Assembly: GCA_003280445.1 (NCBI GenBank)
Contig: QCEW01000003.1
Coordinates: 39,477-103,476 of the forward strand
Reading direction: 5' to 3'
DNA length: 64,000 nt
Origin: Prochlorococcus sp. AG-363-A03
GTDB lineage: Bacteria > Cyanobacteriota > Cyanobacteriia > PCC-6307 > Cyanobiaceae
Both the position numbers and the translations under genes were made by a program. The notes under the pieces are model-generated. The model ran no database searches. It was not told the origin of the DNA and saw only the letters and a list, made by a program, of their open reading frames with translations. Positions 1 through 64,000 of this stretch are shown here, in pieces (position 1 is the first letter of the stretch; every line of letters starts with the position of its first letter).

Positions 1-145
1 GAGGTAAAAATTGCCAAACTCCTATCCCAGATGATGCAAGTTCATTAAGCCATACTCTTGCTGGGTTACCAAAACTACCGCAGACAGGACAATCAGGTAA
101 TGAGGTTGGATGAAGAAGGATTCCTGAATTTCTTTCCAATTTCAC
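1..145 (-). CDS. malQ: 4-alpha-glucanotransferase, N-terminal fragment running off the window
   Basis: Minus-strand reading from GTG at 145: VKLERNSGILLHPTSLPDCPVCGSFGNPARVWLNELASSGIGVWQFLP, the typical MalQ N-terminus (R.SGILLHPTSLP). Not in the ORF track because it is truncated. Confidence 0.88.
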   Translation of the reverse strand, partial: MKLERNSGILLHPTSLPDCPVCGSFGNPARVWLNELASSGIGVWQFLP

Positions 146-771
146 TTTTTGTTATCTCTAAAAAAATACGAAAGAAATACTAATAGTTCTAATTTTTTAT
201 TAAGTTAAAAATGAATTCCATTGTGAAATGGGAAACTTTTTCTAAAAAATCAAAAAAATAAATTTAGCATTTAGATATTAACAAATCTATTAATAATCTA
301 AACATTTATATTAGAAAAACTAAATTTTTTTCTTGAGTTTAAAAAAATCTTGGAGCTATTTCTTTACCCAATAGCATTATCTATTCGAACAGTCTAATAC
401 GATTTCGAATCAAGCAATACAAAAGAAGTTTGATTCATCTGAAGATTTTATATTTTTTATTCCAAAAAAACTCCTACTTATAAAGGGCCAAGTACCTAAT
501 TCAAGCTCTCTTGAATGTGTGATTTCAGCAAAATCAAAATTGAAATTCGATAAAACTTATCCTTAAGTTAAATTATTAATGTTTTCAAAAGAAAATTCTT
601 CAGATAAAATTTCTTTTACTCAATCAACCCAAAAAGAAGACAGGGCAAAGGTTTCTGGTTAAAAAAAAGATGATGATATCTTGTAAGAAAAAATAAAAAA
701 AAGCTTTTAGATGATCAGGGATCAACATGAAGGTAGATTAGTAAATATTATTTCTTGCTTGCGTTGGAACC

Positions 772-1767
772 GTGACCAGTTTTATCACTGCAGCGCATCC
801 TGAGCCTACTAGTCTTGAGCATGACACTAATAGACTCAGATTAATTAGTGGGACATCCAATACAGCATTAGCCAATGAAATTGCGGCTTATATGGGGATA
901 ACGAATGTCCCTTTAGTTTCAAAAAGGTTTGCGGATGGAGAGCTCTATGTTCAAATACAGCAATCAATTAGAGGGTGTGATGTTTTTCTAATACAACCAA
1001 CCTGTGCTCCTGTTAATGACAGTTTAATGGAGCTTATGATCATGGTGGATGCTTGCAAAAGAGCATCTGCCAGACAAATTACAGCTGTAATTCCATACTT
1101 TGGTTACGCAAGAGCAGACAGAAAAACAGCAGGTAGAGAGTCAATAACTGCGAAACTAACCGCAAATATTCTTGTTAAATCCGGCGTAGATAGAGTACTA
1201 GCAATGGATTTGCATTCAGCACAAATCCAAGGTTATTTTGATATCCCATGCGATCACATATATGGTTCACCAGTTTTAGTTGATTATCTATCAACTATGA
1301 AACTTGATGAAATCGTAGTCGTATCTCCTGATGTAGGTGGTGTAGCGAGAGCGAGAGCTTTTGCTAAGCAAATGAAGGACTCACCTCTAGCCATTATTGA
1401 CAAACGTCGCTCAGGGCATAATGTTGCCGAAAGCCTCACAGTTATAGGAGAGGTATCTGGCAAAACTGCAATATTGATCGATGACATGATTGACACTGGA
1501 GGCACTATTTGCGCAGGAGCTGAATTACTTAGGAAAGAGGGTGCAAAAAAAGTTATTGCATGTGCATCTCATGCTGTTTTCTCTCCACCTGCTTACGAGA
1601 GACTTTCAAAAGAAGGCCTTTTTGAACAGGTCATAGTAACTAATAGTATTCCAGTTCCTAATAATTTAGATTTCTCACAATTAAAGGTCTTATCAGTTGC
1701 AAATATGCTTGGAGAAGCTATCTGGAGGATTCATGAAGAAAGTTCTGTTAGCTCAATGTTCAGATAA
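772..1767 (+). CDS. prs: ribose-phosphate pyrophosphokinase
   Basis: LRLISGTSNTALANEIAAYMG, FADGELYVQIQQSIRGCDVFLIQP, DLHSAQIQGYFDIPCDH and the PRPP loop AILIDDMIDTGGTI. Confidence 0.97.
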   Translation: MTSFITAAHPEPTSLEHDTNRLRLISGTSNTALANEIAAYMGITNVPLVSKRFADGELYVQIQQSIRGCDVFLIQPTCAPVNDSLMELMIMVDACKRASARQITAVIPYFGYARADRKTAGRESITAKLTANILVKSGVDRVLAMDLHSAQIQGYFDIPCDHIYGSPVLVDYLSTMKLDEIVVVSPDVGGVARARAFAKQMKDSPLAIIDKRRSGHNVAESLTVIGEVSGKTAILIDDMIDTGGTICAGAELLRKEGAKKVIACASHAVFSPPAYERLSKEGLFEQVIVTNSIPVPNNLDFSQLKVLSVANMLGEAIWRIHEESSVSSMFR

Positions 1768-1777
1768 TTTTCTAAAT

Positions 1778-4399
1778 TTACTTCAAAATTAGTTCTACTA
1801 CCTCTTTTGTATTTGAAGATATGTTTGCATTATTTATTTTTAGTATTGATATATACATACTTTCCTTATTTTTATCTACATAAGTTTTCCATTTACTGAA
1901 AATTTTCACCATTCTTGAAGCTGTTATTGGATTAATTTTATCTACTTCTATTAATTTATCAGCCATAAATAAATAACCTTGTCCATCAAGAGAATGAAAT
2001 AACTCAATATTTTTACTAAAACCTCCTAAAACAGCTCGAATTGCATTTGGAGCCTTCCAATCAAATTTAGAATGTGATAACAATTTTTCAATAAAATCAA
2101 TTCCTTTCTTATTAGGTCTTGAGGCCTCATAAGCGAACCAAGAATCTAAAACCACAGGATTATCTTTCCAAAGATTGTAGAATAAATTAGAAGCTTCTTC
2201 TGTCTCAGTGCTGTCAAGTGGCTTTAATGCCTCTAGAGCTGACCTTGCGATAGTCATTGAAGAATGATTAATTGAATCAACACAATTCTTTTGAACATTT
2301 TTATCCCCTGCAAGAGTTAAAAAAGACCAAATAGTTCCTAATAGTTTTCTTTCTCCTTTACCCATTGGCCATTCATCATTAATATTTACTAATAGATTTT
2401 CAGCTATTATTCTTAACTCCTGGAGGATATCATTAGCAATTAAAGTTTTAAAATTCAAAGACTCTTTATAAATATTTATGGGATTAACTTTATCGAATAA
2501 CGATTCTAATTCTGCAAAACCAGGGATTGTTAAAAGAGTTGCCAAGAAAAAAGGATCTTTAATTTCTAATGGATTTATAAATTTTTTAATAGCATTAATA
2601 AACCTATCTTCCAATGAATAATTTGGCTGATTGCAAATCCTACTTTTAATGATTTCACGCATCAAATATTGACAAGAGTCCCATCTGGAAAAATAATCAT
2701 TATCGTTTAAGAACAGAAAAAGATAGTCTTCTATAGACAAATCGGATTCCCAAACGACAGGGGATGAGAAACCTCTGAAAAGAGATAAAACTGGAGGTTC
2801 ATTTTCACCTGGGATAGTATTGATTTTGAGATTCTTTATATTCTTATCTAAAACGAATAAAGAGTCTTCAGCTATAGCTTTGTATCCTTTTGCTCTGCTA
2901 TAACAAGAATAAAGAACTGGTATAACCATTTCAACATTTTCATTGTTTTTCTCATCTTCTATTTTCTGCTCAAAAGAAACATTCAAAATTGATTTTTCTG
3001 AATCCCATGATTGATTTATATAAACTTTTGGAGTACCAGATTTATAATACCAGTTTAGAAATTTCGTTACATCAAAAGGACAATTTTTTTCCTCTAAATA
3101 GGCTCCTTTTATTAACGAATTTATAAAATCTTCTGTTGTAGCAGCGCACCCATCAAAAGTATTAATATAAAGATTAATGCCTCTAAAAAACTTCTCTTTA
3201 CCTAACAATATCTCAAGCATTCTTATCAACTCAGCCCCCTTTTCATATATTGTTGTTGTATAAAAATTATCAATAGCTACATACTCTCTAGGCTTCACAG
3301 CGTGTGATGTTGGTCCCTTATCTTCAGCAAATTGAAAATTCCTAAGAAATGAAACATCTTCTATTCTTTTTATACCTGCACTATGAAGATCTGAAGTAAA
3401 GGATTGATCTCTATATACTGTAAGTCCTTCTTTTAATGAAAGCTGAAACCAATCTCGACATGTAATTCTATTTCCAGTCCAATTGTGAAAATATTCGTGA
3501 GCTATTACACCTTCTATCCTCTCTAATTCTTCATCAGTTGCTGTCTCTGAGTCTGCCAATACCAACTTTGAATTGAAAATATTTAATCCCTTATTTTCCA
3601 TAGCTCCCATATTAAAATGCCTTACAGCGACAATTTTATATTCATCTAAATCATATTCAAGATTATAATTATCCTCATCCCACTTCATTGCTTTTTTGAG
3701 AGAATTTATTGCATGAATTGTATATTTCTCATCACCAGATTCAACGTAAATTTTAATATCAATCAATCTTCCTGAATTTGTAACATATGTATCTGATACT
3801 GAATTTAATTTACCAGCGACTAAAGCGAATAAATAGCAAGGCTTAGGGAAAGGGTCTTCCCAGATAATTTCATGTCTACGACTATTATTTTTTAGATTTC
3901 CTGAATACTTCTTATTCCCATTTGACAATAATACAGGATATAAATCTTTATCTGCTTCTAATCTTACTTTATACTTACTTAATACATCTGGCCTATCTGG
4001 ATGATAACAGATACTTCTAAACCCTTCTGCTTCACATTGCGTAGTCAACATTTCCGAGCTTAAGTATAAACCTTCTAGTGATGTATTTCTATAAGGGTTT
4101 ATTTGAGATTTTATTTTTAATTCAAATTCTGATAATGGAGGACTGTCTATAATCAAGTCTTTATCTGAAAGTGAATATTGATCTGACTTCAATTCTTTTC
4201 CATTTATTGATATTGATAATAAGTTAATTTGATTACCCTGAAGAATAAGCTTTGAAGATTCTTTTAGCTTTGGCTTAATTATCATTAAAGAATGGACAAC
4301 AACATAATCAGTGCCAATGTCAAAATCTAAATATATATCTGGTATTAAATAAGGATATTCAACATAGTCTAATAATTTAACAGATTTCTGAGTTGACAT
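1778..4399 (-). CDS. pepN: aminopeptidase N (M1 metallopeptidase)
   Basis: GAMENKGLNIF and HEYFHNWTGNRITCRDWFQLSLKEGLTVYRDQ (HExxH...E). Confidence 0.97.
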   Translation of the reverse strand: MSTQKSVKLLDYVEYPYLIPDIYLDFDIGTDYVVVHSLMIIKPKLKESSKLILQGNQINLLSISINGKELKSDQYSLSDKDLIIDSPPLSEFELKIKSQINPYRNTSLEGLYLSSEMLTTQCEAEGFRSICYHPDRPDVLSKYKVRLEADKDLYPVLLSNGNKKYSGNLKNNSRRHEIIWEDPFPKPCYLFALVAGKLNSVSDTYVTNSGRLIDIKIYVESGDEKYTIHAINSLKKAMKWDEDNYNLEYDLDEYKIVAVRHFNMGAMENKGLNIFNSKLVLADSETATDEELERIEGVIAHEYFHNWTGNRITCRDWFQLSLKEGLTVYRDQSFTSDLHSAGIKRIEDVSFLRNFQFAEDKGPTSHAVKPREYVAIDNFYTTTIYEKGAELIRMLEILLGKEKFFRGINLYINTFDGCAATTEDFINSLIKGAYLEEKNCPFDVTKFLNWYYKSGTPKVYINQSWDSEKSILNVSFEQKIEDEKNNENVEMVIPVLYSCYSRAKGYKAIAEDSLFVLDKNIKNLKINTIPGENEPPVLSLFRGFSSPVVWESDLSIEDYLFLFLNDNDYFSRWDSCQYLMREIIKSRICNQPNYSLEDRFINAIKKFINPLEIKDPFFLATLLTIPGFAELESLFDKVNPINIYKESLNFKTLIANDILQELRIIAENLLVNINDEWPMGKGERKLLGTIWSFLTLAGDKNVQKNCVDSINHSSMTIARSALEALKPLDSTETEEASNLFYNLWKDNPVVLDSWFAYEASRPNKKGIDFIEKLLSHSKFDWKAPNAIRAVLGGFSKNIELFHSLDGQGYLFMADKLIEVDKINPITASRMVKIFSKWKTYVDKNKESMYISILKINNANISSNTKEVVELILK

Positions 4400-4428
4400 A
4401 TTAAATAATTTTTATTTAAAAATTCAAT

Positions 4429-4890
4429 TTATTTCTTTTGGTTTAATTGTTCAACAGCCTTTGAGAATTTTTCCTTATCTACTTCTGGAACCATATCAGG
4501 ACAATTTTTAATGGCACCATCAAGGATTTGCAAAACTGCTCCATTATAAATATTTTTGTCTGGTATTTTTTCTTTTCCTAATTCTTTAATAAGTCCCCCA
4601 TGCCTACTTGAAATAAGCAACGCATAATTTTTCGCCGCCAAGGAGATAGCCTTTGGAAATTCAACGTCAATCTGCCTTGCCATACAGAGATAGCTAATTC
4701 CTATTTGTCTGTATAAAAAAATATCTTCATCATCAGCAGGAATAAAATTAACTTCCTTTTTATCAGAATTAATTTTAGTTGGATTAGATTCTGACTTTAT
4801 GGAAGAACTGCAACTTGATAAAAGTATTGAAGCGACAAAAACAGACATAGCCAAGATTATTTTTCTTGGAGATTTTTTCATTTTTCTCAA
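4429..4890 (-). CDS. putative lipoprotein, unknown function
   Basis: N-terminal hydrophobic segment followed by a lipobox-like LLSSCSSS; intact 153 aa ORF. Confidence 0.6.
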   Translation of the reverse strand: MRKMKKSPRKIILAMSVFVASILLSSCSSSIKSESNPTKINSDKKEVNFIPADDEDIFLYRQIGISYLCMARQIDVEFPKAISLAAKNYALLISSRHGGLIKELGKEKIPDKNIYNGAVLQILDGAIKNCPDMVPEVDKEKFSKAVEQLNQKK

Positions 4891-5007
4891 GTGATTTTAG
4901 TCCGTAAGATAAATCTTATTAAGCAAAAAATTTTACAAAAATTCTTCACTTGCAAATTAAATCCATAATATACATTGAGGTCAGTCAAAACAGATTTTAT
5001 AAAGTCG

Positions 5008-5565
5008 TCAGTTGGGATTCTTAATCCTTATTTCATGGTGGTTTTCAACTATTTTTAACTTATCATTAAACCAACTATAGATATTTCTGGATCTAAATTT
5101 ATCTTGGTCTATTAAGCGTGTATGTTCCAATACATGCCAATTATCGTAGTTGGACTCAAAGATCAATTCGTGTTCATCAACCTGCCTAATGTTAGATATT
5201 CCTGAAGAGTCAGATAAATAAGAACAATCACGTATTAGTTGATGACCTTGTAATCGAGCAGTTATTTCTCCTTCACTTTTATAAGTTGGTCTTTTGATAA
5301 AAAAATCTTTTTCATCTTCGCACCACCACTTAAACCGATAGCTTTCAAATTCCGAATCACTTTGGATTAACTTGCTGACATTTATGTACATTTCTAAGTT
5401 AATTGCCTTTTCTTTATCAAAAAAATATTGTCTTCTAGAATGCCATAAACCAATGTTTCGAGTAAACCAACGCTTTAAATTACTATCAAAATCAATTCTA
5501 AGTCTATCAATACCTACTGAAGAGCTTCTAGTTCTTTCAATACCAGATGTATGAGAAATAGCCAT
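5008..5565 (-). CDS. conserved protein, possibly CpeS/CpcS-like chromophore lyase family
   Basis: 185 aa ORF with W.SRRQYFF near the N-terminus and a C-terminal acidic/aromatic region weakly resembling the CpeS fold family; family call is tentative. Confidence 0.45.
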   Translation of the reverse strand: MAISHTSGIERTRSSSVGIDRLRIDFDSNLKRWFTRNIGLWHSRRQYFFDKEKAINLEMYINVSKLIQSDSEFESYRFKWWCEDEKDFFIKRPTYKSEGEITARLQGHQLIRDCSYLSDSSGISNIRQVDEHELIFESNYDNWHVLEHTRLIDQDKFRSRNIYSWFNDKLKIVENHHEIRIKNPN

Positions 5566-5653
5566 TTCCTGGAATTGAGAGATTTAAAAGTATTCATTTA
5601 ATTATTAGCTAATACCTAAAATGAGTCTCATTACCTTAAGGTATGCGTAATTA

Positions 5654-6817
5654 TTGAGATTGCTCGACACTGTGGATAGTGCCGAAGCTAATGATAGACA
5701 GCAGTTAAAACTGTTGCTTGTGGCATCTCGCCACCATCTCTCAAGGAGAGATATTCGATCGTTAATTGAATTTTTTGAAAGAGAAGATTGTGGATTCAAC
5801 GTTAATCTAGAATTTTCAGACCCTTCTGACAATCCTGAATTACTAGAGCTTTATAGATTAGTAGCCCTTCCTGCTTTAATAAAATTAGAACCTTCACCTA
5901 AACAAATCTTTGCTGGGAGTTCGATTTTTTCACAGGTAAAAAGTTGGGTCCCAAGATGGCAAAATGAAGTTCTTATTAATGGAGAGGGAATAAGTCTTAG
6001 AGCTAAAACACTTGAATCCAATCAAACACAAAAAGAGCTTCTTCTAGAGGATGATCTTCTAGTTCTCCGACAAGAAAATGAAACACTCACAAAAAAAATA
6101 CATTCGCAAGAAAGTCTTCTAAGGATGGTTGCACATGAATTAAGAACTCCATTAACGGCAGCTGGTTTAGCTCTTCAAAGTCAAAAACTAGGTCAAATAA
6201 GTATGTCTAAATTTCAAGAGGTTTTAAAAAGAAGGCTAGAAGAAATTGAATTACTTTCCAAAGACTTATTAGAAGTTGGAAGTACTAGATGGGAAACTTT
6301 GTTTAATCCTCAGAAAATTGATCTTGCAAGCATATCGGCTGAGGCAATACTCGAGCTTGAAAAGCTATGGCTTAATCGCAAAATACAAATAAATACAGAC
6401 ATCCCATCTGATTTACCCGCAGTGTTCGCGGATCAAAGAAGAATGATGCAGGTTTTGTTAAACCTAATAGAAAATGCTTTGAAATTTTCCGAAGACGAAG
6501 GTGAAATTTTTATAACAATGCTTCACAGAACAAATCAATGGGTTGAAGTAATTGTGCGAGATAATGGACCGGGTATCCCTACAGAAGAACAGCAAAGAAT
6601 ATTTGTTGATCGAGTAAGACTTCCACAAACTTCTCAAGAGACAATTGGCTTTGGCATTGGACTTTCAGTTTGTAGAAGAATTGTTGAAGTGCATGGTGGC
6701 AAGATCTGGGTGGTTTCTAAACCAACTGAAGGTGCATGTTTCTACTTCACCGTTCCTGTATGGAGAGGCCAAAATAAGGTTCAAGAAGCCTTGACGAGTG
6801 GCAAGGCGGGCCCGTAA
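5654..6817 (+). CDS. sasA: adaptive-response sensory histidine kinase with KaiB-like N-terminal domain
   Basis: KaiB-like N-terminus ([25 protein letters not shown]...[21 protein letters not shown]), H-box [15 protein letters not shown] boxes [33 protein letters not shown] start likely. Confidence 0.93.
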
Positions 6818-6867
6818 CTTTCAATTGTGATAGGCAATTGCTTATTAAGTGATTTATCACTTCATCT

Positions 6868-6940
6868 GGCCCCATCGTCTAGAGGCCTAGGACACCTCCC
6901 TTTCACGGAGGCGACAGGGGTTCGAATCCCCTTGGGGCTA
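6868..6940 (+). tRNA. tRNA-Glu (anticodon TTC)
   Basis: 73-nt cloverleaf: ggcccca...cctccctTTCacggagg...ggggttcgaatcccc...tggggct+a; anticodon loop cTTTCAc, T-loop ttcgaat. Confidence 0.95.
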
Positions 6941-6956
6941 TAAATAAAATTTATTG

Positions 6957-6996
6957 AAAACCTTCAATTGGGCTATATCCTTTCGAAGGTTTTTTA
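6957..6996 (+). terminator. Rho-independent terminator after tRNA-Glu
   Basis: aaaaccttc...gaaggttttttaa inverted repeat with T-tract. Confidence 0.7.
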
Positions 6997-7257
6997 ATAC
7001 TGCTAAGTTTGCTTGAACCATCGTCTATTTACTAATCCTTAAAACCAACAGAACATTTTACAAAAATAAAGTATGAAAAATTATTCGATTAATTAAAAAA
7101 AAAGCACAATCCTTAAAACCCCTTTAGATAACAGTATTTGAGACAAGAAATTATCTTGTGACGATCTAAAAAGGTGAACTAATAAATTAGTAATATCAAG
7201 ATAAAACAGCTAAACGTAACCTCTTCTTGGTAATCTCACGTTCTAATTTAAGTTTTT

Positions 7258-8367
7258 ATGGCTTACTCAGAGACAAAGGTAGTTATTGGTGGTCTTGCAC
7301 ATATTCCTATCATAATTGGTTTTTTCTACTTAATACGCAGGCAATATTCTTTTGGTGCAATGCTTCGAACTGGTAAGAATGCTCTAAGTGAGAAGGTTAA
7401 AGCTGCTCCTGCTAAAGCCGCTGCTCCTGCTAAAGCCGCTGCTCCTGCTAAAGCCGCTGCTCCTGCTAAGAAGCCTCACTCAGATGTACCCGTTAATACT
7501 TACAAACCAAAGGCACCTTTCACAGGAACAGTTACTGAAAACTATTCAGCATTAAAAGAAGGAGCAATAGGAAAAGTACAACACATAACTTTCGATTTAT
7601 CTGGTGCCGATCCTGACTTCAAATATGTTGAAGGTCAAAGTTGTGGAATACTTGCTGCAGGTGAAGATGCAAAAGGGAAGCCGCATAGGCCAAGGCTTTA
7701 TTCAATTGCTAGTACTAGATATGGAGACAACTTTGCCGGTAACACACTTTCATTGTGTGTGAGACAACTTCAGTACGAAAAAGATGGAGAAACCATCAAT
7801 GGTGTTTGTTCTACTTATTTGTGTAACTTATCCCCTGGAGATAAAGTCAAAATTAGTGGTCCAGTAGGCAAAGAGATGCTTCTTCCTGACGAAGAAGATT
7901 CAAACATAATAATGCTTGCTACAGGTACTGGTATAGCTCCAATGAGAGCATATTTAAGAAGGATGTTTGAACCTACGGAAATTGAAAAACATAAGTGGAA
8001 TTTCAAAGGGAAAGCTTGGTTATTCATGGGTGCACCAAAGACAGCCAACCTTCTATACGATGGTGATTTTGAACACTACAAATCCAAATTCCCCGAAAAT
8101 CTCAGATATACAAAAGCAATCAGCAGAGAACAACAGAATACAAAAGGAGGAAGAATGTACATTCAAGATAGGGTTTTAGAACATGCCGAAGAAATATTCA
8201 ACATGATTGAGAATCCTAAAACTCACATTTATTTGTGTGGATTAAAAGGAATGGAGCCAGGTATAGATGAGGCAATGACTACTGCAGCCTCTGCGAAAGG
8301 TTTAGACTGGTCTGAACTTAGACCTAAGCTCAGAAAGGCAGGCAGATGGCATGCTGAGACTTACTAG
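7258..8367 (+). CDS. petH: ferredoxin--NADP(+) reductase
   Basis: RPRLYSIAST, GVCSTYLCNLSPGD, MLATGTGIAPMRAYLRRMF, IYLCGLKGMEPGIDEA, C-terminal WHAETY. N-terminus is a short hydrophobic segment plus an Ala/Pro/Lys linker. Confidence 0.96.
   Translation: MAYSETKVVIGGLAHIPIIIGFFYLIRRQYSFGAMLRTGKNALSEKVKAAPAKAAAPAKAAAPAKAAAPAKKPHSDVPVNTYKPKAPFTGTVTENYSALKEGAIGKVQHITFDLSGADPDFKYVEGQSCGILAAGEDAKGKPHRPRLYSIASTRYGDNFAGNTLSLCVRQLQYEKDGETINGVCSTYLCNLSPGDKVKISGPVGKEMLLPDEEDSNIIMLATGTGIAPMRAYLRRMFEPTEIEKHKWNFKGKAWLFMGAPKTANLLYDGDFEHYKSKFPENLRYTKAISREQQNTKGGRMYIQDRVLEHAEEIFNMIENPKTHIYLCGLKGMEPGIDEAMTTAASAKGLDWSELRPKLRKAGRWHAETY
7399..7467 (+). repeat. 18-bp in-frame tandem repeat encoding (A)KAAAPA units in the FNR linker
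   Basis: aaagctgctcctgct followed by three copies of aaagccgctgctcctgct. Confidence 0.9.
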
Positions 8368-8536
8368 ACAAATAAAAAAGTCTGGAAAGCGATAATTATC
8401 AATTACTTTAGAAATATTCTTTCTATATTTATACGATAAATATCAATTTTGTTTTTGGACATCCGACAACTAATTGGCGGAATGATTAGAAGCAACTTAG
8501 ATAATATTTCTCATCTAATTGGCAAGGAATTTATCA

Positions 8537-10060
8537 ATGAGCATGCCAGTAACAAACCCATTGAGAATAGGTCTTCGCCAAGAGCGAGTAGTTCCACCTC
8601 AATGTCTGGTTATTTTTGGTGCCTCAGGGGATCTAACTCACAGGAAACTTGTTCCTGCTTTATTTGAGCTCTTTAAGCAAAGAAGATTACCCAGTGAGTT
8701 TGCAGTTTTAGGCTGCGCAAGAAGGCCATGGACTGATGAAATATTTAAAGAAAAAATGGAAGAAGCTCTTTCTTCTCAGATAACAGAAAATCCGAAGGAA
8801 TGGGAACTATTTTCTCAAAATCTTTTCTATGAACCTGTAGACCTGCAACAACCAGAACACCTCGTAAAGCTTGGCGAAAGACTTGAAATAATTGATAAAT
8901 TAAGAGCAACTCACGGTCATCGAACTTTTTACCTTTCAGTATCACCCAAATTCTATGGAAGTGGATGTAGAGCTTTAGCTGCCGCAGGATTATTAAAAGA
9001 TCCAAAACGAAGTAGGGTCGTCATTGAAAAACCATTTGGAAGAGACTTCAATAGCGCTCAGTCACTCAATTCTCTCGTTCAGGGTTGTGCTCAAGAAAGT
9101 CAAATATTTCGAATAGATCATTATTTAGGAAAAGAAACCGTTCAAAATATTCTTGTTCTCAGATTTGCAAACACAATTTTTGAACCTATTTGGAATAGAA
9201 ATTATATCTCGAGTGTTCAAATTACCAGTTCCGAAACAGTGGGAGTTGAAGATCGGGCTGGATATTACGAATCTTCAGGTGCTCTAAGAGATATGGTTCA
9301 AAACCATCTGACTCAAATGCTTGCTCTAACAGCAATGGAACCACCTGGACATTTTGATCCAGAAGCCATAAGGAATGAAAAAGCCAAAGTCCTTCAGGCG
9401 GTCAAGCTTGCCAATGAGGAAAAGCCCTGGGAATGCTGCGTTAGGGGACAATACTCAAAGGGAGGTAGCGAGGAAGATCCACTCCTTGGATACAGAGAAG
9501 AACCGGGTGTTAATCCAAACAGCACAACCGAAACATATGTTGCTATGAAACTTTTTATAGATAATTGGAGATGGCAGGGGGTGCCTTTTTATGTTAGGAC
9601 AGGGAAACGATTAGCTAAAAGGCTAAGTGAGGTTGTTCTTACATTTAGAGAAGCTCCTGTTCACCTTTTTGATGCCGCAGGGGGATGCCCAACATCAAAC
9701 CAATTAATTCTGAGAATTCAACCAAACGAAGGAGCTGAATTTAGTTTTGAGGTTAAATCACCTGGCTCGGGGATGAGAAGTAGACCTGTAAATATGGAGT
9801 TTTCTTATGATGAATCCTTTGGAGAGCCATCGGATGAAGGTTATGTAAGACTCCTTGCTGATGCAATGCTTGGGGATCCAACATTATTTACTCGAAGCGA
9901 TGAAGTAGAGGCTGCTTGGCGTTTATATACTCCTCTACTAGAGAAGATTGAGGATTCTCCGTGGGAATTACCTGTTTATCAATATGAATCAAGAACATGG
10001 GGGCCTACTGAATCAGACTTACTTATTGGAAAAGATCAGCTTCTTTGGAGAAGGCCTTGA
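8537..10060 (+). CDS. zwf: glucose-6-phosphate 1-dehydrogenase
   Basis: VIFGASGDLTHRKLVPALF, RIDHYLGKETVQN, VEDRAGYYESSGALRDMVQNH. ATG at 8537 preferred over the TTG at 8519 in the ORF track. Confidence 0.96.
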   Translation: MSMPVTNPLRIGLRQERVVPPQCLVIFGASGDLTHRKLVPALFELFKQRRLPSEFAVLGCARRPWTDEIFKEKMEEALSSQITENPKEWELFSQNLFYEPVDLQQPEHLVKLGERLEIIDKLRATHGHRTFYLSVSPKFYGSGCRALAAAGLLKDPKRSRVVIEKPFGRDFNSAQSLNSLVQGCAQESQIFRIDHYLGKETVQNILVLRFANTIFEPIWNRNYISSVQITSSETVGVEDRAGYYESSGALRDMVQNHLTQMLALTAMEPPGHFDPEAIRNEKAKVLQAVKLANEEKPWECCVRGQYSKGGSEEDPLLGYREEPGVNPNSTTETYVAMKLFIDNWRWQGVPFYVRTGKRLAKRLSEVVLTFREAPVHLFDAAGGCPTSNQLILRIQPNEGAEFSFEVKSPGSGMRSRPVNMEFSYDESFGEPSDEGYVRLLADAMLGDPTLFTRSDEVEAAWRLYTPLLEKIEDSPWELPVYQYESRTWGPTESDLLIGKDQLLWRRP

Positions 10061-10098
10061 AAGAATTGAATCTAAATCTTTTATTCGAACCAAATTAA

Positions 10099-11406
10099 AT
10101 GTCTCCCCAATTAACACTTCAAACTCCGCTTCAGCTACCTCCATCTGAAATTCCTACTTATCTTGAGCAACTCTGGTCTCATGATGAACGAGGAGACAAA
10201 GGAGCTAATACCTTTTGTTTGATTGTCTGGCAACCTGCCTGGATTGAACAAAAACTAGTCAAAACTGGAAAAATATCTGGGCCCGTAGTTGGTAGTCAAA
10301 GAAATGATCTTATAGAAGCTGCAAGAGAAATTATTTTAAAAGGGGATCTTCCAAACAGCACATCACCACTAGATTTTAGAGTTCAATCTTCAATTCAATG
10401 CGAAGAGTTAGTTGAAAATGTTGAAGATCTAAGAGGGCAACACATAGACACATCAATTAGTAATTTGCAACCTAGAAGATTAATAACCATCGCACCAACA
10501 ATTGAAAAAGTAAATAATTTAGAAACTTTAGTAGCCGCATACTGTCCCCTTCCCGAAGAAGGCGGAGGTAAAACCGCATGTGGCGACGTAATTGTTTTAA
10601 GAGGTAATAGAACCGCAATCAATGATGGGCTTGAAATTGTTGAAACTCTTGTTCCTGATGAGCTTCCCTCTTGGTTGTGGTGGAATGGAAGAATTGATGA
10701 GGCTCCTGAATTCCTTAATGCTCTAGCGTTGCCAAATCGAAGATTAATTATTGATACTGCACTCGGTGAACCAATAGTCTGCTTGAATTTGTTGCTTCAA
10801 AGAATTCAATCTGGACAAGCTGTTAACGACCTTAATTGGCTTCGTCTGAGAGGATGGAGAGAAACCTTAGCGATGGTATTTGATCCAGTTCAAAGAAGAA
10901 ATGCTCTTGATAATTTACAAAAGATTGATATTGATATTGAGGGCTCTCAAACAGTTCAAGGTCTTTTACTTGCAGCATGGATTGCCGATAGACTGAACTG
11001 GAAACTTAAAAATTGCATTTTTTCAAAAAAAGACCAGTTAAAAGTTAATTTTCTTCGTCCTGACAAAACTCTTGTTGAAGTTGGTGTCACTTCTCTACCA
11101 ATAGGTAAACCAAGCATAAACCCTGGTCAAATAGTTGGCCTGAGATTAATTGCGAAAGCCAAAAACAAACAAAAAAACGATATTTGTGTAATTCTTGCAT
11201 CAGAATCTGGAGAATGTATGAGATTAGAAGCTGGGGGTATGGCAAGAATGGAACTTATTGAGCAAGTCGTTCCTATTCAAAAAAACTCGTTAGAAGATGA
11301 TGTTGCTCGTTTACTCTCCAGCAGTAGAGGCAATACCAGTCCTTTACTTGCGAGTGCGACACCAATAGCCAAAGAAATTCTTGATTTAGTTAATCAAGCC
11401 AAATAA
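10099..11406 (+). CDS. opcA: glucose-6-phosphate dehydrogenase assembly protein OpcA
   Basis: Directly downstream of zwf; TLVAAYCPLPEEGG, PSWLWWNGRIDEAPEFLNAL and NDLNWLRLRGWRE are OpcA-like. Confidence 0.92.
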   Translation: MSPQLTLQTPLQLPPSEIPTYLEQLWSHDERGDKGANTFCLIVWQPAWIEQKLVKTGKISGPVVGSQRNDLIEAAREIILKGDLPNSTSPLDFRVQSSIQCEELVENVEDLRGQHIDTSISNLQPRRLITIAPTIEKVNNLETLVAAYCPLPEEGGGKTACGDVIVLRGNRTAINDGLEIVETLVPDELPSWLWWNGRIDEAPEFLNALALPNRRLIIDTALGEPIVCLNLLLQRIQSGQAVNDLNWLRLRGWRETLAMVFDPVQRRNALDNLQKIDIDIEGSQTVQGLLLAAWIADRLNWKLKNCIFSKKDQLKVNFLRPDKTLVEVGVTSLPIGKPSINPGQIVGLRLIAKAKNKQKNDICVILASESGECMRLEAGGMARMELIEQVVPIQKNSLEDDVARLLSSSRGNTSPLLASATPIAKEILDLVNQAK

Positions 11407-11419
11407 ATATAATCATTAG

Positions 11420-12775
11420 ATGGCATGCGTAATATCTGCTATTTCTAGTAACAGTGGTAAAACTCTTTTAAGCCTTCTTTTAATTTCTTGGTTGAAAAGT
11501 ATCAATAAAACAGTTCAAACTTTTAAAGTTGGGCCCGATTATTTAGACCCACAACAACTCTCGGCAGTTTCAAACAAAGCTTGTCGCAATCTTGATTTGA
11601 TTCTCTCTGGTGAAAATTGGGTTAAAGAAAATTTTAATCACTTCGGAGGATTAACTGATTATTCTTTTGTTGAAGGGGTAATGGGATTATTCGATGGGGT
11701 CGGCAGCAGTTCAAAAGGTAGCACAGCTGAACTAGCTAAGGTTTTGAGTCTGCCAGTAATTCTTATTGTTGACTCTAGAGGGAAGGCTGCTTCACTTGCG
11801 GCCTTAATAAAAGGATTTAGAGAACACGATAAGGAATTAAAAATTGCAGGTGTAGTTCTGAATAATGTTCAAACTCCTAGACATGAAAAAATACTATTGG
11901 ATGTTCTTGATCAAATTAATATAAAGTCATTAGGTTCTCTTCCACCTTGCAAAGACTTATATCTTCCAACAAGACATCTAGGTTTAGCTCCAGCCCATGA
12001 AATCATAGACTTAGAAATTAAAATTAAAAAGTGGGCTTCAATAGCAAAAGATTATCTAGATATTGAAAGTTTGAGAAAGCTTTTATTAGCTCCAAAATCT
12101 AACAACAAAACAATTAACTTTATACCAAGGGAAAAGTCAGGGTTTATTCACCCAATCGCCATAGCTGAAGATGAAGCTTTCCATTTTAGGTATCAAGAAA
12201 CAAAAGAATTGTTAGAGGAAAACGGAATGCCAATTATCACTTGGAAACCACTTGAAAACGAACAAATCCCAAAAGAAGCCAAGGGATTAATAATACCTGG
12301 TGGTTTCCCTGAACAACATGCAAACCAATTGAGTAATTCAACGATAAGCCTTAACTCAATAAAAATGTTTTCAAAAAAGTTTCCTATATATGCTGAATGT
12401 GGTGGAATGATGCTTCTTGGCAAAAGTATATTTGATCTTGAAGGTAGGGAACATTCAATGGCTGGAATATTACCTTTTAAGGCCAAAAAGGGTAGGTTAA
12501 AAATTGGGTATAGAGAAGCAAGAACTAAAAATAAAAGTCCTATTGCCAGTCCTGGGAATAAACTAATAGGTCATGAATTTCATCGCTGGGAAATAATTAA
12601 TGAAAGCTATAATTCAAAAATAAATCGCCTATGGGATATCAAAGGATGGAATATGGAAATTAAAAATGAAGGTTTTTGCAATCATTTAATTCATGCAAGC
12701 TGGATACATCTACATTGGGCAAGTTCGCCTCTTATTCTAGAAAATTGGAAAAGAAGTGTTATGAATTATGCCTAG
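11420..12775 (+). CDS. cobB: cobyrinate a,c-diamide synthase
   Basis: SGKTLLSLLLISWL...VGPDYLDPQQL, EGVMGLFDGVGSSSKGSTAELAK, glutaminase motif PIYAECGGMMLLG and HEFHRWEI. Confidence 0.94.
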   Translation: MACVISAISSNSGKTLLSLLLISWLKSINKTVQTFKVGPDYLDPQQLSAVSNKACRNLDLILSGENWVKENFNHFGGLTDYSFVEGVMGLFDGVGSSSKGSTAELAKVLSLPVILIVDSRGKAASLAALIKGFREHDKELKIAGVVLNNVQTPRHEKILLDVLDQINIKSLGSLPPCKDLYLPTRHLGLAPAHEIIDLEIKIKKWASIAKDYLDIESLRKLLLAPKSNNKTINFIPREKSGFIHPIAIAEDEAFHFRYQETKELLEENGMPIITWKPLENEQIPKEAKGLIIPGGFPEQHANQLSNSTISLNSIKMFSKKFPIYAECGGMMLLGKSIFDLEGREHSMAGILPFKAKKGRLKIGYREARTKNKSPIASPGNKLIGHEFHRWEIINESYNSKINRLWDIKGWNMEIKNEGFCNHLIHASWIHLHWASSPLILENWKRSVMNYA

Positions 12776-12810
12776 AGCAAATCTGTTTTTTTAAAATAAT
12801 ATTTTCCAAA

Positions 12811-14271
12811 TTAATCGCTTAATAATTTCTTTAAAAGAGATTGATTTATCTTGCTTGTATTATCACCGACAATCCATACTCCTTTGCTTGCTCTGCTTAC
12901 AGCAACGTATACAAGCCTTCTTCTAAATTCAAGATCTTTAGGCCAAAAGACATCAGAAGTTATAAACACTTCTCCAAAAGTACTTCCTTGACTCCTGTGA
13001 ATTGTCAGGACAGAAGCAGGACCTAAAGAAGCGAATGAATCTCTGATAAAAAAGAAAAGTTTCCAAATAGAAGCACTATTTTTTTTTCCTCTTTCTCTCG
13101 CATGATTGCTCAATTCATTCAAAGCAAGGTCCAAATCAACACGAGATTTAGATCCTACATGTGGAATTAATCTCAAAGAAAATTCTTTTTGATCACAGCT
13201 TACTTTCGCTATTTGAGTTTCAATTACAGGCAAAGGATTTTCAAAATCCTGATGCATTCCCAAAGAAGACAAGTCAAAACTATTTGGGATTACATCTTCT
13301 ACTACCATCTCTCTATTGGAACTAATCAAGATATCGGGTTCTTCTCCAAGCTCATCCTCGTTTAATGAAGCATTTACCATTACAGCTTTACGGCTAATTA
13401 AAACCTCGCCAGGTAAAACCTGATATTGATCTGCCATCTCGCCATGAATGGCTCTTCTTGCATGTGGAACTAAATTATCAACAATTCGATTCGTATAACA
13501 TAAAATTCTTGCTCTATCGTGATCATCCTCTAAGGAAGATAATCTCAAGGATGATTTTGCTTTTTCAAGCCAGCTATTTCTATCTAAAATACCTACATTA
13601 CCTTTCTTAGAGTTAATAACCGTTAATATTGGTGGCTGCTTACATGGGATTTCCCCGTCTCTAATTATCTTTGCCAGTTTAAGTACAGGCCCTTGATGGC
13701 GAACAACTTCCCTTAGTTCAGAATTTACTGCTCGTTTCATCAAGAAAACTGAGCTAGTGTTTTCCCCCACTGGTGGGAGTTGAGCTGGATCACCAACAAA
13801 AACCAAACGAGTAGAGTTAAACCTTGCACACTCGAGAGTTATCTCCAATAATTTGGAATCAATCATTGATGCTTCATCAATTAATACAAGTCCTAAATTC
13901 TCCAAAGAATTCTCAGTTTGATCTGTTTTTTCGCAAATTTCGACATCCGCCTGTCTTTTTAACTTAAGTCGAAGCAAACGGTGAATGGTAGAAGGGAACC
14001 ATGTGGGCTTAATAGATTCATTTTTCAATCCCTCTCTTAATACACCTACAGCTTTATGAGTTGGAGCAACTACAGTCCAACACAAACCTAACTGATCGAC
14101 TTTTTTTAATAACTTCATAGATAAATATGTTTTTCCGCTTCCTGCAAAACCTTTCATGACAAACGGCTTATAGGAATATGGTGTTTTTAACCATTCAACA
14201 AATAATTCAAGAGATTTTTCTTGATCCTTAGTTAAAACAACAAAATCTTCTTTTATTTTTACTTTTTTCAC
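12811..14271 (-). CDS. RecD-like AAA/UvrD-family helicase
   Basis: Walker A MKGFAGSGKTYLSMKLL, VLIDEASMID, FVGDPAQLPPVGE, C-terminal VLTIHRSQGSTFGEVFI...RLVYVAVSRA. Confidence 0.88.
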   Translation of the reverse strand: MKKVKIKEDFVVLTKDQEKSLELFVEWLKTPYSYKPFVMKGFAGSGKTYLSMKLLKKVDQLGLCWTVVAPTHKAVGVLREGLKNESIKPTWFPSTIHRLLRLKLKRQADVEICEKTDQTENSLENLGLVLIDEASMIDSKLLEITLECARFNSTRLVFVGDPAQLPPVGENTSSVFLMKRAVNSELREVVRHQGPVLKLAKIIRDGEIPCKQPPILTVINSKKGNVGILDRNSWLEKAKSSLRLSSLEDDHDRARILCYTNRIVDNLVPHARRAIHGEMADQYQVLPGEVLISRKAVMVNASLNEDELGEEPDILISSNREMVVEDVIPNSFDLSSLGMHQDFENPLPVIETQIAKVSCDQKEFSLRLIPHVGSKSRVDLDLALNELSNHARERGKKNSASIWKLFFFIRDSFASLGPASVLTIHRSQGSTFGEVFITSDVFWPKDLEFRRRLVYVAVSRASKGVWIVGDNTSKINQSLLKKLLSD

Positions 14272-14783
14272 ACAGAAATTAATCCAATCATTTGCAATAT
14301 ATGCAAAGGGGAGCCAATGAAGAAAATACCTGGCAAAGCCACAATTGGGCCAAGAAAACTTCCCACCAAAACCTCGGTTCTAGTGTGCCCCAAAGATTCT
14401 TTTAGGGTGGCTTCTGAAGGTAATTCGTTGGAATTATCTTTTGCAATTTGATTGACTTTTGCGGCTGTTAAGCCTGCCGATCTTCTTATTCCAGAAGCGT
14501 CATACATCACAATAAAAGCAATTGTCGAGGCTAAAGCGAAAACTGGATCATTAAAGCCAAGCTCAAGTCCTACTCCTGCAGCAGTACCTGTTACCAAAGC
14601 AGAATGACTTGAAGGCATGCCACCTGTTTCAATAAGTACTGAAGGTCTCCACTTTTGCTTAAAAATTAGTTCAAATAATAATTTAGAAAATTGAGCAAGG
14701 CCACAAGCAGCTAGCCCCCAGGCCAGTACAGCATTATCAAGAATATAAATAAATTGAAATTCGAAACCAGAATTAATATTCAT
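14268..14783 (-). CDS. divergent PAP2 family protein (DUF212)
   Basis: [38 protein letters not shown] motifs; multiple hydrophobic segments. Confidence 0.9.
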
Positions 14784-15679
14784 CTATCTCTACTTGTAAT
14801 GTAATCAGCCAATGCTAGAAGAGGTTTTGATTTCTCTTGCCAAGGATCAAGAGCATTTTTTGCTTTAGCTACTAAAAGATCTGCTCTCTTTCTTGATTCA
14901 TCAAGTCCAAGTAATTTGGGATAAGTTGTTTTATCAGCAATTAAATCCTTTCCTGCTGTTTTGCCCAATACTTCACTACTTGCCGTTACATCAAGAATGT
15001 CATCAATTATTTGAAATGCCAAACCGATCCCTCTCGCATAGACACCTAATGCCTCCAGAAGTTTTTCATCAGCTCCTCCAATCAATGCTCCACAAGTGAC
15101 ACATGCTTTGAGGAGAGCGCCTGTTTTATGAAGATGAATGTACTCTAAGGTTTCCAAATCCACTTCTTTCCCTTCACAATCAAGATCGACTACTTGTCCT
15201 CCCACCAGGCCAGGAGCACCTGCCACTAAAGAAAGCTCACCTACTATTTTCAAAAGTCTCTCAGGCGGTATCCCCTCTGTACGAATAGATACCATTTCAA
15301 AAGCCCTGGTCAATAGAGCATCACCAGCAAGTATTGCTACCGCATCTCCGTAGACTTTATGATTAGTAGGACGCCCTCGACGAAGATCATCATTATCCAT
15401 TGAAGGTAGATCGTCATGGATAAGAGACATTGTATGTATCATTTCAAGCGCGACTGCGGTAGGCAATGCTTTTTCAACCTCGCCTCCAGCGAGTTCGCAA
15501 GCAGCAAGACACAGTATTGGTCTTAATCTCTTCCCCCCCGCCAAAAGGGAATAGCGCATAGATTCTCTTAATTTTTCTGGCTTTTCAGGGCCAAGAGACG
15601 CATCCAGCGCATCTTCAACGCGAGCTCTAGCTTTCTCTAGATACTCAACGAAGTCAAAAGAAGCGATTGCTTCCTGCAT
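14780..15679 (-). CDS. crtE: geranylgeranyl diphosphate synthase
   Basis: [44 protein letters not shown], and second Asp-rich motif QIIDDILD. Confidence 0.94.
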
Positions 15680-15721
15680 GCAAAAAATCGATTCCTACCA
15701 ATTCTCTCAGGACATTGTGAT

Positions 15722-16633
15722 TCATGGAAGTAAATGACTAATAGTTAAAGGTAATCCACAATGTTTCTGCCACCTATCAACCGTATTTGCTAATAGCATT
15801 GTCACCGTCATAGGCCCTACACCGCCAGGGACAGGTGAATATGCAGCTACTTTATCTTGGATTTCAAATAACTTTACATCTCCACAAAGTTTAGTCTTTT
15901 GGGGCTTTTTAATATTTTCTTGCTCAGGTGGAAGTCTATGAATACCCACATCAATAACCACGCAATTCTCGCTGATATGATTTTTCCCAACCAGATGGGG
16001 CTTGCCAGCTGCTACGACAAGTAAATCAGCCTCCCTAGTCAGAGAAGATAAATCTTTAGTGCGTGAATGGGCAACTGTGACAGTTGCATTGGCAGCCTCA
16101 AGCATTAAAGCCATTGGCTTACCAACCAGGATGCTACGTCCAACAACTACTGCTCTTTTTCCTTCGATTTTGATTTGATTTCGCTCAAGTAGACACATAA
16201 CACCAGCAGGAGTACATGATCTTGGGCCTTTTTCTCCCTTGATTAATCTTCCAAGGTTCAAAGGGTGTAATCCGTCCGCATCTTTATCGGGATCAATACT
16301 CCTTAGCAAAGTAGCCTCATCAAGATGGGCAGGCAGTGGAAGCTGCAATAAAATTCCATCAACATTCTTTTCTTGATTCAAGCTTTTAATGGTTTCCTTA
16401 AGTTCTTCCAATGAAATATCTTCTTTTAAATGCTTTGCAAAACTTCTAACACCAATTCGATCGCATGCTTTTTCCTTGTAATTGACATAAACTCCACTCG
16501 CAGGATCATTCCCCACCCTTAGGACAGCAAGACCGGGAGGCCGTTCCGCAACTTCCATACCAGATTCGATAGCCTGTTGAAGTATGAGTTCAATCTCCTG
16601 AGCAAGCTTTTTTCCATCTAAAATTTTTGGCAT
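15722..16633 (-). CDS. folD: bifunctional methylenetetrahydrofolate dehydrogenase/cyclohydrolase
   Basis: [68 protein letters not shown]. Confidence 0.97.
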
Positions 16634-16690
16634 AAATAAAATGAATACAATTTCAATTAATCAACTCATTAAACCTAGCGTTAAGGGTAG

Positions 16691-18790
16691 GTGAAAAAGT
16701 CTTTGGCTAAATTACCCAGTCCAAAAAAGATTTGGAGAATATGGCTAGGGAGTCAATCTCCCAGACGTCCAATACTTCGCTGGTCAGCTACTGACAAGTT
16801 AGGCCTATTAATGGTCTGCCTATTAGTAGCAATATTTTCAAGTTACAAGTTACTTGCTGTTCCCGATCTCAAACCTGGAGATATTGCTCAATTCAATGAA
16901 ATAGCCCCTAGAGATGCAACGGTAATAGACACTAAGGCTTTAAAAGAAAAAAAACAAGGCTTAAAAGAAAGTTTTGTACAAGTAATAGACAAGAATCAAT
17001 CAAATAATTTAGAAAAAATTGTTTTTCAGAAGATTAAAGAAATTCGTACACTAAAAGATAGTGATTTTGAGGTTGGCATAAAAGGATTAAATATAACAAC
17101 TTCAGAGAAAATATGGTTGCTAAATGTTTCAGATAATGAATGGGAAAAATGGAATGAAGAGATAAAAAATGCTTCAAAAAAAATGCTTTCTCAAGGAATT
17201 ATTGACACACTTGCATTTGATCAACTTAATGAAGCTTCTTCACTTCAATTAATAGATCTTGGTAAAAGAGGTTCTCCAAACAGATCGTTAGGTGCAAAAA
17301 TACTATCAACTAGTTTTTATCAAAAAAGTAATTTAAAAGTTGACGAATTAAAAACTAATTTATTACTTGAAAATTTAATTAATCAAGATGATATAAACAC
17401 CATAAAAGTAAAAGAGGGAAGTATTATATTAAAAAAAGGTGAGAAAATAACTTCACAAGAATTTGATATTCTAGAACACTTCAACAAAGTAAGTAGAAGT
17501 CCTAGACCATTAAAATGGTTAATTACTTTCTCAGAATCAATGGGAAGTTGTGGATTACTTCTTATGATTATGAGAAGAGAAAAACCTAGGCTTAAGGCTA
17601 GACATGGTCTACTATCTTTAACTTTATTATTCGTAGTTCAATTAACAAAAAATTGGCTGGGCCCTCTAGCAAGTCCTATGCAATTAATATTACCTCCCAC
17701 ATTACTTCTTTCACAAGGAATAGGTACGACAACATCATTAGCTTGGATTGCAGCTGCAAGTCTGATGTGGCCATCATCTCTTAATGGATCAAGTGAAGTT
17801 AGACTAATAATTGCTTGTGTAGCGGGTTCTCTTGTTGCCTTTTTAGGGAGAAGAATGAGAAGCCGAGCACAAGTTCTTCAAATTGCTTTATTTATACCTT
17901 TTGGTGCATTATTAGGTCAATGGTTTATTTTCAATCAATTAATTAAAACGGAAAATTCACAATTCAGCAGTATATTTTTCGACCCTAGTTATCTTTTTAA
18001 TGAGGCATTTATTATAAGTGCAATACTAATGGTAACAATATTAATTATTCCTATATTAGAAAATACATTTGGATTACTTACTAGAGCAAGATTAATGGAA
18101 CTTGCTGATCAAGAACGACCCTTACTTCGCCGTTTATCTAGGGAAGCGCCAGGAACATTTGAACATACTTTGACAATTTTAAGTCTCGCAGAGGAAGGCG
18201 CAAGAGTCATCGGAGCTGATGTTGACTTAATAAGAACTGGAGCTCTTTATCATGATGTAGGGAAATTACATGCTCCTAATTGGTTTATTGAAAATCAAAA
18301 AGATGGAATAAACCCACATGAAGAAATAAAAAATCCTTATAAAAGTGCCGATATTCTTCAAGCACATGTGGATGAAGGATTAAAGCTTGCGAGAAGATAT
18401 CGACTTCCATCACCAATTGCTGATTTCATACCAGAACATCAAGGTACTTTAAAAATGGGATATTTTCTTCACAAAGCTAGAGAGAGTGATCCCTCTGCTC
18501 CTGAGAAACGTTTCAGATATAAAGGGCCTATTCCTCATTCAAAAGAAACTGGTATCCTCATGCTTGCAGATGGTTGTGAAGCAGCCTTAAGAGCTCTTGA
18601 CGCTTCCTCCTCAGACAAAGATGCTTGCAAAACAGTCAGAAAAATAATTCAATCTCGTCAGATTGATGGCCAATTAAAGGAGAGTAGTTTAACTAGAGCA
18701 GAAATAGAATTAATTCTTAGGGCTTTTGTCTCTGTATGGAGGCGAATGCGTCACAGAAGATTAAAATACCCCAGCTTTAATTCAAGGTAA
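16691..18790 (+). CDS. 7TM-HD metal-dependent phosphohydrolase (PgpH-like)
   Basis: Extracellular 7TMR-HDED-like N-terminal region, several TM segments, then HD domain APGTFEHTLTILSLAEEGA...GALYHDVGKLHAP. Confidence 0.9.
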   Translation: MKKSLAKLPSPKKIWRIWLGSQSPRRPILRWSATDKLGLLMVCLLVAIFSSYKLLAVPDLKPGDIAQFNEIAPRDATVIDTKALKEKKQGLKESFVQVIDKNQSNNLEKIVFQKIKEIRTLKDSDFEVGIKGLNITTSEKIWLLNVSDNEWEKWNEEIKNASKKMLSQGIIDTLAFDQLNEASSLQLIDLGKRGSPNRSLGAKILSTSFYQKSNLKVDELKTNLLLENLINQDDINTIKVKEGSIILKKGEKITSQEFDILEHFNKVSRSPRPLKWLITFSESMGSCGLLLMIMRREKPRLKARHGLLSLTLLFVVQLTKNWLGPLASPMQLILPPTLLLSQGIGTTTSLAWIAAASLMWPSSLNGSSEVRLIIACVAGSLVAFLGRRMRSRAQVLQIALFIPFGALLGQWFIFNQLIKTENSQFSSIFFDPSYLFNEAFIISAILMVTILIIPILENTFGLLTRARLMELADQERPLLRRLSREAPGTFEHTLTILSLAEEGARVIGADVDLIRTGALYHDVGKLHAPNWFIENQKDGINPHEEIKNPYKSADILQAHVDEGLKLARRYRLPSPIADFIPEHQGTLKMGYFLHKARESDPSAPEKRFRYKGPIPHSKETGILMLADGCEAALRALDASSSDKDACKTVRKIIQSRQIDGQLKESSLTRAEIELILRAFVSVWRRMRHRRLKYPSFNSR

Positions 18791-18823
18791 AAAGAAAGCT
18801 AGCATTTTTTCAAGCAATATTAG

Positions 18824-19213
18824 TTAAAGTCTTATTCTTCTATGACCTCTTTTACACCAATAAAGTAAAGCAAATAAATTAAGTAAAGCAATTACTAATG
18901 ATAAACCACTTATCCCAAAAAGATCATTTTCTCTAATTAATCTGATTATTCCATAAGGCAAAGTTCCTGAAAGAGTCATAGATAAAGCAACTATTGATAA
19001 AATCACTCCCCAACCTCGTTGAGCGAATAGTCCTGCTGATGCAACAATTCCAGTTATAGCAGCAGGCCAAGCAAGACTAATAGCAAGAGTGATATTTGCA
19101 GTTTGAAGTGGAGGTCCTGATCTAACTACATAAGCAATAATCGGAATTGCAAGTGTATTCGAGATCAAACCAAACCAAGTAAGTGTCCAGTAGCCGCGCA
19201 TTCCTGAACCCAT
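18824..19213 (-). CDS. small integral membrane protein, unknown
   Basis: 129 aa ORF with about four hydrophobic segments. Confidence 0.6.
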   Translation of the reverse strand: MGSGMRGYWTLTWFGLISNTLAIPIIAYVVRSGPPLQTANITLAISLAWPAAITGIVASAGLFAQRGWGVILSIVALSMTLSGTLPYGIIRLIRENDLFGISGLSLVIALLNLFALLYWCKRGHRRIRL

Positions 19214-19268
19214 TTTTAAAAAAATATTCTCTTAAATAAAATCATAAGAATGATATTAATAATTTATT

Positions 19269-19508
19269 TTATGCCAGAGAAGGTTGCAAACAATTAGATG
19301 GATAGCAAACGGTTCTCCACGTTCCATTGCCTGCAAGCACTTGAACACCAATACCTCTATCTTTAATTGTGCACTTCAACCCCTGTCCGTTGCACCACAC
19401 TTTGGCTGCTTTAAGAGCTGCTTCAATACTCTCATATGGTGCATCTAGAACATGGTGAGGGGCGCCATCAAGTCCTATAAGTCTATAAAGATTTCTTTTA
19501 AAGGCCAT
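19269..19508 (-). CDS. conserved hypothetical protein
   Basis: Intact 79 aa ORF, well-composed protein sequence (MAFKRNLYRLIGLDGAPHHVLDAPYESIEAALKAAKVWC). Confidence 0.6.
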   Translation of the reverse strand: MAFKRNLYRLIGLDGAPHHVLDAPYESIEAALKAAKVWCNGQGLKCTIKDRGIGVQVLAGNGTWRTVCYPSNCLQPSLA

Positions 19509-19642
19509 TTATGTGCACATATTAAATCGTCACAATGCATATTAATCATTAATTAGTGATTAAAGGGATTTATCTAAAAAAAATTTACGGAAAGGTTTTT
19601 ATATATTTTTTAAACAGTTTCTAAAAACTATTCGCAAAGTTA

Positions 19643-21262
19643 TTAAACCCCTTTTTTATCTAATTCAGCAAAGTCGTGTTGAGGATGAATCGATTTCCTT
19701 CCCTGAGCAGCTACTAGTCTATTAAGAGCATTTATATATGCTTGCGCAGCAGCAACAACAACATCGGTATCAGCAGAATGACCAGAGAAGAGGTTTCCAT
19801 CTCTTCTAATTCTAATCGTTACTTCTCCCAGAGCATCTATGCCTTCCGTAACTGACTTTACCGAGAATTCAATCAATTCATTAGGTTCCTCAGTTAGAGA
19901 ATCCAGAGCTCGTACAACCGCATCTACAGGACCTGTTCCGAGAGAGACAGCGGTCTTTTCCTCACCTTCTTCTCCAACAACAGTTACCGTTGCAGTAGGC
20001 ATTAGAGATGTTCCACAACTTACTTGGACTAATTTTAATTGGAACAAGGCTTCCGGCAGTTGAACTTGTTCACTAACTATGGCTTCGAGATCTCGATCTG
20101 TTATCTCTCTTTTTCTATCGGCTAAGTCTTTAAATCTAGCGAAAGCATCATTAAGATCTTCTCTATTCAAATCATATCCAAGGTCTTCTAATCTAGCTCG
20201 AACAGCACTCCTTCCACTCAATTTTCCTAAAGAAATCTTATTGTCTGACAACCCAACTGTTTTTGCATCGATAATTTCATATGTAAGCCTATTTTTCAAT
20301 ACTCCATCTTGATGTATTCCAGATTCATGCGCGAAAGCGTTTGCTCCAACAATTGCTTTGTTCGGTTGTACTACCATTCCAGTTAAATTCGAAACCAAAC
20401 GAGAGGTCTTAGTTATTTCCTCTGTTCTAACTGCTGTTAAAGGTGTAGGTGATTCAGGAGGTCTCCCAAAGAAAGGATTAAAATATGACCTTCTTACATG
20501 AAGAGCCATAATCAACTCTTCTAAAGCAGCATTACCTGCTCTCTCTCCTATTCCGTTAATTGTGCATTCAAGTTGTCTAGCTCCATTCTTAACTGCCTCA
20601 AGGAAGTTTGCGACGGCAAGTCCTAAGTCATTATGACCATGAACTGAGAGAACTGCTTCCTTGATATTTGGAACATTTTTATTGATATTTAATATCAAAT
20701 CTCCAAATTCAGAGGGAGTTGTATAACCAACTGTATCTGGAATATTTATAGTATTAGCACCTGAAGAAATGGCTAATTCGATTACTTCATAAAGAAAATC
20801 CAAATCACTTCTTGCTGCATCTTCACAGGAAAATTCAACATCATCAACAAAACTTTTTGCATAACAAACCATATCTGGAACGATATCAAGAACTTCTTTC
20901 CTGGACTTCCTTAATTTATGTTCAAGATGTATATCACTGGTTGCTATGAATGTATGAATCCTTTTTTTTGGTGCTGGGGCAATCGCATCCGCACAAGCTT
21001 TGATATCAGGTTTTGAGGCTCTTGATAGTCCGCAAATAATAGGGCCTTCTTCTCCTCCCACATGTTCAGCTATTTTCAGTACTGCATTGAAATCTCCTGC
21101 GCTAGCGAAAGGGAATCCTGCTTCAATAACATCAACTCCTAGTCTTGCTAATTGTTGTGCAATAGCTAATTTTTCTTCTAAATTTAGACTCGCACCAGGG
21201 GATTGTTCGCCATCCCTTAATGTGGTATCGAAAATTAAAACTCGGCCTGGATCTTTGGCCAT
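19643..21262 (-). CDS. leuA: 2-isopropylmalate synthase
   Basis: [74 protein letters not shown]-terminal LeuA dimer domain. Confidence 0.97.
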
Positions 21263-21586
21263 AGCATTAGTTATATAAAGAAAGTTAGACCTTATTAAGA
21301 TCTATATGAATTTAATTAATTGTAGTATATTTCTCTCGATTTTCTACAAAGCCTATTAAGTTAATAGTTATTAAGTTGATCTTTTTTATATTTTTTATGA
21401 ATAGGATAATAGAATTTGGAGATTTAATATCAAATTCAAATAAAAACTCTATTTAATAAATATAAAATATAATATTTCTAGTATCTAATTTTACTAGTTT
21501 CAAATTATAACTTAAAGTTTATCTTTTCTTGTGCGTCAAAAGAGTATAAGTATCCAAGGATCAAACCCAACATTCTGGGAGTTTTA

Positions 21587-23152
21587 ATGACTAAAGGCAA
21601 TCTCGCCATAGTCCTGCATGCACATCTACCTTACGTGAGGTCAGAAGAACCTGGTTCTTTGGAGGAAGACTGGTTCTTTCAAGCTCTAGTCGAATGTTAT
21701 TTACCGCTCTTAGAAACACTTGAGAATGCCTCCAAGGCAAAAGATCAAGAACCTAAAATCACGCTAGGGTTATCGCCTACTTTGCTTTCGCTTTTGGAAG
21801 ATGAAGTATTAAAAAATCGATTTGAGAAATGGGTAAATATAAGATTAGAGGTTCTCAATACATTAGAAAAAGACTGCCTAAAAGCAGTTTCCCATTTAAA
21901 AGACCATTTAAAACGTCAACTGAAAAGCTGGAGGTTTTGTCAAGGTGATCTAATAGAAAGATTTAAGAAATTACAATCATCAGAGGTAATTGATATCTTA
22001 ACTTGTGCAGCCACTCATGGATATCTTCCACTTTTAAGAGAAAACCCTGAAGCAGTTAGGGCTCAATTAAAAACCGCGGTAACTGAACATAGGCGCCTTT
22101 TCATGAGTTCTCCATCAGGTATTTGGCTTCCTGAATGTGCATATTACGAGGGCTTAGATGAATTAATGGCTGAATCAGGACTCAGATATGCAGTCCTTGA
22201 TGGTCATGGCTTATTAAATGCAGATCCAAGACCTAGATATGGTCTATACGCTCCTATCTGTACAAGAAAAGGAGTAGCTTTTTTTGGGAGAGATAGTGAA
22301 TCAACTCTTCCGGTTTGGTCAGCAAGAGATGGATATCCAGGCAATCCAAATTACAGAGAATTCCATAGAGACTTGGGCTGGGATTTATCAATAGAGAGTC
22401 TTAAAAAAATAGGAATCGAGGAAAAAAGACCCTTAGGAATCAAATTATTTAAGATTTCATCTAAAAATACATCTTTAGAAGATAAACAAGAATATGAGCC
22501 ACAAGTTGCATTAAAAAGTGTTGAAAAAGATGCAGAGAATTATTTAAAGGAAAGAAAGAAACAACTTATAAAACTTGAAAAATCTATGCAAATAGAGCCA
22601 TTATTAATCGCTCCTTTTGATGCAGAACTTTTCGGTCATTGGTGGTTTGAAGGCCCCAAATTTCTCTGCAACTTGTTTATAAAATCAAAAAAAGAAGGTA
22701 TTAAATTAATTACTTTAAGAGAGGCACTTAAACTGTCACCCCAAATCCAATTATGCAATCCTTCTCCATCAAGTTGGGGACAAGGTGGTTTTCATAATTA
22801 TTGGTTAAACGATTCAAACGCATGGATTGTTCATGAATGGAGTAAAGCAGGAAGAGCAATGGTATTTATTTGCTCAGAGAGTTCAATCGATGAATCAAAC
22901 ATCAAAATTATTAAGCAAGCTGGAAGGGAACTTTTACTATCTCAATCTTCAGATTGGAGTTTCATTCTTAAGGCAGGAACAACTACCGAGCTTGCAAGAG
23001 AAAGAATAAATTTGCATCTAAAAAGATTTTGGATGCTAATCAATGCAATAAAAGATAATAAAATTATCAATGACAAAATCCTAGAAGGGATAGAAAAAGA
23101 AGATTGTATTTTCCCTTTAATTTCTCCAATAGATTGGAAAAAGAAAATCTAA
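21587..23152 (+). CDS. glycoside hydrolase family 57 protein (1,4-alpha-glucan branching enzyme type)
   Basis: VLHAHLPYVR, GIWLPECAYYEGLDELM, FDAELFGHWWFEGPKFL. Confidence 0.88.
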   Translation: MTKGNLAIVLHAHLPYVRSEEPGSLEEDWFFQALVECYLPLLETLENASKAKDQEPKITLGLSPTLLSLLEDEVLKNRFEKWVNIRLEVLNTLEKDCLKAVSHLKDHLKRQLKSWRFCQGDLIERFKKLQSSEVIDILTCAATHGYLPLLRENPEAVRAQLKTAVTEHRRLFMSSPSGIWLPECAYYEGLDELMAESGLRYAVLDGHGLLNADPRPRYGLYAPICTRKGVAFFGRDSESTLPVWSARDGYPGNPNYREFHRDLGWDLSIESLKKIGIEEKRPLGIKLFKISSKNTSLEDKQEYEPQVALKSVEKDAENYLKERKKQLIKLEKSMQIEPLLIAPFDAELFGHWWFEGPKFLCNLFIKSKKEGIKLITLREALKLSPQIQLCNPSPSSWGQGGFHNYWLNDSNAWIVHEWSKAGRAMVFICSESSIDESNIKIIKQAGRELLLSQSSDWSFILKAGTTTELARERINLHLKRFWMLINAIKDNKIINDKILEGIEKEDCIFPLISPIDWKKKI

Positions 23153-23160
23153 ATTTTTTC

Positions 23161-24393
23161 TTACTTTTTTATTTTAAAACCAATCATTCCCAATCTAACT
23201 CTGGCTGGGGCAATAGAAAATAATTTAAGCATCACAATAAATAGTCTTGGCAATGGAAGAGTATTAGTTAAATATCCATACCAATCTTTTTTGGGTAATT
23301 TAAAAAAAGTATCAAAGAAAGATCTTAACAAGGATTCGTCAAAGCTCATTAGTCTTTGTAGTCCAAACTGATAAAGACGATGTCTTTGAACTAATTCATA
23401 TGTCCATAAGGTTTTCCATCCTCTTCTGGCTATCTGAGATGTAGGAATAAGAGGATCTTTTTTGATTACTTTTGCTATCTCCTTTGCCAATGAGGGAGCT
23501 CTTCTTAAAAGGGATCCAACAAGATATCCTGAAGCTGGATGAACCATACTGGCAGAACCCCCAAAGGCTAAAAGAGGTTGATCTCTATAAGGCAATGGCA
23601 AGTTCATGGGGAAAAGACAATGTTCTTCATGGATAATTTCCTCAATTTGAATCCCTTTATTCAATAGTCGTGAGTTTAATCTTGCTTTTAATGATTCAAA
23701 AGAAACTGGAGGTGCACAAGCCAAAGATGTTTCTTCTACAAAATAAATACCGTCTCCTAAATCCATAGCATAAAGAAAAGAAGGTGGTTCTTCCAATTCG
23801 TCAGAATTCAAATGGTCTGGCCTAAAGTCCATCAATACAAAACGATTTTTCTTCACAGGTGCAGAACTAAATTTCCCAACGACCCCATAGGCCGCCTGTT
23901 TAGCGATTTGATCATGCTTAGGCCTCCTGATAAATGGGGTTTTGTGACCGCTTGCATCAATAACGAGGCGAGCAAAATATTTTTTCCCAGAAGTACAAAT
24001 AACAATGGTTTCTCTCTCACTAAAATCAATATTTTTGACAGTTTCTACTTGCCAAGAAAGTCCATTACATCTCTCAAGAAGAGCCTCCTGAAAATTAATT
24101 GAATTAAAAAGGCCGTAATCAAGAGAATGATTAGTAAAACTATTACCCTTTTTACTTAATCCATCTCCAAAGAAACTAACAGTATCTTTCCATCTGTATT
24201 TTAATAATTCATGCATGTTTAAAGACTCAAGTTCAGAGGCCCAAATCCCATAAGTATTTGGCCAAGGTTCTAAAGGAGACTTAGAAGCTATTGCCTGAAC
24301 ATTAAGTCCTTGTTGAACCAGCTCAGCTGTGATACAAAGAGCCGCTGGCCCTGCCCCCATAACTAATACATCAGCAGAATTATTCAATTTCAA
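23161..24393 (-). CDS. crtL: lycopene cyclase (CrtL type)
   Basis: [83 protein letters not shown]. Confidence 0.9.
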
Positions 24394-27026
24394 TTTTTTG
24401 ACGTTGTATCAGAATTTATTGATTCTTTCGTTGTATATGATTCTTTTTCTTCATCATCATTAATTTGTTCTGGCGGAACTAAAACAACCTCGGACAACTT
24501 ATCGCCATTATCAAGCTTCTGAATTCTTACACCAGTTGCAGCTCTAGATTGTTGAGAAATTTTATCCGCAGAAGTTCTAACAATTACTCCTCTTTCACTT
24601 ACTAACAATAATTCTTCTCCTTTACCTAAGACCCGTAAACCTACAAGTTCATCTCCATCTTTTCTGAATTTTATTGCTCTTAAGCCCATTCCTGCTCTTT
24701 TTTGCAACCGAAACTGTGTCACAGGAACTCTTTTCCCTAGTCCGCTTCCAGAAGCGACAAGTACCCAAGGGCCTTCAGATTCTGATGATTCATCCTTTAA
24801 TTCTTCTTCTTCACTTTTGTCAACATGATCAGCCAATTCAGTAGATAAAACATCCATACTTACTAGAGAATCCCCTGACTTAAGATTCATTGACTTAACT
24901 CCTCTTGCTGATCTACCTAAAGGGCGTAATTCAGAATCATTTAATCTAAAATGAATTGTCATTCCATTCTTGGAACCAATTAAAACACTATCTCCAGACT
25001 CAGCTAATCGAACCCAAGTCAAAGCATCACCATCCTCTAAGCCTATTGCAATTAATCCATTTGCTCTAATCTTGCTGAAAGCCGATAGAGATGTCCTTTT
25101 TATATACCCGCCCCTAGTAAGCATCAATAGATAGTTTTCATCGTCAAAAGAACTCACAGAAAGCAATGAAGTAATAGCTTCTTCACGTGGAATTGGAAGC
25201 AATTGAACAATAGGAGTGCCTTTAGCAGTTCTACTACATTGAGGAACTCTGTAAGCAGGAAGAGCATACGAAACGCCTCTATCGCTAAAAAGAAGGAGGC
25301 TGTCATGGTCATTACAACTAATAAATTTTTTCACCTCTTCTTCTCCTTGGCTTCGCGTTCCTGCTTTACCTCTAGTACCTCGACTTGTTGCTTCAAATTC
25401 ACTAACAGGCATCCTTTTTAAATATCCTGTCTCGGTCAATAAAACGACTGATCTCTCATTCGCAATTAGATCAATATCCTCAAGACCTCCACCGAGATCA
25501 AGAATTTTTGTTCTCCTTGGGGTATTGTATTTTTCTTTTATTTCATTTAATTCTATTTTTATTATTTCAAATACCCTTTCTTTCTTATCTAAAATATCCT
25601 TTAAATCTATTATTTTTTCAACCAAATCCTCATGTTCAAGTCTTATCTTATCTGCCTCTAAAGCGGTCAACCTCCTTAATTGCATCTGCAAAATGGCATC
25701 AGACTGAATATCTGTTAAGCCGTGCAATTCTTTTAATTTTCTTTTTGCAGTAGCAGAATCAGAGGCTGCTCTTATAAGACTAATTATATCGTCTAGCTGA
25801 TCTAAAGCTAATAATAATCCTAATAATATATGATCTCTATTCTCTGCTTTCTTTAATAGATATTTAGTTCTTTTTTCAATGGTTTCAACTCTAAATTCTA
25901 AAAATACTTGCAACATCTTTCTAAGTGACAATATAACAGGCTCACCATTAACTAATGCAAGCATATTTGCACTAAAATTAGTCTGCAAAGGAGTAAGTTT
26001 AAATAAGTTATTTAAAACAACTTGAGGATATGAATCTCTTCTCAATTCAACAACAATTCTCATTCCATCCCTATCACTTTCATCTCTAATATCTGCAATG
26101 CCTTCAAGTTTTTTATCATTTACCATATCAGCGATCCGTTCTATCAATCCTGCTTTATTTGTTTGATAAGGAAGTTCAGTTATTATCACTGCATCTCTAT
26201 CTGGTCTGCCTGGATGTTCAATAGTTTCTATTTCAGCAACTCCTCGCATTGTGATTGAACCTCTACCAGAAAGATATGTTTCCTTAATTCCACTTCTACC
26301 AAGTATCTGTCCTCCAGTGGGGAAATCTGGTCCTTTAATTATATTCATCAACTCTATTTCTTCTAACTCAGGATTAGAAATCAACGCCATCAATCCTTCA
26401 ATCAATTCGACCAAATTATGAGGAGGTATGTTGGTAGCCATACCTACAGCTATCCCAGACGAACCATTTAATAACAACTGAGGAATTCTTGCCGGCAATA
26501 CTGTTGGTTCTTGTACAGATCCATCAAAGTTATCAGCGAAATCAACTGTTTCAGATTCAATATCTTCAAGCAAGCTATCAGTGGTTAAAGCTTGTAATCT
26601 GGATTCTGTATATCTCATTGCAGCAGGAGGATCATTATCAACAGATCCAAAATTCCCATGCCCATCTATTAGAGGCATCTGCATAGAAAAATCTTGCGCC
26701 ATTCTGACCAAAGCGTCATAAACAGCGGTATCCCCGTGAGGATGGAATTTACCTAAAACTTCTCCAACAACACGTGCGCATTTTCTGTAAGGCCTGTCAC
26801 TAGTAAGACCAAGTTCATACATTGCATAGAGAATTCTTCGATGAACTGGCTTAAGTCCATCTCTCGAATCAGGTAAAGCTCTCCCAACAATCACACTCAT
26901 CGCATATTCCAAGTAGGAACGCGACATTTCGTTTCTTAAGTCAGTCTGGATGATCCGATCGTCGGATTCCCCGGGACCAGCACTATTAGGTCCCAATGGA
27001 TCAGCCATATATAAAAGTTTTACCAA
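24390..27026 (-). CDS. gyrA: DNA gyrase subunit A
   Basis: [89 protein letters not shown]-terminal beta-pinwheel repeats. Confidence 0.97.
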
Positions 27027-27260
27027 TTATAAGAACATCTGAGCATTAATAAACCTTTTAAAGTGAATAACCATATATCTGAAAGTAAATCACCTCTAAA
27101 CAAATCAACAATTACAAAAATTTTTATAAAGTCCCCTAAAAGCATTACCAAATCATCTAATCAATACGAAAAATAAGCAAAATCTTGATTCTCTATTCCC
27201 AACATTTGCTCAATTTGGCACTTCAGTTGGTAGTTTGACGAGAACTTACTAAATTTAGGT

Positions 27261-28424
27261 GTGAATATTCAACTAGGACGCACCAAAACTGTTCGAAGAG
27301 CCTACGGAATTGATGAGATTGCATTAGTTCCAGGAGCAAGAACAGTTGACCCTGAAATTACAAAAACCAACTGGGAAATCGGTGGAATTGAAAGAGATAT
27401 CCCCATAATCGCAAGTGCGATGGATGGAGTTGTAGATGTAAGCATGGCAGTCGCCCTCTCAAAATTAGGGGCCTTAGGTGTTTTAAATCTAGAAGGAGTC
27501 CAAACCAGATATGAAGACCCAGAGGAAGTCCTATCCAAAATCCAATCAATTGGTAAAGAGGAATTTGTTCCTCTAATGCAAGAAATTTATAAGAAACCAA
27601 TAAAAGAAGAATTAATCTTAAAAAGAATTCAAGAAATAAAAAAAAGTGGTGGAATTGCTGCTGTAAGCGGAACCCCGTTAGCCGCAATCAAGTATGGAGA
27701 TTTAATTAAAGACTCAGGTGCAGACTTATTTTTTTTACAGGCAACAGTAGTTTCAACAGAACATCTGGGCAAAAAGGGTAGTCAAAATCTAGATCTTTAT
27801 GATCTTTGCGAAAACATTGGCATACCTGTAGCAGTAGGTAATTGTGTTACTTATGAAGTCTCTCTCAAGCTTATGAGAGCAGGTGCCGCAGCAGTAATGG
27901 TTGGCATTGGGCCTGGAGCAGCTTGTACTTCAAGAGGCGTATTAGGAGTTGGTATTCCTCAAGCGACTGCTATTTCTGACTGCGCTGCGGCAAGAGATGA
28001 TTTTCAAAAAGAAAGCGGAAAATATGTTCCAATTATTGCTGATGGTGGAATTATTACTGGTGGGGATATTTGCAAATGCATAGCTTGCGGTGCCGATTCA
28101 GTAATGATTGGTTCACCAATCGCAAGATCTCAAGAAGCCCCTGGGAAAGGTTTCCATTGGGGTATGGCAACGCCAAGTCCTGTCCTCCCAAGAGGAACAA
28201 GGATCAAAGTTGGGACGACAGGAAGTTTAAAAAGTATTATTTGTGGTCCTGCAATCCTTGATGATGGAACCCACAATTTATTGGGGGCAATAAAAACCTC
28301 AATGGGCACGCTGGGAGCTACGGACCTCAAAGAAATGCAAAAAGTTGAAGTAGTTGTTGCGCCATCTTTGTTAACAGAAGGAAAAGTTTATCAAAAAGCA
28401 CAGCAACTTGGAATGGGAAAATAA
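27261..28424 (+). CDS. guaB: IMP dehydrogenase, GuaB3-type
   Basis: IIASAMDGVVDVSMAVALSKLGALGVLNLEG, GIGPGAACTSRGVLGVGIPQATAI, PIIADGGIITGGDICKCIACGADSVMIGSP. GTG start. Confidence 0.9.
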   Translation: MNIQLGRTKTVRRAYGIDEIALVPGARTVDPEITKTNWEIGGIERDIPIIASAMDGVVDVSMAVALSKLGALGVLNLEGVQTRYEDPEEVLSKIQSIGKEEFVPLMQEIYKKPIKEELILKRIQEIKKSGGIAAVSGTPLAAIKYGDLIKDSGADLFFLQATVVSTEHLGKKGSQNLDLYDLCENIGIPVAVGNCVTYEVSLKLMRAGAAAVMVGIGPGAACTSRGVLGVGIPQATAISDCAAARDDFQKESGKYVPIIADGGIITGGDICKCIACGADSVMIGSPIARSQEAPGKGFHWGMATPSPVLPRGTRIKVGTTGSLKSIICGPAILDDGTHNLLGAIKTSMGTLGATDLKEMQKVEVVVAPSLLTEGKVYQKAQQLGMGK

Positions 28425-28504
28425 AGCTATCGAAAGATTACAGAATTAAATACCATCGCTAGAATCGGGTAGTGATAGCCTTTGCTCTCACACTCCTCAC
28501 ACAC

Positions 28505-28534
28505 AAAAAACCCGATTCGTTCGGGTTTTTCTTA
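28505..28534 (+). terminator. Rho-independent terminator downstream of guaB
   Basis: aaaaaacccgattcgttcgggtttttctt. Confidence 0.8.
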
Positions 28535-28639
28535 TTTAAAAAACACAAATTAATATTCAAACTTCGTTTAAAAATGGCAGCAAAACTTTTTATAGGCAAA
28601 ATACAGTTGTTATGATCAAGTTCTTAAGACTTTTAAGGT

Positions 28640-28963
28640 ATGTCCACAGCTTCTGCAGTAACTGATTCCTCTTTCGAACAAGAAGTCCTCCAGAGCGATG
28701 TACCTGTTTTGGTTGATTTTTGGGCACCTTGGTGTGGACCATGCAGAATGGTTGCTCCAATTGTTGAAGAGATCTCAAAAGATTTCGAAGGGAAAATAAA
28801 GGTTTTCAAATTAAATACCGATGAGAACCCTAACGTTGCTAGTCAGTATGGGATCAGAAGCATACCAACTTTGATGATCTTTAAGGGGGGGCAAAAAGTA
28901 GATACTGTTGTGGGAGCAGTCCCTAAAGCCACCCTCTCTGGGACAATCTCTAAACATCTCTAA
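28640..28963 (+). CDS. trxA: thioredoxin
   Basis: [23 protein letters not shown]...[25 protein letters not shown]. Confidence 0.97.
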
Positions 28964-29022
28964 TTTCAAATTGTACAATTTATTTTTTAGAGGCTTATTG
29001 CAATGAATCGAAGGTAAATCTT

Positions 29023-29652
29023 TTGGCAAAAATTGGATTAATAGATTATGGAATGGGTAATCTTTTTTCCGTTCAACAAGCATTTAAAAGGTTTAACCAA
29101 CCTTTAGATTTTATTAGCGATATCAAAACACTCAAGTCTTGTGATGCTTTGATTCTTCCTGGCGTTGGTGCTTTTGATCCCGCAATGATGAATTTAAGAA
29201 AAACTGAACTAGTGCCTTCAATAATTGACTGGGTTAACAACGGAAAGCCACTGATTGGGATTTGCTTAGGATTACAGCTTTTATTCGAGAGTAGTGATGA
29301 AGGTTCCTCAAAAGGATTAGGCGTTATTAAAGGTCACATTCGCAAATTACCTCAAGAAAAAAATGAAAGGATCCCGCATATTGGCTGGTCTCCAATATAT
29401 AAAACAAATGAGTGTCCTATTCTAGAAAATTATCCAGATTCAAATTGGATGTATTTCGTTCACTCATACTCAGCATGTCCTTTCGAACCAAAACATACCG
29501 TAGCTACAACAAAATTTGGTACCACTGACGTATCGTCTATGGTCTGGCATAAAAATACGGGTGCATGTCAGTTTCATCCCGAAAAATCAGGAATTGCAGG
29601 TCAAAAACTTATTTTTAATTGGATTAATTGGTTGAATAAAACTAAATTTTAG
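29023..29652 (+). CDS. hisH: imidazole glycerol phosphate synthase, glutaminase subunit
   Basis: IGLIDYGMGNLFSVQQAF, LPGVGAFDPAM, LIGICLGLQLLFESSDEG, GACQFHPEKSG. Confidence 0.96.
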   Translation: MAKIGLIDYGMGNLFSVQQAFKRFNQPLDFISDIKTLKSCDALILPGVGAFDPAMMNLRKTELVPSIIDWVNNGKPLIGICLGLQLLFESSDEGSSKGLGVIKGHIRKLPQEKNERIPHIGWSPIYKTNECPILENYPDSNWMYFVHSYSACPFEPKHTVATTKFGTTDVSSMVWHKNTGACQFHPEKSGIAGQKLIFNWINWLNKTKF

Positions 29653-29653
29653 T

Positions 29654-30289
29654 TTGAAAGGGAAACTGAAACTAATTTCTGGGAAAAGGATAGAAAGTCC
29701 TTTAAGCCAAAATACAAGGCCCACCTCCTCAAAAGTAAGAGAGGCACTAATAAATATTCTTGGTAACAAACTCAAAGGAGCTAGTTGGCTTGATCTTTGC
29801 AGTGGAAGTGGATCAATGGCATGTGAGGCTATTCAAAAAGGAGTAAAAAGGGTTCTTGCAATTGAAAAACAGAGGGACACGGCAAAACTATGCAAAAGAA
29901 ACCTTTTCGATGTATCAAAGACTATGGATGCCTCAATACATATTGAAGTCGTATGCAATGAATTGATCTCATTTCTAAAAAAGGGCCCTAAAAACCAAAA
30001 AATTGATCTTGCAAAAGATTGCCCAAGTGCTGGGCAAAGATTTGATTTTATTTTTCTTGATCCGCCATACAAGTCTGAATTATATGAAATTTCTCAAGAA
30101 CTTTTATTGTCTAAAAAATGGGTTAAAAAATCATCTAATTTGATATGTGAGTGCTCGTCAAAGTCAATGCCTAGAATACATAATGGTTGGAAAGTAAACA
30201 AAGAGAAATTTTATGGAAACACCTCTCTTCTTTTTCTTATTCCCAATCCGGCATTGAACTACTTCGACGATACTGATTCCATGCACTAA
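29654..30289 (+). CDS. rsmD: 16S rRNA (guanine(966)-N(2))-methyltransferase
   Basis: [17 protein letters not shown]...[36 protein letters not shown]. Confidence 0.93.
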
Positions 30290-30356
30290 CAAAAAGGCCT
30301 AATAATGTTATGGGAACCAGTCCAAGAACAATCCCACATAGCAGAGGCTCAATCAT
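30237..30356 (-). CDS. petG: cytochrome b6-f complex subunit PetG (39 aa, not in the ORF track)
   Basis: Minus-strand translation [39 protein letters not shown], near-canonical PetG. Overlaps the rsmD 3' end by 53 bp on the opposite strand. Confidence 0.95.
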
Positions 30357-30412
30357 TTGCTCGCGTTTTTTATGATTACTGGTAACAATTCTTTCATGTC
30401 AAAGAGGTTTTA

Positions 30413-30802
30413 GTGAATACTCCGTCATCAAAAGCATTAATCAATGAGAACCAAAAGATAAGCTCTTGGAGAATAATCTTATTATCTACTGTTACTCTCG
30501 CATTCCTTATTCTTTTCTGGGGGATGGGAGACTTTAAGCAAGATCCTTTCATAACTGAAACTTTATCTATTCAAGGCGAAGCTTTATCTGGAAGCAAATT
30601 ATTTAAAATCAATTGTGTCGGTTGCCATGGGATTTCAGCCCAAGGTTTTGTAGGGCCTGATCTCCATGAGGCGACTCAAGAAATGAGTGATAAAAAGATT
30701 ATAAATCAAGTTATTAGAGGATTGACTCCACCAATGCCAAGTTTTGAAATCGAGCCTCAATCAATGGCTGATCTATTGGCATATATGCATTCACTAAATT
30801 AA
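30413..30802 (+). CDS. cytM: cytochrome c, CytM-like
   Basis: N-terminal membrane anchor, single CxxCH (NCVGCHG), MPSFEI axial Met region, C-terminal LLAYMHSLN. GTG start. Confidence 0.85.
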   Translation: MNTPSSKALINENQKISSWRIILLSTVTLAFLILFWGMGDFKQDPFITETLSIQGEALSGSKLFKINCVGCHGISAQGFVGPDLHEATQEMSDKKIINQVIRGLTPPMPSFEIEPQSMADLLAYMHSLN

Positions 30803-30804
30803 TA

Positions 30805-31542
30805 GTGTCTATAAAAAAATCTTTAAAAGTAGTACTTGTTGAACCAGCAGGACCAATCAATGTTGGGAGTGTCGCAAGACTATGTGAAAACTTTAGTGTT
30901 CATGAATTAAGAATAGTTTCTCCTAAATGCGATTATTTATCTCAAGAAGGGAAAAAGATGGCTGTAAGAGGATTGAAGATATTAGAAGAAGCAAAAGTAT
31001 ATAAGGACCTCAATGCAGCACTTTCAGACTGCTCAAGAATTATTGCCACATGCGGAAGGAAAGAACATGGAGAAATTCCACTTAATTCAAATAAAGATGC
31101 ATTGAGATGGGCTCTTAAATCAGAAAGAGAGGAGACAATAGCTTTGGTTTTCGGAAGAGAAGATCGGGGTTTGTCCAACGAAGAGCTTCTAAAAGCAAAT
31201 AAAGTGATCAGTCTTAATACAAGTGATAGTTATCCATCGTTAAATCTTTCACATGCAGTAGCAATTGTTCTTCATCAATTCAATCAATTTAATGAGATTG
31301 ATTTATTAAAACCACGTACAAAAACAAGCTATCCTGCTAATTTAATTAAATTAGAAGATTGTATTAATGATGCAGGTAGTTTTTTACTTGATATTGGCTT
31401 CTTAATGAAACATACATATAAAGCTAAAATGACGAAAATCAAACAATTGCTTTTAAGAGGTGAGGTAAAAGATGATGAAGTTGCACTAATAAGGGGGATA
31501 ATTAGCCAGGCAAGATGGAAAATTAAACATAAAAATGATTAA
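30805..31542 (+). CDS. RNA methyltransferase, SpoU/TrmH family (TrmJ-like)
   Basis: VVLVEPAGPINVGSVARLCENF, ALVFGREDRGLSNEEL, PSLNLSHAVAIVLHQ. Confidence 0.92.
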   Translation: MSIKKSLKVVLVEPAGPINVGSVARLCENFSVHELRIVSPKCDYLSQEGKKMAVRGLKILEEAKVYKDLNAALSDCSRIIATCGRKEHGEIPLNSNKDALRWALKSEREETIALVFGREDRGLSNEELLKANKVISLNTSDSYPSLNLSHAVAIVLHQFNQFNEIDLLKPRTKTSYPANLIKLEDCINDAGSFLLDIGFLMKHTYKAKMTKIKQLLLRGEVKDDEVALIRGIISQARWKIKHKND

Positions 31543-31595
31543 TTAAAAATAACAAGCTAGAATAGATAGCAAAGGTTATATCCTTTCATTTTAAA

Positions 31596-32669
31596 GTGAA
31601 AAATCATCTCAAAGTAATTACGAATATATTTTTAACAAGCATAGGCATATCAGTTTTACTTGGCAGCTTACTAAGAGTTGCTGGTCCCATTAATCAAAGC
31701 TATAAAATAAATAAAAAAATTAATCTCTCAGGAAAATCAAGTAGGTCATTAAATAAAGAGTTACTAGCTGGAAAATCCAACATTTCATTATTTTATAATG
31801 ATAAATTAGAAAGGTTCGAAAGACTAGAAAAATTAATTAGTAAATGGGAAAAACTTATAATTAAAAATCCAGATCTATATGTAAGTGCTTTTTTCTTATC
31901 TTTAGACAATCAAGTCTATGCTGAAATAAATTCTAACGTTAGGCTATCTGCAGCAAGCAGTATCAAGGTGCCTATTCTAATTATTTTACTTAGAATGCTA
32001 GATAGAAAAGATATATTGTGGAATGAAAAATTGATACTTTCAGAAGATATAATTGGTAGCGGCTCAGGATGGATGGGATACCAAAAAATCGGTGAGAGCT
32101 TCCCTCTTTATGAAGTGGCCACGGAAATGATAAGAGTCAGTGATAATACCGCAACTAATTTACTAATCAAACGATTAGGAGGAATCAGTATGGTTAATAA
32201 AAAGTTTAAAGAAATTGGATTAAAAAATACACAAATAAATAACTATCTTCCCGATCTAGATGGGACAAATATTACATCAACCAAGGATCTATCTTTAGCG
32301 ATGTCTCTTGTCGATAATGGTTATCTACTTAATACTAATTCTAGAGATATTTTCAGAGAAATAATGAGCACATCAAAAACAAATACATTAATACCCTCTG
32401 GGATTTTGAGAGGTCTTGGGAAAGAATCTAAAGACACTGACTATCATCTTTCATTAAAAGGTTTTTTAGTTCACAACAAAACTGGTGATATTGGAATCTC
32501 ATATTCAGATACGGCTCTAATTCAAACCCCACATAATTCAAGGGCATTCGCAAGTTTTATAGTCAAAGGTCCATTTAACGATCCAAGATCTTCTGAATTG
32601 ATAAGAAATTTATCGGCAGAATTAGTCCCTTTTCTAGTGCTAGATCAAAAATCAAGTAATCCAAATTAG
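31596..32669 (+). CDS. class A beta-lactamase-like serine hydrolase
   Basis: SxxK-type motif RLSAASSIKVPILI, SDN motif RVSDNTATNLLIKRLGG, HNKTGDIG (KTG). Confidence 0.88.
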   Translation: MKNHLKVITNIFLTSIGISVLLGSLLRVAGPINQSYKINKKINLSGKSSRSLNKELLAGKSNISLFYNDKLERFERLEKLISKWEKLIIKNPDLYVSAFFLSLDNQVYAEINSNVRLSAASSIKVPILIILLRMLDRKDILWNEKLILSEDIIGSGSGWMGYQKIGESFPLYEVATEMIRVSDNTATNLLIKRLGGISMVNKKFKEIGLKNTQINNYLPDLDGTNITSTKDLSLAMSLVDNGYLLNTNSRDIFREIMSTSKTNTLIPSGILRGLGKESKDTDYHLSLKGFLVHNKTGDIGISYSDTALIQTPHNSRAFASFIVKGPFNDPRSSELIRNLSAELVPFLVLDQKSSNPN

Positions 32670-32780
32670 AATTTTTACTGATTAAAATAAACATTTGCTT
32701 TTCATTATCATTTTTTTTTTGAACTTTATCAATCTAAAGTGGCCTGCTTATGAAACAATCTTGTTACCAGTAATAAGAAA

Positions 32781-33869
32781 GTGAGTTCAACTAGAAAACG
32801 CAGGGTTTTTCCATTCACTTCAGTGATCGGACAAGAAGAAATGAAGCTGGCGCTTCTCTTAAATGTTATTGACCCGAGAATAGGCGGAGTAATGATAATG
32901 GGAGATAGAGGTACTGGGAAATCCACTACTATAAGAGCACTTGCAGATCTATTACCTGCAATTGAAGTCGTTGAAGGAGATCCCTATAACAGCTCTCTTG
33001 ATGATCCAGACCTTCAAAGCAATGATGTCAGAGAGAAGATAGAGAGTGGTAGTGAAATACAAAAAGGTGAGAAGCAAGTTCCCATGATTGATCTACCTTT
33101 AGGTGCTACCGAGGATAGACTTTGTGGAACGATTGATATTGAAAAGGCTCTTAGTGAAGGTGTGAGAGCTTTTGAACCCGGACTGCTAGCAAAAGCAAAT
33201 AGAGGTTTGCTTTATGTCGACGAAGTTAACTTGCTAGATGATCACCTTGTCGACGTTCTTCTAGATTCTGCCGCTTCAGGCTGGAATACGGTTGAACGTG
33301 AGGGGATCTCGGTTAGGCATCCAGCAAGGTTTGTTCTTATTGGTTCAGGTAACCCAGAGGAAGGGGAATTAAGGCCCCAGTTACTTGATCGCTTTGGAAT
33401 GAGTGTAGAAGTAAGAACCGTAAGAGAAGCAAAACTTCGCGTTCAAGTTGTTGATCAACGCACATCCTTTGATAATGATCCTGAATCTTTTAGCGATTCG
33501 GTTCAGGGAAAGCAAGACTCGCTTCAACAAAAAGTGGTTGATGCTCAAAATTTACTCAACGAGGTTTCTATCGATGAAGATCTCAGACTAAGAATTTCAG
33601 CAGTATGTGGTGAACTTGATGTTGATGGTCTCAGAGGAGATATTGTTACGAACAGAGCAGCTAGAGCCCTTGCAGCCTTCGAAGGAAGAAAAGAGGTAAC
33701 TGAAGAAGATATTGCTCGTGTCGTCTCGACGGCTTTAAGGCACAGACTTAGAAAAGATCCCCTTGAACAAGTTGATTCTGGAGATAGAGTAATAAAAGCT
33801 TTTTGCAAAGTATTTGAGAGAAATGAAAGTAATGATATATCTGAATTTGAACTGGCTACAACAAACTAA
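32781..33869 (+). CDS. chlI: magnesium chelatase ATPase subunit I
   Basis: [83 protein letters not shown]. Confidence 0.97.
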
Positions 33870-34334
33870 GTGAGAATAATAGGAATAGATCCTGGGTTAG
33901 CGAGAGTAGGTTATGGAATTATTGATGAAATAGAAGGAAAGAAAATAATGCTTGATTGCGGAATTATAGAAACAAAACCAACACAGAAAGAAGAAAAAAG
34001 ACTTGAAGAAATTTCAAATGATTTATCCTCAATAATAAATAAATGGAATCCAAATTCTGCAGCAGTAGAAAAGTTTTTTTTCTACCGCTCTAGTACGACA
34101 ATTAGTGTTGTTCAAGCTCGCGGAGTGATAATGATGACTTTAGGAAAGCACAATCTTCCGATACAAGAATTTCCACCAATGCAAATCAAACTTGCTGTGA
34201 CTGGATATGGACATTCAGATAAAGATGAAGTTTTAAAAGCTGTAATGAATGAACTCAGTATCACTTCACCTCCTAAGCCAGACGATGCTGCAGATGCACT
34301 AGCAATAGCACTTACTGGAATCTATCTTAAATAA
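33870..34334 (+). CDS. ruvC: Holliday junction endodeoxyribonuclease RuvC
   Basis: [55 protein letters not shown]. Confidence 0.96.
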
Positions 34335-34363
34335 TTGAATATATAATTAAAATCTATTATTTC

Positions 34364-34960
34364 ATGAAAAATATGTATGACAATATTAAATTAAATAAAG
34401 AAATAAAAAGGAAGGAATATAATTTAATCCGTAATTCAAACTCATCATTAATTCATGAAAAAATAAAGTTAAACGTCAAGTCAACATTAAATATACTTTT
34501 AAATAAATATCATGTAGAAGGAAAATTTATAGGTATATACTGGCCATTGAAAGGTGAGGTGGATATAAGATTTATTAAAGGAATCAATAATCAAAAAGTT
34601 GCTCTACCGTCGAGTTCCAAAAGTAATGGTATTAGCTATCATCATTGGTCAAATAATCAATTAGAGTTAGATTCAAACAGTATTCCTGCGCCAAAGCGGG
34701 AAAACGCTATTAAACCTAATGATATTTCTATCCTATTTGTACCCGCAATAGCTATTGATCACGGAGGGTACAGATTAGGCTACGGGGGTGGATACTTTGA
34801 TCGTCTTCGAAAAAGAGATTTGTGGTTATCAATACCATCATTTGTAGTCATCAGTAATAATTGCATATCTGAAGAACCATTACCTAGAGACAGATGGGAC
34901 GTTCCTTTTAATGGTTGGATTAGCGAAAAAGGTCTACATCAAATTAAAGCAACTAAATAA
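34364..34960 (+). CDS. 5-formyltetrahydrofolate cyclo-ligase family protein
   Basis: IGIYWPLKGEVDIR, FVPAIAIDHGGYRLGYGGGYFDRL. Confidence 0.88.
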   Translation: MKNMYDNIKLNKEIKRKEYNLIRNSNSSLIHEKIKLNVKSTLNILLNKYHVEGKFIGIYWPLKGEVDIRFIKGINNQKVALPSSSKSNGISYHHWSNNQLELDSNSIPAPKRENAIKPNDISILFVPAIAIDHGGYRLGYGGGYFDRLRKRDLWLSIPSFVVISNNCISEEPLPRDRWDVPFNGWISEKGLHQIKATK

Positions 34961-35002
34961 TTAGTTAGGCTTTAGGATATATCAACTGTTTGAACTGAAG
35001 AA

Positions 35003-35467
35003 GTGACTGAGATCAAAGAAAAATCTTCCATCAATACTTACGGTAGTGATTCACTAGATAATCTTATAGAGCGTTTACAATCGACTTCAGATCCGAAAAG
35101 GCGCTATGAATATATTCTATGGCTAGCTAAAAGTCTGCCTTTACTAGATGAAGATCTTCACCTAGCAACTACTAAAGTAAAAGGATGCATTTCAGAAGTA
35201 TATGTTCTTGGAATTCTTTTGAATGGAAAAATTCAATGGAAAGGATATTCAGACGCGCTAATAACAAAAGGATTGCTTGCTTTTTTAATAAAAGGTATGA
35301 ATGATCTAACACCTTTTGAAGTACTCTCTATAGATGAGAAATTTATTGAGATGACAGGATTAAGTAAAAGCTTGACGCCATCGAGAGCAAATGGTTTTCT
35401 CAATATATTCCTGAAAATGAAGGCACAAGCAAAAAATCTCTCACTACCTAATTCAGACAATGAATAA
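35003..35467 (+). CDS. sufE: SufE-like Fe-S assembly/cysteine desulfuration protein
   Basis: DPKRRYEYILWLAKSLPLLDE, VKGCISEVYVLGILLNGKIQWKGYSDALITKGLLAFLI. Confidence 0.9.
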   Translation: MTEIKEKSSINTYGSDSLDNLIERLQSTSDPKRRYEYILWLAKSLPLLDEDLHLATTKVKGCISEVYVLGILLNGKIQWKGYSDALITKGLLAFLIKGMNDLTPFEVLSIDEKFIEMTGLSKSLTPSRANGFLNIFLKMKAQAKNLSLPNSDNE

Positions 35468-35501
35468 ATAAGTTTCAACAAAATTATCGCTCTATAAAAA
35501 C

Positions 35502-36818
35502 ATGAAAAAAGTTGGTATCGGTTTACTTGGCCTAGGAACGGTTGGTCAGGGTGTTGCAAATATCATAAGCAGACCGAATGATAGGCATCCTTTAGTTGGA
35601 GAACTTGAACTTATTGGTGTCGCAGTAAGAAATCTCAAAAAGAAAAGAGATATATCTATCCCGGATTCAATACTTACAACAAACCCTATTGAAATAGTAA
35701 ATAACCCGAATATTCAAATAGTTGTTGAAGTAATGGGCGGTATTGAGCCCGCAAAATCATTAATTATCCAAGCCATAAGAGCAGGTAAATCTATTGTTAC
35801 TGCAAATAAAGCAGTAATTGCAAGACATGGTGAAGAGATTTCAAATGAAGCAAAAGCCGCTGGGGTTTATGTCCTCATTGAAGCAGCAGTAGGAGGTGGA
35901 ATTCCAATAATAGAGCCTTTAAAACAATCTTTAGGGGGGAATCAGATAACGAAAGTAAGCGGAATAATAAATGGAACAACTAATTACATACTCTCAAGAA
36001 TGGATAAAGAAGGGGTTAATTATGCTGAAGTTTTAAAAGATGCTCAAGCACTTGGATATGCAGAAAGTGATCCGGCTGCTGATGTCGAGGGGTCCGACGC
36101 CGCTGATAAAATTGCAATTCTTAGTGGCCTTGCTTTTGGTGGAGCAATTAAGCGAGCAGACATACCAACAACTGGAATAAATCTCCTTGAAGGAATAGAT
36201 GTTAATTATGCAAGAAAGTTAGGGTATGGAATTAAGCTTTTAGCAATATCTGAGAAAGGAGAAGCTCAATCAAACAGCGAAAACAGTCAACCACTCTCTG
36301 TTTGGGTTGAGCCAACATTAGTACCTGAAGATAATCCATTAGCGGGGGTAAATGGAGTGAACAATGCAATCCTCGTGGAGGGCAATCCAATTGGTCAAGT
36401 GATGTTTTTCGGCCCAGGTGCAGGATCTGGTCCAACCGCATCTGCTGTTGTTGCAGACATACTTAACATTGCAGGTATTCAGTCCATGAGTGAAGAAAAA
36501 ATCTTTAAATTGGATCCACTTCTATCCGCAAAAGGTTGGAGAAGTTGTCACGTAACAGAAAAGAAACAAATAACCAAAAAGAATTATATACGGCTTGTTG
36601 CAGAAGATAGTCCAGGAGTAATTGGAGAAATCGGGACTATTTTTGGAAACAAAAAAATATCTATTGAATCAATTGTGCAATTCGATGCCAGGAATAAACA
36701 AGCAGAGATAGTAGTTATTACTCACAAGATTAATCAAGGTCAACTTGAAGAAGCTCTTTTAGATATCGAAAACTTGTCACAAGTTAAGAGAATTGCAGCA
36801 TCGATGGGTTGCCTTTAG
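35502..36818 (+). CDS. hom: homoserine dehydrogenase
   Basis: IGLLGLGTVGQGVANII, VVEVMGGIEPAKSLI, INGTTNYILSRM, AESDPAADVEGSDAADKIAILSGLAFG, C-terminal ACT domain. Confidence 0.97.
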   Translation: MKKVGIGLLGLGTVGQGVANIISRPNDRHPLVGELELIGVAVRNLKKKRDISIPDSILTTNPIEIVNNPNIQIVVEVMGGIEPAKSLIIQAIRAGKSIVTANKAVIARHGEEISNEAKAAGVYVLIEAAVGGGIPIIEPLKQSLGGNQITKVSGIINGTTNYILSRMDKEGVNYAEVLKDAQALGYAESDPAADVEGSDAADKIAILSGLAFGGAIKRADIPTTGINLLEGIDVNYARKLGYGIKLLAISEKGEAQSNSENSQPLSVWVEPTLVPEDNPLAGVNGVNNAILVEGNPIGQVMFFGPGAGSGPTASAVVADILNIAGIQSMSEEKIFKLDPLLSAKGWRSCHVTEKKQITKKNYIRLVAEDSPGVIGEIGTIFGNKKISIESIVQFDARNKQAEIVVITHKINQGQLEEALLDIENLSQVKRIAASMGCL

Positions 36819-36909
36819 CTAACGAAAACTAGTCAAATCTAAATTAAGTTGCTAATTATATAAAAAGAATAAAGGAAATTTTTCTTAAATTTCTTTTCGG
36901 AACTAAACC

Positions 36910-37128
36910 ATGACAACATCCAAAAACGTAATTGAGAAAACCAGAGAAGAAACAGAAAAAAATATAAATCAAGGAGATTGTGTTCATCTAAAAAATCAAG
37001 AGGAGCTTTTTCAAGTATTAGGTATAGATAATGCTTATGAAAAATGTTGGGTTCGTGAATGGCCACTCAACCCTAATGGATCCCCTGTCTTCGAAATATC
37101 AATTAAACAAGTATCTCCTAATCAATAA
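36910..37128 (+). CDS. conserved hypothetical protein
   Basis: 72 aa intact ORF, ATG start, well-spaced between hom and the SBP gene. Confidence 0.55.
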   Translation: MTTSKNVIEKTREETEKNINQGDCVHLKNQEELFQVLGIDNAYEKCWVREWPLNPNGSPVFEISIKQVSPNQ

Positions 37129-37170
37129 CAATTTTATTCAGCTAGATATAATTATAAAATCTTATAATAA

Positions 37171-38748
37171 ATGATAAAACTGAATTACATAAAAAATATT
37201 TTAAATATCTCAGGTATTCTCTTAATATTATTTCAATTATCTTGTGTTCAATACAAGAAAAGAGAAAATATTATTGTAGCAAGTGCAGGTAAAATTGAAT
37301 CCCTTGATCCTGCTCAAGCGAATACTATTAGGACGCTACAAATACTAAGCGCTCTAGGAGATACTTTATACAAAATAAATAAGAAAGGGAATCTTTACCC
37401 AAGCCTAGCCAAAGATTTACCAAAAATAAGTAAGAATGGTTTGCTAATAGATATTCCACTCAAAGAAAATATTTCATTTCATGATGGAAGTACTTTTAAT
37501 GCAGAAGCAATGGCATTTAGCCTTAATCGCTTCAGGGAAATAGGAACTTTAAATTACCTATTAAATGACAAAGTAGAAGGTATTGAAGTCAAAGATGAAT
37601 TCACTATTAGAATAAAATTAAAAAAGCCATCTAGCTCTATCAAAAGTCTTTTAACATCGGTAAATTTAACACCTGTATCTCCAAATTCATATTCAAATTA
37701 TAAAGATAGTTTCAATAGTAAAAATTTTGTAGGAACTGGTCCTTATTTCTTGAAAAGTTTTAACTCAAGTCAACAAATAATCAAGCCATTCAAAAACTAT
37801 TGGGGAGAGAAACCTCAAAATAAAGGCATCGACTTTATAAATTACAGTAATTCTAGTACACTTTTTGGGGCTATTAAAACTAAACAAGTTGATGTTTTAA
37901 TAGCAAATTCGATAGCTGATATGCATCGTTTATCATTAGATATAATGGTTAATAAAGATAAGCTTAATTCAGGAGAAGGCCCCCCAACATCAATTGGTTA
38001 TATTACCTTTAAGAGTAACAATATACCATTATCAAATCAAAATTTAAGAAAAGCACTTTCATACACGATTGATAGGAAACTAATCAGTCAAAGAGTAAGT
38101 TTTGGGACTAGAGAGCCCTTATATTCCATAGCACCTCCGCAATTTTACAAGAAAGAATTTTCACCATGGCCATCTTATGAGCCTAAGATTGCAAGAAAAT
38201 TATTAAAGGAAGAAGGCTATTGCGAAAACAATATTCTCAATATTCCATTAACGTTCAGATCAACTGTACCTGCAGATAAAAATCTAGCACTTATATGGCA
38301 AGAACAAATCAAAAGAGATTTATCTGATTGTTTAAAACTCACTTTAAATGGAGTGGAATCAACAACAGTATATGATCAGCTATCAAAGGGTTCTTTTGAA
38401 GCGGTTATATTAGATTGGACTGGAGATTTTTCTGATCCGATAGCATATTTAGCTCCTTTATTAAGTTGTACTCAGATAAAGAATAATACTTGTCTTAAGG
38501 GAGAATCTGTTTTCAGTGGAAGTTTTTGGGGAGATAAAAAAGTACAAGAACTATTGGAGATAAGTGAAGAACGAGAGGGAGAAAGTAGATTAAATACTTT
38601 TATAAAAATCGAACAACTTGCAGATCAAGGAAGTTCTTACTTACCAGTTTGGCTAATCAGACCTAAAGCTTGGTCTTTAAAAAATATAAGTCATCCAGAA
38701 TTCTCGGGAAATGGCTTAATTATTCTAAAAAACTTAAAAAGGGACTAG
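37171..38748 (+). CDS. ABC transporter solute-binding protein, family 5 (peptide/nickel type)
   Basis: Lipoprotein-like N-terminus (LILFQLSCVQ), IESLDPAQANTIRTLQILSALGDTLYKIN, NISFHDGSTFNAEAMAFSLNR, GTGPYFLKSF. Confidence 0.9.
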   Translation: MIKLNYIKNILNISGILLILFQLSCVQYKKRENIIVASAGKIESLDPAQANTIRTLQILSALGDTLYKINKKGNLYPSLAKDLPKISKNGLLIDIPLKENISFHDGSTFNAEAMAFSLNRFREIGTLNYLLNDKVEGIEVKDEFTIRIKLKKPSSSIKSLLTSVNLTPVSPNSYSNYKDSFNSKNFVGTGPYFLKSFNSSQQIIKPFKNYWGEKPQNKGIDFINYSNSSTLFGAIKTKQVDVLIANSIADMHRLSLDIMVNKDKLNSGEGPPTSIGYITFKSNNIPLSNQNLRKALSYTIDRKLISQRVSFGTREPLYSIAPPQFYKKEFSPWPSYEPKIARKLLKEEGYCENNILNIPLTFRSTVPADKNLALIWQEQIKRDLSDCLKLTLNGVESTTVYDQLSKGSFEAVILDWTGDFSDPIAYLAPLLSCTQIKNNTCLKGESVFSGSFWGDKKVQELLEISEEREGESRLNTFIKIEQLADQGSSYLPVWLIRPKAWSLKNISHPEFSGNGLIILKNLKRD

Positions 38749-38750
38749 TT

Positions 38751-39773
38751 TTGTCATCAAAAAAGGAACTCTTCAAATATGTCATAGCAAGATTAGCTCT
38801 ATTGCCCATTATGCTTTGGATCATTTCGAGCTTAGTTTTTATATTATTAAGAATCGCACCAGGCGACCCCGTAGATGCAATTCTAGGAACTCGAGCTAAT
38901 GAATTGGCACGAGAAAGTCTAAGAATTAAACTTGGACTAGATAAACCACTAATTAATCAATACCTTGAATATTTAAATCATCTAATACATGGAAATTTGG
39001 GAACTTCATTAAGCACACAAGAACCTGTAAAAGAAATTATTTCTAAAGCTCTTCCCGCAAGTATGGAATTAGCAATAGTTGCAATATTAATAGCTTTACT
39101 ATTGGGTTGTTTAATTGGTTTTTTAGGCGCAGTTAGGCCAGAAGGGAAAATAGATCTTTTGGGAAGGATTTTTGGTATTGGAACTTATGCTCTCCCTCCT
39201 TTTTGGGCCGCGATGCTAATTCAAATTATTTTCGCTGTATTGCTAGGTTGGTTTCCCATTGGAGCAAGATTACCTCCTGGAGCTATTCCTCCTCCCCCAG
39301 TTACTGGTTTCTTACTTGTAGATAGTATTTTAAATAAAAACATTGAAATAATTTTTAGTTCTATTAAACATTTGATATTACCATCAGTCACTCTAGGAAT
39401 ATTATTAAGCGGAATATTTAGTCGTTCGTTAAGATTAAATCTAGAGGAAGTTTTAAAAAAAGATTATATTGAGGCAGCAAAAAGTAGAGGTATAAATGAC
39501 TCCGGAATATTATTAAAACATGCTTTACCAAATACAATGCTACCAATATTGACAATTACCGGATTAACAGTTTCATCTTTAATTGGTGGAGCACTTTTAA
39601 TTGAAATAACGTTCTCTTGGCCTGGAATTGCTCTTGGACTTAAAGAGGCTATTAACCAAAGAGACTATCCAGTCGTGCAAGGAATAGTTGTTATTATATC
39701 TAGCCTTGTTGTCATGATTAGTGTAGCAATAGATATTGCTATTGCATACATTGACCCAAGGGTCAGCTATTGA
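38751..39773 (+). CDS. ABC transporter permease (DppB/OppB type)
   Basis: RLALLPIMLWIISSLVFILLRIAPGDPVDAILG, EAAKSRGINDSGILLKHALPNTMLPILTI. TTG at 38751 directly after the SBP stop is preferred to the 38670 start in the ORF track. Confidence 0.88.
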   Translation: MSSKKELFKYVIARLALLPIMLWIISSLVFILLRIAPGDPVDAILGTRANELARESLRIKLGLDKPLINQYLEYLNHLIHGNLGTSLSTQEPVKEIISKALPASMELAIVAILIALLLGCLIGFLGAVRPEGKIDLLGRIFGIGTYALPPFWAAMLIQIIFAVLLGWFPIGARLPPGAIPPPPVTGFLLVDSILNKNIEIIFSSIKHLILPSVTLGILLSGIFSRSLRLNLEEVLKKDYIEAAKSRGINDSGILLKHALPNTMLPILTITGLTVSSLIGGALLIEITFSWPGIALGLKEAINQRDYPVVQGIVVIISSLVVMISVAIDIAIAYIDPRVSY

Positions 39774-41362
39774 ATCAAAAGAAGTTTTTCAATTATATTT
39801 CTATCTAAAACATGAAATTTAAGTCCACCTTTAGTTAGATTAGTATTTGAAGGAATTGATATTTTTTCTTCTAATTTATCTAAGAAGCTAGTTATCTCAA
39901 AAGCTAATAAACTTTGCACGGAAAGTGGATGATATCCCACAATTGATTCTCCCAGATTAAATAAATCCTTACCCTCAGACTGATTCATTTGCCCTTCTAC
40001 TCTAATAGGTGAGAAATGACTAGCGCCCTCAATTAAAAGGACTCTGCTCAATGGACTTGAACTTACAGCAAGCAATAATCCAAGTTGCTCACTAATAGAA
40101 GGTGTAACCAAATCAAAAGTTCCTCCAGTGAGAAAAAGAGGAACATTTATTTGATTATCTAAATTTTCCTGCCACAAAAAACTCCCAAAACTATTCATAC
40201 CAACCACAGCTGAAAGGTTTTTCATATTTTTCCTATCGGACAAAGTAATGTCTATTAGCTGACATTGTAAAAGTGAGGATAAATTAGTAAGAGAAAGGTT
40301 ATCTAGTACCTTTTGACATCTATTTTCAAGCTGGTCATCAATTTTTACTCCTGATGCCAAAAGAGCAGTGAGAGCACCCAAAGAATGCCCCATCAATACA
40401 ACATTCTCTTGTGAAATATCAATCTTTCCTGAGTTTTTTGCTTTAAGGATACTTTCTAAATCATTCAGACGTTCAGGAATAACTTCAGCGCCAGGGAGAG
40501 GAAGTCTTCCTTTCACCAAAGCTTCCAATGCTAATGAGTCACTACCTGGATGATCCATAACAATAACAGGCCAACCATTATGACTAAGACTTCTTGCAAG
40601 CCAATTAAAATGATTACGATCTCCCCCTAAACCTGGCATTAACAACACCCAATTTTTTCTAGTTTTCTCCCTAAAAGAAGGATTCCAAACCTCTAAGTTC
40701 AAGGGCTCATTTCTATGAGAAACAATTAATTGAATCAATTCATATTCAGTTTCTTTAATCTCAAAAGGTAAAACATTGTTTTCTTCTCTTTTGACTGATA
40801 ACTCATTAATTGAAACCAAATCAGATATGAGTTTTTGTTGTTTATTTAATTCACTTCTCCAATTATTAGCCACCTCAATCCACCCATCCAAGTCAATATG
40901 AATTGCTTTAACAGAAAGTGAACTTAAAAGATCAAAAGTTGTCACCTCATCCTTTTCATTTAAAAGATTTTCCAAAGTATCTAGAACTCTTTCGCCAGAG
41001 CTGTCTTCATCCATAAGGATTAGATCACTTATTTCATCCAGTAATTTTCGACCAGACCAACTTCTCAAAATTTGTCTTGCCATACTTTTATCTCTTACCA
41101 AAGGTGTACTTAAAAACTTTGCCAAACCTTCCCTTTCTTTAAAGCCAAGTAAATTAAGCCAGTCAGCCAATTCTGAATTTGTCTCCTCTTGACCATTACT
41201 CCAATCAATCAATTCTTTAATTGAAATTGGAATAGACATTCCATCAAAATGAATTTCAAATCTCTCTGCCGCTTGAAGTTTTGGATATAAAAAATAAGGA
41301 GCTAGTAAGCTTCCAACGGTTCCAAGAACAACTAATTTTTTGATGAATGAATTTGTTCTCAA
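39767..41362 (-). CDS. alpha/beta hydrolase with N-terminal DUF1400-type domain
   Basis: AERFEIHFDGMSIPISIKELIDWSNGQ N-terminal region; WVLLMPGLGGDRNHFNWLARSLSHNGWPVIVMDHPGSD; nucleophile elbow VLMGHSLGALTAL. Confidence 0.8.
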   Translation of the reverse strand: MRTNSFIKKLVVLGTVGSLLAPYFLYPKLQAAERFEIHFDGMSIPISIKELIDWSNGQEETNSELADWLNLLGFKEREGLAKFLSTPLVRDKSMARQILRSWSGRKLLDEISDLILMDEDSSGERVLDTLENLLNEKDEVTTFDLLSSLSVKAIHIDLDGWIEVANNWRSELNKQQKLISDLVSINELSVKREENNVLPFEIKETEYELIQLIVSHRNEPLNLEVWNPSFREKTRKNWVLLMPGLGGDRNHFNWLARSLSHNGWPVIVMDHPGSDSLALEALVKGRLPLPGAEVIPERLNDLESILKAKNSGKIDISQENVVLMGHSLGALTALLASGVKIDDQLENRCQKVLDNLSLTNLSSLLQCQLIDITLSDRKNMKNLSAVVGMNSFGSFLWQENLDNQINVPLFLTGGTFDLVTPSISEQLGLLLAVSSSPLSRVLLIEGASHFSPIRVEGQMNQSEGKDLFNLGESIVGYHPLSVQSLLAFEITSFLDKLEEKISIPSNTNLTKGGLKFHVLDRNIIEKLLLIQ

Positions 41363-42585
41363 CGTCTAGTTTTAGCAATTACTGGGAGAGAGTCCCTTTA
41401 TCCCTAAGATTAATCATAAAAGCTCGATTATGGACAGCAATAGGCGCAGGGGGGGTATTGTATTTAAGTCCAATAATTTTTAATAGTTTAGGTTTATCAG
41501 CAGAGCAAATCGGTAGCGGAATAACCACAGCTGCATTTGCTGGAATAACGACAAGATTTGGAACAGGACATTTACTTGACAAAAAATTTAACTATGGAAA
41601 AGCAATTAAAGTTGCATGTTTAATTGCAATATTCTCGGATGTCATACTTTTTTATTCACAAGGTTTTTTAGCATACCTATGTGGTCAGTTTTTTTTAGGA
41701 GCTGCAACTGGAATTTATTGGCCTTCCGTAGAATTAGCAGTTCCATTAAATTGCCATAGCAAAATTAAATCAAGTGAAGGTTATTCTCTTGCAAGAAGTG
41801 CTGACGCTATTGGAGTAACGTTAGGGGTCTTGCTAGGCACAATTGGAACGTATTTTGAATTCACACGAATAATATATTTAATAGATATTTTTTGCATGTT
41901 ATATATACTCAATACTCTATTAAATAATCTAGGAATATATACAAACCGAGCCGAACTCGAGACCAAAGAGGATATAGAATTCAATTATAAAAATCTAGAG
42001 AGAAAATCTAATCTAAGATGGGTTATAAAGTTATTTCCTTTGTTTTTAGTAACTTTATTTGTAACAGGGGTTATGAGTTTATTGCAAAGTATTCTTCCAT
42101 TAGATTTAGCGAACGGTGGTATAATAAGGCCACCATTTACTGAGAAAAGAGTAGCTACATTACTAACCCTAAAACTTATTTTACTTGCAATTTTCCAATG
42201 GCCAGTAGGTTATATTTTAAGGAATAAAAATTCATCTTTTAAATTCAAATTATGCTTAATATCTCTACTAATAGGTTTTATTATCTTATCATTTTCTAAT
42301 ATATTGCTTAACGGATATATATTAATACTTTTAGCTTTCATACCGCTAACAATTTCTCTATGCATATTTCTTCCATCTGCTTCAGATTCAATTATAAAAT
42401 CATCTCCAATTAAATATCAAGGTACGGCAATTGCTTTATATTCTCAGTGCTTTGGAATTAGTTCTTTAACAATCCCTTGGATGGCTGGTAAGTTAATAGA
42501 CAATTTAGATACAGCCTTTCACTTATGGTTAATTGTTAGTCTTATTTGTCTAGCTTTAGTACCAATATCAAAAAATATTAAATAA
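41347..42585 (+). CDS. MFS-type transporter
   Basis: 412 aa polytopic; SAEQIGSGITTAAFAGITTRFGTGHLLDK in the loop 2-3 position. Starts overlap head-to-head with the hydrolase gene. Confidence 0.75.
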   Translation: MNLFSTSSFSNYWERVPLSLRLIIKARLWTAIGAGGVLYLSPIIFNSLGLSAEQIGSGITTAAFAGITTRFGTGHLLDKKFNYGKAIKVACLIAIFSDVILFYSQGFLAYLCGQFFLGAATGIYWPSVELAVPLNCHSKIKSSEGYSLARSADAIGVTLGVLLGTIGTYFEFTRIIYLIDIFCMLYILNTLLNNLGIYTNRAELETKEDIEFNYKNLERKSNLRWVIKLFPLFLVTLFVTGVMSLLQSILPLDLANGGIIRPPFTEKRVATLLTLKLILLAIFQWPVGYILRNKNSSFKFKLCLISLLIGFIILSFSNILLNGYILILLAFIPLTISLCIFLPSASDSIIKSSPIKYQGTAIALYSQCFGISSLTIPWMAGKLIDNLDTAFHLWLIVSLICLALVPISKNIK

Positions 42586-42601
42586 AAATATCTAATGCTT
42601 T

Positions 42602-42961
42602 TTAAATAGTTTGATTCCTATTCATTTCTTCAATTCTTAATTCTCTTAAATATAAAAAGAGAGGAGCAGAAAAGGCGAACGCGATTGTAAACGTAGTTAA
42701 TATTACAATCCAAAGGTTTTTCATCTCGAGTCTCTTCGATTCTGAAATTATCCAAACAAATACTGCTGTTGAGCCTATAAATAGATCTCTCGATAAAGAC
42801 TGTGACGCTGGATTATTATTGGCCAATTCTATAAATAATTGAATATCAAAAGCAGGTCCATAGCTTTTGGCAAATTCGATATTTGCGAGTGTAGGTAAAA
42901 CGGCTCCCAATAAAGCCAATAGTAAATAAATCCATTTCAACCATTTAATCTGAATTATCAT
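42602..42961 (-). CDS. DUF2834-like small membrane protein
   Basis: WIYLLLALLGAVLPTLANIEFAKSYGPAFDIQLFIELANNNPASQSLSRDLFIGSTAVFVWIISE. Confidence 0.7.
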   Translation of the reverse strand: MIIQIKWLKWIYLLLALLGAVLPTLANIEFAKSYGPAFDIQLFIELANNNPASQSLSRDLFIGSTAVFVWIISESKRLEMKNLWIVILTTFTIAFAFSAPLFLYLRELRIEEMNRNQTI

Positions 42962-43052
42962 AAGAAAAACTTTAATACAAAATAATATATCAGAACTATT
43001 ATAATGTTTTTCTATTTTATGAACAAAAAAATATCATGGTTTTACCTATGAA

Positions 43053-43090
43053 CTTGGATAACTATATTAGAAATAATATAGTTATCCAAG
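43053..43090 (+). promoter_or_regulatory. perfect 17-bp inverted repeat with 4-nt GAAA loop immediately upstream of the PfkB start codon
   Basis: cttggataactatatta gaaa taatatagttatccaag, then a, then ATG at 43092. Confidence 0.8.
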
Positions 43091-43091
43091 A

Positions 43092-43934
43092 ATGAGAATT
43101 GATGCACCTAAAAAAATATTTAGGCTCCCTAAACTTAAATTAGCTGTTATTGGTCATGTTGAATGGGTCACATTCTTAAAGGTTGACCAACTTCCATTAG
43201 CTGGAGAAATTTCACATGCAAAAGATTGCTTTGAGGAAGCGGCAGGAGGTGCTGCAGTCGCAGCTGTTCAAATGGCAAGATTGACAAATGGACCTGTTGA
43301 CTTAATCACATCATTAGGTAATGACAATTATGGTGAGAAATGCTACGAAAGACTGACTAAACTTGGTTTAAATTTAAAAGTGGCTTGGCGTAAAAAACCA
43401 ACAAGAAAAGGGATTAGCCTGATTAGTGAAGATGGAGAAAGAGCAATTACAGTTATTGGAGAGAGATTACAGCCAATTGCTTCTGACAATCTACCTTGGG
43501 ATGATATGCAAAATTACGATGGTATTTTTATTACGGCAACAGATAAAGAGGGAATTAGACTTGCCAGGGAAGCTAAATTCCTCTCTGCGACACCCCGAAC
43601 AGGGGAGCAAACCCTAAAGAATTCCAAAGTAAAAATTAACGCTTTAATTGGTAGCGGTCTTGATCCTGGTGAAAAAATAAATCTTGAAGAACTTGAACCC
43701 AAACCAGACATATACATTTCAACAAAAGGGAAATTAGGTGGAACAATCTTTCCTGAAAATATTAAATACAAATCCATTAAGCCTAGTTCAAAAGAGATCG
43801 ACACCTATGGATGTGGAGACTGCTTCGCAGGAGCTGTCACGACCGCTCTCTCAGCAAAACTAGATTTAGAGCAAGCGATTAATATAGGTGCATATTGTGG
43901 TGCTGAATGCTCAACCCATTACGGACCTTACTAA
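43092..43934 (+). CDS. PfkB/ribokinase-family carbohydrate kinase
   Basis: EEAAGGAAVAAVQMARL, TSLGNDNYGEKCYERL, C-terminal motif DTYGCGDCFAGAVTTAL. Confidence 0.88.
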   Translation: MRIDAPKKIFRLPKLKLAVIGHVEWVTFLKVDQLPLAGEISHAKDCFEEAAGGAAVAAVQMARLTNGPVDLITSLGNDNYGEKCYERLTKLGLNLKVAWRKKPTRKGISLISEDGERAITVIGERLQPIASDNLPWDDMQNYDGIFITATDKEGIRLAREAKFLSATPRTGEQTLKNSKVKINALIGSGLDPGEKINLEELEPKPDIYISTKGKLGGTIFPENIKYKSIKPSSKEIDTYGCGDCFAGAVTTALSAKLDLEQAINIGAYCGAECSTHYGPY

Positions 43935-43935
43935 A

Positions 43936-44142
43936 ATGAAAAAGCAAGAAAATAAAGATCTAAAACCAATTAATAAAAATTCTATTACTAATAATTTTAT
44001 AATAATAATATTTTCAATTATTTCTCTTTTTTTTGAATCAATAATAATAATTTTCAGTTTATTTAAAAAAGGTATTGTAAAGAAAGAAATACTTTCAAAA
44101 AAAACAGATCTAGGCTTCGACTTGATAATCAAAAGAAAATAA
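43936..44142 (+). CDS. small hypothetical protein with one hydrophobic segment
   Basis: ATG at 43936 just after the pfkB-like stop: MKKQENKDLKPINKNSITNNFIIIIFSIISLFFESIIIIFSLFKKG...; the ORF-track start at 43888 overlaps the kinase. Confidence 0.4.
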   Translation: MKKQENKDLKPINKNSITNNFIIIIFSIISLFFESIIIIFSLFKKGIVKKEILSKKTDLGFDLIIKRK

Positions 44143-44238
44143 AGAGGCAGAATCAAGAGACATCAATTCAATAATTTGCAATCAACTGGCTTTATTTCAA
44201 GAAGTTGCTTTAATTAGATAAGGTTATAATTATTTATA

Positions 44239-44601
44239 GTGAAATTAATTCCAATATTTCTAATAATATATTTTTTATATATATTATTAATTTTAAATAA
44301 GAGAAAAAAATTTTCTAATAGAAAGAGTTTGATGGAGAGATTTAAGAACAGGTTCAAACATATTAATGTTCGTCGAAAAAGGATATCTGAGGAATTTACA
44401 AACTCTCTTTTACTTGACCCTTGTAAAAACATCCCACTAGGAACTTGGTATTCAGAGGATGAACTTAGAGAAAAAGCAGATATTCATAGATCTAGGTTAA
44501 GTAAATTTGGTAAATCAAAAATTAATGGCGAAATGCTATTTGTCGGACCAAAAGGAGGGATTTACAAAATAAGTGATGATGGAAAGAAAAAATATGTGTA
44601 A
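44239..44601 (+). CDS. conserved hypothetical protein with N-terminal membrane anchor
   Basis: 120 aa; NIPLGTWYSEDELREKADIHRSRLSKFG...GEMLFVGPKGGIYKISDDGKKKYV. Confidence 0.55.
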   Translation: MKLIPIFLIIYFLYILLILNKRKKFSNRKSLMERFKNRFKHINVRRKRISEEFTNSLLLDPCKNIPLGTWYSEDELREKADIHRSRLSKFGKSKINGEMLFVGPKGGIYKISDDGKKKYV

Positions 44602-44681
44602 ACCTTAAAAGACAAAAAGTAATCATTAAAAAAAACTAATTATTGCTAAAATCACATTAAGAATTCTTCACTTTATTTAAA

Positions 44682-44846
44682 TTGAATTTATACCTAACGG
44701 TCTCATTTGGAGAGTTAGAGCTATCTAACCTAACTTTTTGGAGCCTTGTTGGCATTACATTACTATTTGTCGTATCTTTTATTTTATCAACAATTCCTCT
44801 TACTAAAAATATACAAGATACAAAAAATAATTCTTCAAGAAAATAA
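44682..44846 (+). CDS. possible small single-TM protein (54 aa, not in the ORF track)
   Basis: LNLYLTVSFGELELSNLTFWSLVGITLLFVVSFILSTIPLTKNIQDTKNNSSRK*; needs a TTG start; competes with antisense ORF 44657..44920. Confidence 0.35.
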   Translation: MNLYLTVSFGELELSNLTFWSLVGITLLFVVSFILSTIPLTKNIQDTKNNSSRK

Positions 44847-44849
44847 AAC

Positions 44850-45095
44850 TCAAGCAGCCTTCTTGTATTCTGAAAAATCTCTATTCGCCCAATGTGTTTT
44901 TTTGATAGATAGATTAGCAATCGAATTCTCTTTACTTTCTTCTTTCATAGATATTAAATTTGTATCATCTATAAGTTGATCTGAAATTTCATTTGAAGAC
45001 ACTATAGAATTAGAGATCTTTAAACGATAGTTACGAGCAAGATTTTGAAATGAGAACCCTTTTGCTTTAGATCGATGTGGCCAAAAATTCTTCAC
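44850..45095 (-). CDS. hypothetical protein
   Basis: 81 aa ORF with protein-like composition (MKNFWPHRSKAKGFSFQNLARNYRLKIS...WANRDFSEYKKAA). Confidence 0.45.
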   Translation of the reverse strand: MKNFWPHRSKAKGFSFQNLARNYRLKISNSIVSSNEISDQLIDDTNLISMKEESKENSIANLSIKKTHWANRDFSEYKKAA

Positions 45096-45193
45096 GATAG
45101 ATTAAATATCTTTTCTTAAGAAAACTAAAGAAAAATAAAAATGCAACTAATTATATTTTATATAACAAATATTTTTAATATATTCCTAGATAT

Positions 45194-45748
45194 TTAAGCA
45201 GCCGGCATAGATGGTTTATCTCCCTTACATTCAAGACTAGCCCTAGTAGAAACACCTGTAGTGGGATTAACACCGTCAGCTATTTTACAAAGGTTTCTTT
45301 GATCTTCACTGTCAAGAATCGCAAACGTGAAATCAGCTCCTTCAATTTGAGCACCAGCAAAACTGCTACCAGATGCAATCATATTTATTAAAATAGAATT
45401 CCTAAGGTCTGTTTTCTGAAAATTAACCCTGTCCGAAAGAGTATCTGTAAGGTCTACACCATTGAGGTTGGAACCCTTGAGATCTGACAAAGTTAATGTT
45501 GTTCCATGAAGATCAACGTTACTGAAATCAGCATCTCTTGCCATTGCACCAGCGATGGAGGAAAGATGTAAGTCTTCTCCGTGAAAATCGAATCCAGTGA
45601 TGTCAGATCGAACATAACTTGGAACTTCGTCCCCTTCACCCTTAACTGCTACATTGGCTCCAGCAAATACTGGATTTACACCAAAAAATATAATTAAGAA
45701 ACTGAGTACATATTTGATAATTTTTGAAAAAAGAAGATCAAAATTCAT
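45194..45748 (-). CDS. pentapeptide-repeat protein with signal peptide
   Basis: N-terminal signal-like segment ending VFAGA; A(D/N)LxG-type pentapeptides (DADFSNVDLHGTTLTLSDLKGSNLNGVDLTDTLSDRVNFQKTDLRNS). Confidence 0.85.
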   Translation of the reverse strand: MNFDLLFSKIIKYVLSFLIIFFGVNPVFAGANVAVKGEGDEVPSYVRSDITGFDFHGEDLHLSSIAGAMARDADFSNVDLHGTTLTLSDLKGSNLNGVDLTDTLSDRVNFQKTDLRNSILINMIASGSSFAGAQIEGADFTFAILDSEDQRNLCKIADGVNPTTGVSTRASLECKGDKPSMPAA

Positions 45749-45854
45749 GAGTAAAAATGATAATCCACCTGATTAATGCAATTATCTCTCCTATTAAAGA
45801 AATTTAAGTACATTGATAAGACAAATTAATGTAATGGGATTTATCTAATGCTTA

Positions 45855-46052
45855 CTACAAAAGAGGTCTTCCAGAGATAAATTCATGCATTACTGGATTC
45901 ATCCAATATAGACCCACGAACAACATTACCAACAAATTAAAAAATATTAGAAAACCACTAAGTAAAAAGGTCTGATCATTCGAAGCATTATCTTCTATTG
46001 TGTTTTGAACAATGGCTTGGAAATTCTGGTTCATTTTTCTCAATAAGTCCAA
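45855..46052 (-). CDS. small single-TM protein, function unknown
   Basis: FLLSGFLIFFNLLVMLFVGLYWMNPVMHEFISGRPLL; ATG at 46034 (MNQNF) also possible. Confidence 0.5.
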   Translation of the reverse strand: MDLLRKMNQNFQAIVQNTIEDNASNDQTFLLSGFLIFFNLLVMLFVGLYWMNPVMHEFISGRPLL

Positions 46053-46237
46053 ACCAAATTACTAGAAAAACAAAAATATTGAGGCTCTAACAGGAGAATT
46101 AACAAGATCTTTCTATTTTTTTAAGATTTGCAAAATTTCTATTTATAACTTTGGAGGAAGGATACTTAGATCTTTCTATGTTTTTAAAAATCAATCTCCC
46201 ATTCAAGTATTAATATCTGTCAAAGACTGATTCACTC

Positions 46238-46579
46238 ATGCCATTCATTCAAATCAACACATCATCCAAAAGTGTTGTAGATAATAATGATTTGCTCCAA
46301 AAAGAAATTTCAAAAAAGATTGCTGATTTAACTGGAAAACCTGAAAATTACGTAATGACGATGATCCAAAGAGATGCCAATATGACATTTGCCGGATCCG
46401 ATGAACCATGCTGTTTTATTAAGGTTAAATCAATTGGCTCGCTAAACCCTCCCTCGATGAGCAAGTCTTTATGCGAGTTAATTGCATCCAAAACCAACAT
46501 AAACAAAAATAGGATTTATATTGAATTTTTCGACGTTAAAGCATCAAATTGGGGATTCAATGGTTCAACATTTGGATAG
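46238..46579 (+). CDS. macrophage migration inhibitory factor (MIF)/phenylpyruvate tautomerase family protein
   Basis: MPFIQINTS with catalytic Pro1, LTGKPENYVMTMIQ, MTFAGSDEPCCFIKVKSIG, INKNRIYIEFFDVKASNWGFNGSTFG. Confidence 0.93.
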   Translation: MPFIQINTSSKSVVDNNDLLQKEISKKIADLTGKPENYVMTMIQRDANMTFAGSDEPCCFIKVKSIGSLNPPSMSKSLCELIASKTNINKNRIYIEFFDVKASNWGFNGSTFG

Positions 46580-46646
46580 TACATTTACTATCTTGTGTAA
46601 TTAATGTTGAAAGTATTTTTAGTAGATTAACTAACTATTTGTATAA

Positions 46647-47060
46647 CTAAGAAAGTTCACAACCCTTTTCAGCACACAATTTCTCAATAGAAGGTCGAAA
46701 AGTTAGTTTTAATCTGTATTTTGCCCATAACCCATAAATAAACTCAATAAATTTATCAAAAATGGGAATTTTTGTTGGGGCATAAATCCAACCTAAACCA
46801 ATCAAAGTATAAGCCTCTTGAAAAACCTTAATATCCTTAATTACTGAACCATCACTTTTCAAAGCATGAATTCTCTCCATTGCTTGCTTATAGGTAATTC
46901 CATATTTAAGATCTAAATAAAAATCAGAAGTATTTATATCAATAAAACTTAGGTATCCTTTTTGATTTCGTGATTGCAAGAAATCAACCTCTCTTTTACA
47001 TAAAGGGCATCCACCATCAAAAAAAATAGTAAGCTTGGCTGTATTCATAAAAAATTTCAA
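46647..47060 (-). CDS. DCC-family thiol-disulfide oxidoreductase-like protein (DUF393)
   Basis: LTIFFDGGCPLCKREVDFLQSRN, FIDI, YGITYKQAMERIHAL. Confidence 0.9.
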   Translation of the reverse strand: MKFFMNTAKLTIFFDGGCPLCKREVDFLQSRNQKGYLSFIDINTSDFYLDLKYGITYKQAMERIHALKSDGSVIKDIKVFQEAYTLIGLGWIYAPTKIPIFDKFIEFIYGLWAKYRLKLTFRPSIEKLCAEKGCELS

Positions 47061-47175
47061 TACTCATAAGAGCTTGATTTAAGAGAGAAAGGCTATCTTC
47101 GTTGTTCAATGTAAATAAACACTTGATAGCAGCACAAATAAGAGCGATCTTAATGATATCTAACTGATAAAAAAA

Positions 47176-47559
47176 ATGGGTGCCCTATTTATTTTCATAT
47201 TAGTCTCAGTATCAGTAATTTCCGCCTTGCTTTTCTTCAATAAAGGGGAAAAAGCTCAAGAGATCAAAAGCACTCTCAAAAACATATATGAAAATTTTAA
47301 AGAACTCTTCTTGAGTTTTAAAAAGCTTTTTTTGATAGTTAAAGAGCTAGTTCAATCAAAATTAGATCAAGAACAAACTCAACTGAAAGATGAATCAACA
47401 CAGTCGCAAGCTGAGGTAATAGCTGAACCTGAGGCAACTTCTGAACCTGAGACAACTTCTGAACCTGAGGTAATTGCTGAAACTGAGGTGACTTCTGAAC
47501 CTGAGGTAACTTCTGAAGATTCAATTAATGATTCAAATATTGATATAAAAACGGAATGA
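47176..47559 (+). CDS. membrane-anchored hypothetical protein with acidic repeat tail
   Basis: N-terminal TM (ALFIFILVSVSVISALLFF) then repeated SEPE(V/T)T units. Confidence 0.6.
   Translation: MGALFIFILVSVSVISALLFFNKGEKAQEIKSTLKNIYENFKELFLSFKKLFLIVKELVQSKLDQEQTQLKDESTQSQAEVIAEPEATSEPETTSEPEVIAETEVTSEPEVTSEDSINDSNIDIKTE
47412..47518 (+). repeat. 18-bp imperfect in-frame tandem repeat encoding SEPEVT-like units
   Basis: gaacctgaggcaacttct / gaacctgagacaacttct / gaacctgaggtaattgct / gaaactgaggtgacttct / gaacctgaggtaacttct. Confidence 0.85.
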
Positions 47560-47581
47560 TTTTTAATTAGAGATTTTTATC

Positions 47582-47617
47582 AAAAAAAAGCCTCATCAAA
47601 TTTGATGAGGCTTTTTG
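47582..47617. terminator. bidirectional Rho-independent terminator between the repeat protein and pcb copy 1
   Basis: aaaaaaaagcctcatcaaatttgatgaggcttttt, perfect stem with A- and T-tracts. Confidence 0.85.
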
Positions 47618-47640
47618 ATTGAAGTTTGAACTTGAATCTA

Positions 47641-48696
47641 CTAACTCTCAGTTGTTGCTAGAGAAGCTACTGATCCAACGACACGACGGAAATCAAAGCC
47701 CATCGCTCTAAGAGCATGCCAGATATGACCTTGAATAAAGAAAAATCCAAAGTAATAGTGCACATTTGACAAGGCTGCTCTAGTTGTATGGCCTAAAAAC
47801 GCTGTGCTATCTGAGACATCTCCTGTATCTACCCAATAAGGAGAAATTCCAAATTTCAAAGCTAAAGGCTCTCCGTACCAATCAATTGGATAAACAGTTG
47901 TGTTTTGTGCACACCAGAATGCTGCAACAATTGCCATCCAGCCAATACCAGCAAGAGACCATGAAAGAACTGCTTCTGCTGAAAGCAATCCTTTTCCTTT
48001 GAATTCTGTGTATTCGCCTAGTTGTTTTGTAGCTATGTGCCATGCACCACCGCTTATTTGAACGAATGCTAAGAATGCATGTCCGCTCATTACTTCTTCA
48101 AGGCTGTCAATGGTTAGAAAGTCGAACTGGTGACCGTAAACCATTCCAAAATCACCATATCCAGGGAAGATTGTTCTGATTTCACCTATGGCAGGGTCGT
48201 AAATCCCATGCCATCTTGCCCACTCAACAAACCAAATATTAGCTACTCCAAAGAAAATCAAATGATGTCCAAGAATGAATGTCAAATTATCTGGGTTGTC
48301 CCATTCAAGTTTGAATTTCTTAGTGGTTGGGATAGGACCATCTTTTAAATCCGGATCAAATAAGAGTGAATGGGCTAATCCAGCCGTTCCGTATACAGCT
48401 GAAAAAATCAAATGGAAAATAGCAATTGTTGCTACACCAGCTCCAGTCCATACTCCCGCCTCATCAAAGCCAATTCCAAGAGAAGCTAAATGAGCAAGGA
48501 ATATGGAACTTTGGTGTCCCATTGGTATTTCTGGATTGTAGCGAGCAAGTTCCCAAAGGGTACTTCCTCCAGCTGCAAAGCAAATTAAACCTGTGTGTCC
48601 GATATGTGACCCTATGAATCGACCTGCGCGATTGGTCACCACAGAATTGCCAACCCACCACCCGTAGGTGACGTCTGGGTTTCCGTAGGTCTGCAT
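47641..48696 (-). CDS. pcb: chlorophyll a/b-binding light-harvesting protein Pcb, copy 1
   Basis: MQTYGNPDVTYGWWVGNSVVTNRAGRFIGSHIGHTG...WELARYNPEIPMGHQ...NVHYYFGFFFIQGHIWHALRAMGFDFRRV; about 350 aa without the large CP43 lumenal loop. Confidence 0.95.
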   Translation of the reverse strand: MQTYGNPDVTYGWWVGNSVVTNRAGRFIGSHIGHTGLICFAAGGSTLWELARYNPEIPMGHQSSIFLAHLASLGIGFDEAGVWTGAGVATIAIFHLIFSAVYGTAGLAHSLLFDPDLKDGPIPTTKKFKLEWDNPDNLTFILGHHLIFFGVANIWFVEWARWHGIYDPAIGEIRTIFPGYGDFGMVYGHQFDFLTIDSLEEVMSGHAFLAFVQISGGAWHIATKQLGEYTEFKGKGLLSAEAVLSWSLAGIGWMAIVAAFWCAQNTTVYPIDWYGEPLALKFGISPYWVDTGDVSDSTAFLGHTTRAALSNVHYYFGFFFIQGHIWHALRAMGFDFRRVVGSVASLATTES

Positions 48697-48826
48697 AATT
48701 AAGGAAATGAAGTCGAAATTTTGGTTACATTACACTTTTTGGAATTGTTTTTACCAGAATAGTTAGAGGTCTTTATGGTCTCTATCAATTTTTACCAAAA
48801 AAGAGCTTTTTTTTTTAAAAAAAGAC

Positions 48827-48864
48827 AAAAAAAAACCCCCCCAGAGGGGAGGGATATTTTTTTT
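48827..48864 (-). terminator. probable Rho-independent terminator of pcb copy 2
   Basis: Minus strand: cctcccctctggggggg followed by a long T-tract. Confidence 0.65.
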
Positions 48865-48867
48865 AAT

Positions 48868-49980
48868 CTATCTTGGAGCTCTTCCATTAAAACCAGCGCC
48901 TTCAACCCTGACTGTTGCGCCTTCTGTATTACCAATTGCTTCGGAAACCTTCTTGAAATCGAATCCCAAGGCACGTAAAGCATGCCAGAAATGACCCTGT
49001 AAAAAGAAAAATCCAAAGTAATAATGAACATTAACTAAAGCAGCTCTAGTTGTGTGACCAAAGAAAGCTGTTATACCAGTACTGTCTGCTGTATCTACCC
49101 AATATGGAGCGACTGAGAACTGTAACTTCAAAGGCTCACCAAACCACTCAATTGGATAAACGGTTGTATTAGTAGCAGCCCAGAAAGCTGCAACAATTGC
49201 CATCCAACCAATACCTGCAAGAGACCACGAAAGGACTGCCTCTGCTGATAGCAATTCAGCTCCTTTGTACTTACTCCATTCACCAAGTCTCTTGTTTTCC
49301 CATTGAGTTGAACCTGCAACCATATGAATTGTTGCACCGGTCAATTCTGCAAAAGCAAGAAATGCATGGCCTCCCATTACATCTTCGAGACTATCAATTC
49401 CTATGAAATCAAATTGACGATTCCATATCATCGTTAAATCAAGATTGTAATTGACCTGTCTTACTGCACCAATAGCTGGATCATATATTCCGTGGATTCT
49501 TGCCCACTCAACAAAGGCTATACAAGCCATTCCAAAGAAAAATAAATGGTGGCCCAGGATAAACGTCTGGTTATCTGGATTATTCCATTCCAATTTAAAC
49601 TTTCTAGCTCTTGGAACTTCGCTGTCTGCAACATCAGCTTCAAAATAAACTGCGTGCAATAAAGCACCACCTCCGTAAACCATTGACAAAACCAAGTGAA
49701 CAATGGCCACGGCTGCTACACCAACACCAGTCCAAGCTCCAGCCTCGTCAAAACCTACGCCAAAGGCGGCAAGATGCCCTAAGAATAAGGAGCTTTGATG
49801 CCCCATAGGAATCTCTGGATTGTAGCGAGCAAGTTCCCAAAGGGTACTTCCTCCAGCCGCGAATGCGATCAAGCCTGTATGCCCAATATGGGAGGCGATG
49901 AATCGACCAGAACGACTTGTGACCACAGAATTACCAGCCCACCACTCGTAAGTAACGTCTGGATTTCCATAGCTCTGCAT
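48868..49980 (-). CDS. pcb: chlorophyll a/b-binding light-harvesting protein Pcb, copy 2
   Basis: MQSYGNPDVTYEWWAGNSVVTSRSGRFIASHIGHTG; IsiA/Pcb/CP43 family; extra GSTQWENKRLGEWSKYKG segment. Confidence 0.95.
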   Translation of the reverse strand: MQSYGNPDVTYEWWAGNSVVTSRSGRFIASHIGHTGLIAFAAGGSTLWELARYNPEIPMGHQSSLFLGHLAAFGVGFDEAGAWTGVGVAAVAIVHLVLSMVYGGGALLHAVYFEADVADSEVPRARKFKLEWNNPDNQTFILGHHLFFFGMACIAFVEWARIHGIYDPAIGAVRQVNYNLDLTMIWNRQFDFIGIDSLEDVMGGHAFLAFAELTGATIHMVAGSTQWENKRLGEWSKYKGAELLSAEAVLSWSLAGIGWMAIVAAFWAATNTTVYPIEWFGEPLKLQFSVAPYWVDTADSTGITAFFGHTTRAALVNVHYYFGFFFLQGHFWHALRALGFDFKKVSEAIGNTEGATVRVEGAGFNGRAPR

Positions 49981-50167
49981 AATTTCTAAGCGAATCAGGG
50001 AAATATGGGTGCAGATTACACTCTGTTCAATTGATATGTGCAGAATAGTTAAAGGTCGTTATGTTTGAAATTCTTTTTTCCAGATAAAAGAGAGACATAA
50101 AGTCAGATTAGCTTTATCAAATCAATGCTGCGCAAGAATTTATTAGGCCAATCAAAAAAACCCCAAA

Positions 50168-50200
50168 AAAAAAGAGAGGATTGAATCCTCTCTTTTTTTA
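50168..50200 (-). terminator. Rho-independent terminator of pcb copy 3
   Basis: aaaaagagaggattgaatcctctcttttttt. Confidence 0.8.
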
Positions 50201-50217
50201 ATCAATTTTGTTAAAAA

Positions 50218-51264
50218 TCAGTAAAGCTGAGCAGGAAGAGGCTCTTTAAGAACTTTCTTAAAGTCAAATCCCATAGCCCTTAAAGCATGCCATAGATGAC
50301 CTTGAAGGAAGAAGAATCCAAAGTAATAATGAACATTTGCTAGAGCAGCTCTAGTTGTATGTCCGAAGAAAGCTGGACCTCCTGAAAGATCAACACTATC
50401 GATCCAATAAGGAGCAATACCAAACTTCAAGATCAATGCTTCACCATACCAAGCTTCTGGATAAACAGTTGTGTTCTGAGCACACCAGAAAGCTGCAACA
50501 ACAGCCATCCAACCCAGACCTGCGCAAGAGAAAGAAAGGATTGCTTCAGCAGAAAGAAGACCAGCTCCTTTGAACTTGGTGTATTCACCAACTTGCTTAG
50601 TAGCGATATGGAAAGCCCCACCTGTTATTTCCAAGAAAGCCAAGAAAGCATGGCCTCCCAAAACATCTTCAAGACTATCTATAGCCAAGAAATCAAACTG
50701 ATGGTTCCAAATATTTGTCAAGTTAAGGTTGTATTCGACTTGTCGAACAGCACCTAAGGCAGGATCATAAATTCCGTGAATTCTGGCCCATTCAACAAAC
50801 CAGATACATGCAACACCAAAGAAAAGCAAATGGTGACCAAGTATAAAAGTTTGATTATCTGGGTTGTCCCACTCAAGTTTGAACTTTCTAGCTTGAGGAA
50901 CTTCTGAATCTTGCATATCGCCAACGAATAGAACCGAGTGCAATAAGCCTCCGGCTCCATAAACCATGGAAAGAACCAAATGAACGATGGCAATAGAGGC
51001 GACTCCTGCACCTGTCCAAGCACCAGCCTCATCAAAGCCGATACCAATTGACGCTAAATGAGCAAGAAAGATCGAACTCTGATGTCCCATTGGGATCTCA
51101 GGGTTGTATCTCGCTAGTTCCCAAAGGGTACTTCCACCTGCTGCAAAGGCTATCAAGCCAGTATGAGCAATGTGTGCAGCAATGAATTTACCTGATTTGT
51201 TTGTAACCCCAGCATTTCCAGCCCACCAACCATAGGTGACATCCGGGTTTCCGTAGGTCTGCAT
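50218..51264 (-). CDS. pcb: chlorophyll a/b-binding light-harvesting protein Pcb, copy 3
   Basis: MQTYGNPDVTYGWWAGNAGVTNKSGKFIAAHIAHTG...; IsiA/Pcb/CP43 family. Confidence 0.95.
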   Translation of the reverse strand: MQTYGNPDVTYGWWAGNAGVTNKSGKFIAAHIAHTGLIAFAAGGSTLWELARYNPEIPMGHQSSIFLAHLASIGIGFDEAGAWTGAGVASIAIVHLVLSMVYGAGGLLHSVLFVGDMQDSEVPQARKFKLEWDNPDNQTFILGHHLLFFGVACIWFVEWARIHGIYDPALGAVRQVEYNLNLTNIWNHQFDFLAIDSLEDVLGGHAFLAFLEITGGAFHIATKQVGEYTKFKGAGLLSAEAILSFSCAGLGWMAVVAAFWCAQNTTVYPEAWYGEALILKFGIAPYWIDSVDLSGGPAFFGHTTRAALANVHYYFGFFFLQGHLWHALRAMGFDFKKVLKEPLPAQLY

Positions 51265-51441
51265 GATTTAAGTTTTTTGGCGTAATACGGTGAGCACACC
51301 TTACAGGCAGCTGAATTCAAAAACTACCAATAGTCATAAGGCGTATAAACAAGTAGTAAAGTTTTTTTTCTTCAAATTGGCTTAAACCCCAACTAAACTA
51401 GGTTTTCATGGAAATACTCAAGAAAAATTTAAATATCAAAA

Positions 51442-51636
51442 ATGAAATCTGCTTTACAACTTGAATTACAAGACCTCCATGGACTTCCGTATATCGCAAC
51501 AATAATTTGGTTTGTTCTACTTGGAATTTCTCTTTTAGCAGTGATTTTTTATCTTTCTCAGAAAAATTCCTCAGCCAAAGAAAAAGTTGATGATATTTCT
51601 CCTTCTAAGAAGAAATCTCGAGTTAAAGGGTTTTAA
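51442..51636 (+). CDS. small single-TM protein inside the pcb array, unknown
   Basis: MKSALQLELQDLHGLPYIATIIWFVLLGISLLAVIFYLSQKNSSAKEKVDDISPSKKKSRVKGF; ATG start, basic C-terminus. Confidence 0.6.
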   Translation: MKSALQLELQDLHGLPYIATIIWFVLLGISLLAVIFYLSQKNSSAKEKVDDISPSKKKSRVKGF

Positions 51637-51751
51637 ATGACTAAGAAAATTTTGTTTTTCAATGTTAGTTCTCAAATTAATGTAATATCCTCAAACACGG
51701 GTTTGGCATAGTGGCCACCTGGGTTAACTATAAAAACAATTTTTTTACTCA

Positions 51752-51958
51752 ATGATTGATTTTTCTCACCTTCTTGATTTTGCCACTCAGCTTCCACACC
51801 CATCAGATATTGGTTTAATCAAACCATCCGGTGGATTTAATATAGCTGCAGCTCTTTGTGGACTTGGAGCAGTTTTTGGAGCTTCTCAATTCTTCTACTA
51901 TTCTGATGATTCAAAAAGGATCGATCCTTGGGCTAAGCCTGACAACTACAAAAACTAA
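51752..51958 (+). CDS. small single-TM protein inside the pcb array, unknown
   Basis: MIDFSHLLDFATQLPHPSDIGLIKPSGGFNIAAALCGLGAVFGASQFFYYSDDSKRIDPWAKPDNYKN; ATG start, followed by a perfect terminator. Confidence 0.65.
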   Translation: MIDFSHLLDFATQLPHPSDIGLIKPSGGFNIAAALCGLGAVFGASQFFYYSDDSKRIDPWAKPDNYKN

Positions 51959-51987
51959 AGAAAGTTAAAAGCTCTTTAATTTTTCAC

Positions 51988-52026
51988 AAAAAAAGAGTCT
52001 CGTCAAATGACGAGACTCTTTTTTTT
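51988..52026. terminator. bidirectional Rho-independent terminator between the small ORF and pcb copy 4
   Basis: aaaaaaagagtctcgtcaaatgacgagactctttttttt. Confidence 0.88.
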
Positions 52027-52044
52027 GCTTAAAGAATCAGATAA

Positions 52045-53133
52045 TCAATCAGTGAGAGTAACTCTTGCTCCATCAAGATTACTAATTGCATCAGTAACTT
52101 TTTTAAAATCAAAGCCTAAAGCACGTATTGCATGCCACAGGTGTCCTTGAATAAAGAAGAAACCAAGATAGTAGTGAACATTCGCAAGCCAAGCTCTTGA
52201 AGTATGTCCACTAACAACACCAGTCATATCAGCAGTATCAATCCAATATGGAGAGATTCCAAACTTTAAAGCTAATGTTTCTCCATACCAAGCCTCTGGG
52301 TAAACAGTTGTATTGGTTGCACACCAGAAAGCGGCAATAATTGCCATCCAACCAATACCAGCAAGAGACCATGAAAGAACTGCTTCAGCGGAAAGAATGT
52401 TCTTCCCTTTGAATTCCGTATACTCGCCTACTTGCTTAGTAGCGATATGAAATGCTCCACCTGTGATCTCAACAAATGCTAAGAATGCATGACCACCCAT
52501 AACATCCTCAAGACTATCAATAGCCAAGAAATCAAACTGATGGTTCCAAATGTTGGTCAAGTTTAAGTTGTACTCGACTTGTCGAACAGCTCCAATTGCA
52601 GGATCGTAAATCCCATGAATTCGAGCCCACTCAACAAACCAAATACATGCAACACCAAAGAAAATCAAATGGTGACCAAGAATAAAAGTCTGATTGTCTG
52701 GATTATCCCATTCAAGCTTGTATCTTGCTGCCTGACGATGTTCAGGACGATCATCAGCAAACAAACCTGAACTATTTTGGGTATCTTCGCTAAAAATCAG
52801 AGAGTGCAATAGACCTGCACCCGCATAAACCATTGAACAAATCAGATGGAATACGCCGATAAAAGCAATTGATGTTCCGTCGAATACTGTTCCAGTTGGA
52901 TCAAATCCAATACCAATAGAAGCAAGATGTGGGATGCTCACCATTCCTTGGTGTCCCATTGGAATATCTGGGTTGTATCTAGCGAGCTCCCAAAGTGTGT
53001 TGGCACCAGCTGCGAAACAAATCAATCCTGTATGAGCAACATGCGAGCCAATAAATCGGCTTGACTTATTTGTTACGACAGAATTACCAACCCACCACCC
53101 GTAGGTGACGTCTGGGTTTCCGTAGGACTGCAT
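52045..53133 (-). CDS. pcb: chlorophyll a/b-binding light-harvesting protein Pcb, copy 4
   Basis: MQSYGNPDVTYGWWVGNSVVTNKSSRFIGSHVAHTG...; carries a longer loop SEDTQNSSGLFADDRPEHRQAARYKLEW than the other copies. Confidence 0.95.
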   Translation of the reverse strand: MQSYGNPDVTYGWWVGNSVVTNKSSRFIGSHVAHTGLICFAAGANTLWELARYNPDIPMGHQGMVSIPHLASIGIGFDPTGTVFDGTSIAFIGVFHLICSMVYAGAGLLHSLIFSEDTQNSSGLFADDRPEHRQAARYKLEWDNPDNQTFILGHHLIFFGVACIWFVEWARIHGIYDPAIGAVRQVEYNLNLTNIWNHQFDFLAIDSLEDVMGGHAFLAFVEITGGAFHIATKQVGEYTEFKGKNILSAEAVLSWSLAGIGWMAIIAAFWCATNTTVYPEAWYGETLALKFGISPYWIDTADMTGVVSGHTSRAWLANVHYYLGFFFIQGHLWHAIRALGFDFKKVTDAISNLDGARVTLTD

Positions 53134-53333
53134 AATTGAGGAAATTGAAGTCGAAATTCGACCTACCTTACATTTAGTGCAATAAATTTGCTTGAAATCG
53201 TAAAAGGTCTTTATTTAATCCACAAAAACAATCAATAGAAGAGCTGTAATTATTCATTGATTTTGCCTACAAAAGTAGTATAAAAAGGGATTTGAGAATC
53301 CTCGCTAAATATCAGTCAATTTTTTAATCAAAA

Positions 53334-53359
53334 AAGCCCCGCAAAAGTTACGGGGCTTC
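53334..53359 (-). terminator. Rho-independent terminator of pcb copy 5
   Basis: aagccccgcaaaagttacggggctt; the T-tract lies on the minus strand downstream of the gene. Confidence 0.75.
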
Positions 53360-53385
53360 AGAGATTCTCCAATCAATTGAATTAG

Positions 53386-54450
53386 TTAGTCATTAAGAGT
53401 AATTTGTGCCCTATCTAAACCAGCGACAGCATTTGTAACTCTCCTAAAGTCAAAGCCTAAAGCACGAATGGCGTGCCATAAGTGACCTTGCAAAAAGAAG
53501 AATCCAAAATAATAATGGACATTTGTTAAAGCAGCTCGTGTTGTGTGGCCTGCTAATGCAGTGCTCTCATTTACATCTACAGTATCGATCCAATAGGGAG
53601 AAATACCAAATTTCAAAGCCAACGGTTCTCCAAACCAAGATTCGGGATAAACAGTTGTATTTGTTGCGCACCAGAATGCTGCGACAATGGCCATCCAACC
53701 AATACCTGCCAATGAGAAAGATAAAACAGCCTCGGCAGAAAGGATATTAGCTCCTTTAAATTCTGTGTATTCTCCAACCTGCTTCGTAGCGATATGGAAA
53801 GCACCACCAGTTATCTCAACAAATGCTAAAAACGCATGGCCGCCCAAGACGTCTTCAAGATTATCAATAGCTAAGAAATCAAACTGATGATTCCAAATAT
53901 TTGTCAAATTAAGATTGTACTCAACTTGTCGAACAGCTCCTATTGCTGGGTCATAAATTCCGTGAATTCTGGCCCATTCAACAAAAGCAATACAAGCGAC
54001 TCCAAAGAAAATCAGGTGATGACCCAAAATAAAGGTCAAATTATCAGGGTTGTCCCATTCAAGTTTGAATTTTTGAGTAGTAGGTCCTGGCCCATCAGCT
54101 AAATCCCCATCAAAGAGTAGAGAGTGAGAAAGAGCTCCTCCTGCATAAACAAGAGAAGCAATAATATGGACTATTGCTACTGAAGCAACATTCGCTCCAG
54201 TCCAAACACCTGCATCATCAAATCCAATACCAATAGATGCGAGATGAGCAAGAAAAATAGAACTTTGATGCCCCATTGCTATGGAAGGATCAAACCTTGC
54301 TAACTCCCAAAGAGTGCTGGCTCCAGCAGCAAATGAAATTAGGCCCGTATGACCTGCATGAGCTGCAATAAACTTTCCAGCGCGGTTAGTAACCCTTGAA
54401 TTGCCAGCCCACCACCCGTAGGTGACATCTGGATTTCCATAGGTCTGCAT
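53386..54450 (-). CDS. pcb: chlorophyll a/b-binding light-harvesting protein Pcb, copy 5
   Basis: MQTYGNPDVTYGWWAGNSRVTNRAGKFIAAHAGHTG...; IsiA/Pcb/CP43 family. Confidence 0.95.
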   Translation of the reverse strand: MQTYGNPDVTYGWWAGNSRVTNRAGKFIAAHAGHTGLISFAAGASTLWELARFDPSIAMGHQSSIFLAHLASIGIGFDDAGVWTGANVASVAIVHIIASLVYAGGALSHSLLFDGDLADGPGPTTQKFKLEWDNPDNLTFILGHHLIFFGVACIAFVEWARIHGIYDPAIGAVRQVEYNLNLTNIWNHQFDFLAIDNLEDVLGGHAFLAFVEITGGAFHIATKQVGEYTEFKGANILSAEAVLSFSLAGIGWMAIVAAFWCATNTTVYPESWFGEPLALKFGISPYWIDTVDVNESTALAGHTTRAALTNVHYYFGFFFLQGHLWHAIRALGFDFRRVTNAVAGLDRAQITLND

Positions 54451-54928
54451 ATGAAATCAGGAGGAATATATTTTTTCCACACTACAAGTTAGTAGACTTT
54501 TTAACTATCTAAAATACAAAAAAACCGGCAATGATTAATAATCTAATATTATTTTATACCAGTACATAAGTAAAACTTAACAGTAAGTTAGGTAATCAAT
54601 TATACAAAACAAGATAGCAGGATAAGTTGAATATTTTAATCCAAGTTATTAGATAAGTTCTACTTAACAATTGACAATTTTTTTGTTACTGGAAGAGAGC
54701 AAGCACTCTTCCAGTGTTGACAGAGAAACGAACTTCGACTTCAATTCCTATCAACATGATCTGTCATAACAAAAATAAATCCTGAGTGCGAGAACAAATA
54801 ATTCATTTCATACATCCAAAACAAATTTATTGGCAATTGCTTTTTAAGAAATCTAATAAAAATCCTAGGGATATACGTACCTAATTATTTAGAAATTACA
54901 TCTAAAGTGTATTCAAAGATGTTATGGG

Positions 54929-55174
54929 ATGATAAATAAAGAGTTAAGTATTGCAGAAGTTGATCGCGTCATAGAAATGGCATGGGAAGATAGGACTCCT
55001 TTCGATGCGATCGCTTTTCAATTCAACCTTAAAGAGCAAGAAGTAATTCAGCTAATGCGAGGAAGTTTAAAACCATCTTCATTCAAAATTTGGAGAAGAA
55101 GAGTTTCAGGTAGGAAGTTGAAGCATGGATTCCCAGATCAGAAAATAAGATTCAAATCACCAAACCAAAAGTGA
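54929..55174 (+). CDS. DUF2805/TIGR03643-type protein
   Basis: [62 protein letters not shown]. Confidence 0.88.
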
Positions 55175-55314
55175 AACTTAAATTGACAAAAAAATGCCCA
55201 AAGTGCCAAAGAGACTTTCAATGGAGAAAGAAATGGTCTAAGGGCTGGGAAAATGTCATTTATTGCTCTGAAAGATGTCGAAGAAGAAAAAACAAAGTTA
55301 ACTGTGCTGAATAA
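55171..55314 (+). CDS. DUF2256-type zinc-ribbon-like protein (47 aa, not in the ORF track)
   Basis: GTG at 55171 overlapping the previous stop (gtga): [47 protein letters not shown]; two CxxC/CxxxC pairs. Confidence 0.85.
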
Positions 55315-55413
55315 ATTCTTCGCATTAAAAACAAATTTTAGTTATTTTTAATCAACACAATTAGCTTCTTAGATGCTTATCAAGAAGTAAATCTTTTTTT
55401 CTAAGCAAGAACA

Positions 55414-56904
55414 GTGAAAAAAATATTCCTAATTTTTCCAAATCAATTATTTAAAATAAAAAAGCAATTTCTTGAGATTGAACACATTGCTTTAATCCAA
55501 GACAGTTTATTTTTCGGATCTGATAGTCAATGGAAGCAAAGATTTCATTGTCAAAAAATTATTTTCCATAAAGCGACCATGGACTATTACGAAGAAAGAC
55601 TAAAAAAACAAGGTCTTAGTGTGATTTATATAAAGCATAAAAGAGAAACAAGGACAGAGGATAATCTTAATTATCTATTTGAAAAAGGTTTTAATCATTT
55701 TATTACTTACGAAGCATTTGATTGGTCACTAGAAAAAAGGACAAAAGATTTCACATTAAAAAATAATATCAAATTAGACATAATAGCAAGTGAAATGTTT
55801 TTAACTTGCAAGGATATATATGAAGAAGTCCTTAATCAAAAAAAGATTCATGGCATGCAAAAATTCTATAAGGGTCAAAGACAAAACCTGAATATTCTTA
55901 TTGAAAAAAATGGTTCTCCTACTGGGGGCGCATGGAGTTTTGACAAAGTTAACAGAAAGAAGTTACCAAGGTCAATCAAAGTACCAATAATAAAAAATAT
56001 AAAAACAAACAAGTTTTTAGCTAAAGCGAAGAAAGATATTTCTATTAATTATGGGGAATATTATGGGAGTCATGAAAACTTTAATTATCCGATATCTCAT
56101 AAAGATGCAGAAGAATGGTTAGATAATTTTTTAATTGAAAGATTAAATTTATTTGGAGATTACGAAGATGCAATACATTCAAGCCATAGGACACTTTGGC
56201 ATAGTGTTCTTTCTCCATTAATTAATTCAGGATTACTTACCCCGAGACAAATAATAGATAAATCTTGGGATTTTTATCAATCCAATAATATTGGGATTAA
56301 TTCCTATGAAGGATTTGTTAGACAAATTATTGGCTGGCGTGAATTTATCCTATTAATGTATAGACGTAATGGTGTAGAACTAAGAAATGGAAACTTCTGG
56401 GATTTTGAGGATAAAGCAATACCATCTAGTTTTTACACTGGTCAAACAGGGATAAGGCCTTTAGACGACTCAATAAAAAATATTTTAGATACCGGATATG
56501 CTCATCATATAGAAAGACTAATGATAGTTGGAAATTTAATGCTTCTATGCAGATTCCACCCAAACCAAGTATACAAATGGTTTATGGAGTTATTTATAGA
56601 TGCATATGATTGGGTTATGGTTCCAAATGTTTATGGAATGAGTCAATTTTCAGATGGAGGTCTATTTACAACTAAACCATATATTTCAGGCTCCAATTAT
56701 ATCCGAAAAATGTCTAACTATAAATCTGAAGAATGGTGTTCAACTTGGGATAGTCTTTTTTGGACATTCATAGATGATTATAAAAATAAATTTAAAGACC
56801 AAAATCGATTGTCCATGATTTTAAGAAACCTAGAAAAAATGGAACCTAATAAAAAAATGACTCACAGACGTAAAGCTTATGATTTTATTTCTAGACTAAC
56901 TTAA
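55414..56904 (+). CDS. deoxyribodipyrimidine photolyase-related protein (FeS-BCP/(6-4) photolyase-like family)
   Basis: IFPNQLF start, SHRTLWHSVLSPLINSGLLTP, EGFVRQIIGWREFILLMY, HHIERLMIVGNLMLLCRFHPNQVYKWFMELFIDAYDWVMVPNVYGMSQFSDGG, C-terminal CSTWDSLFWTFI. GTG start. Confidence 0.92.
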   Translation: MKKIFLIFPNQLFKIKKQFLEIEHIALIQDSLFFGSDSQWKQRFHCQKIIFHKATMDYYEERLKKQGLSVIYIKHKRETRTEDNLNYLFEKGFNHFITYEAFDWSLEKRTKDFTLKNNIKLDIIASEMFLTCKDIYEEVLNQKKIHGMQKFYKGQRQNLNILIEKNGSPTGGAWSFDKVNRKKLPRSIKVPIIKNIKTNKFLAKAKKDISINYGEYYGSHENFNYPISHKDAEEWLDNFLIERLNLFGDYEDAIHSSHRTLWHSVLSPLINSGLLTPRQIIDKSWDFYQSNNIGINSYEGFVRQIIGWREFILLMYRRNGVELRNGNFWDFEDKAIPSSFYTGQTGIRPLDDSIKNILDTGYAHHIERLMIVGNLMLLCRFHPNQVYKWFMELFIDAYDWVMVPNVYGMSQFSDGGLFTTKPYISGSNYIRKMSNYKSEEWCSTWDSLFWTFIDDYKNKFKDQNRLSMILRNLEKMEPNKKMTHRRKAYDFISRLT

Positions 56905-56974
56905 TAATTTCCACTTAGCTACTTAACTTATCAACTCCTATTATCTATGTCTAGGTACTGTTCTTACCCAAAAT

Positions 56975-57015
56975 AGAGCTCTCGAAAAGAAGAGAGCTCT
57001 TTATAATAAATTTTT
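56975..57015 (+). terminator. probable terminator downstream of the photolyase-related gene
   Basis: agagctctc gaaaagaa gagagctct followed by a T/A-rich stretch. Confidence 0.6.
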
Positions 57016-57026
57016 GATTAAATATA

Positions 57027-57479
57027 GTGAAACTGAAAGTTGGCGATAAGATTCCATCATTTTCATTGAAAGATCAAAATGGAAACATCAGAACATCAAA
57101 TAAACTGAGTAGGTCTCTGGTTTTGTTTTTTTATCCAAAAGACGATACTCCTGGTTGTACTATCGAGGCATGTGGCTTCCGCGACAAATATGATCTTTTT
57201 AAAATACTAGGAGCTGAGGTGTGGGGGATAAGTAATGGAAGTACACAAAGTCATCTTGGATTTGCGAATAAAAATAAACTTCAGTATCCATTACTTTGCG
57301 ACCAAAACAACATTCTTAGGAAACAATTCGGTGTACCAAAAAAGCTGGGATTCATCGAAGGAAGAGTAACATATATAATAAATTCCGAAGGAATAATTAA
57401 ACATATTTTCGAAGACCTTTTAAATGGTCCAGCTCATATAAAAGAAGCTATAAAAGCATTAAAGAAACTTCAATACTAA
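57027..57479 (+). CDS. peroxiredoxin, BCP/PrxQ type
   Basis: KVGDKIPSFSLKDQNGNIRTSNKL...LFFYPKDDTPGCTIEACGFRDKYDLF. Confidence 0.95.
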   Translation: MKLKVGDKIPSFSLKDQNGNIRTSNKLSRSLVLFFYPKDDTPGCTIEACGFRDKYDLFKILGAEVWGISNGSTQSHLGFANKNKLQYPLLCDQNNILRKQFGVPKKLGFIEGRVTYIINSEGIIKHIFEDLLNGPAHIKEAIKALKKLQY

Positions 57480-57504
57480 GACAAAATTCAAAATTAATAA
57501 TCAT

Positions 57505-58620
57505 ATGAATATTTTCGAAGAAGCTAATAACGTATTAGATGACTTTATTGAAAATAACCTTGTGTCATACCATCAGCTAAGAAATTACGATTATGGGATA
57601 GAAAATAGGACTAATGTTTCTCAGATTTCTAAATATACATCTCATAGAATTCTTTACGAATACGATATCGTGAAAAAATTAAAAAAGTTTGACAAGAAAC
57701 AAAAGTATACTGATGAAATTCTCTGGAGGATTTACTGGAAGGGTTATCTTGAAAATTATAAATCAATATGGTTTGAATATATAAATTTCAAAGAAAACTC
57801 ACATAATTTAAACTTAATTAATTCTGCGATTGATGGAAAGACAGGTATAGATTGCTTTGACTCATGGATAGAGGAGCTTAAAGAAAATAATTATCTACAT
57901 AATCACTCAAGGATGTGGTTTGCAAGTATTTGGATTTTTACTTTGGGACTTCCATGGCAACTAGGAGCAAGGCTTTTCATGAAACACCTATTTGATGGGG
58001 ATGCTTCGTCAAACACTCTTAGCTGGAGATGGGTAGCTGGTATGCACACAAATAAGAAGCCTTACTTAGCATCCAAAGAAAACATCGATAAGTATACAGT
58101 TAATAGATTTAAGAAGACTCAAATTAGCATATCGAGAAATGTTAATGTTATCAAAAATAATCAACATCAATCAAATAAACTTCCAGTTCAATTTCGTTTA
58201 CCTAAGAGCAATATTCTATTAATGTTCGATAATGATATGAATATTTTGAACAGATTTGAATTATTTAATTCATACTCAAAGGTTTATATATTGAGTAATG
58301 GAATCATCAACGATGTATTTAAGCTAAGCGAAAAAGTAATTCAATTCAAACTAGGCTTAATTGAAAATATAAATAAATTAATCCCAAACTCAGAAGTAAT
58401 AAAATCAACTGACATAGATATCTTTTTCTATGATAAAAAGTATATTGATGTTATCTACCCGGGAGTTGGGCATAACCTAGATTTAATAAACACATATGCC
58501 AATCAAAATCAAATTACCATTAATTATATATACAGAAAAGAAGATCTTAAATACTGGGATTATGCAAATTCAGGATTTTACAAATTTAAGAAATCATTTT
58601 ATAGACTTAACAAAATTTAA
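57505..58620 (+). CDS. photolyase/cryptochrome-like FAD-binding domain protein lacking the N-terminal antenna domain
   Basis: YTSHRILYEYDIVKKL, TDEILWRIYWKGYLE, TGIDCFDSWIEELKENNYLHNHSRMWFASIWIFTLGLPWQLGARLFMKHLFDGDASSNTLSWRWVAGMHT; then about 145 aa of unrelated-looking C-terminal region. Confidence 0.85.
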   Translation: MNIFEEANNVLDDFIENNLVSYHQLRNYDYGIENRTNVSQISKYTSHRILYEYDIVKKLKKFDKKQKYTDEILWRIYWKGYLENYKSIWFEYINFKENSHNLNLINSAIDGKTGIDCFDSWIEELKENNYLHNHSRMWFASIWIFTLGLPWQLGARLFMKHLFDGDASSNTLSWRWVAGMHTNKKPYLASKENIDKYTVNRFKKTQISISRNVNVIKNNQHQSNKLPVQFRLPKSNILLMFDNDMNILNRFELFNSYSKVYILSNGIINDVFKLSEKVIQFKLGLIENINKLIPNSEVIKSTDIDIFFYDKKYIDVIYPGVGHNLDLINTYANQNQITINYIYRKEDLKYWDYANSGFYKFKKSFYRLNKI

Positions 58621-58718
58621 AACCTAATAAATAATATTAAAATAATTCAAACATAATAATCCTAACCTACACAATCATATCAAATCGTAATTATAATAAA
58701 TTAAATGTTTAAAGATTT

Positions 58719-59621
58719 ATGGTTAGATTAAATGAAATCAAGAGTCAAAATGGAAAAATATTCTTAATCACTGGAGCAAATAGCGGCCTTGGTTATGAAA
58801 CAACAAAATTCCTTCTAGAAAAGGGGGCAACAGTAATCATGTGCTGCAGAGACTTACGTAAAGGAGAGAAAGCAAAAAAAGAACTTTCAAAATTAAGTTT
58901 TCCTGGGAAGATTGAGCTAGTTGAATTAGATTTATCCGATTTAAAAAATGTTGAAAAAATTGCTGAATTTATAAAAAATGAATTTAATCACTTAGATGTT
59001 TTAATAAACAACGCTGGAATAATGGCTCCTCCTAAGACTTTTAGCAAGCAGGGCTTCGAAATACAATTTGCTGTTAATCATCTTGCTCACATGTTTTTAA
59101 CGTTGGAACTATTACCAATGCTTGAAGAGAAAAGTAATTCTAGGGTTGTCACCGTAACCTCGGGCGTTCAATATATTGGGAAAATTCAATGGGATGATCT
59201 ACAAGGAAATCTTAAATACAATCGTTGGGCTTCATATGCGCAGAGCAAACTTGCAAACGTAATGTTTGGCTTGGAGCTCAACTCAAGACTTAAAGAACGC
59301 AATTCACAAACATCTTCACTACTAGCTCATCCGGGATTTGCTCGTACAAATTTACAACCAAATTCGGTTAAAGCGAATCAATCATGGCAAGAAGAACTTG
59401 CCTATAAATTAATGGATCCAATGTTTCAAAGCGCGAAAATGGGTGCTTTGCCTCAAATAACAGCCGCTACATGGTCTAACGCTAAAGGAGGAGAACAATA
59501 TGGTCCTAGGTTGAACTTCAGAGGGTTTCCAAAAAAATGCAGAAATGCACCAAAAGCACTAAACCAAACTTCAAGAAAAAAATTATGGGAAATAAGCGAA
59601 AAGCTTATAAATAATATTTAA
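58719..59621 (+). CDS. short-chain dehydrogenase/reductase
   Basis: FLITGANSGLGYETTKFLLEKGATVIMCCRD, INNAGIMAPP, YAQSKLANVMF. Confidence 0.93.
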   Translation: MVRLNEIKSQNGKIFLITGANSGLGYETTKFLLEKGATVIMCCRDLRKGEKAKKELSKLSFPGKIELVELDLSDLKNVEKIAEFIKNEFNHLDVLINNAGIMAPPKTFSKQGFEIQFAVNHLAHMFLTLELLPMLEEKSNSRVVTVTSGVQYIGKIQWDDLQGNLKYNRWASYAQSKLANVMFGLELNSRLKERNSQTSSLLAHPGFARTNLQPNSVKANQSWQEELAYKLMDPMFQSAKMGALPQITAATWSNAKGGEQYGPRLNFRGFPKKCRNAPKALNQTSRKKLWEISEKLINNI

Positions 59622-59628
59622 TCTCCTC

Positions 59629-60219
59629 TCAAAGAAAAGAAACCAACGCTTCTCCTTTATCACATATTTCTTGCTGTGAAGGGCATGCTGTCATTCCAGT
59701 CCAACTGATTAGGCCTTTTCTAATTGAACAATTACATTTATCCTCACCGGTTAATTCATTAAGTTCTTTCCCGGTCCAAGGAGTGGCATCATCATTAAGC
59801 ATTATTTCTTTCAATCTTTCATAAAAGGGCTTAGTCAACTCATCAAATATTTGTATCGAATGGAGTAAATCATCTAAAGCCTCATATTTATCATAATTTC
59901 TTTTTTCTAATTCTTTGTTAAAAACGCCTCTCATAAATTTTGTACAATTAATCGCTTCTAAATTAGTAAATGGTTTAAAATTCGGGCTTATATATTCCCT
60001 ATTTTTTACTATTGATTCTAGGGACAATAACCTTTTTTCAAAATCCTTAATCTTGTTAACCGAATACAAATTATAATTTTCAATATCATTCTCGGACAAG
60101 GAGTTAGTAACCAAGTCTGTAATATGCTCAGTCAGGCTTTTACCTGACATCATTGCCTGTCGTTTAACTCTAATCAATAAATCTTTCGAGATCTTTATAT
60201 TAAACTGACTTTTAGTCAT
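59629..60219 (-). CDS. protein with N-terminal ribbon-helix-helix-like segment and Cys-containing C-terminus
   Basis: SQFNIKISKDLLIRVKRQAMMSGKSLTEHITDLVTNSL resembles an Arc/MetJ-type RHH; C-terminal CNCSIRKGLISWTGMTACPSQQEICDKG. Confidence 0.6.
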   Translation of the reverse strand: MTKSQFNIKISKDLLIRVKRQAMMSGKSLTEHITDLVTNSLSENDIENYNLYSVNKIKDFEKRLLSLESIVKNREYISPNFKPFTNLEAINCTKFMRGVFNKELEKRNYDKYEALDDLLHSIQIFDELTKPFYERLKEIMLNDDATPWTGKELNELTGEDKCNCSIRKGLISWTGMTACPSQQEICDKGEALVSFL

Positions 60220-60305
60220 GTATACATAAACATCACTGATTAAACTATAATCATTTCTTTACTAATAACAACAGTATGTATGGCTAAAAATATTCTCAAG
60301 GCAAC

Positions 60306-60367
60306 AAATATATAAATTACCTAAACTATTTATGCTAGAAAAAATAGTTTAGATAGTTTATATATTT
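60306..60367. promoter_or_regulatory. 26-nt near-perfect inverted repeat between the transglutaminase operon and the RHH gene
   Basis: aaatatataaattacctaaactattt / atgctagaaa / aaatagtttagatagtttatatattt; 24 of 26 positions complementary. Confidence 0.75.
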
Positions 60368-60374
60368 ACATACG

Positions 60375-61220
60375 TCAAGTAACCTCGATATTCCACTTTA
60401 GTTCACTCTTTACATCGCAAGGCCCAACAAAGCTCCCTCTTACTGGTGCGACCAGTTCAGACTTAGAAGAAGAAGCCAAAGCAACATAATTATGGTTAAT
60501 AAGTCCACAACCACTTGGATCAAAACCTCTCCATCCAAAGCCAGGGATAAAGACCTCTGTCCATGCATGAAGTTCATATTTAGCAGGAGGTTTATCCATA
60601 AATTGATAGCCGCTAACAAAGCGACTTGGGATCCCAACACATCTGCAAGCTTCCATCAACAATATTGCTAAATCTCTACAAGAGCCAACTCTCTCGCTAA
60701 GAGTCCTTCCAGAGTTCCATGCTGGTCCAAGATGTCTTGGAGTATATTTAACTCTATCTTTAATTAATTCAATTAATTGATATAAAAAATCCAATACATT
60801 ATTATTTATTCCCGCTAAAGCTTCTTGCGCGATTTTAATAGCAGCTGGATCATGCTGACCATTCGGAAACCATCCTTTAATAGATCCAATCAATGAATCA
60901 TTGGATTCAATCTTCAAAGGTAAACTTAAATCATAATTATTTTTTAAATTATATAAATCTGGATGAATCATTGTTTCTATATTACTTTCGGCCTTTATAG
61001 AAAATGATTTCGTAGGCTCTGTAAAATACACTCTAAAAGCATTATCACCATTATCTGTAATTAGAGGGAAAATAGTATGTTTAGAGGGGGTAATTTTAAG
61101 CTTGAATTTAGATAATTCCTGAAAGCCATTAGATCTAGGTTTAAGACAAATTAGATGCTCTTCAAGCAATACCGGAATTTCATATGAATAAGCAAGTGTA
61201 TGTATTACTTTCTTTTTCAT
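60375..61220 (-). CDS. transglutaminase-like protein with N-terminal beta region
   Basis: RVGSCRDLAILLMEACRCVGIPSRFVSGYQF...LHAWTEVFIPGFGWRGFDPSGC (Cys-His-Asp triad). Confidence 0.93.
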   Translation of the reverse strand: MKKKVIHTLAYSYEIPVLLEEHLICLKPRSNGFQELSKFKLKITPSKHTIFPLITDNGDNAFRVYFTEPTKSFSIKAESNIETMIHPDLYNLKNNYDLSLPLKIESNDSLIGSIKGWFPNGQHDPAAIKIAQEALAGINNNVLDFLYQLIELIKDRVKYTPRHLGPAWNSGRTLSERVGSCRDLAILLMEACRCVGIPSRFVSGYQFMDKPPAKYELHAWTEVFIPGFGWRGFDPSGCGLINHNYVALASSSKSELVAPVRGSFVGPCDVKSELKWNIEVT

Positions 61221-62191
61221 TCTTGTAAAGATTCAGTATCAAATCTTTGTTCATTAACAAAATAAATTCCATGTATAAGATCATGTAGCTTATTTAAATC
61301 AATTTGAAGACTATCAATAGCCTCATGTAGACCATCTTTAATCAAGTGATCAATTCGTACAAAGCTCCATTTTGATAGCAACAAACCTATTAAACATTCA
61401 AGATCATTGGGCTTCTCGGAAACAGGTGAGTTTTGTATCTTCCCCAAAGATTCCTTAATACCCTCAAGACAAAACCTAACAGATCTTGGAAAAATAGGAT
61501 CTAATAATAAGAAGCTAGCAATTGCATTCGGCTTGATTGATCCTTGCTCAGATATTCTAAACATTTGATAAGCCCCTGCTGATCTTAATAATGAAATCCA
61601 TTGAAGCTCATCTAAAGCTCCGCCAAGTTCTTTTAGATTTGGTAAAAGCAAGAAATACTTTACATCTAATATTCTAGATGTTTTATCTGCCCTCTCAATT
61701 AGTCTTCCTAATTTACTAAAATGCCATGCAATATCATGGCTGAAAGTAGCATCAGTAACACCATAGAATAATTGACATCCTCTTCTAATTTCGAATAATT
61801 GTTCTTGAGAAGGTTGATGCCAGATGACCTCACCTTCCTGAATACTCCAATATAAACTATTAATTTGTTCCCACATTTCAGAAGTTATAACATCTCTAAT
61901 TTGACGGGCATTTTCTCTTGCCATAAAAATACAACTTAAAATGCTGTTTGGGTTTTCTCTATCTTTGATAAGAAAATTTATTACATCCCTAGGAGTTTTA
62001 TTTTTATAAATCTCATCAAAATTATTCCTATCCCCACTTGCGTCGATCAAAGGCAACCATGGTTCAGCACTTCCAGGAGGACAATCTAATGCCATAGATT
62101 CACTAACCTCAACAAATCTAGAAATATTTTCTGCACGTTCTAGATATCTATTAATCCAATAAAGTGATTCAGCGACTCTGCTAAGTAACAT
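61217..62191 (-). CDS. alpha-E domain protein (DUF403)
   Basis: MLLSRVAESLYWINRYLERAENISRFVEV, ARENARQIRDVITSEMWEQINSLYW. Confidence 0.92.
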   Translation of the reverse strand: MLLSRVAESLYWINRYLERAENISRFVEVSESMALDCPPGSAEPWLPLIDASGDRNNFDEIYKNKTPRDVINFLIKDRENPNSILSCIFMARENARQIRDVITSEMWEQINSLYWSIQEGEVIWHQPSQEQLFEIRRGCQLFYGVTDATFSHDIAWHFSKLGRLIERADKTSRILDVKYFLLLPNLKELGGALDELQWISLLRSAGAYQMFRISEQGSIKPNAIASFLLLDPIFPRSVRFCLEGIKESLGKIQNSPVSEKPNDLECLIGLLLSKWSFVRIDHLIKDGLHEAIDSLQIDLNKLHDLIHGIYFVNEQRFDTESLQE

Positions 62192-62196
62192 TGCAA

Positions 62197-63630
62197 TTAT
62201 TGACTAACAACCCAAGTATCCTTGCAACCACCTCCTTGCGAAGAGTTAACAATTAAAGAATCACGTTTTAAGGCTACTCTTGTTAATCCTCCTGGGCTTA
62301 CCCAAGTATTCTTTCCTCGCAAAACATAGGGTCTTAAATCAACATGACAAGGATAAACTTCACCATCACTAAGTGATGGAACTGTAGACAAATCTAAGGT
62401 TGGTTGAGCTATATAATTTCTTGGATTAGCTTTTATTTTTGCTGAAAATCTATCAATATCAATTTGAGAAGAATGTGGCCCAATCAACATTCCATACCCC
62501 CCTGCTTCAGATACACTTTTTACAACTAATTTAGCAAGATTTTCTAGTACAAAATTCAGATCCTTTGATTTTGCACAAACATATGTTTTGACATTATTAA
62601 TAAGTGGTTCTTCTTTTAAGTAATATCTAATCATATCAGGCACAAAAGTATAAATTAATTTATCATCAGCTAGCCCTGTTCCTGGGGCATTTGCAATAGC
62701 CACTCTACCTTTTCTCATTACATCAATAAGCCCTGGGACTCCCAGCATTGAATCTTTTCTAAAAAATTTAGGATCTAAGAAATCATCATCTATTCGACGA
62801 TAAATTACATCAACTTTTTTAATACCAGAAGTAGTTTTCAAATAAACATTTTGGTTTTGACAAACTAAATCAGTTCCCTCTACTAATTGAATTCCCATTT
62901 GCTGAGCTAAGTAACTGTGCTCAAAATATGCGCTATTAAATACTCCAGGAGTCAATAGAACAACTTTTGGGCTATCAGTCCAAACAGCCAATTCCTGTAA
63001 AGATTTCAGCAAGTACGATGGATAATCATCAATAGGCCTAACAACCCTCCCATTAAAAAGGCTGGGGAAAATCCTTTTCATGACTAATCTATTTTCCAAG
63101 AAATAAGCAACTCCTGAAGGGCAGCGAAGATTATCCTCTAAAACCAGCCACTCCCCTTTTCCATCTCTAATAAGATCAAGACCAGATATATGGCACCATT
63201 TCCCTAAAGGAAGAACAAAACCCTGCATTTGAGGTCTCCAGCCATCAGAACTTTCTATAAAATCTCGTGGAATAATTCCATCATTAATTATTTGTTGTTT
63301 TCCATATACATCAGCTAAAAATAAATCTATTGCTTCGAGTCTTTGTATGAGTCCTCTCTCTAAATCCAACCATTCCGAAGAACCAATAACCCTGGGCAAA
63401 GGGTCAAATGGAAGAATCCTTTCGGAACCTTTATTACCAGAATCATTGAGACGGAAAGTTGCCCCATGTCGAAGAAGAAGTTTTCTTGCGATTTCATGAC
63501 TTATGTTCAATTGGTCTAAGCCCATCTCTCTTAAAGAAGAAAGCAATGGCTCTAGAGCTGATCTCGGTAAAAAATCATCAGAGGAAAAGTATTCATCGTA
63601 GCCTGTTTTTGGTTGATAATCTTTAAACAA
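62197..63630 (-). CDS. circularly permuted ATP-grasp type 2 protein (DUF404/407)
   Basis: GLIQRLEAIDLFLADVYGKQQIINDGIIP, SGLDLIRDGKGEWLVLEDNLRCPSGVAYFLENRLVMKRIFPSLF, VVKSVSEAGGYGMLIGPHSS. Confidence 0.94.
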   Translation of the reverse strand: MFKDYQPKTGYDEYFSSDDFLPRSALEPLLSSLREMGLDQLNISHEIARKLLLRHGATFRLNDSGNKGSERILPFDPLPRVIGSSEWLDLERGLIQRLEAIDLFLADVYGKQQIINDGIIPRDFIESSDGWRPQMQGFVLPLGKWCHISGLDLIRDGKGEWLVLEDNLRCPSGVAYFLENRLVMKRIFPSLFNGRVVRPIDDYPSYLLKSLQELAVWTDSPKVVLLTPGVFNSAYFEHSYLAQQMGIQLVEGTDLVCQNQNVYLKTTSGIKKVDVIYRRIDDDFLDPKFFRKDSMLGVPGLIDVMRKGRVAIANAPGTGLADDKLIYTFVPDMIRYYLKEEPLINNVKTYVCAKSKDLNFVLENLAKLVVKSVSEAGGYGMLIGPHSSQIDIDRFSAKIKANPRNYIAQPTLDLSTVPSLSDGEVYPCHVDLRPYVLRGKNTWVSPGGLTRVALKRDSLIVNSSQGGGCKDTWVVSQ

Positions 63631-64000
63631 ATCAACCTCAAAAACTATATAGAATATGAATCAAGTTATTAATTAGTCAGGTAGCCAAAAATACAAAATG
63701 CGTCTTAAAAAATTTATTAGTATTCATATGTATATTTTAATACAGTTTAAAAAGTATAAGTAATTTAGAAAAAAAATACATTTAAACATCAATTAAATAG
63801 CAAAAGCAAAAAACATCTAATCCCCAAAGAGGAATTACCTATAATTTTTATGAAAAAAAGAAAAGTAATTAAGTCAACTTATCGTATAAGAAAAAATTAT
63901 TTGTCTAACTAGATTTACTAATTCTCTGTAACCAGATTTTGGTGAGTTTACCCATCCTTGATATCTGATTTAGAAGCTAAATTCCGTTTGTCAGATTTAA

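Follow-up and report, generated by a model that had tools for sequence, protein, structure and literature searches.

Recurrent linkage of two small proteins with (6-4)-type photolyases at a six-gene photolyase cluster in Prochlorococcus

Photolyases are usually seen as single-protein repair machines. The locus studied here lies in a 64,000-nt window (the whole stretch of DNA that was analysed) from a low-light Prochlorococcus, and it raises the question whether two small proteins encoded beside two photolyases belong to the same repair process. Six co-directional ORFs are located at 54,929-59,621, all of them at the positions given by an earlier, sequence-only reading of this DNA, and the gene families assigned with Pfam and NCBIfam profiles follow the order DUF2805, DUF2256, Phr2 (DPRP), PrxQ, Phr7 and SDR. 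This order is kept in most of the further Prochlorococcus genomes (4 of 5) with protein identity of 70-95%, while the six-gene set is absent from the fifth, and it is also present in the single-cell genomes L091 and L092, so the arrangement is not a matter of chance. In our view, the locus is probably a UV-damage photoreactivation cluster, in which the (6-4)-type photolyase would receive help from the two small proteins. Both photolyases are already known from Prochlorococcus; what is new is that DUF2805, DUF2256 and DPRP are linked, and far outside this clade as well.

The two photolyase-superfamily flavoproteins that had been read from the sequence could both be named, gene 3 as Phr2/PromaPL and gene 5 as Phr7. 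Phr2 (55,414-56,904, forward strand; DPRP 7e-47) is a prokaryotic (6-4)-type photolyase without an Fe-S cluster, which contains the DPRP antenna domain and the photolyase FAD domain over its full length. Its best PDB relatives are prokaryotic (6-4) photolyases (4e-77), with nearly full-length matches to 9hnk and 4dja. The catalytic His and the lesion-binding Tyr are kept: H365, Y423 and Y429 correspond to His366, Tyr424 and Tyr430 of PhrB and do not vary in any of the 57 aligned sequences, whether these have Fe-S or not. In PhrB, mutation of His366 or Tyr424 abolishes repair and mutation of Tyr430 lowers it (PMC4619345). None of the four Fe-S cysteines (350, 438, 441 and 454) is found in the aligned Phr2, which places it outside the FeS-BCP subtype, and across the aligned DPRP set these cysteines are either all present or all absent. 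Compared with AfPhrB and CcPL, the prokaryotic (6-4) photolyases of the FeS-BCP type, Phr2 shows full-length homology and the same catalytic His/Tyr set, whereas it lacks both the four cysteines and the loop bearing them.

In the phylogenetic tree, Phr2 and the marine Synechococcus proteins form a 100/100 clade inside an Fe-S-less clade (the PromaPL sequence itself is absent from the tree). The Phr2/PromaPL proteins described from Prochlorococcus and marine Synechococcus (PMC9426592; subgroup M in PMC9178010) are likewise Fe-S-less DPRP photolyases, and Phr2 shares one well-supported clade with those of marine Synechococcus. The position of the gene differs, since it lies downstream of DUF2805-DUF2256 here and downstream of uvrC in Synechococcus RS9916, where disruption of phr2 decreases UV survival (PMC9426592). 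The same paper argues that the Fe-S-less Phr2 is a CPD photolyase and not a (6-4) one; since all the (6-4) catalytic residues are kept, a CPD enzyme appears less likely to us. With reduced FAD and blue or near-UV light, Phr2 would split pyrimidine (6-4) photoproducts with no need of an Fe-S cluster. A phage origin of Phr2 was also considered and rejected, as it has no match among phage records.

Phr7 (57,505-58,620, forward strand; FAD_binding_7 6e-20), the “FAD-domain protein” of the cluster, has already been described under this name (PMC9426592). Its photolyase FAD domain is N-terminal and an alpha/beta domain makes up the C-terminal part, which is the NewPHL-type architecture. In the AlphaFold2 model (pLDDT 78, pTM 0.79), the helices cover residues 3-197 and the alpha/beta part covers residues 237-355, and the Foldseek matches of the model cover the FAD domain. 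In the alignment to E. coli photolyase, the equivalents of E274, W277, N341, M345, W359, D372, D374, N378, W382 and W384 are kept, among them residues that contact the CPD. According to Emmerich 2020, as far as it is cited in PMC9426592, NewPHL proteins are photolyases that split CPDs on single-stranded DNA, and Phr7 is like them in having the FAD domain first and a short alpha/beta (Z) domain last. By analogy with these relatives, the probable reaction of Phr7, a photolyase of reverse architecture, would be the splitting of cyclobutane dimers. It differs from the NewPHL proteins in its location here in one cluster with Phr2 and in the strong divergence of the Prochlorococcus sequences, whose stem branch measures 3.1; in the tree, these sequences join the Synechococcus Phr4-like proteins at only 86/75, with long branches.

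The DUF2805/TIGR03643 protein (54,929-55,174, forward strand; 81 aa; Pfam 2.6e-31, TIGR03643 1.3e-32) is strongly conserved across genera and phyla. Its ATG at 54,929 is aligned with ATT or ATC in 5 of 7 genomes, and the one clue to its structure is a NirdL-like HTH profile that it matches weakly (0.009). The DUF2256 protein (55,171-55,314, forward strand; 47 aa; Pfam 1.2e-15) has a GTG start and is zinc-finger-like with four Cys (CPKC...CSERC). Its Pfam match reaches 58 bits against a cut-off of 25, the metal-type Cys are C9, C12, C32 and C36, and DUF2256 is included in the TRASH zinc-finger clan (PMC4047054). The gtga overlap noticed earlier between the two genes is real, with GTGA at 55,171-55,174 identical in all six aligned genomes, and the two proteins would be made together via translational coupling. 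No link of DUF2805 or DUF2256 to photolyases was found in the literature.

Co-occurrence of these families outside the clade had been named as a check on the sequence-only reading, which passes it: the trio is linked in three phyla. DUF2805, DUF2256 and DPRP are adjacent in high-light Prochlorococcus, where we infer that they form an operon, and on Acinetobacter plasmids, and the adjacency recurs in Bacteroidota, with orders and orientations differing among the three phyla. Phi values for co-occurrence of the three families are 0.73-0.82 across 158 Bacteroidia genomes; DUF2256 lies less than 10 kb from DPRP on the same strand in 23 of 48, and all the pairs within 10 kb share the strand (23 of 23). 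In 151 genomes of Cyanobiaceae, the family of the window, the co-occurrence of DUF2256 and DPRP reaches phi 0.87. Besides, a NewPHL-type protein touches or neighbours DUF2805 in seven Bacteroidota loci. The small proteins accompany DPRP in three unrelated phyla and are therefore good candidates for photolyase partners, while part of the co-occurrence may be due to habitat or shared ancestry. The association of DUF2256 with photolyase-like proteins holds as a linkage with DPRP in three phyla, but not as an exclusive one: DUF2256 is near-universal in cyanobacteria and is present without DPRP in 34 of the 194 sampled genomes of the phylum, so it is not confined to the DPRP photolyase, and an obligate partnership was rejected.

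Clusters of similar content are known. The Bacteroidota clusters L112, L182, L184, L188 and L193 share DUF2805 and DPRP, mostly together with DUF2256, have an SDR and are largely on one strand; several of them contain a NewPHL-type protein. In contrast with the Prochlorococcus cluster, they have extra photolyases and an SDR of another subfamily; some also encode GTP cyclohydrolase I, and L112 has a glutathione-peroxidase-like protein in place of PrxQ. The LitR/CarH light-inducible clusters of Pseudomonas also combine photolyase, SDR, cryptochrome-family and small hypothetical genes, which are light-induced together (PMC9758184). Unlike them, the Prochlorococcus cluster has no folE, and a LitR/CarH-type MerR regulator gene was not found among the ORFs of 52,000-63,630.

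The linkage could also arise by hitch-hiking during genome streamlining, in which light and UV genes were collected in a variable region beside the pcb genes and the small DUFs have no functional relation to photolyases. This would fit marine Synechococcus, where the DUF2805, DUF2256 and DPRP genes are far apart, the PrxQ-Phr7-SDR part, which is specific to this clade, and the unrelated contexts of DUF2805 on several plasmids (Vibrio, Nostoc and Pseudoalteromonas). It would hardly produce independent adjacency of the trio in three phyla with different orders, nor the uniform strand of the Bacteroidia pairs, and we regard it as unlikely. A light-sensing or regulatory unit, with Phr2 (or Phr7) as cryptochrome-like receptor and DUF2805/DUF2256 as its DNA-binding output, seems quite doubtful: the HTH-profile match, the zinc-finger clan and the regulation of photosynthesis genes by the related RsCryB (PMC9178010) agree with it, but the repair residues are fully kept in Phr2 and Phr7 and phr2 is a UV-survival gene in Synechococcus. 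It is highly improbable that DUF2256 (or DUF2805) acts in the maturation of a metal cluster or cofactor of DPRP photolyases, even though the four-Cys DUF2256 adjoins a family that usually bears [4Fe-4S] and soluble PhrB requires its Fe-S cysteines (PMC4619345). In both Prochlorococcus and Bacteroidota, the pair is retained next to enzymes that lack Fe-S, so Fe-S loading is not its general role, and many cyanobacteria that have no DPRP encode DUF2256.

For the photoreactivation cluster, we consider an accessory role of DUF2805 (possibly HTH-like) and DUF2256 most likely: by binding DNA or protein, they would support the (6-4)-type photolyase, for instance through lesion delivery or through its stabilisation or regulation. 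A broader form of this proposal, which we put forward tentatively and which may well prove wrong, is that the pair is a cross-phylum accessory unit of HTH-like and zinc-finger proteins for both DPRP (6-4)-type and NewPHL-type photolyases, recruiting or regulating the photolyase at lesions independently of Fe-S. DUF2256 is frequent among bacterial small proteins, and with the pair tied to a (6-4)-type photolyase in three phyla, there is now a function to test for both families. The linkage is also relevant to the question why some (6-4)-type photolyases dispense with the [4Fe-4S] cluster, and to UV-damage repair in Prochlorococcus, the most abundant phototroph of the ocean.

The other two genes encode a PrxQ/BCP-type thiol peroxidase (57,027-57,479, forward strand; 150 aa; AhpC-TSA 7e-32), whose PRK09437 match (2e-29) falls under the equivalog cut-off and which carries the peroxidatic/resolving pair C44 and C49 (C-x4-C) on an AhpC-TSA fold, and an SDR (58,719-59,621, forward strand; 300 aa) of the PRK06197 subfamily (9e-90; 301 bits, with the cut-off at 268). 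PrxQ, by peroxide removal, and the SDR, as an NAD(P)H-dependent reductase, would cover photo-oxidative stress. The association of DUF2805, DUF2256 and DPRP is supported, whereas the suggestion that the six genes are a single light- or redox-linked unit finds less support or none: PrxQ is clustered with the other genes in this clade only, and Phr7 is located elsewhere in high-light Prochlorococcus, with an SDR homologue (55%) about 1.1 kb from it.

It had been suggested that the cluster may split into two transcripts at a probable terminator at 56,975. A hairpin (AGAGCTCT...AGAGCTCT, 56,975-57,000) exists there, but its arms are not conserved among relatives and the terminator was rejected; terminator-like sites are no more frequent than in shuffled sequences (1 found, 1.9 expected). 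Instead, a TATAAT box at 57,002-57,007 (forward strand), 20 nt before the PrxQ start, is kept in 6 of 6 genomes and is likely a -10 element. Together with a conserved 20-nt block (TGTCTAGGTNNTGTTNTTAC, 56,948-56,967, forward strand), a regulatory candidate 5' of PrxQ, it suggests a second promoter; a regulon motif was rejected for this block, which has a single copy in each genome. Another TATAAT-like box before the SDR (58,692-58,697, forward strand), also kept in 6 of 6 genomes, is possibly a separate promoter. Because these boxes before PrxQ and SDR are conserved, two or three transcripts are suggested across the cluster, and PrxQ and the SDR would probably be expressed from one or two further transcripts. 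Besides, the gap before Phr2 (55,340-55,412) contains an inverted repeat (CTTCTT...AAGAAG) kept in all six aligned genomes, which is a possible attenuator or operator.

The six co-directional genes at 54929-59621 (DUF2805, DUF2256, Phr2, PrxQ, Phr7 and SDR) are all present as the sequence-only reading had listed them, according to their ORFs and family matches. The cluster adjoins pcb antenna genes in a draft low-light Prochlorococcus genome (1.37 Mb; 77% complete), which we infer to be LLI-like from the pcb genes and from the relatives with the same cluster. On the reverse strand, 59629-60219 encodes a 196-aa protein with a Cys-containing tail, which is 74-78% conserved in four clade genomes and has no Pfam or NCBIfam match over the cut-offs. 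In genome G130, about 2.2 kb of additional sequence (locus L072, 9160-11374) lies between this gene and a transglutaminase-like gene; the additional stretch is missing from the equivalent site in the window, G086, G056 and G110.

Gene 3 is Phr2/PromaPL, a DPRP photolyase previously described in Prochlorococcus and assigned to the Fe-S-less subgroup M (PMC9426592, PMC9178010), and its closest solved structures are prokaryotic (6-4) photolyases (4e-77). In the alignment of 57 homologues, each sequence has either all four Fe-S cysteines or none: Phr2 of the window has none, and the full set occurs in the proteins of Acinetobacter and in most Flavobacterial ones. All 57 carry the equivalents of PhrB His366, Tyr424 and Tyr430; PhrB mutants at these positions show reduced repair or none (PMC4619345). 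Fe-S-less Phr2 has been suggested to be a CPD enzyme (PMC9426592), but the retained (6-4) residues argue otherwise, and Phr2 would repair (6-4) products. In the tree, picocyanobacterial Fe-S-less Phr2 forms a single clade (100/100) nested in a Fe-S-less clade (100/100) otherwise made up of Bacteroidota, distant from the Fe-S-type enzymes of the cyanobacteria Synechocystis and G024. This fits an ancient transfer from Bacteroidota to picocyanobacteria, while falling short of proof because the sampling followed DUF2805.

Gene 5 is Phr7. Its residues 71-189 match FAD_binding_7, and the AlphaFold2 model (22 sequences; pLDDT 78, pTM 0.79) has a helical FAD domain first (3-197), then an alpha/beta domain (237-355), with photolyase FAD domains as the Foldseek matches. 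Alignment with E. coli photolyase shows conservation of residues which we take to be those holding FAD and contacting the CPD, with His at the position of R342. Prochlorococcus Phr7 has a very long stem in the tree, where its grouping with Synechococcus Phr4-like proteins is only tentative (86/75). Phr7 has been reported in every LLI strain and in most high-light ones, and described as a single-strand CPD photolyase of the NewPHL type with a FAD domain and a Z-domain (PMC9426592). In the window, it would repair CPDs.

Four of five further genomes in the genus have the identical gene order, as do two single-cell genomes; the fifth (G146, 99% complete) lacks DUF2805, DUF2256, DPRP and full-length Phr7 together. 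High-light genomes contain DCC1-like/DUF393-DUF2805-DUF2256-Phr2, tightly spaced or overlapping, with Phr7 elsewhere. In the one genome read for this (locus L086), about 1.1 kb separates Phr7 from an SDR homologue (55%) on the other strand; marine Synechococcus retains the same families unlinked. A high-light Prochlorococcus trio (DUF2805, DUF2256, DPRP) at typical identity also occurs on a Rhodobacteraceae-labelled contig (L161, JABSSB010000278.1), which is probably mis-binned.

A TATAAT box 20 nt ahead of PrxQ and a 20-nt block, single-copy in each genome and in the window, are conserved in the clade, a conserved TATAAT-like box precedes SDR, and a conserved inverted repeat sits between DUF2256 and Phr2. 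Our best guess from these elements is three units, DUF2805-DUF2256-Phr2, PrxQ-Phr7 and SDR. The hairpin at 56975-57000 upstream of PrxQ, earlier proposed as a terminator, is not conserved in relatives. A block of some 145 nt (54688-54835), near-invariant in 7 group genomes, lies between DUF2805 and the divergently oriented pcb gene and includes a hairpin with two compensated pairs; it shows no conserved ORF across these genomes and no Rfam match, and is a candidate small RNA or pcb leader.

Co-occurrence beyond this clade, on which the sequence-only reading had staked its idea of one system, was borne out by linkage in Bacteroidota and on Acinetobacter plasmids. Many Flavobacteriaceae were among the DUF2805 matches in a scan of public genomes, and about 20 of their loci have DUF2256, DPRP and more photolyases within some 10 kb of DUF2805. 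Among 158 Bacteroidia genomes, DUF2805, DPRP and DUF2256 exist in 54, 53 and 56, with pairwise phi of 0.73-0.82, figures drawn from phylogenetically non-independent genomes and confounded by habitat (lit vs gut). Of the 48 genomes with both DUF2256 and DPRP, 23 have the two genes no more than 10 kb apart, without exception on the same strand, and 15 have them as direct neighbours; all three families lie within 10 kb in 11 genomes. A NewPHL-type protein neighbours DUF2805 in seven Bacteroidota loci, and one of the Bacteroidota loci (L182, G484) is very near the window cluster in gene content, carrying NewPHL, photolyase, DUF2805, DUF2256, Fe-S-less DPRP and SDR in this order on one strand. Two Acinetobacter plasmids have DUF2805, DUF2256 and Fe-S-type DPRP side by side, DUF2805 running opposite to the other two; unrelated plasmid contexts also hold DUF2805. 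Shared ancestry alone is an unlikely source of the trio arrangement, because gene orders differ among the three phyla. In genome G463, a DUF2805 copy (L190, 497-706) next to an intact NewPHL-type gene and DPRP has two in-frame TAG codons, and a second copy is intact; the former is apparently decaying while the photolyases persist.

Within the window's family, DUF2256 closely follows DPRP: both are present in 73 genomes, with DUF2256 only in 1 and DPRP only in 9. Across the cyanobacterial phylum, DUF2256 occurs in 90 of 194 genomes, 34 of them without DPRP, so its role in cyanobacteria at large must be wider than DPRP and the family is not exclusive to it. DUF2256 and DUF2805/TIGR03643 are each named in just two papers of the open-access literature, to which the search was confined, and none of these connects them to photolyases. 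The DUF2805/DUF2256 pair may assist a photolyase, and PrxQ and SDR would restrict photo-oxidative damage. A comparable combination is known in Pseudomonas, where light-induced, LitR-controlled photolyase clusters include SDR and small unknown genes (PMC9758184); unlike these, the region read around the window cluster has no LitR-type regulator.

The DUF2805 start (54929-54931) is ATG in the window and AG-409-A10, with ATT or ATC aligned in five other genomes, and G086 has no in-frame ATG, GTG, TTG or CTG ahead of the conserved DRxxE segment. Non-canonical initiation like that of infC is possible for this gene.
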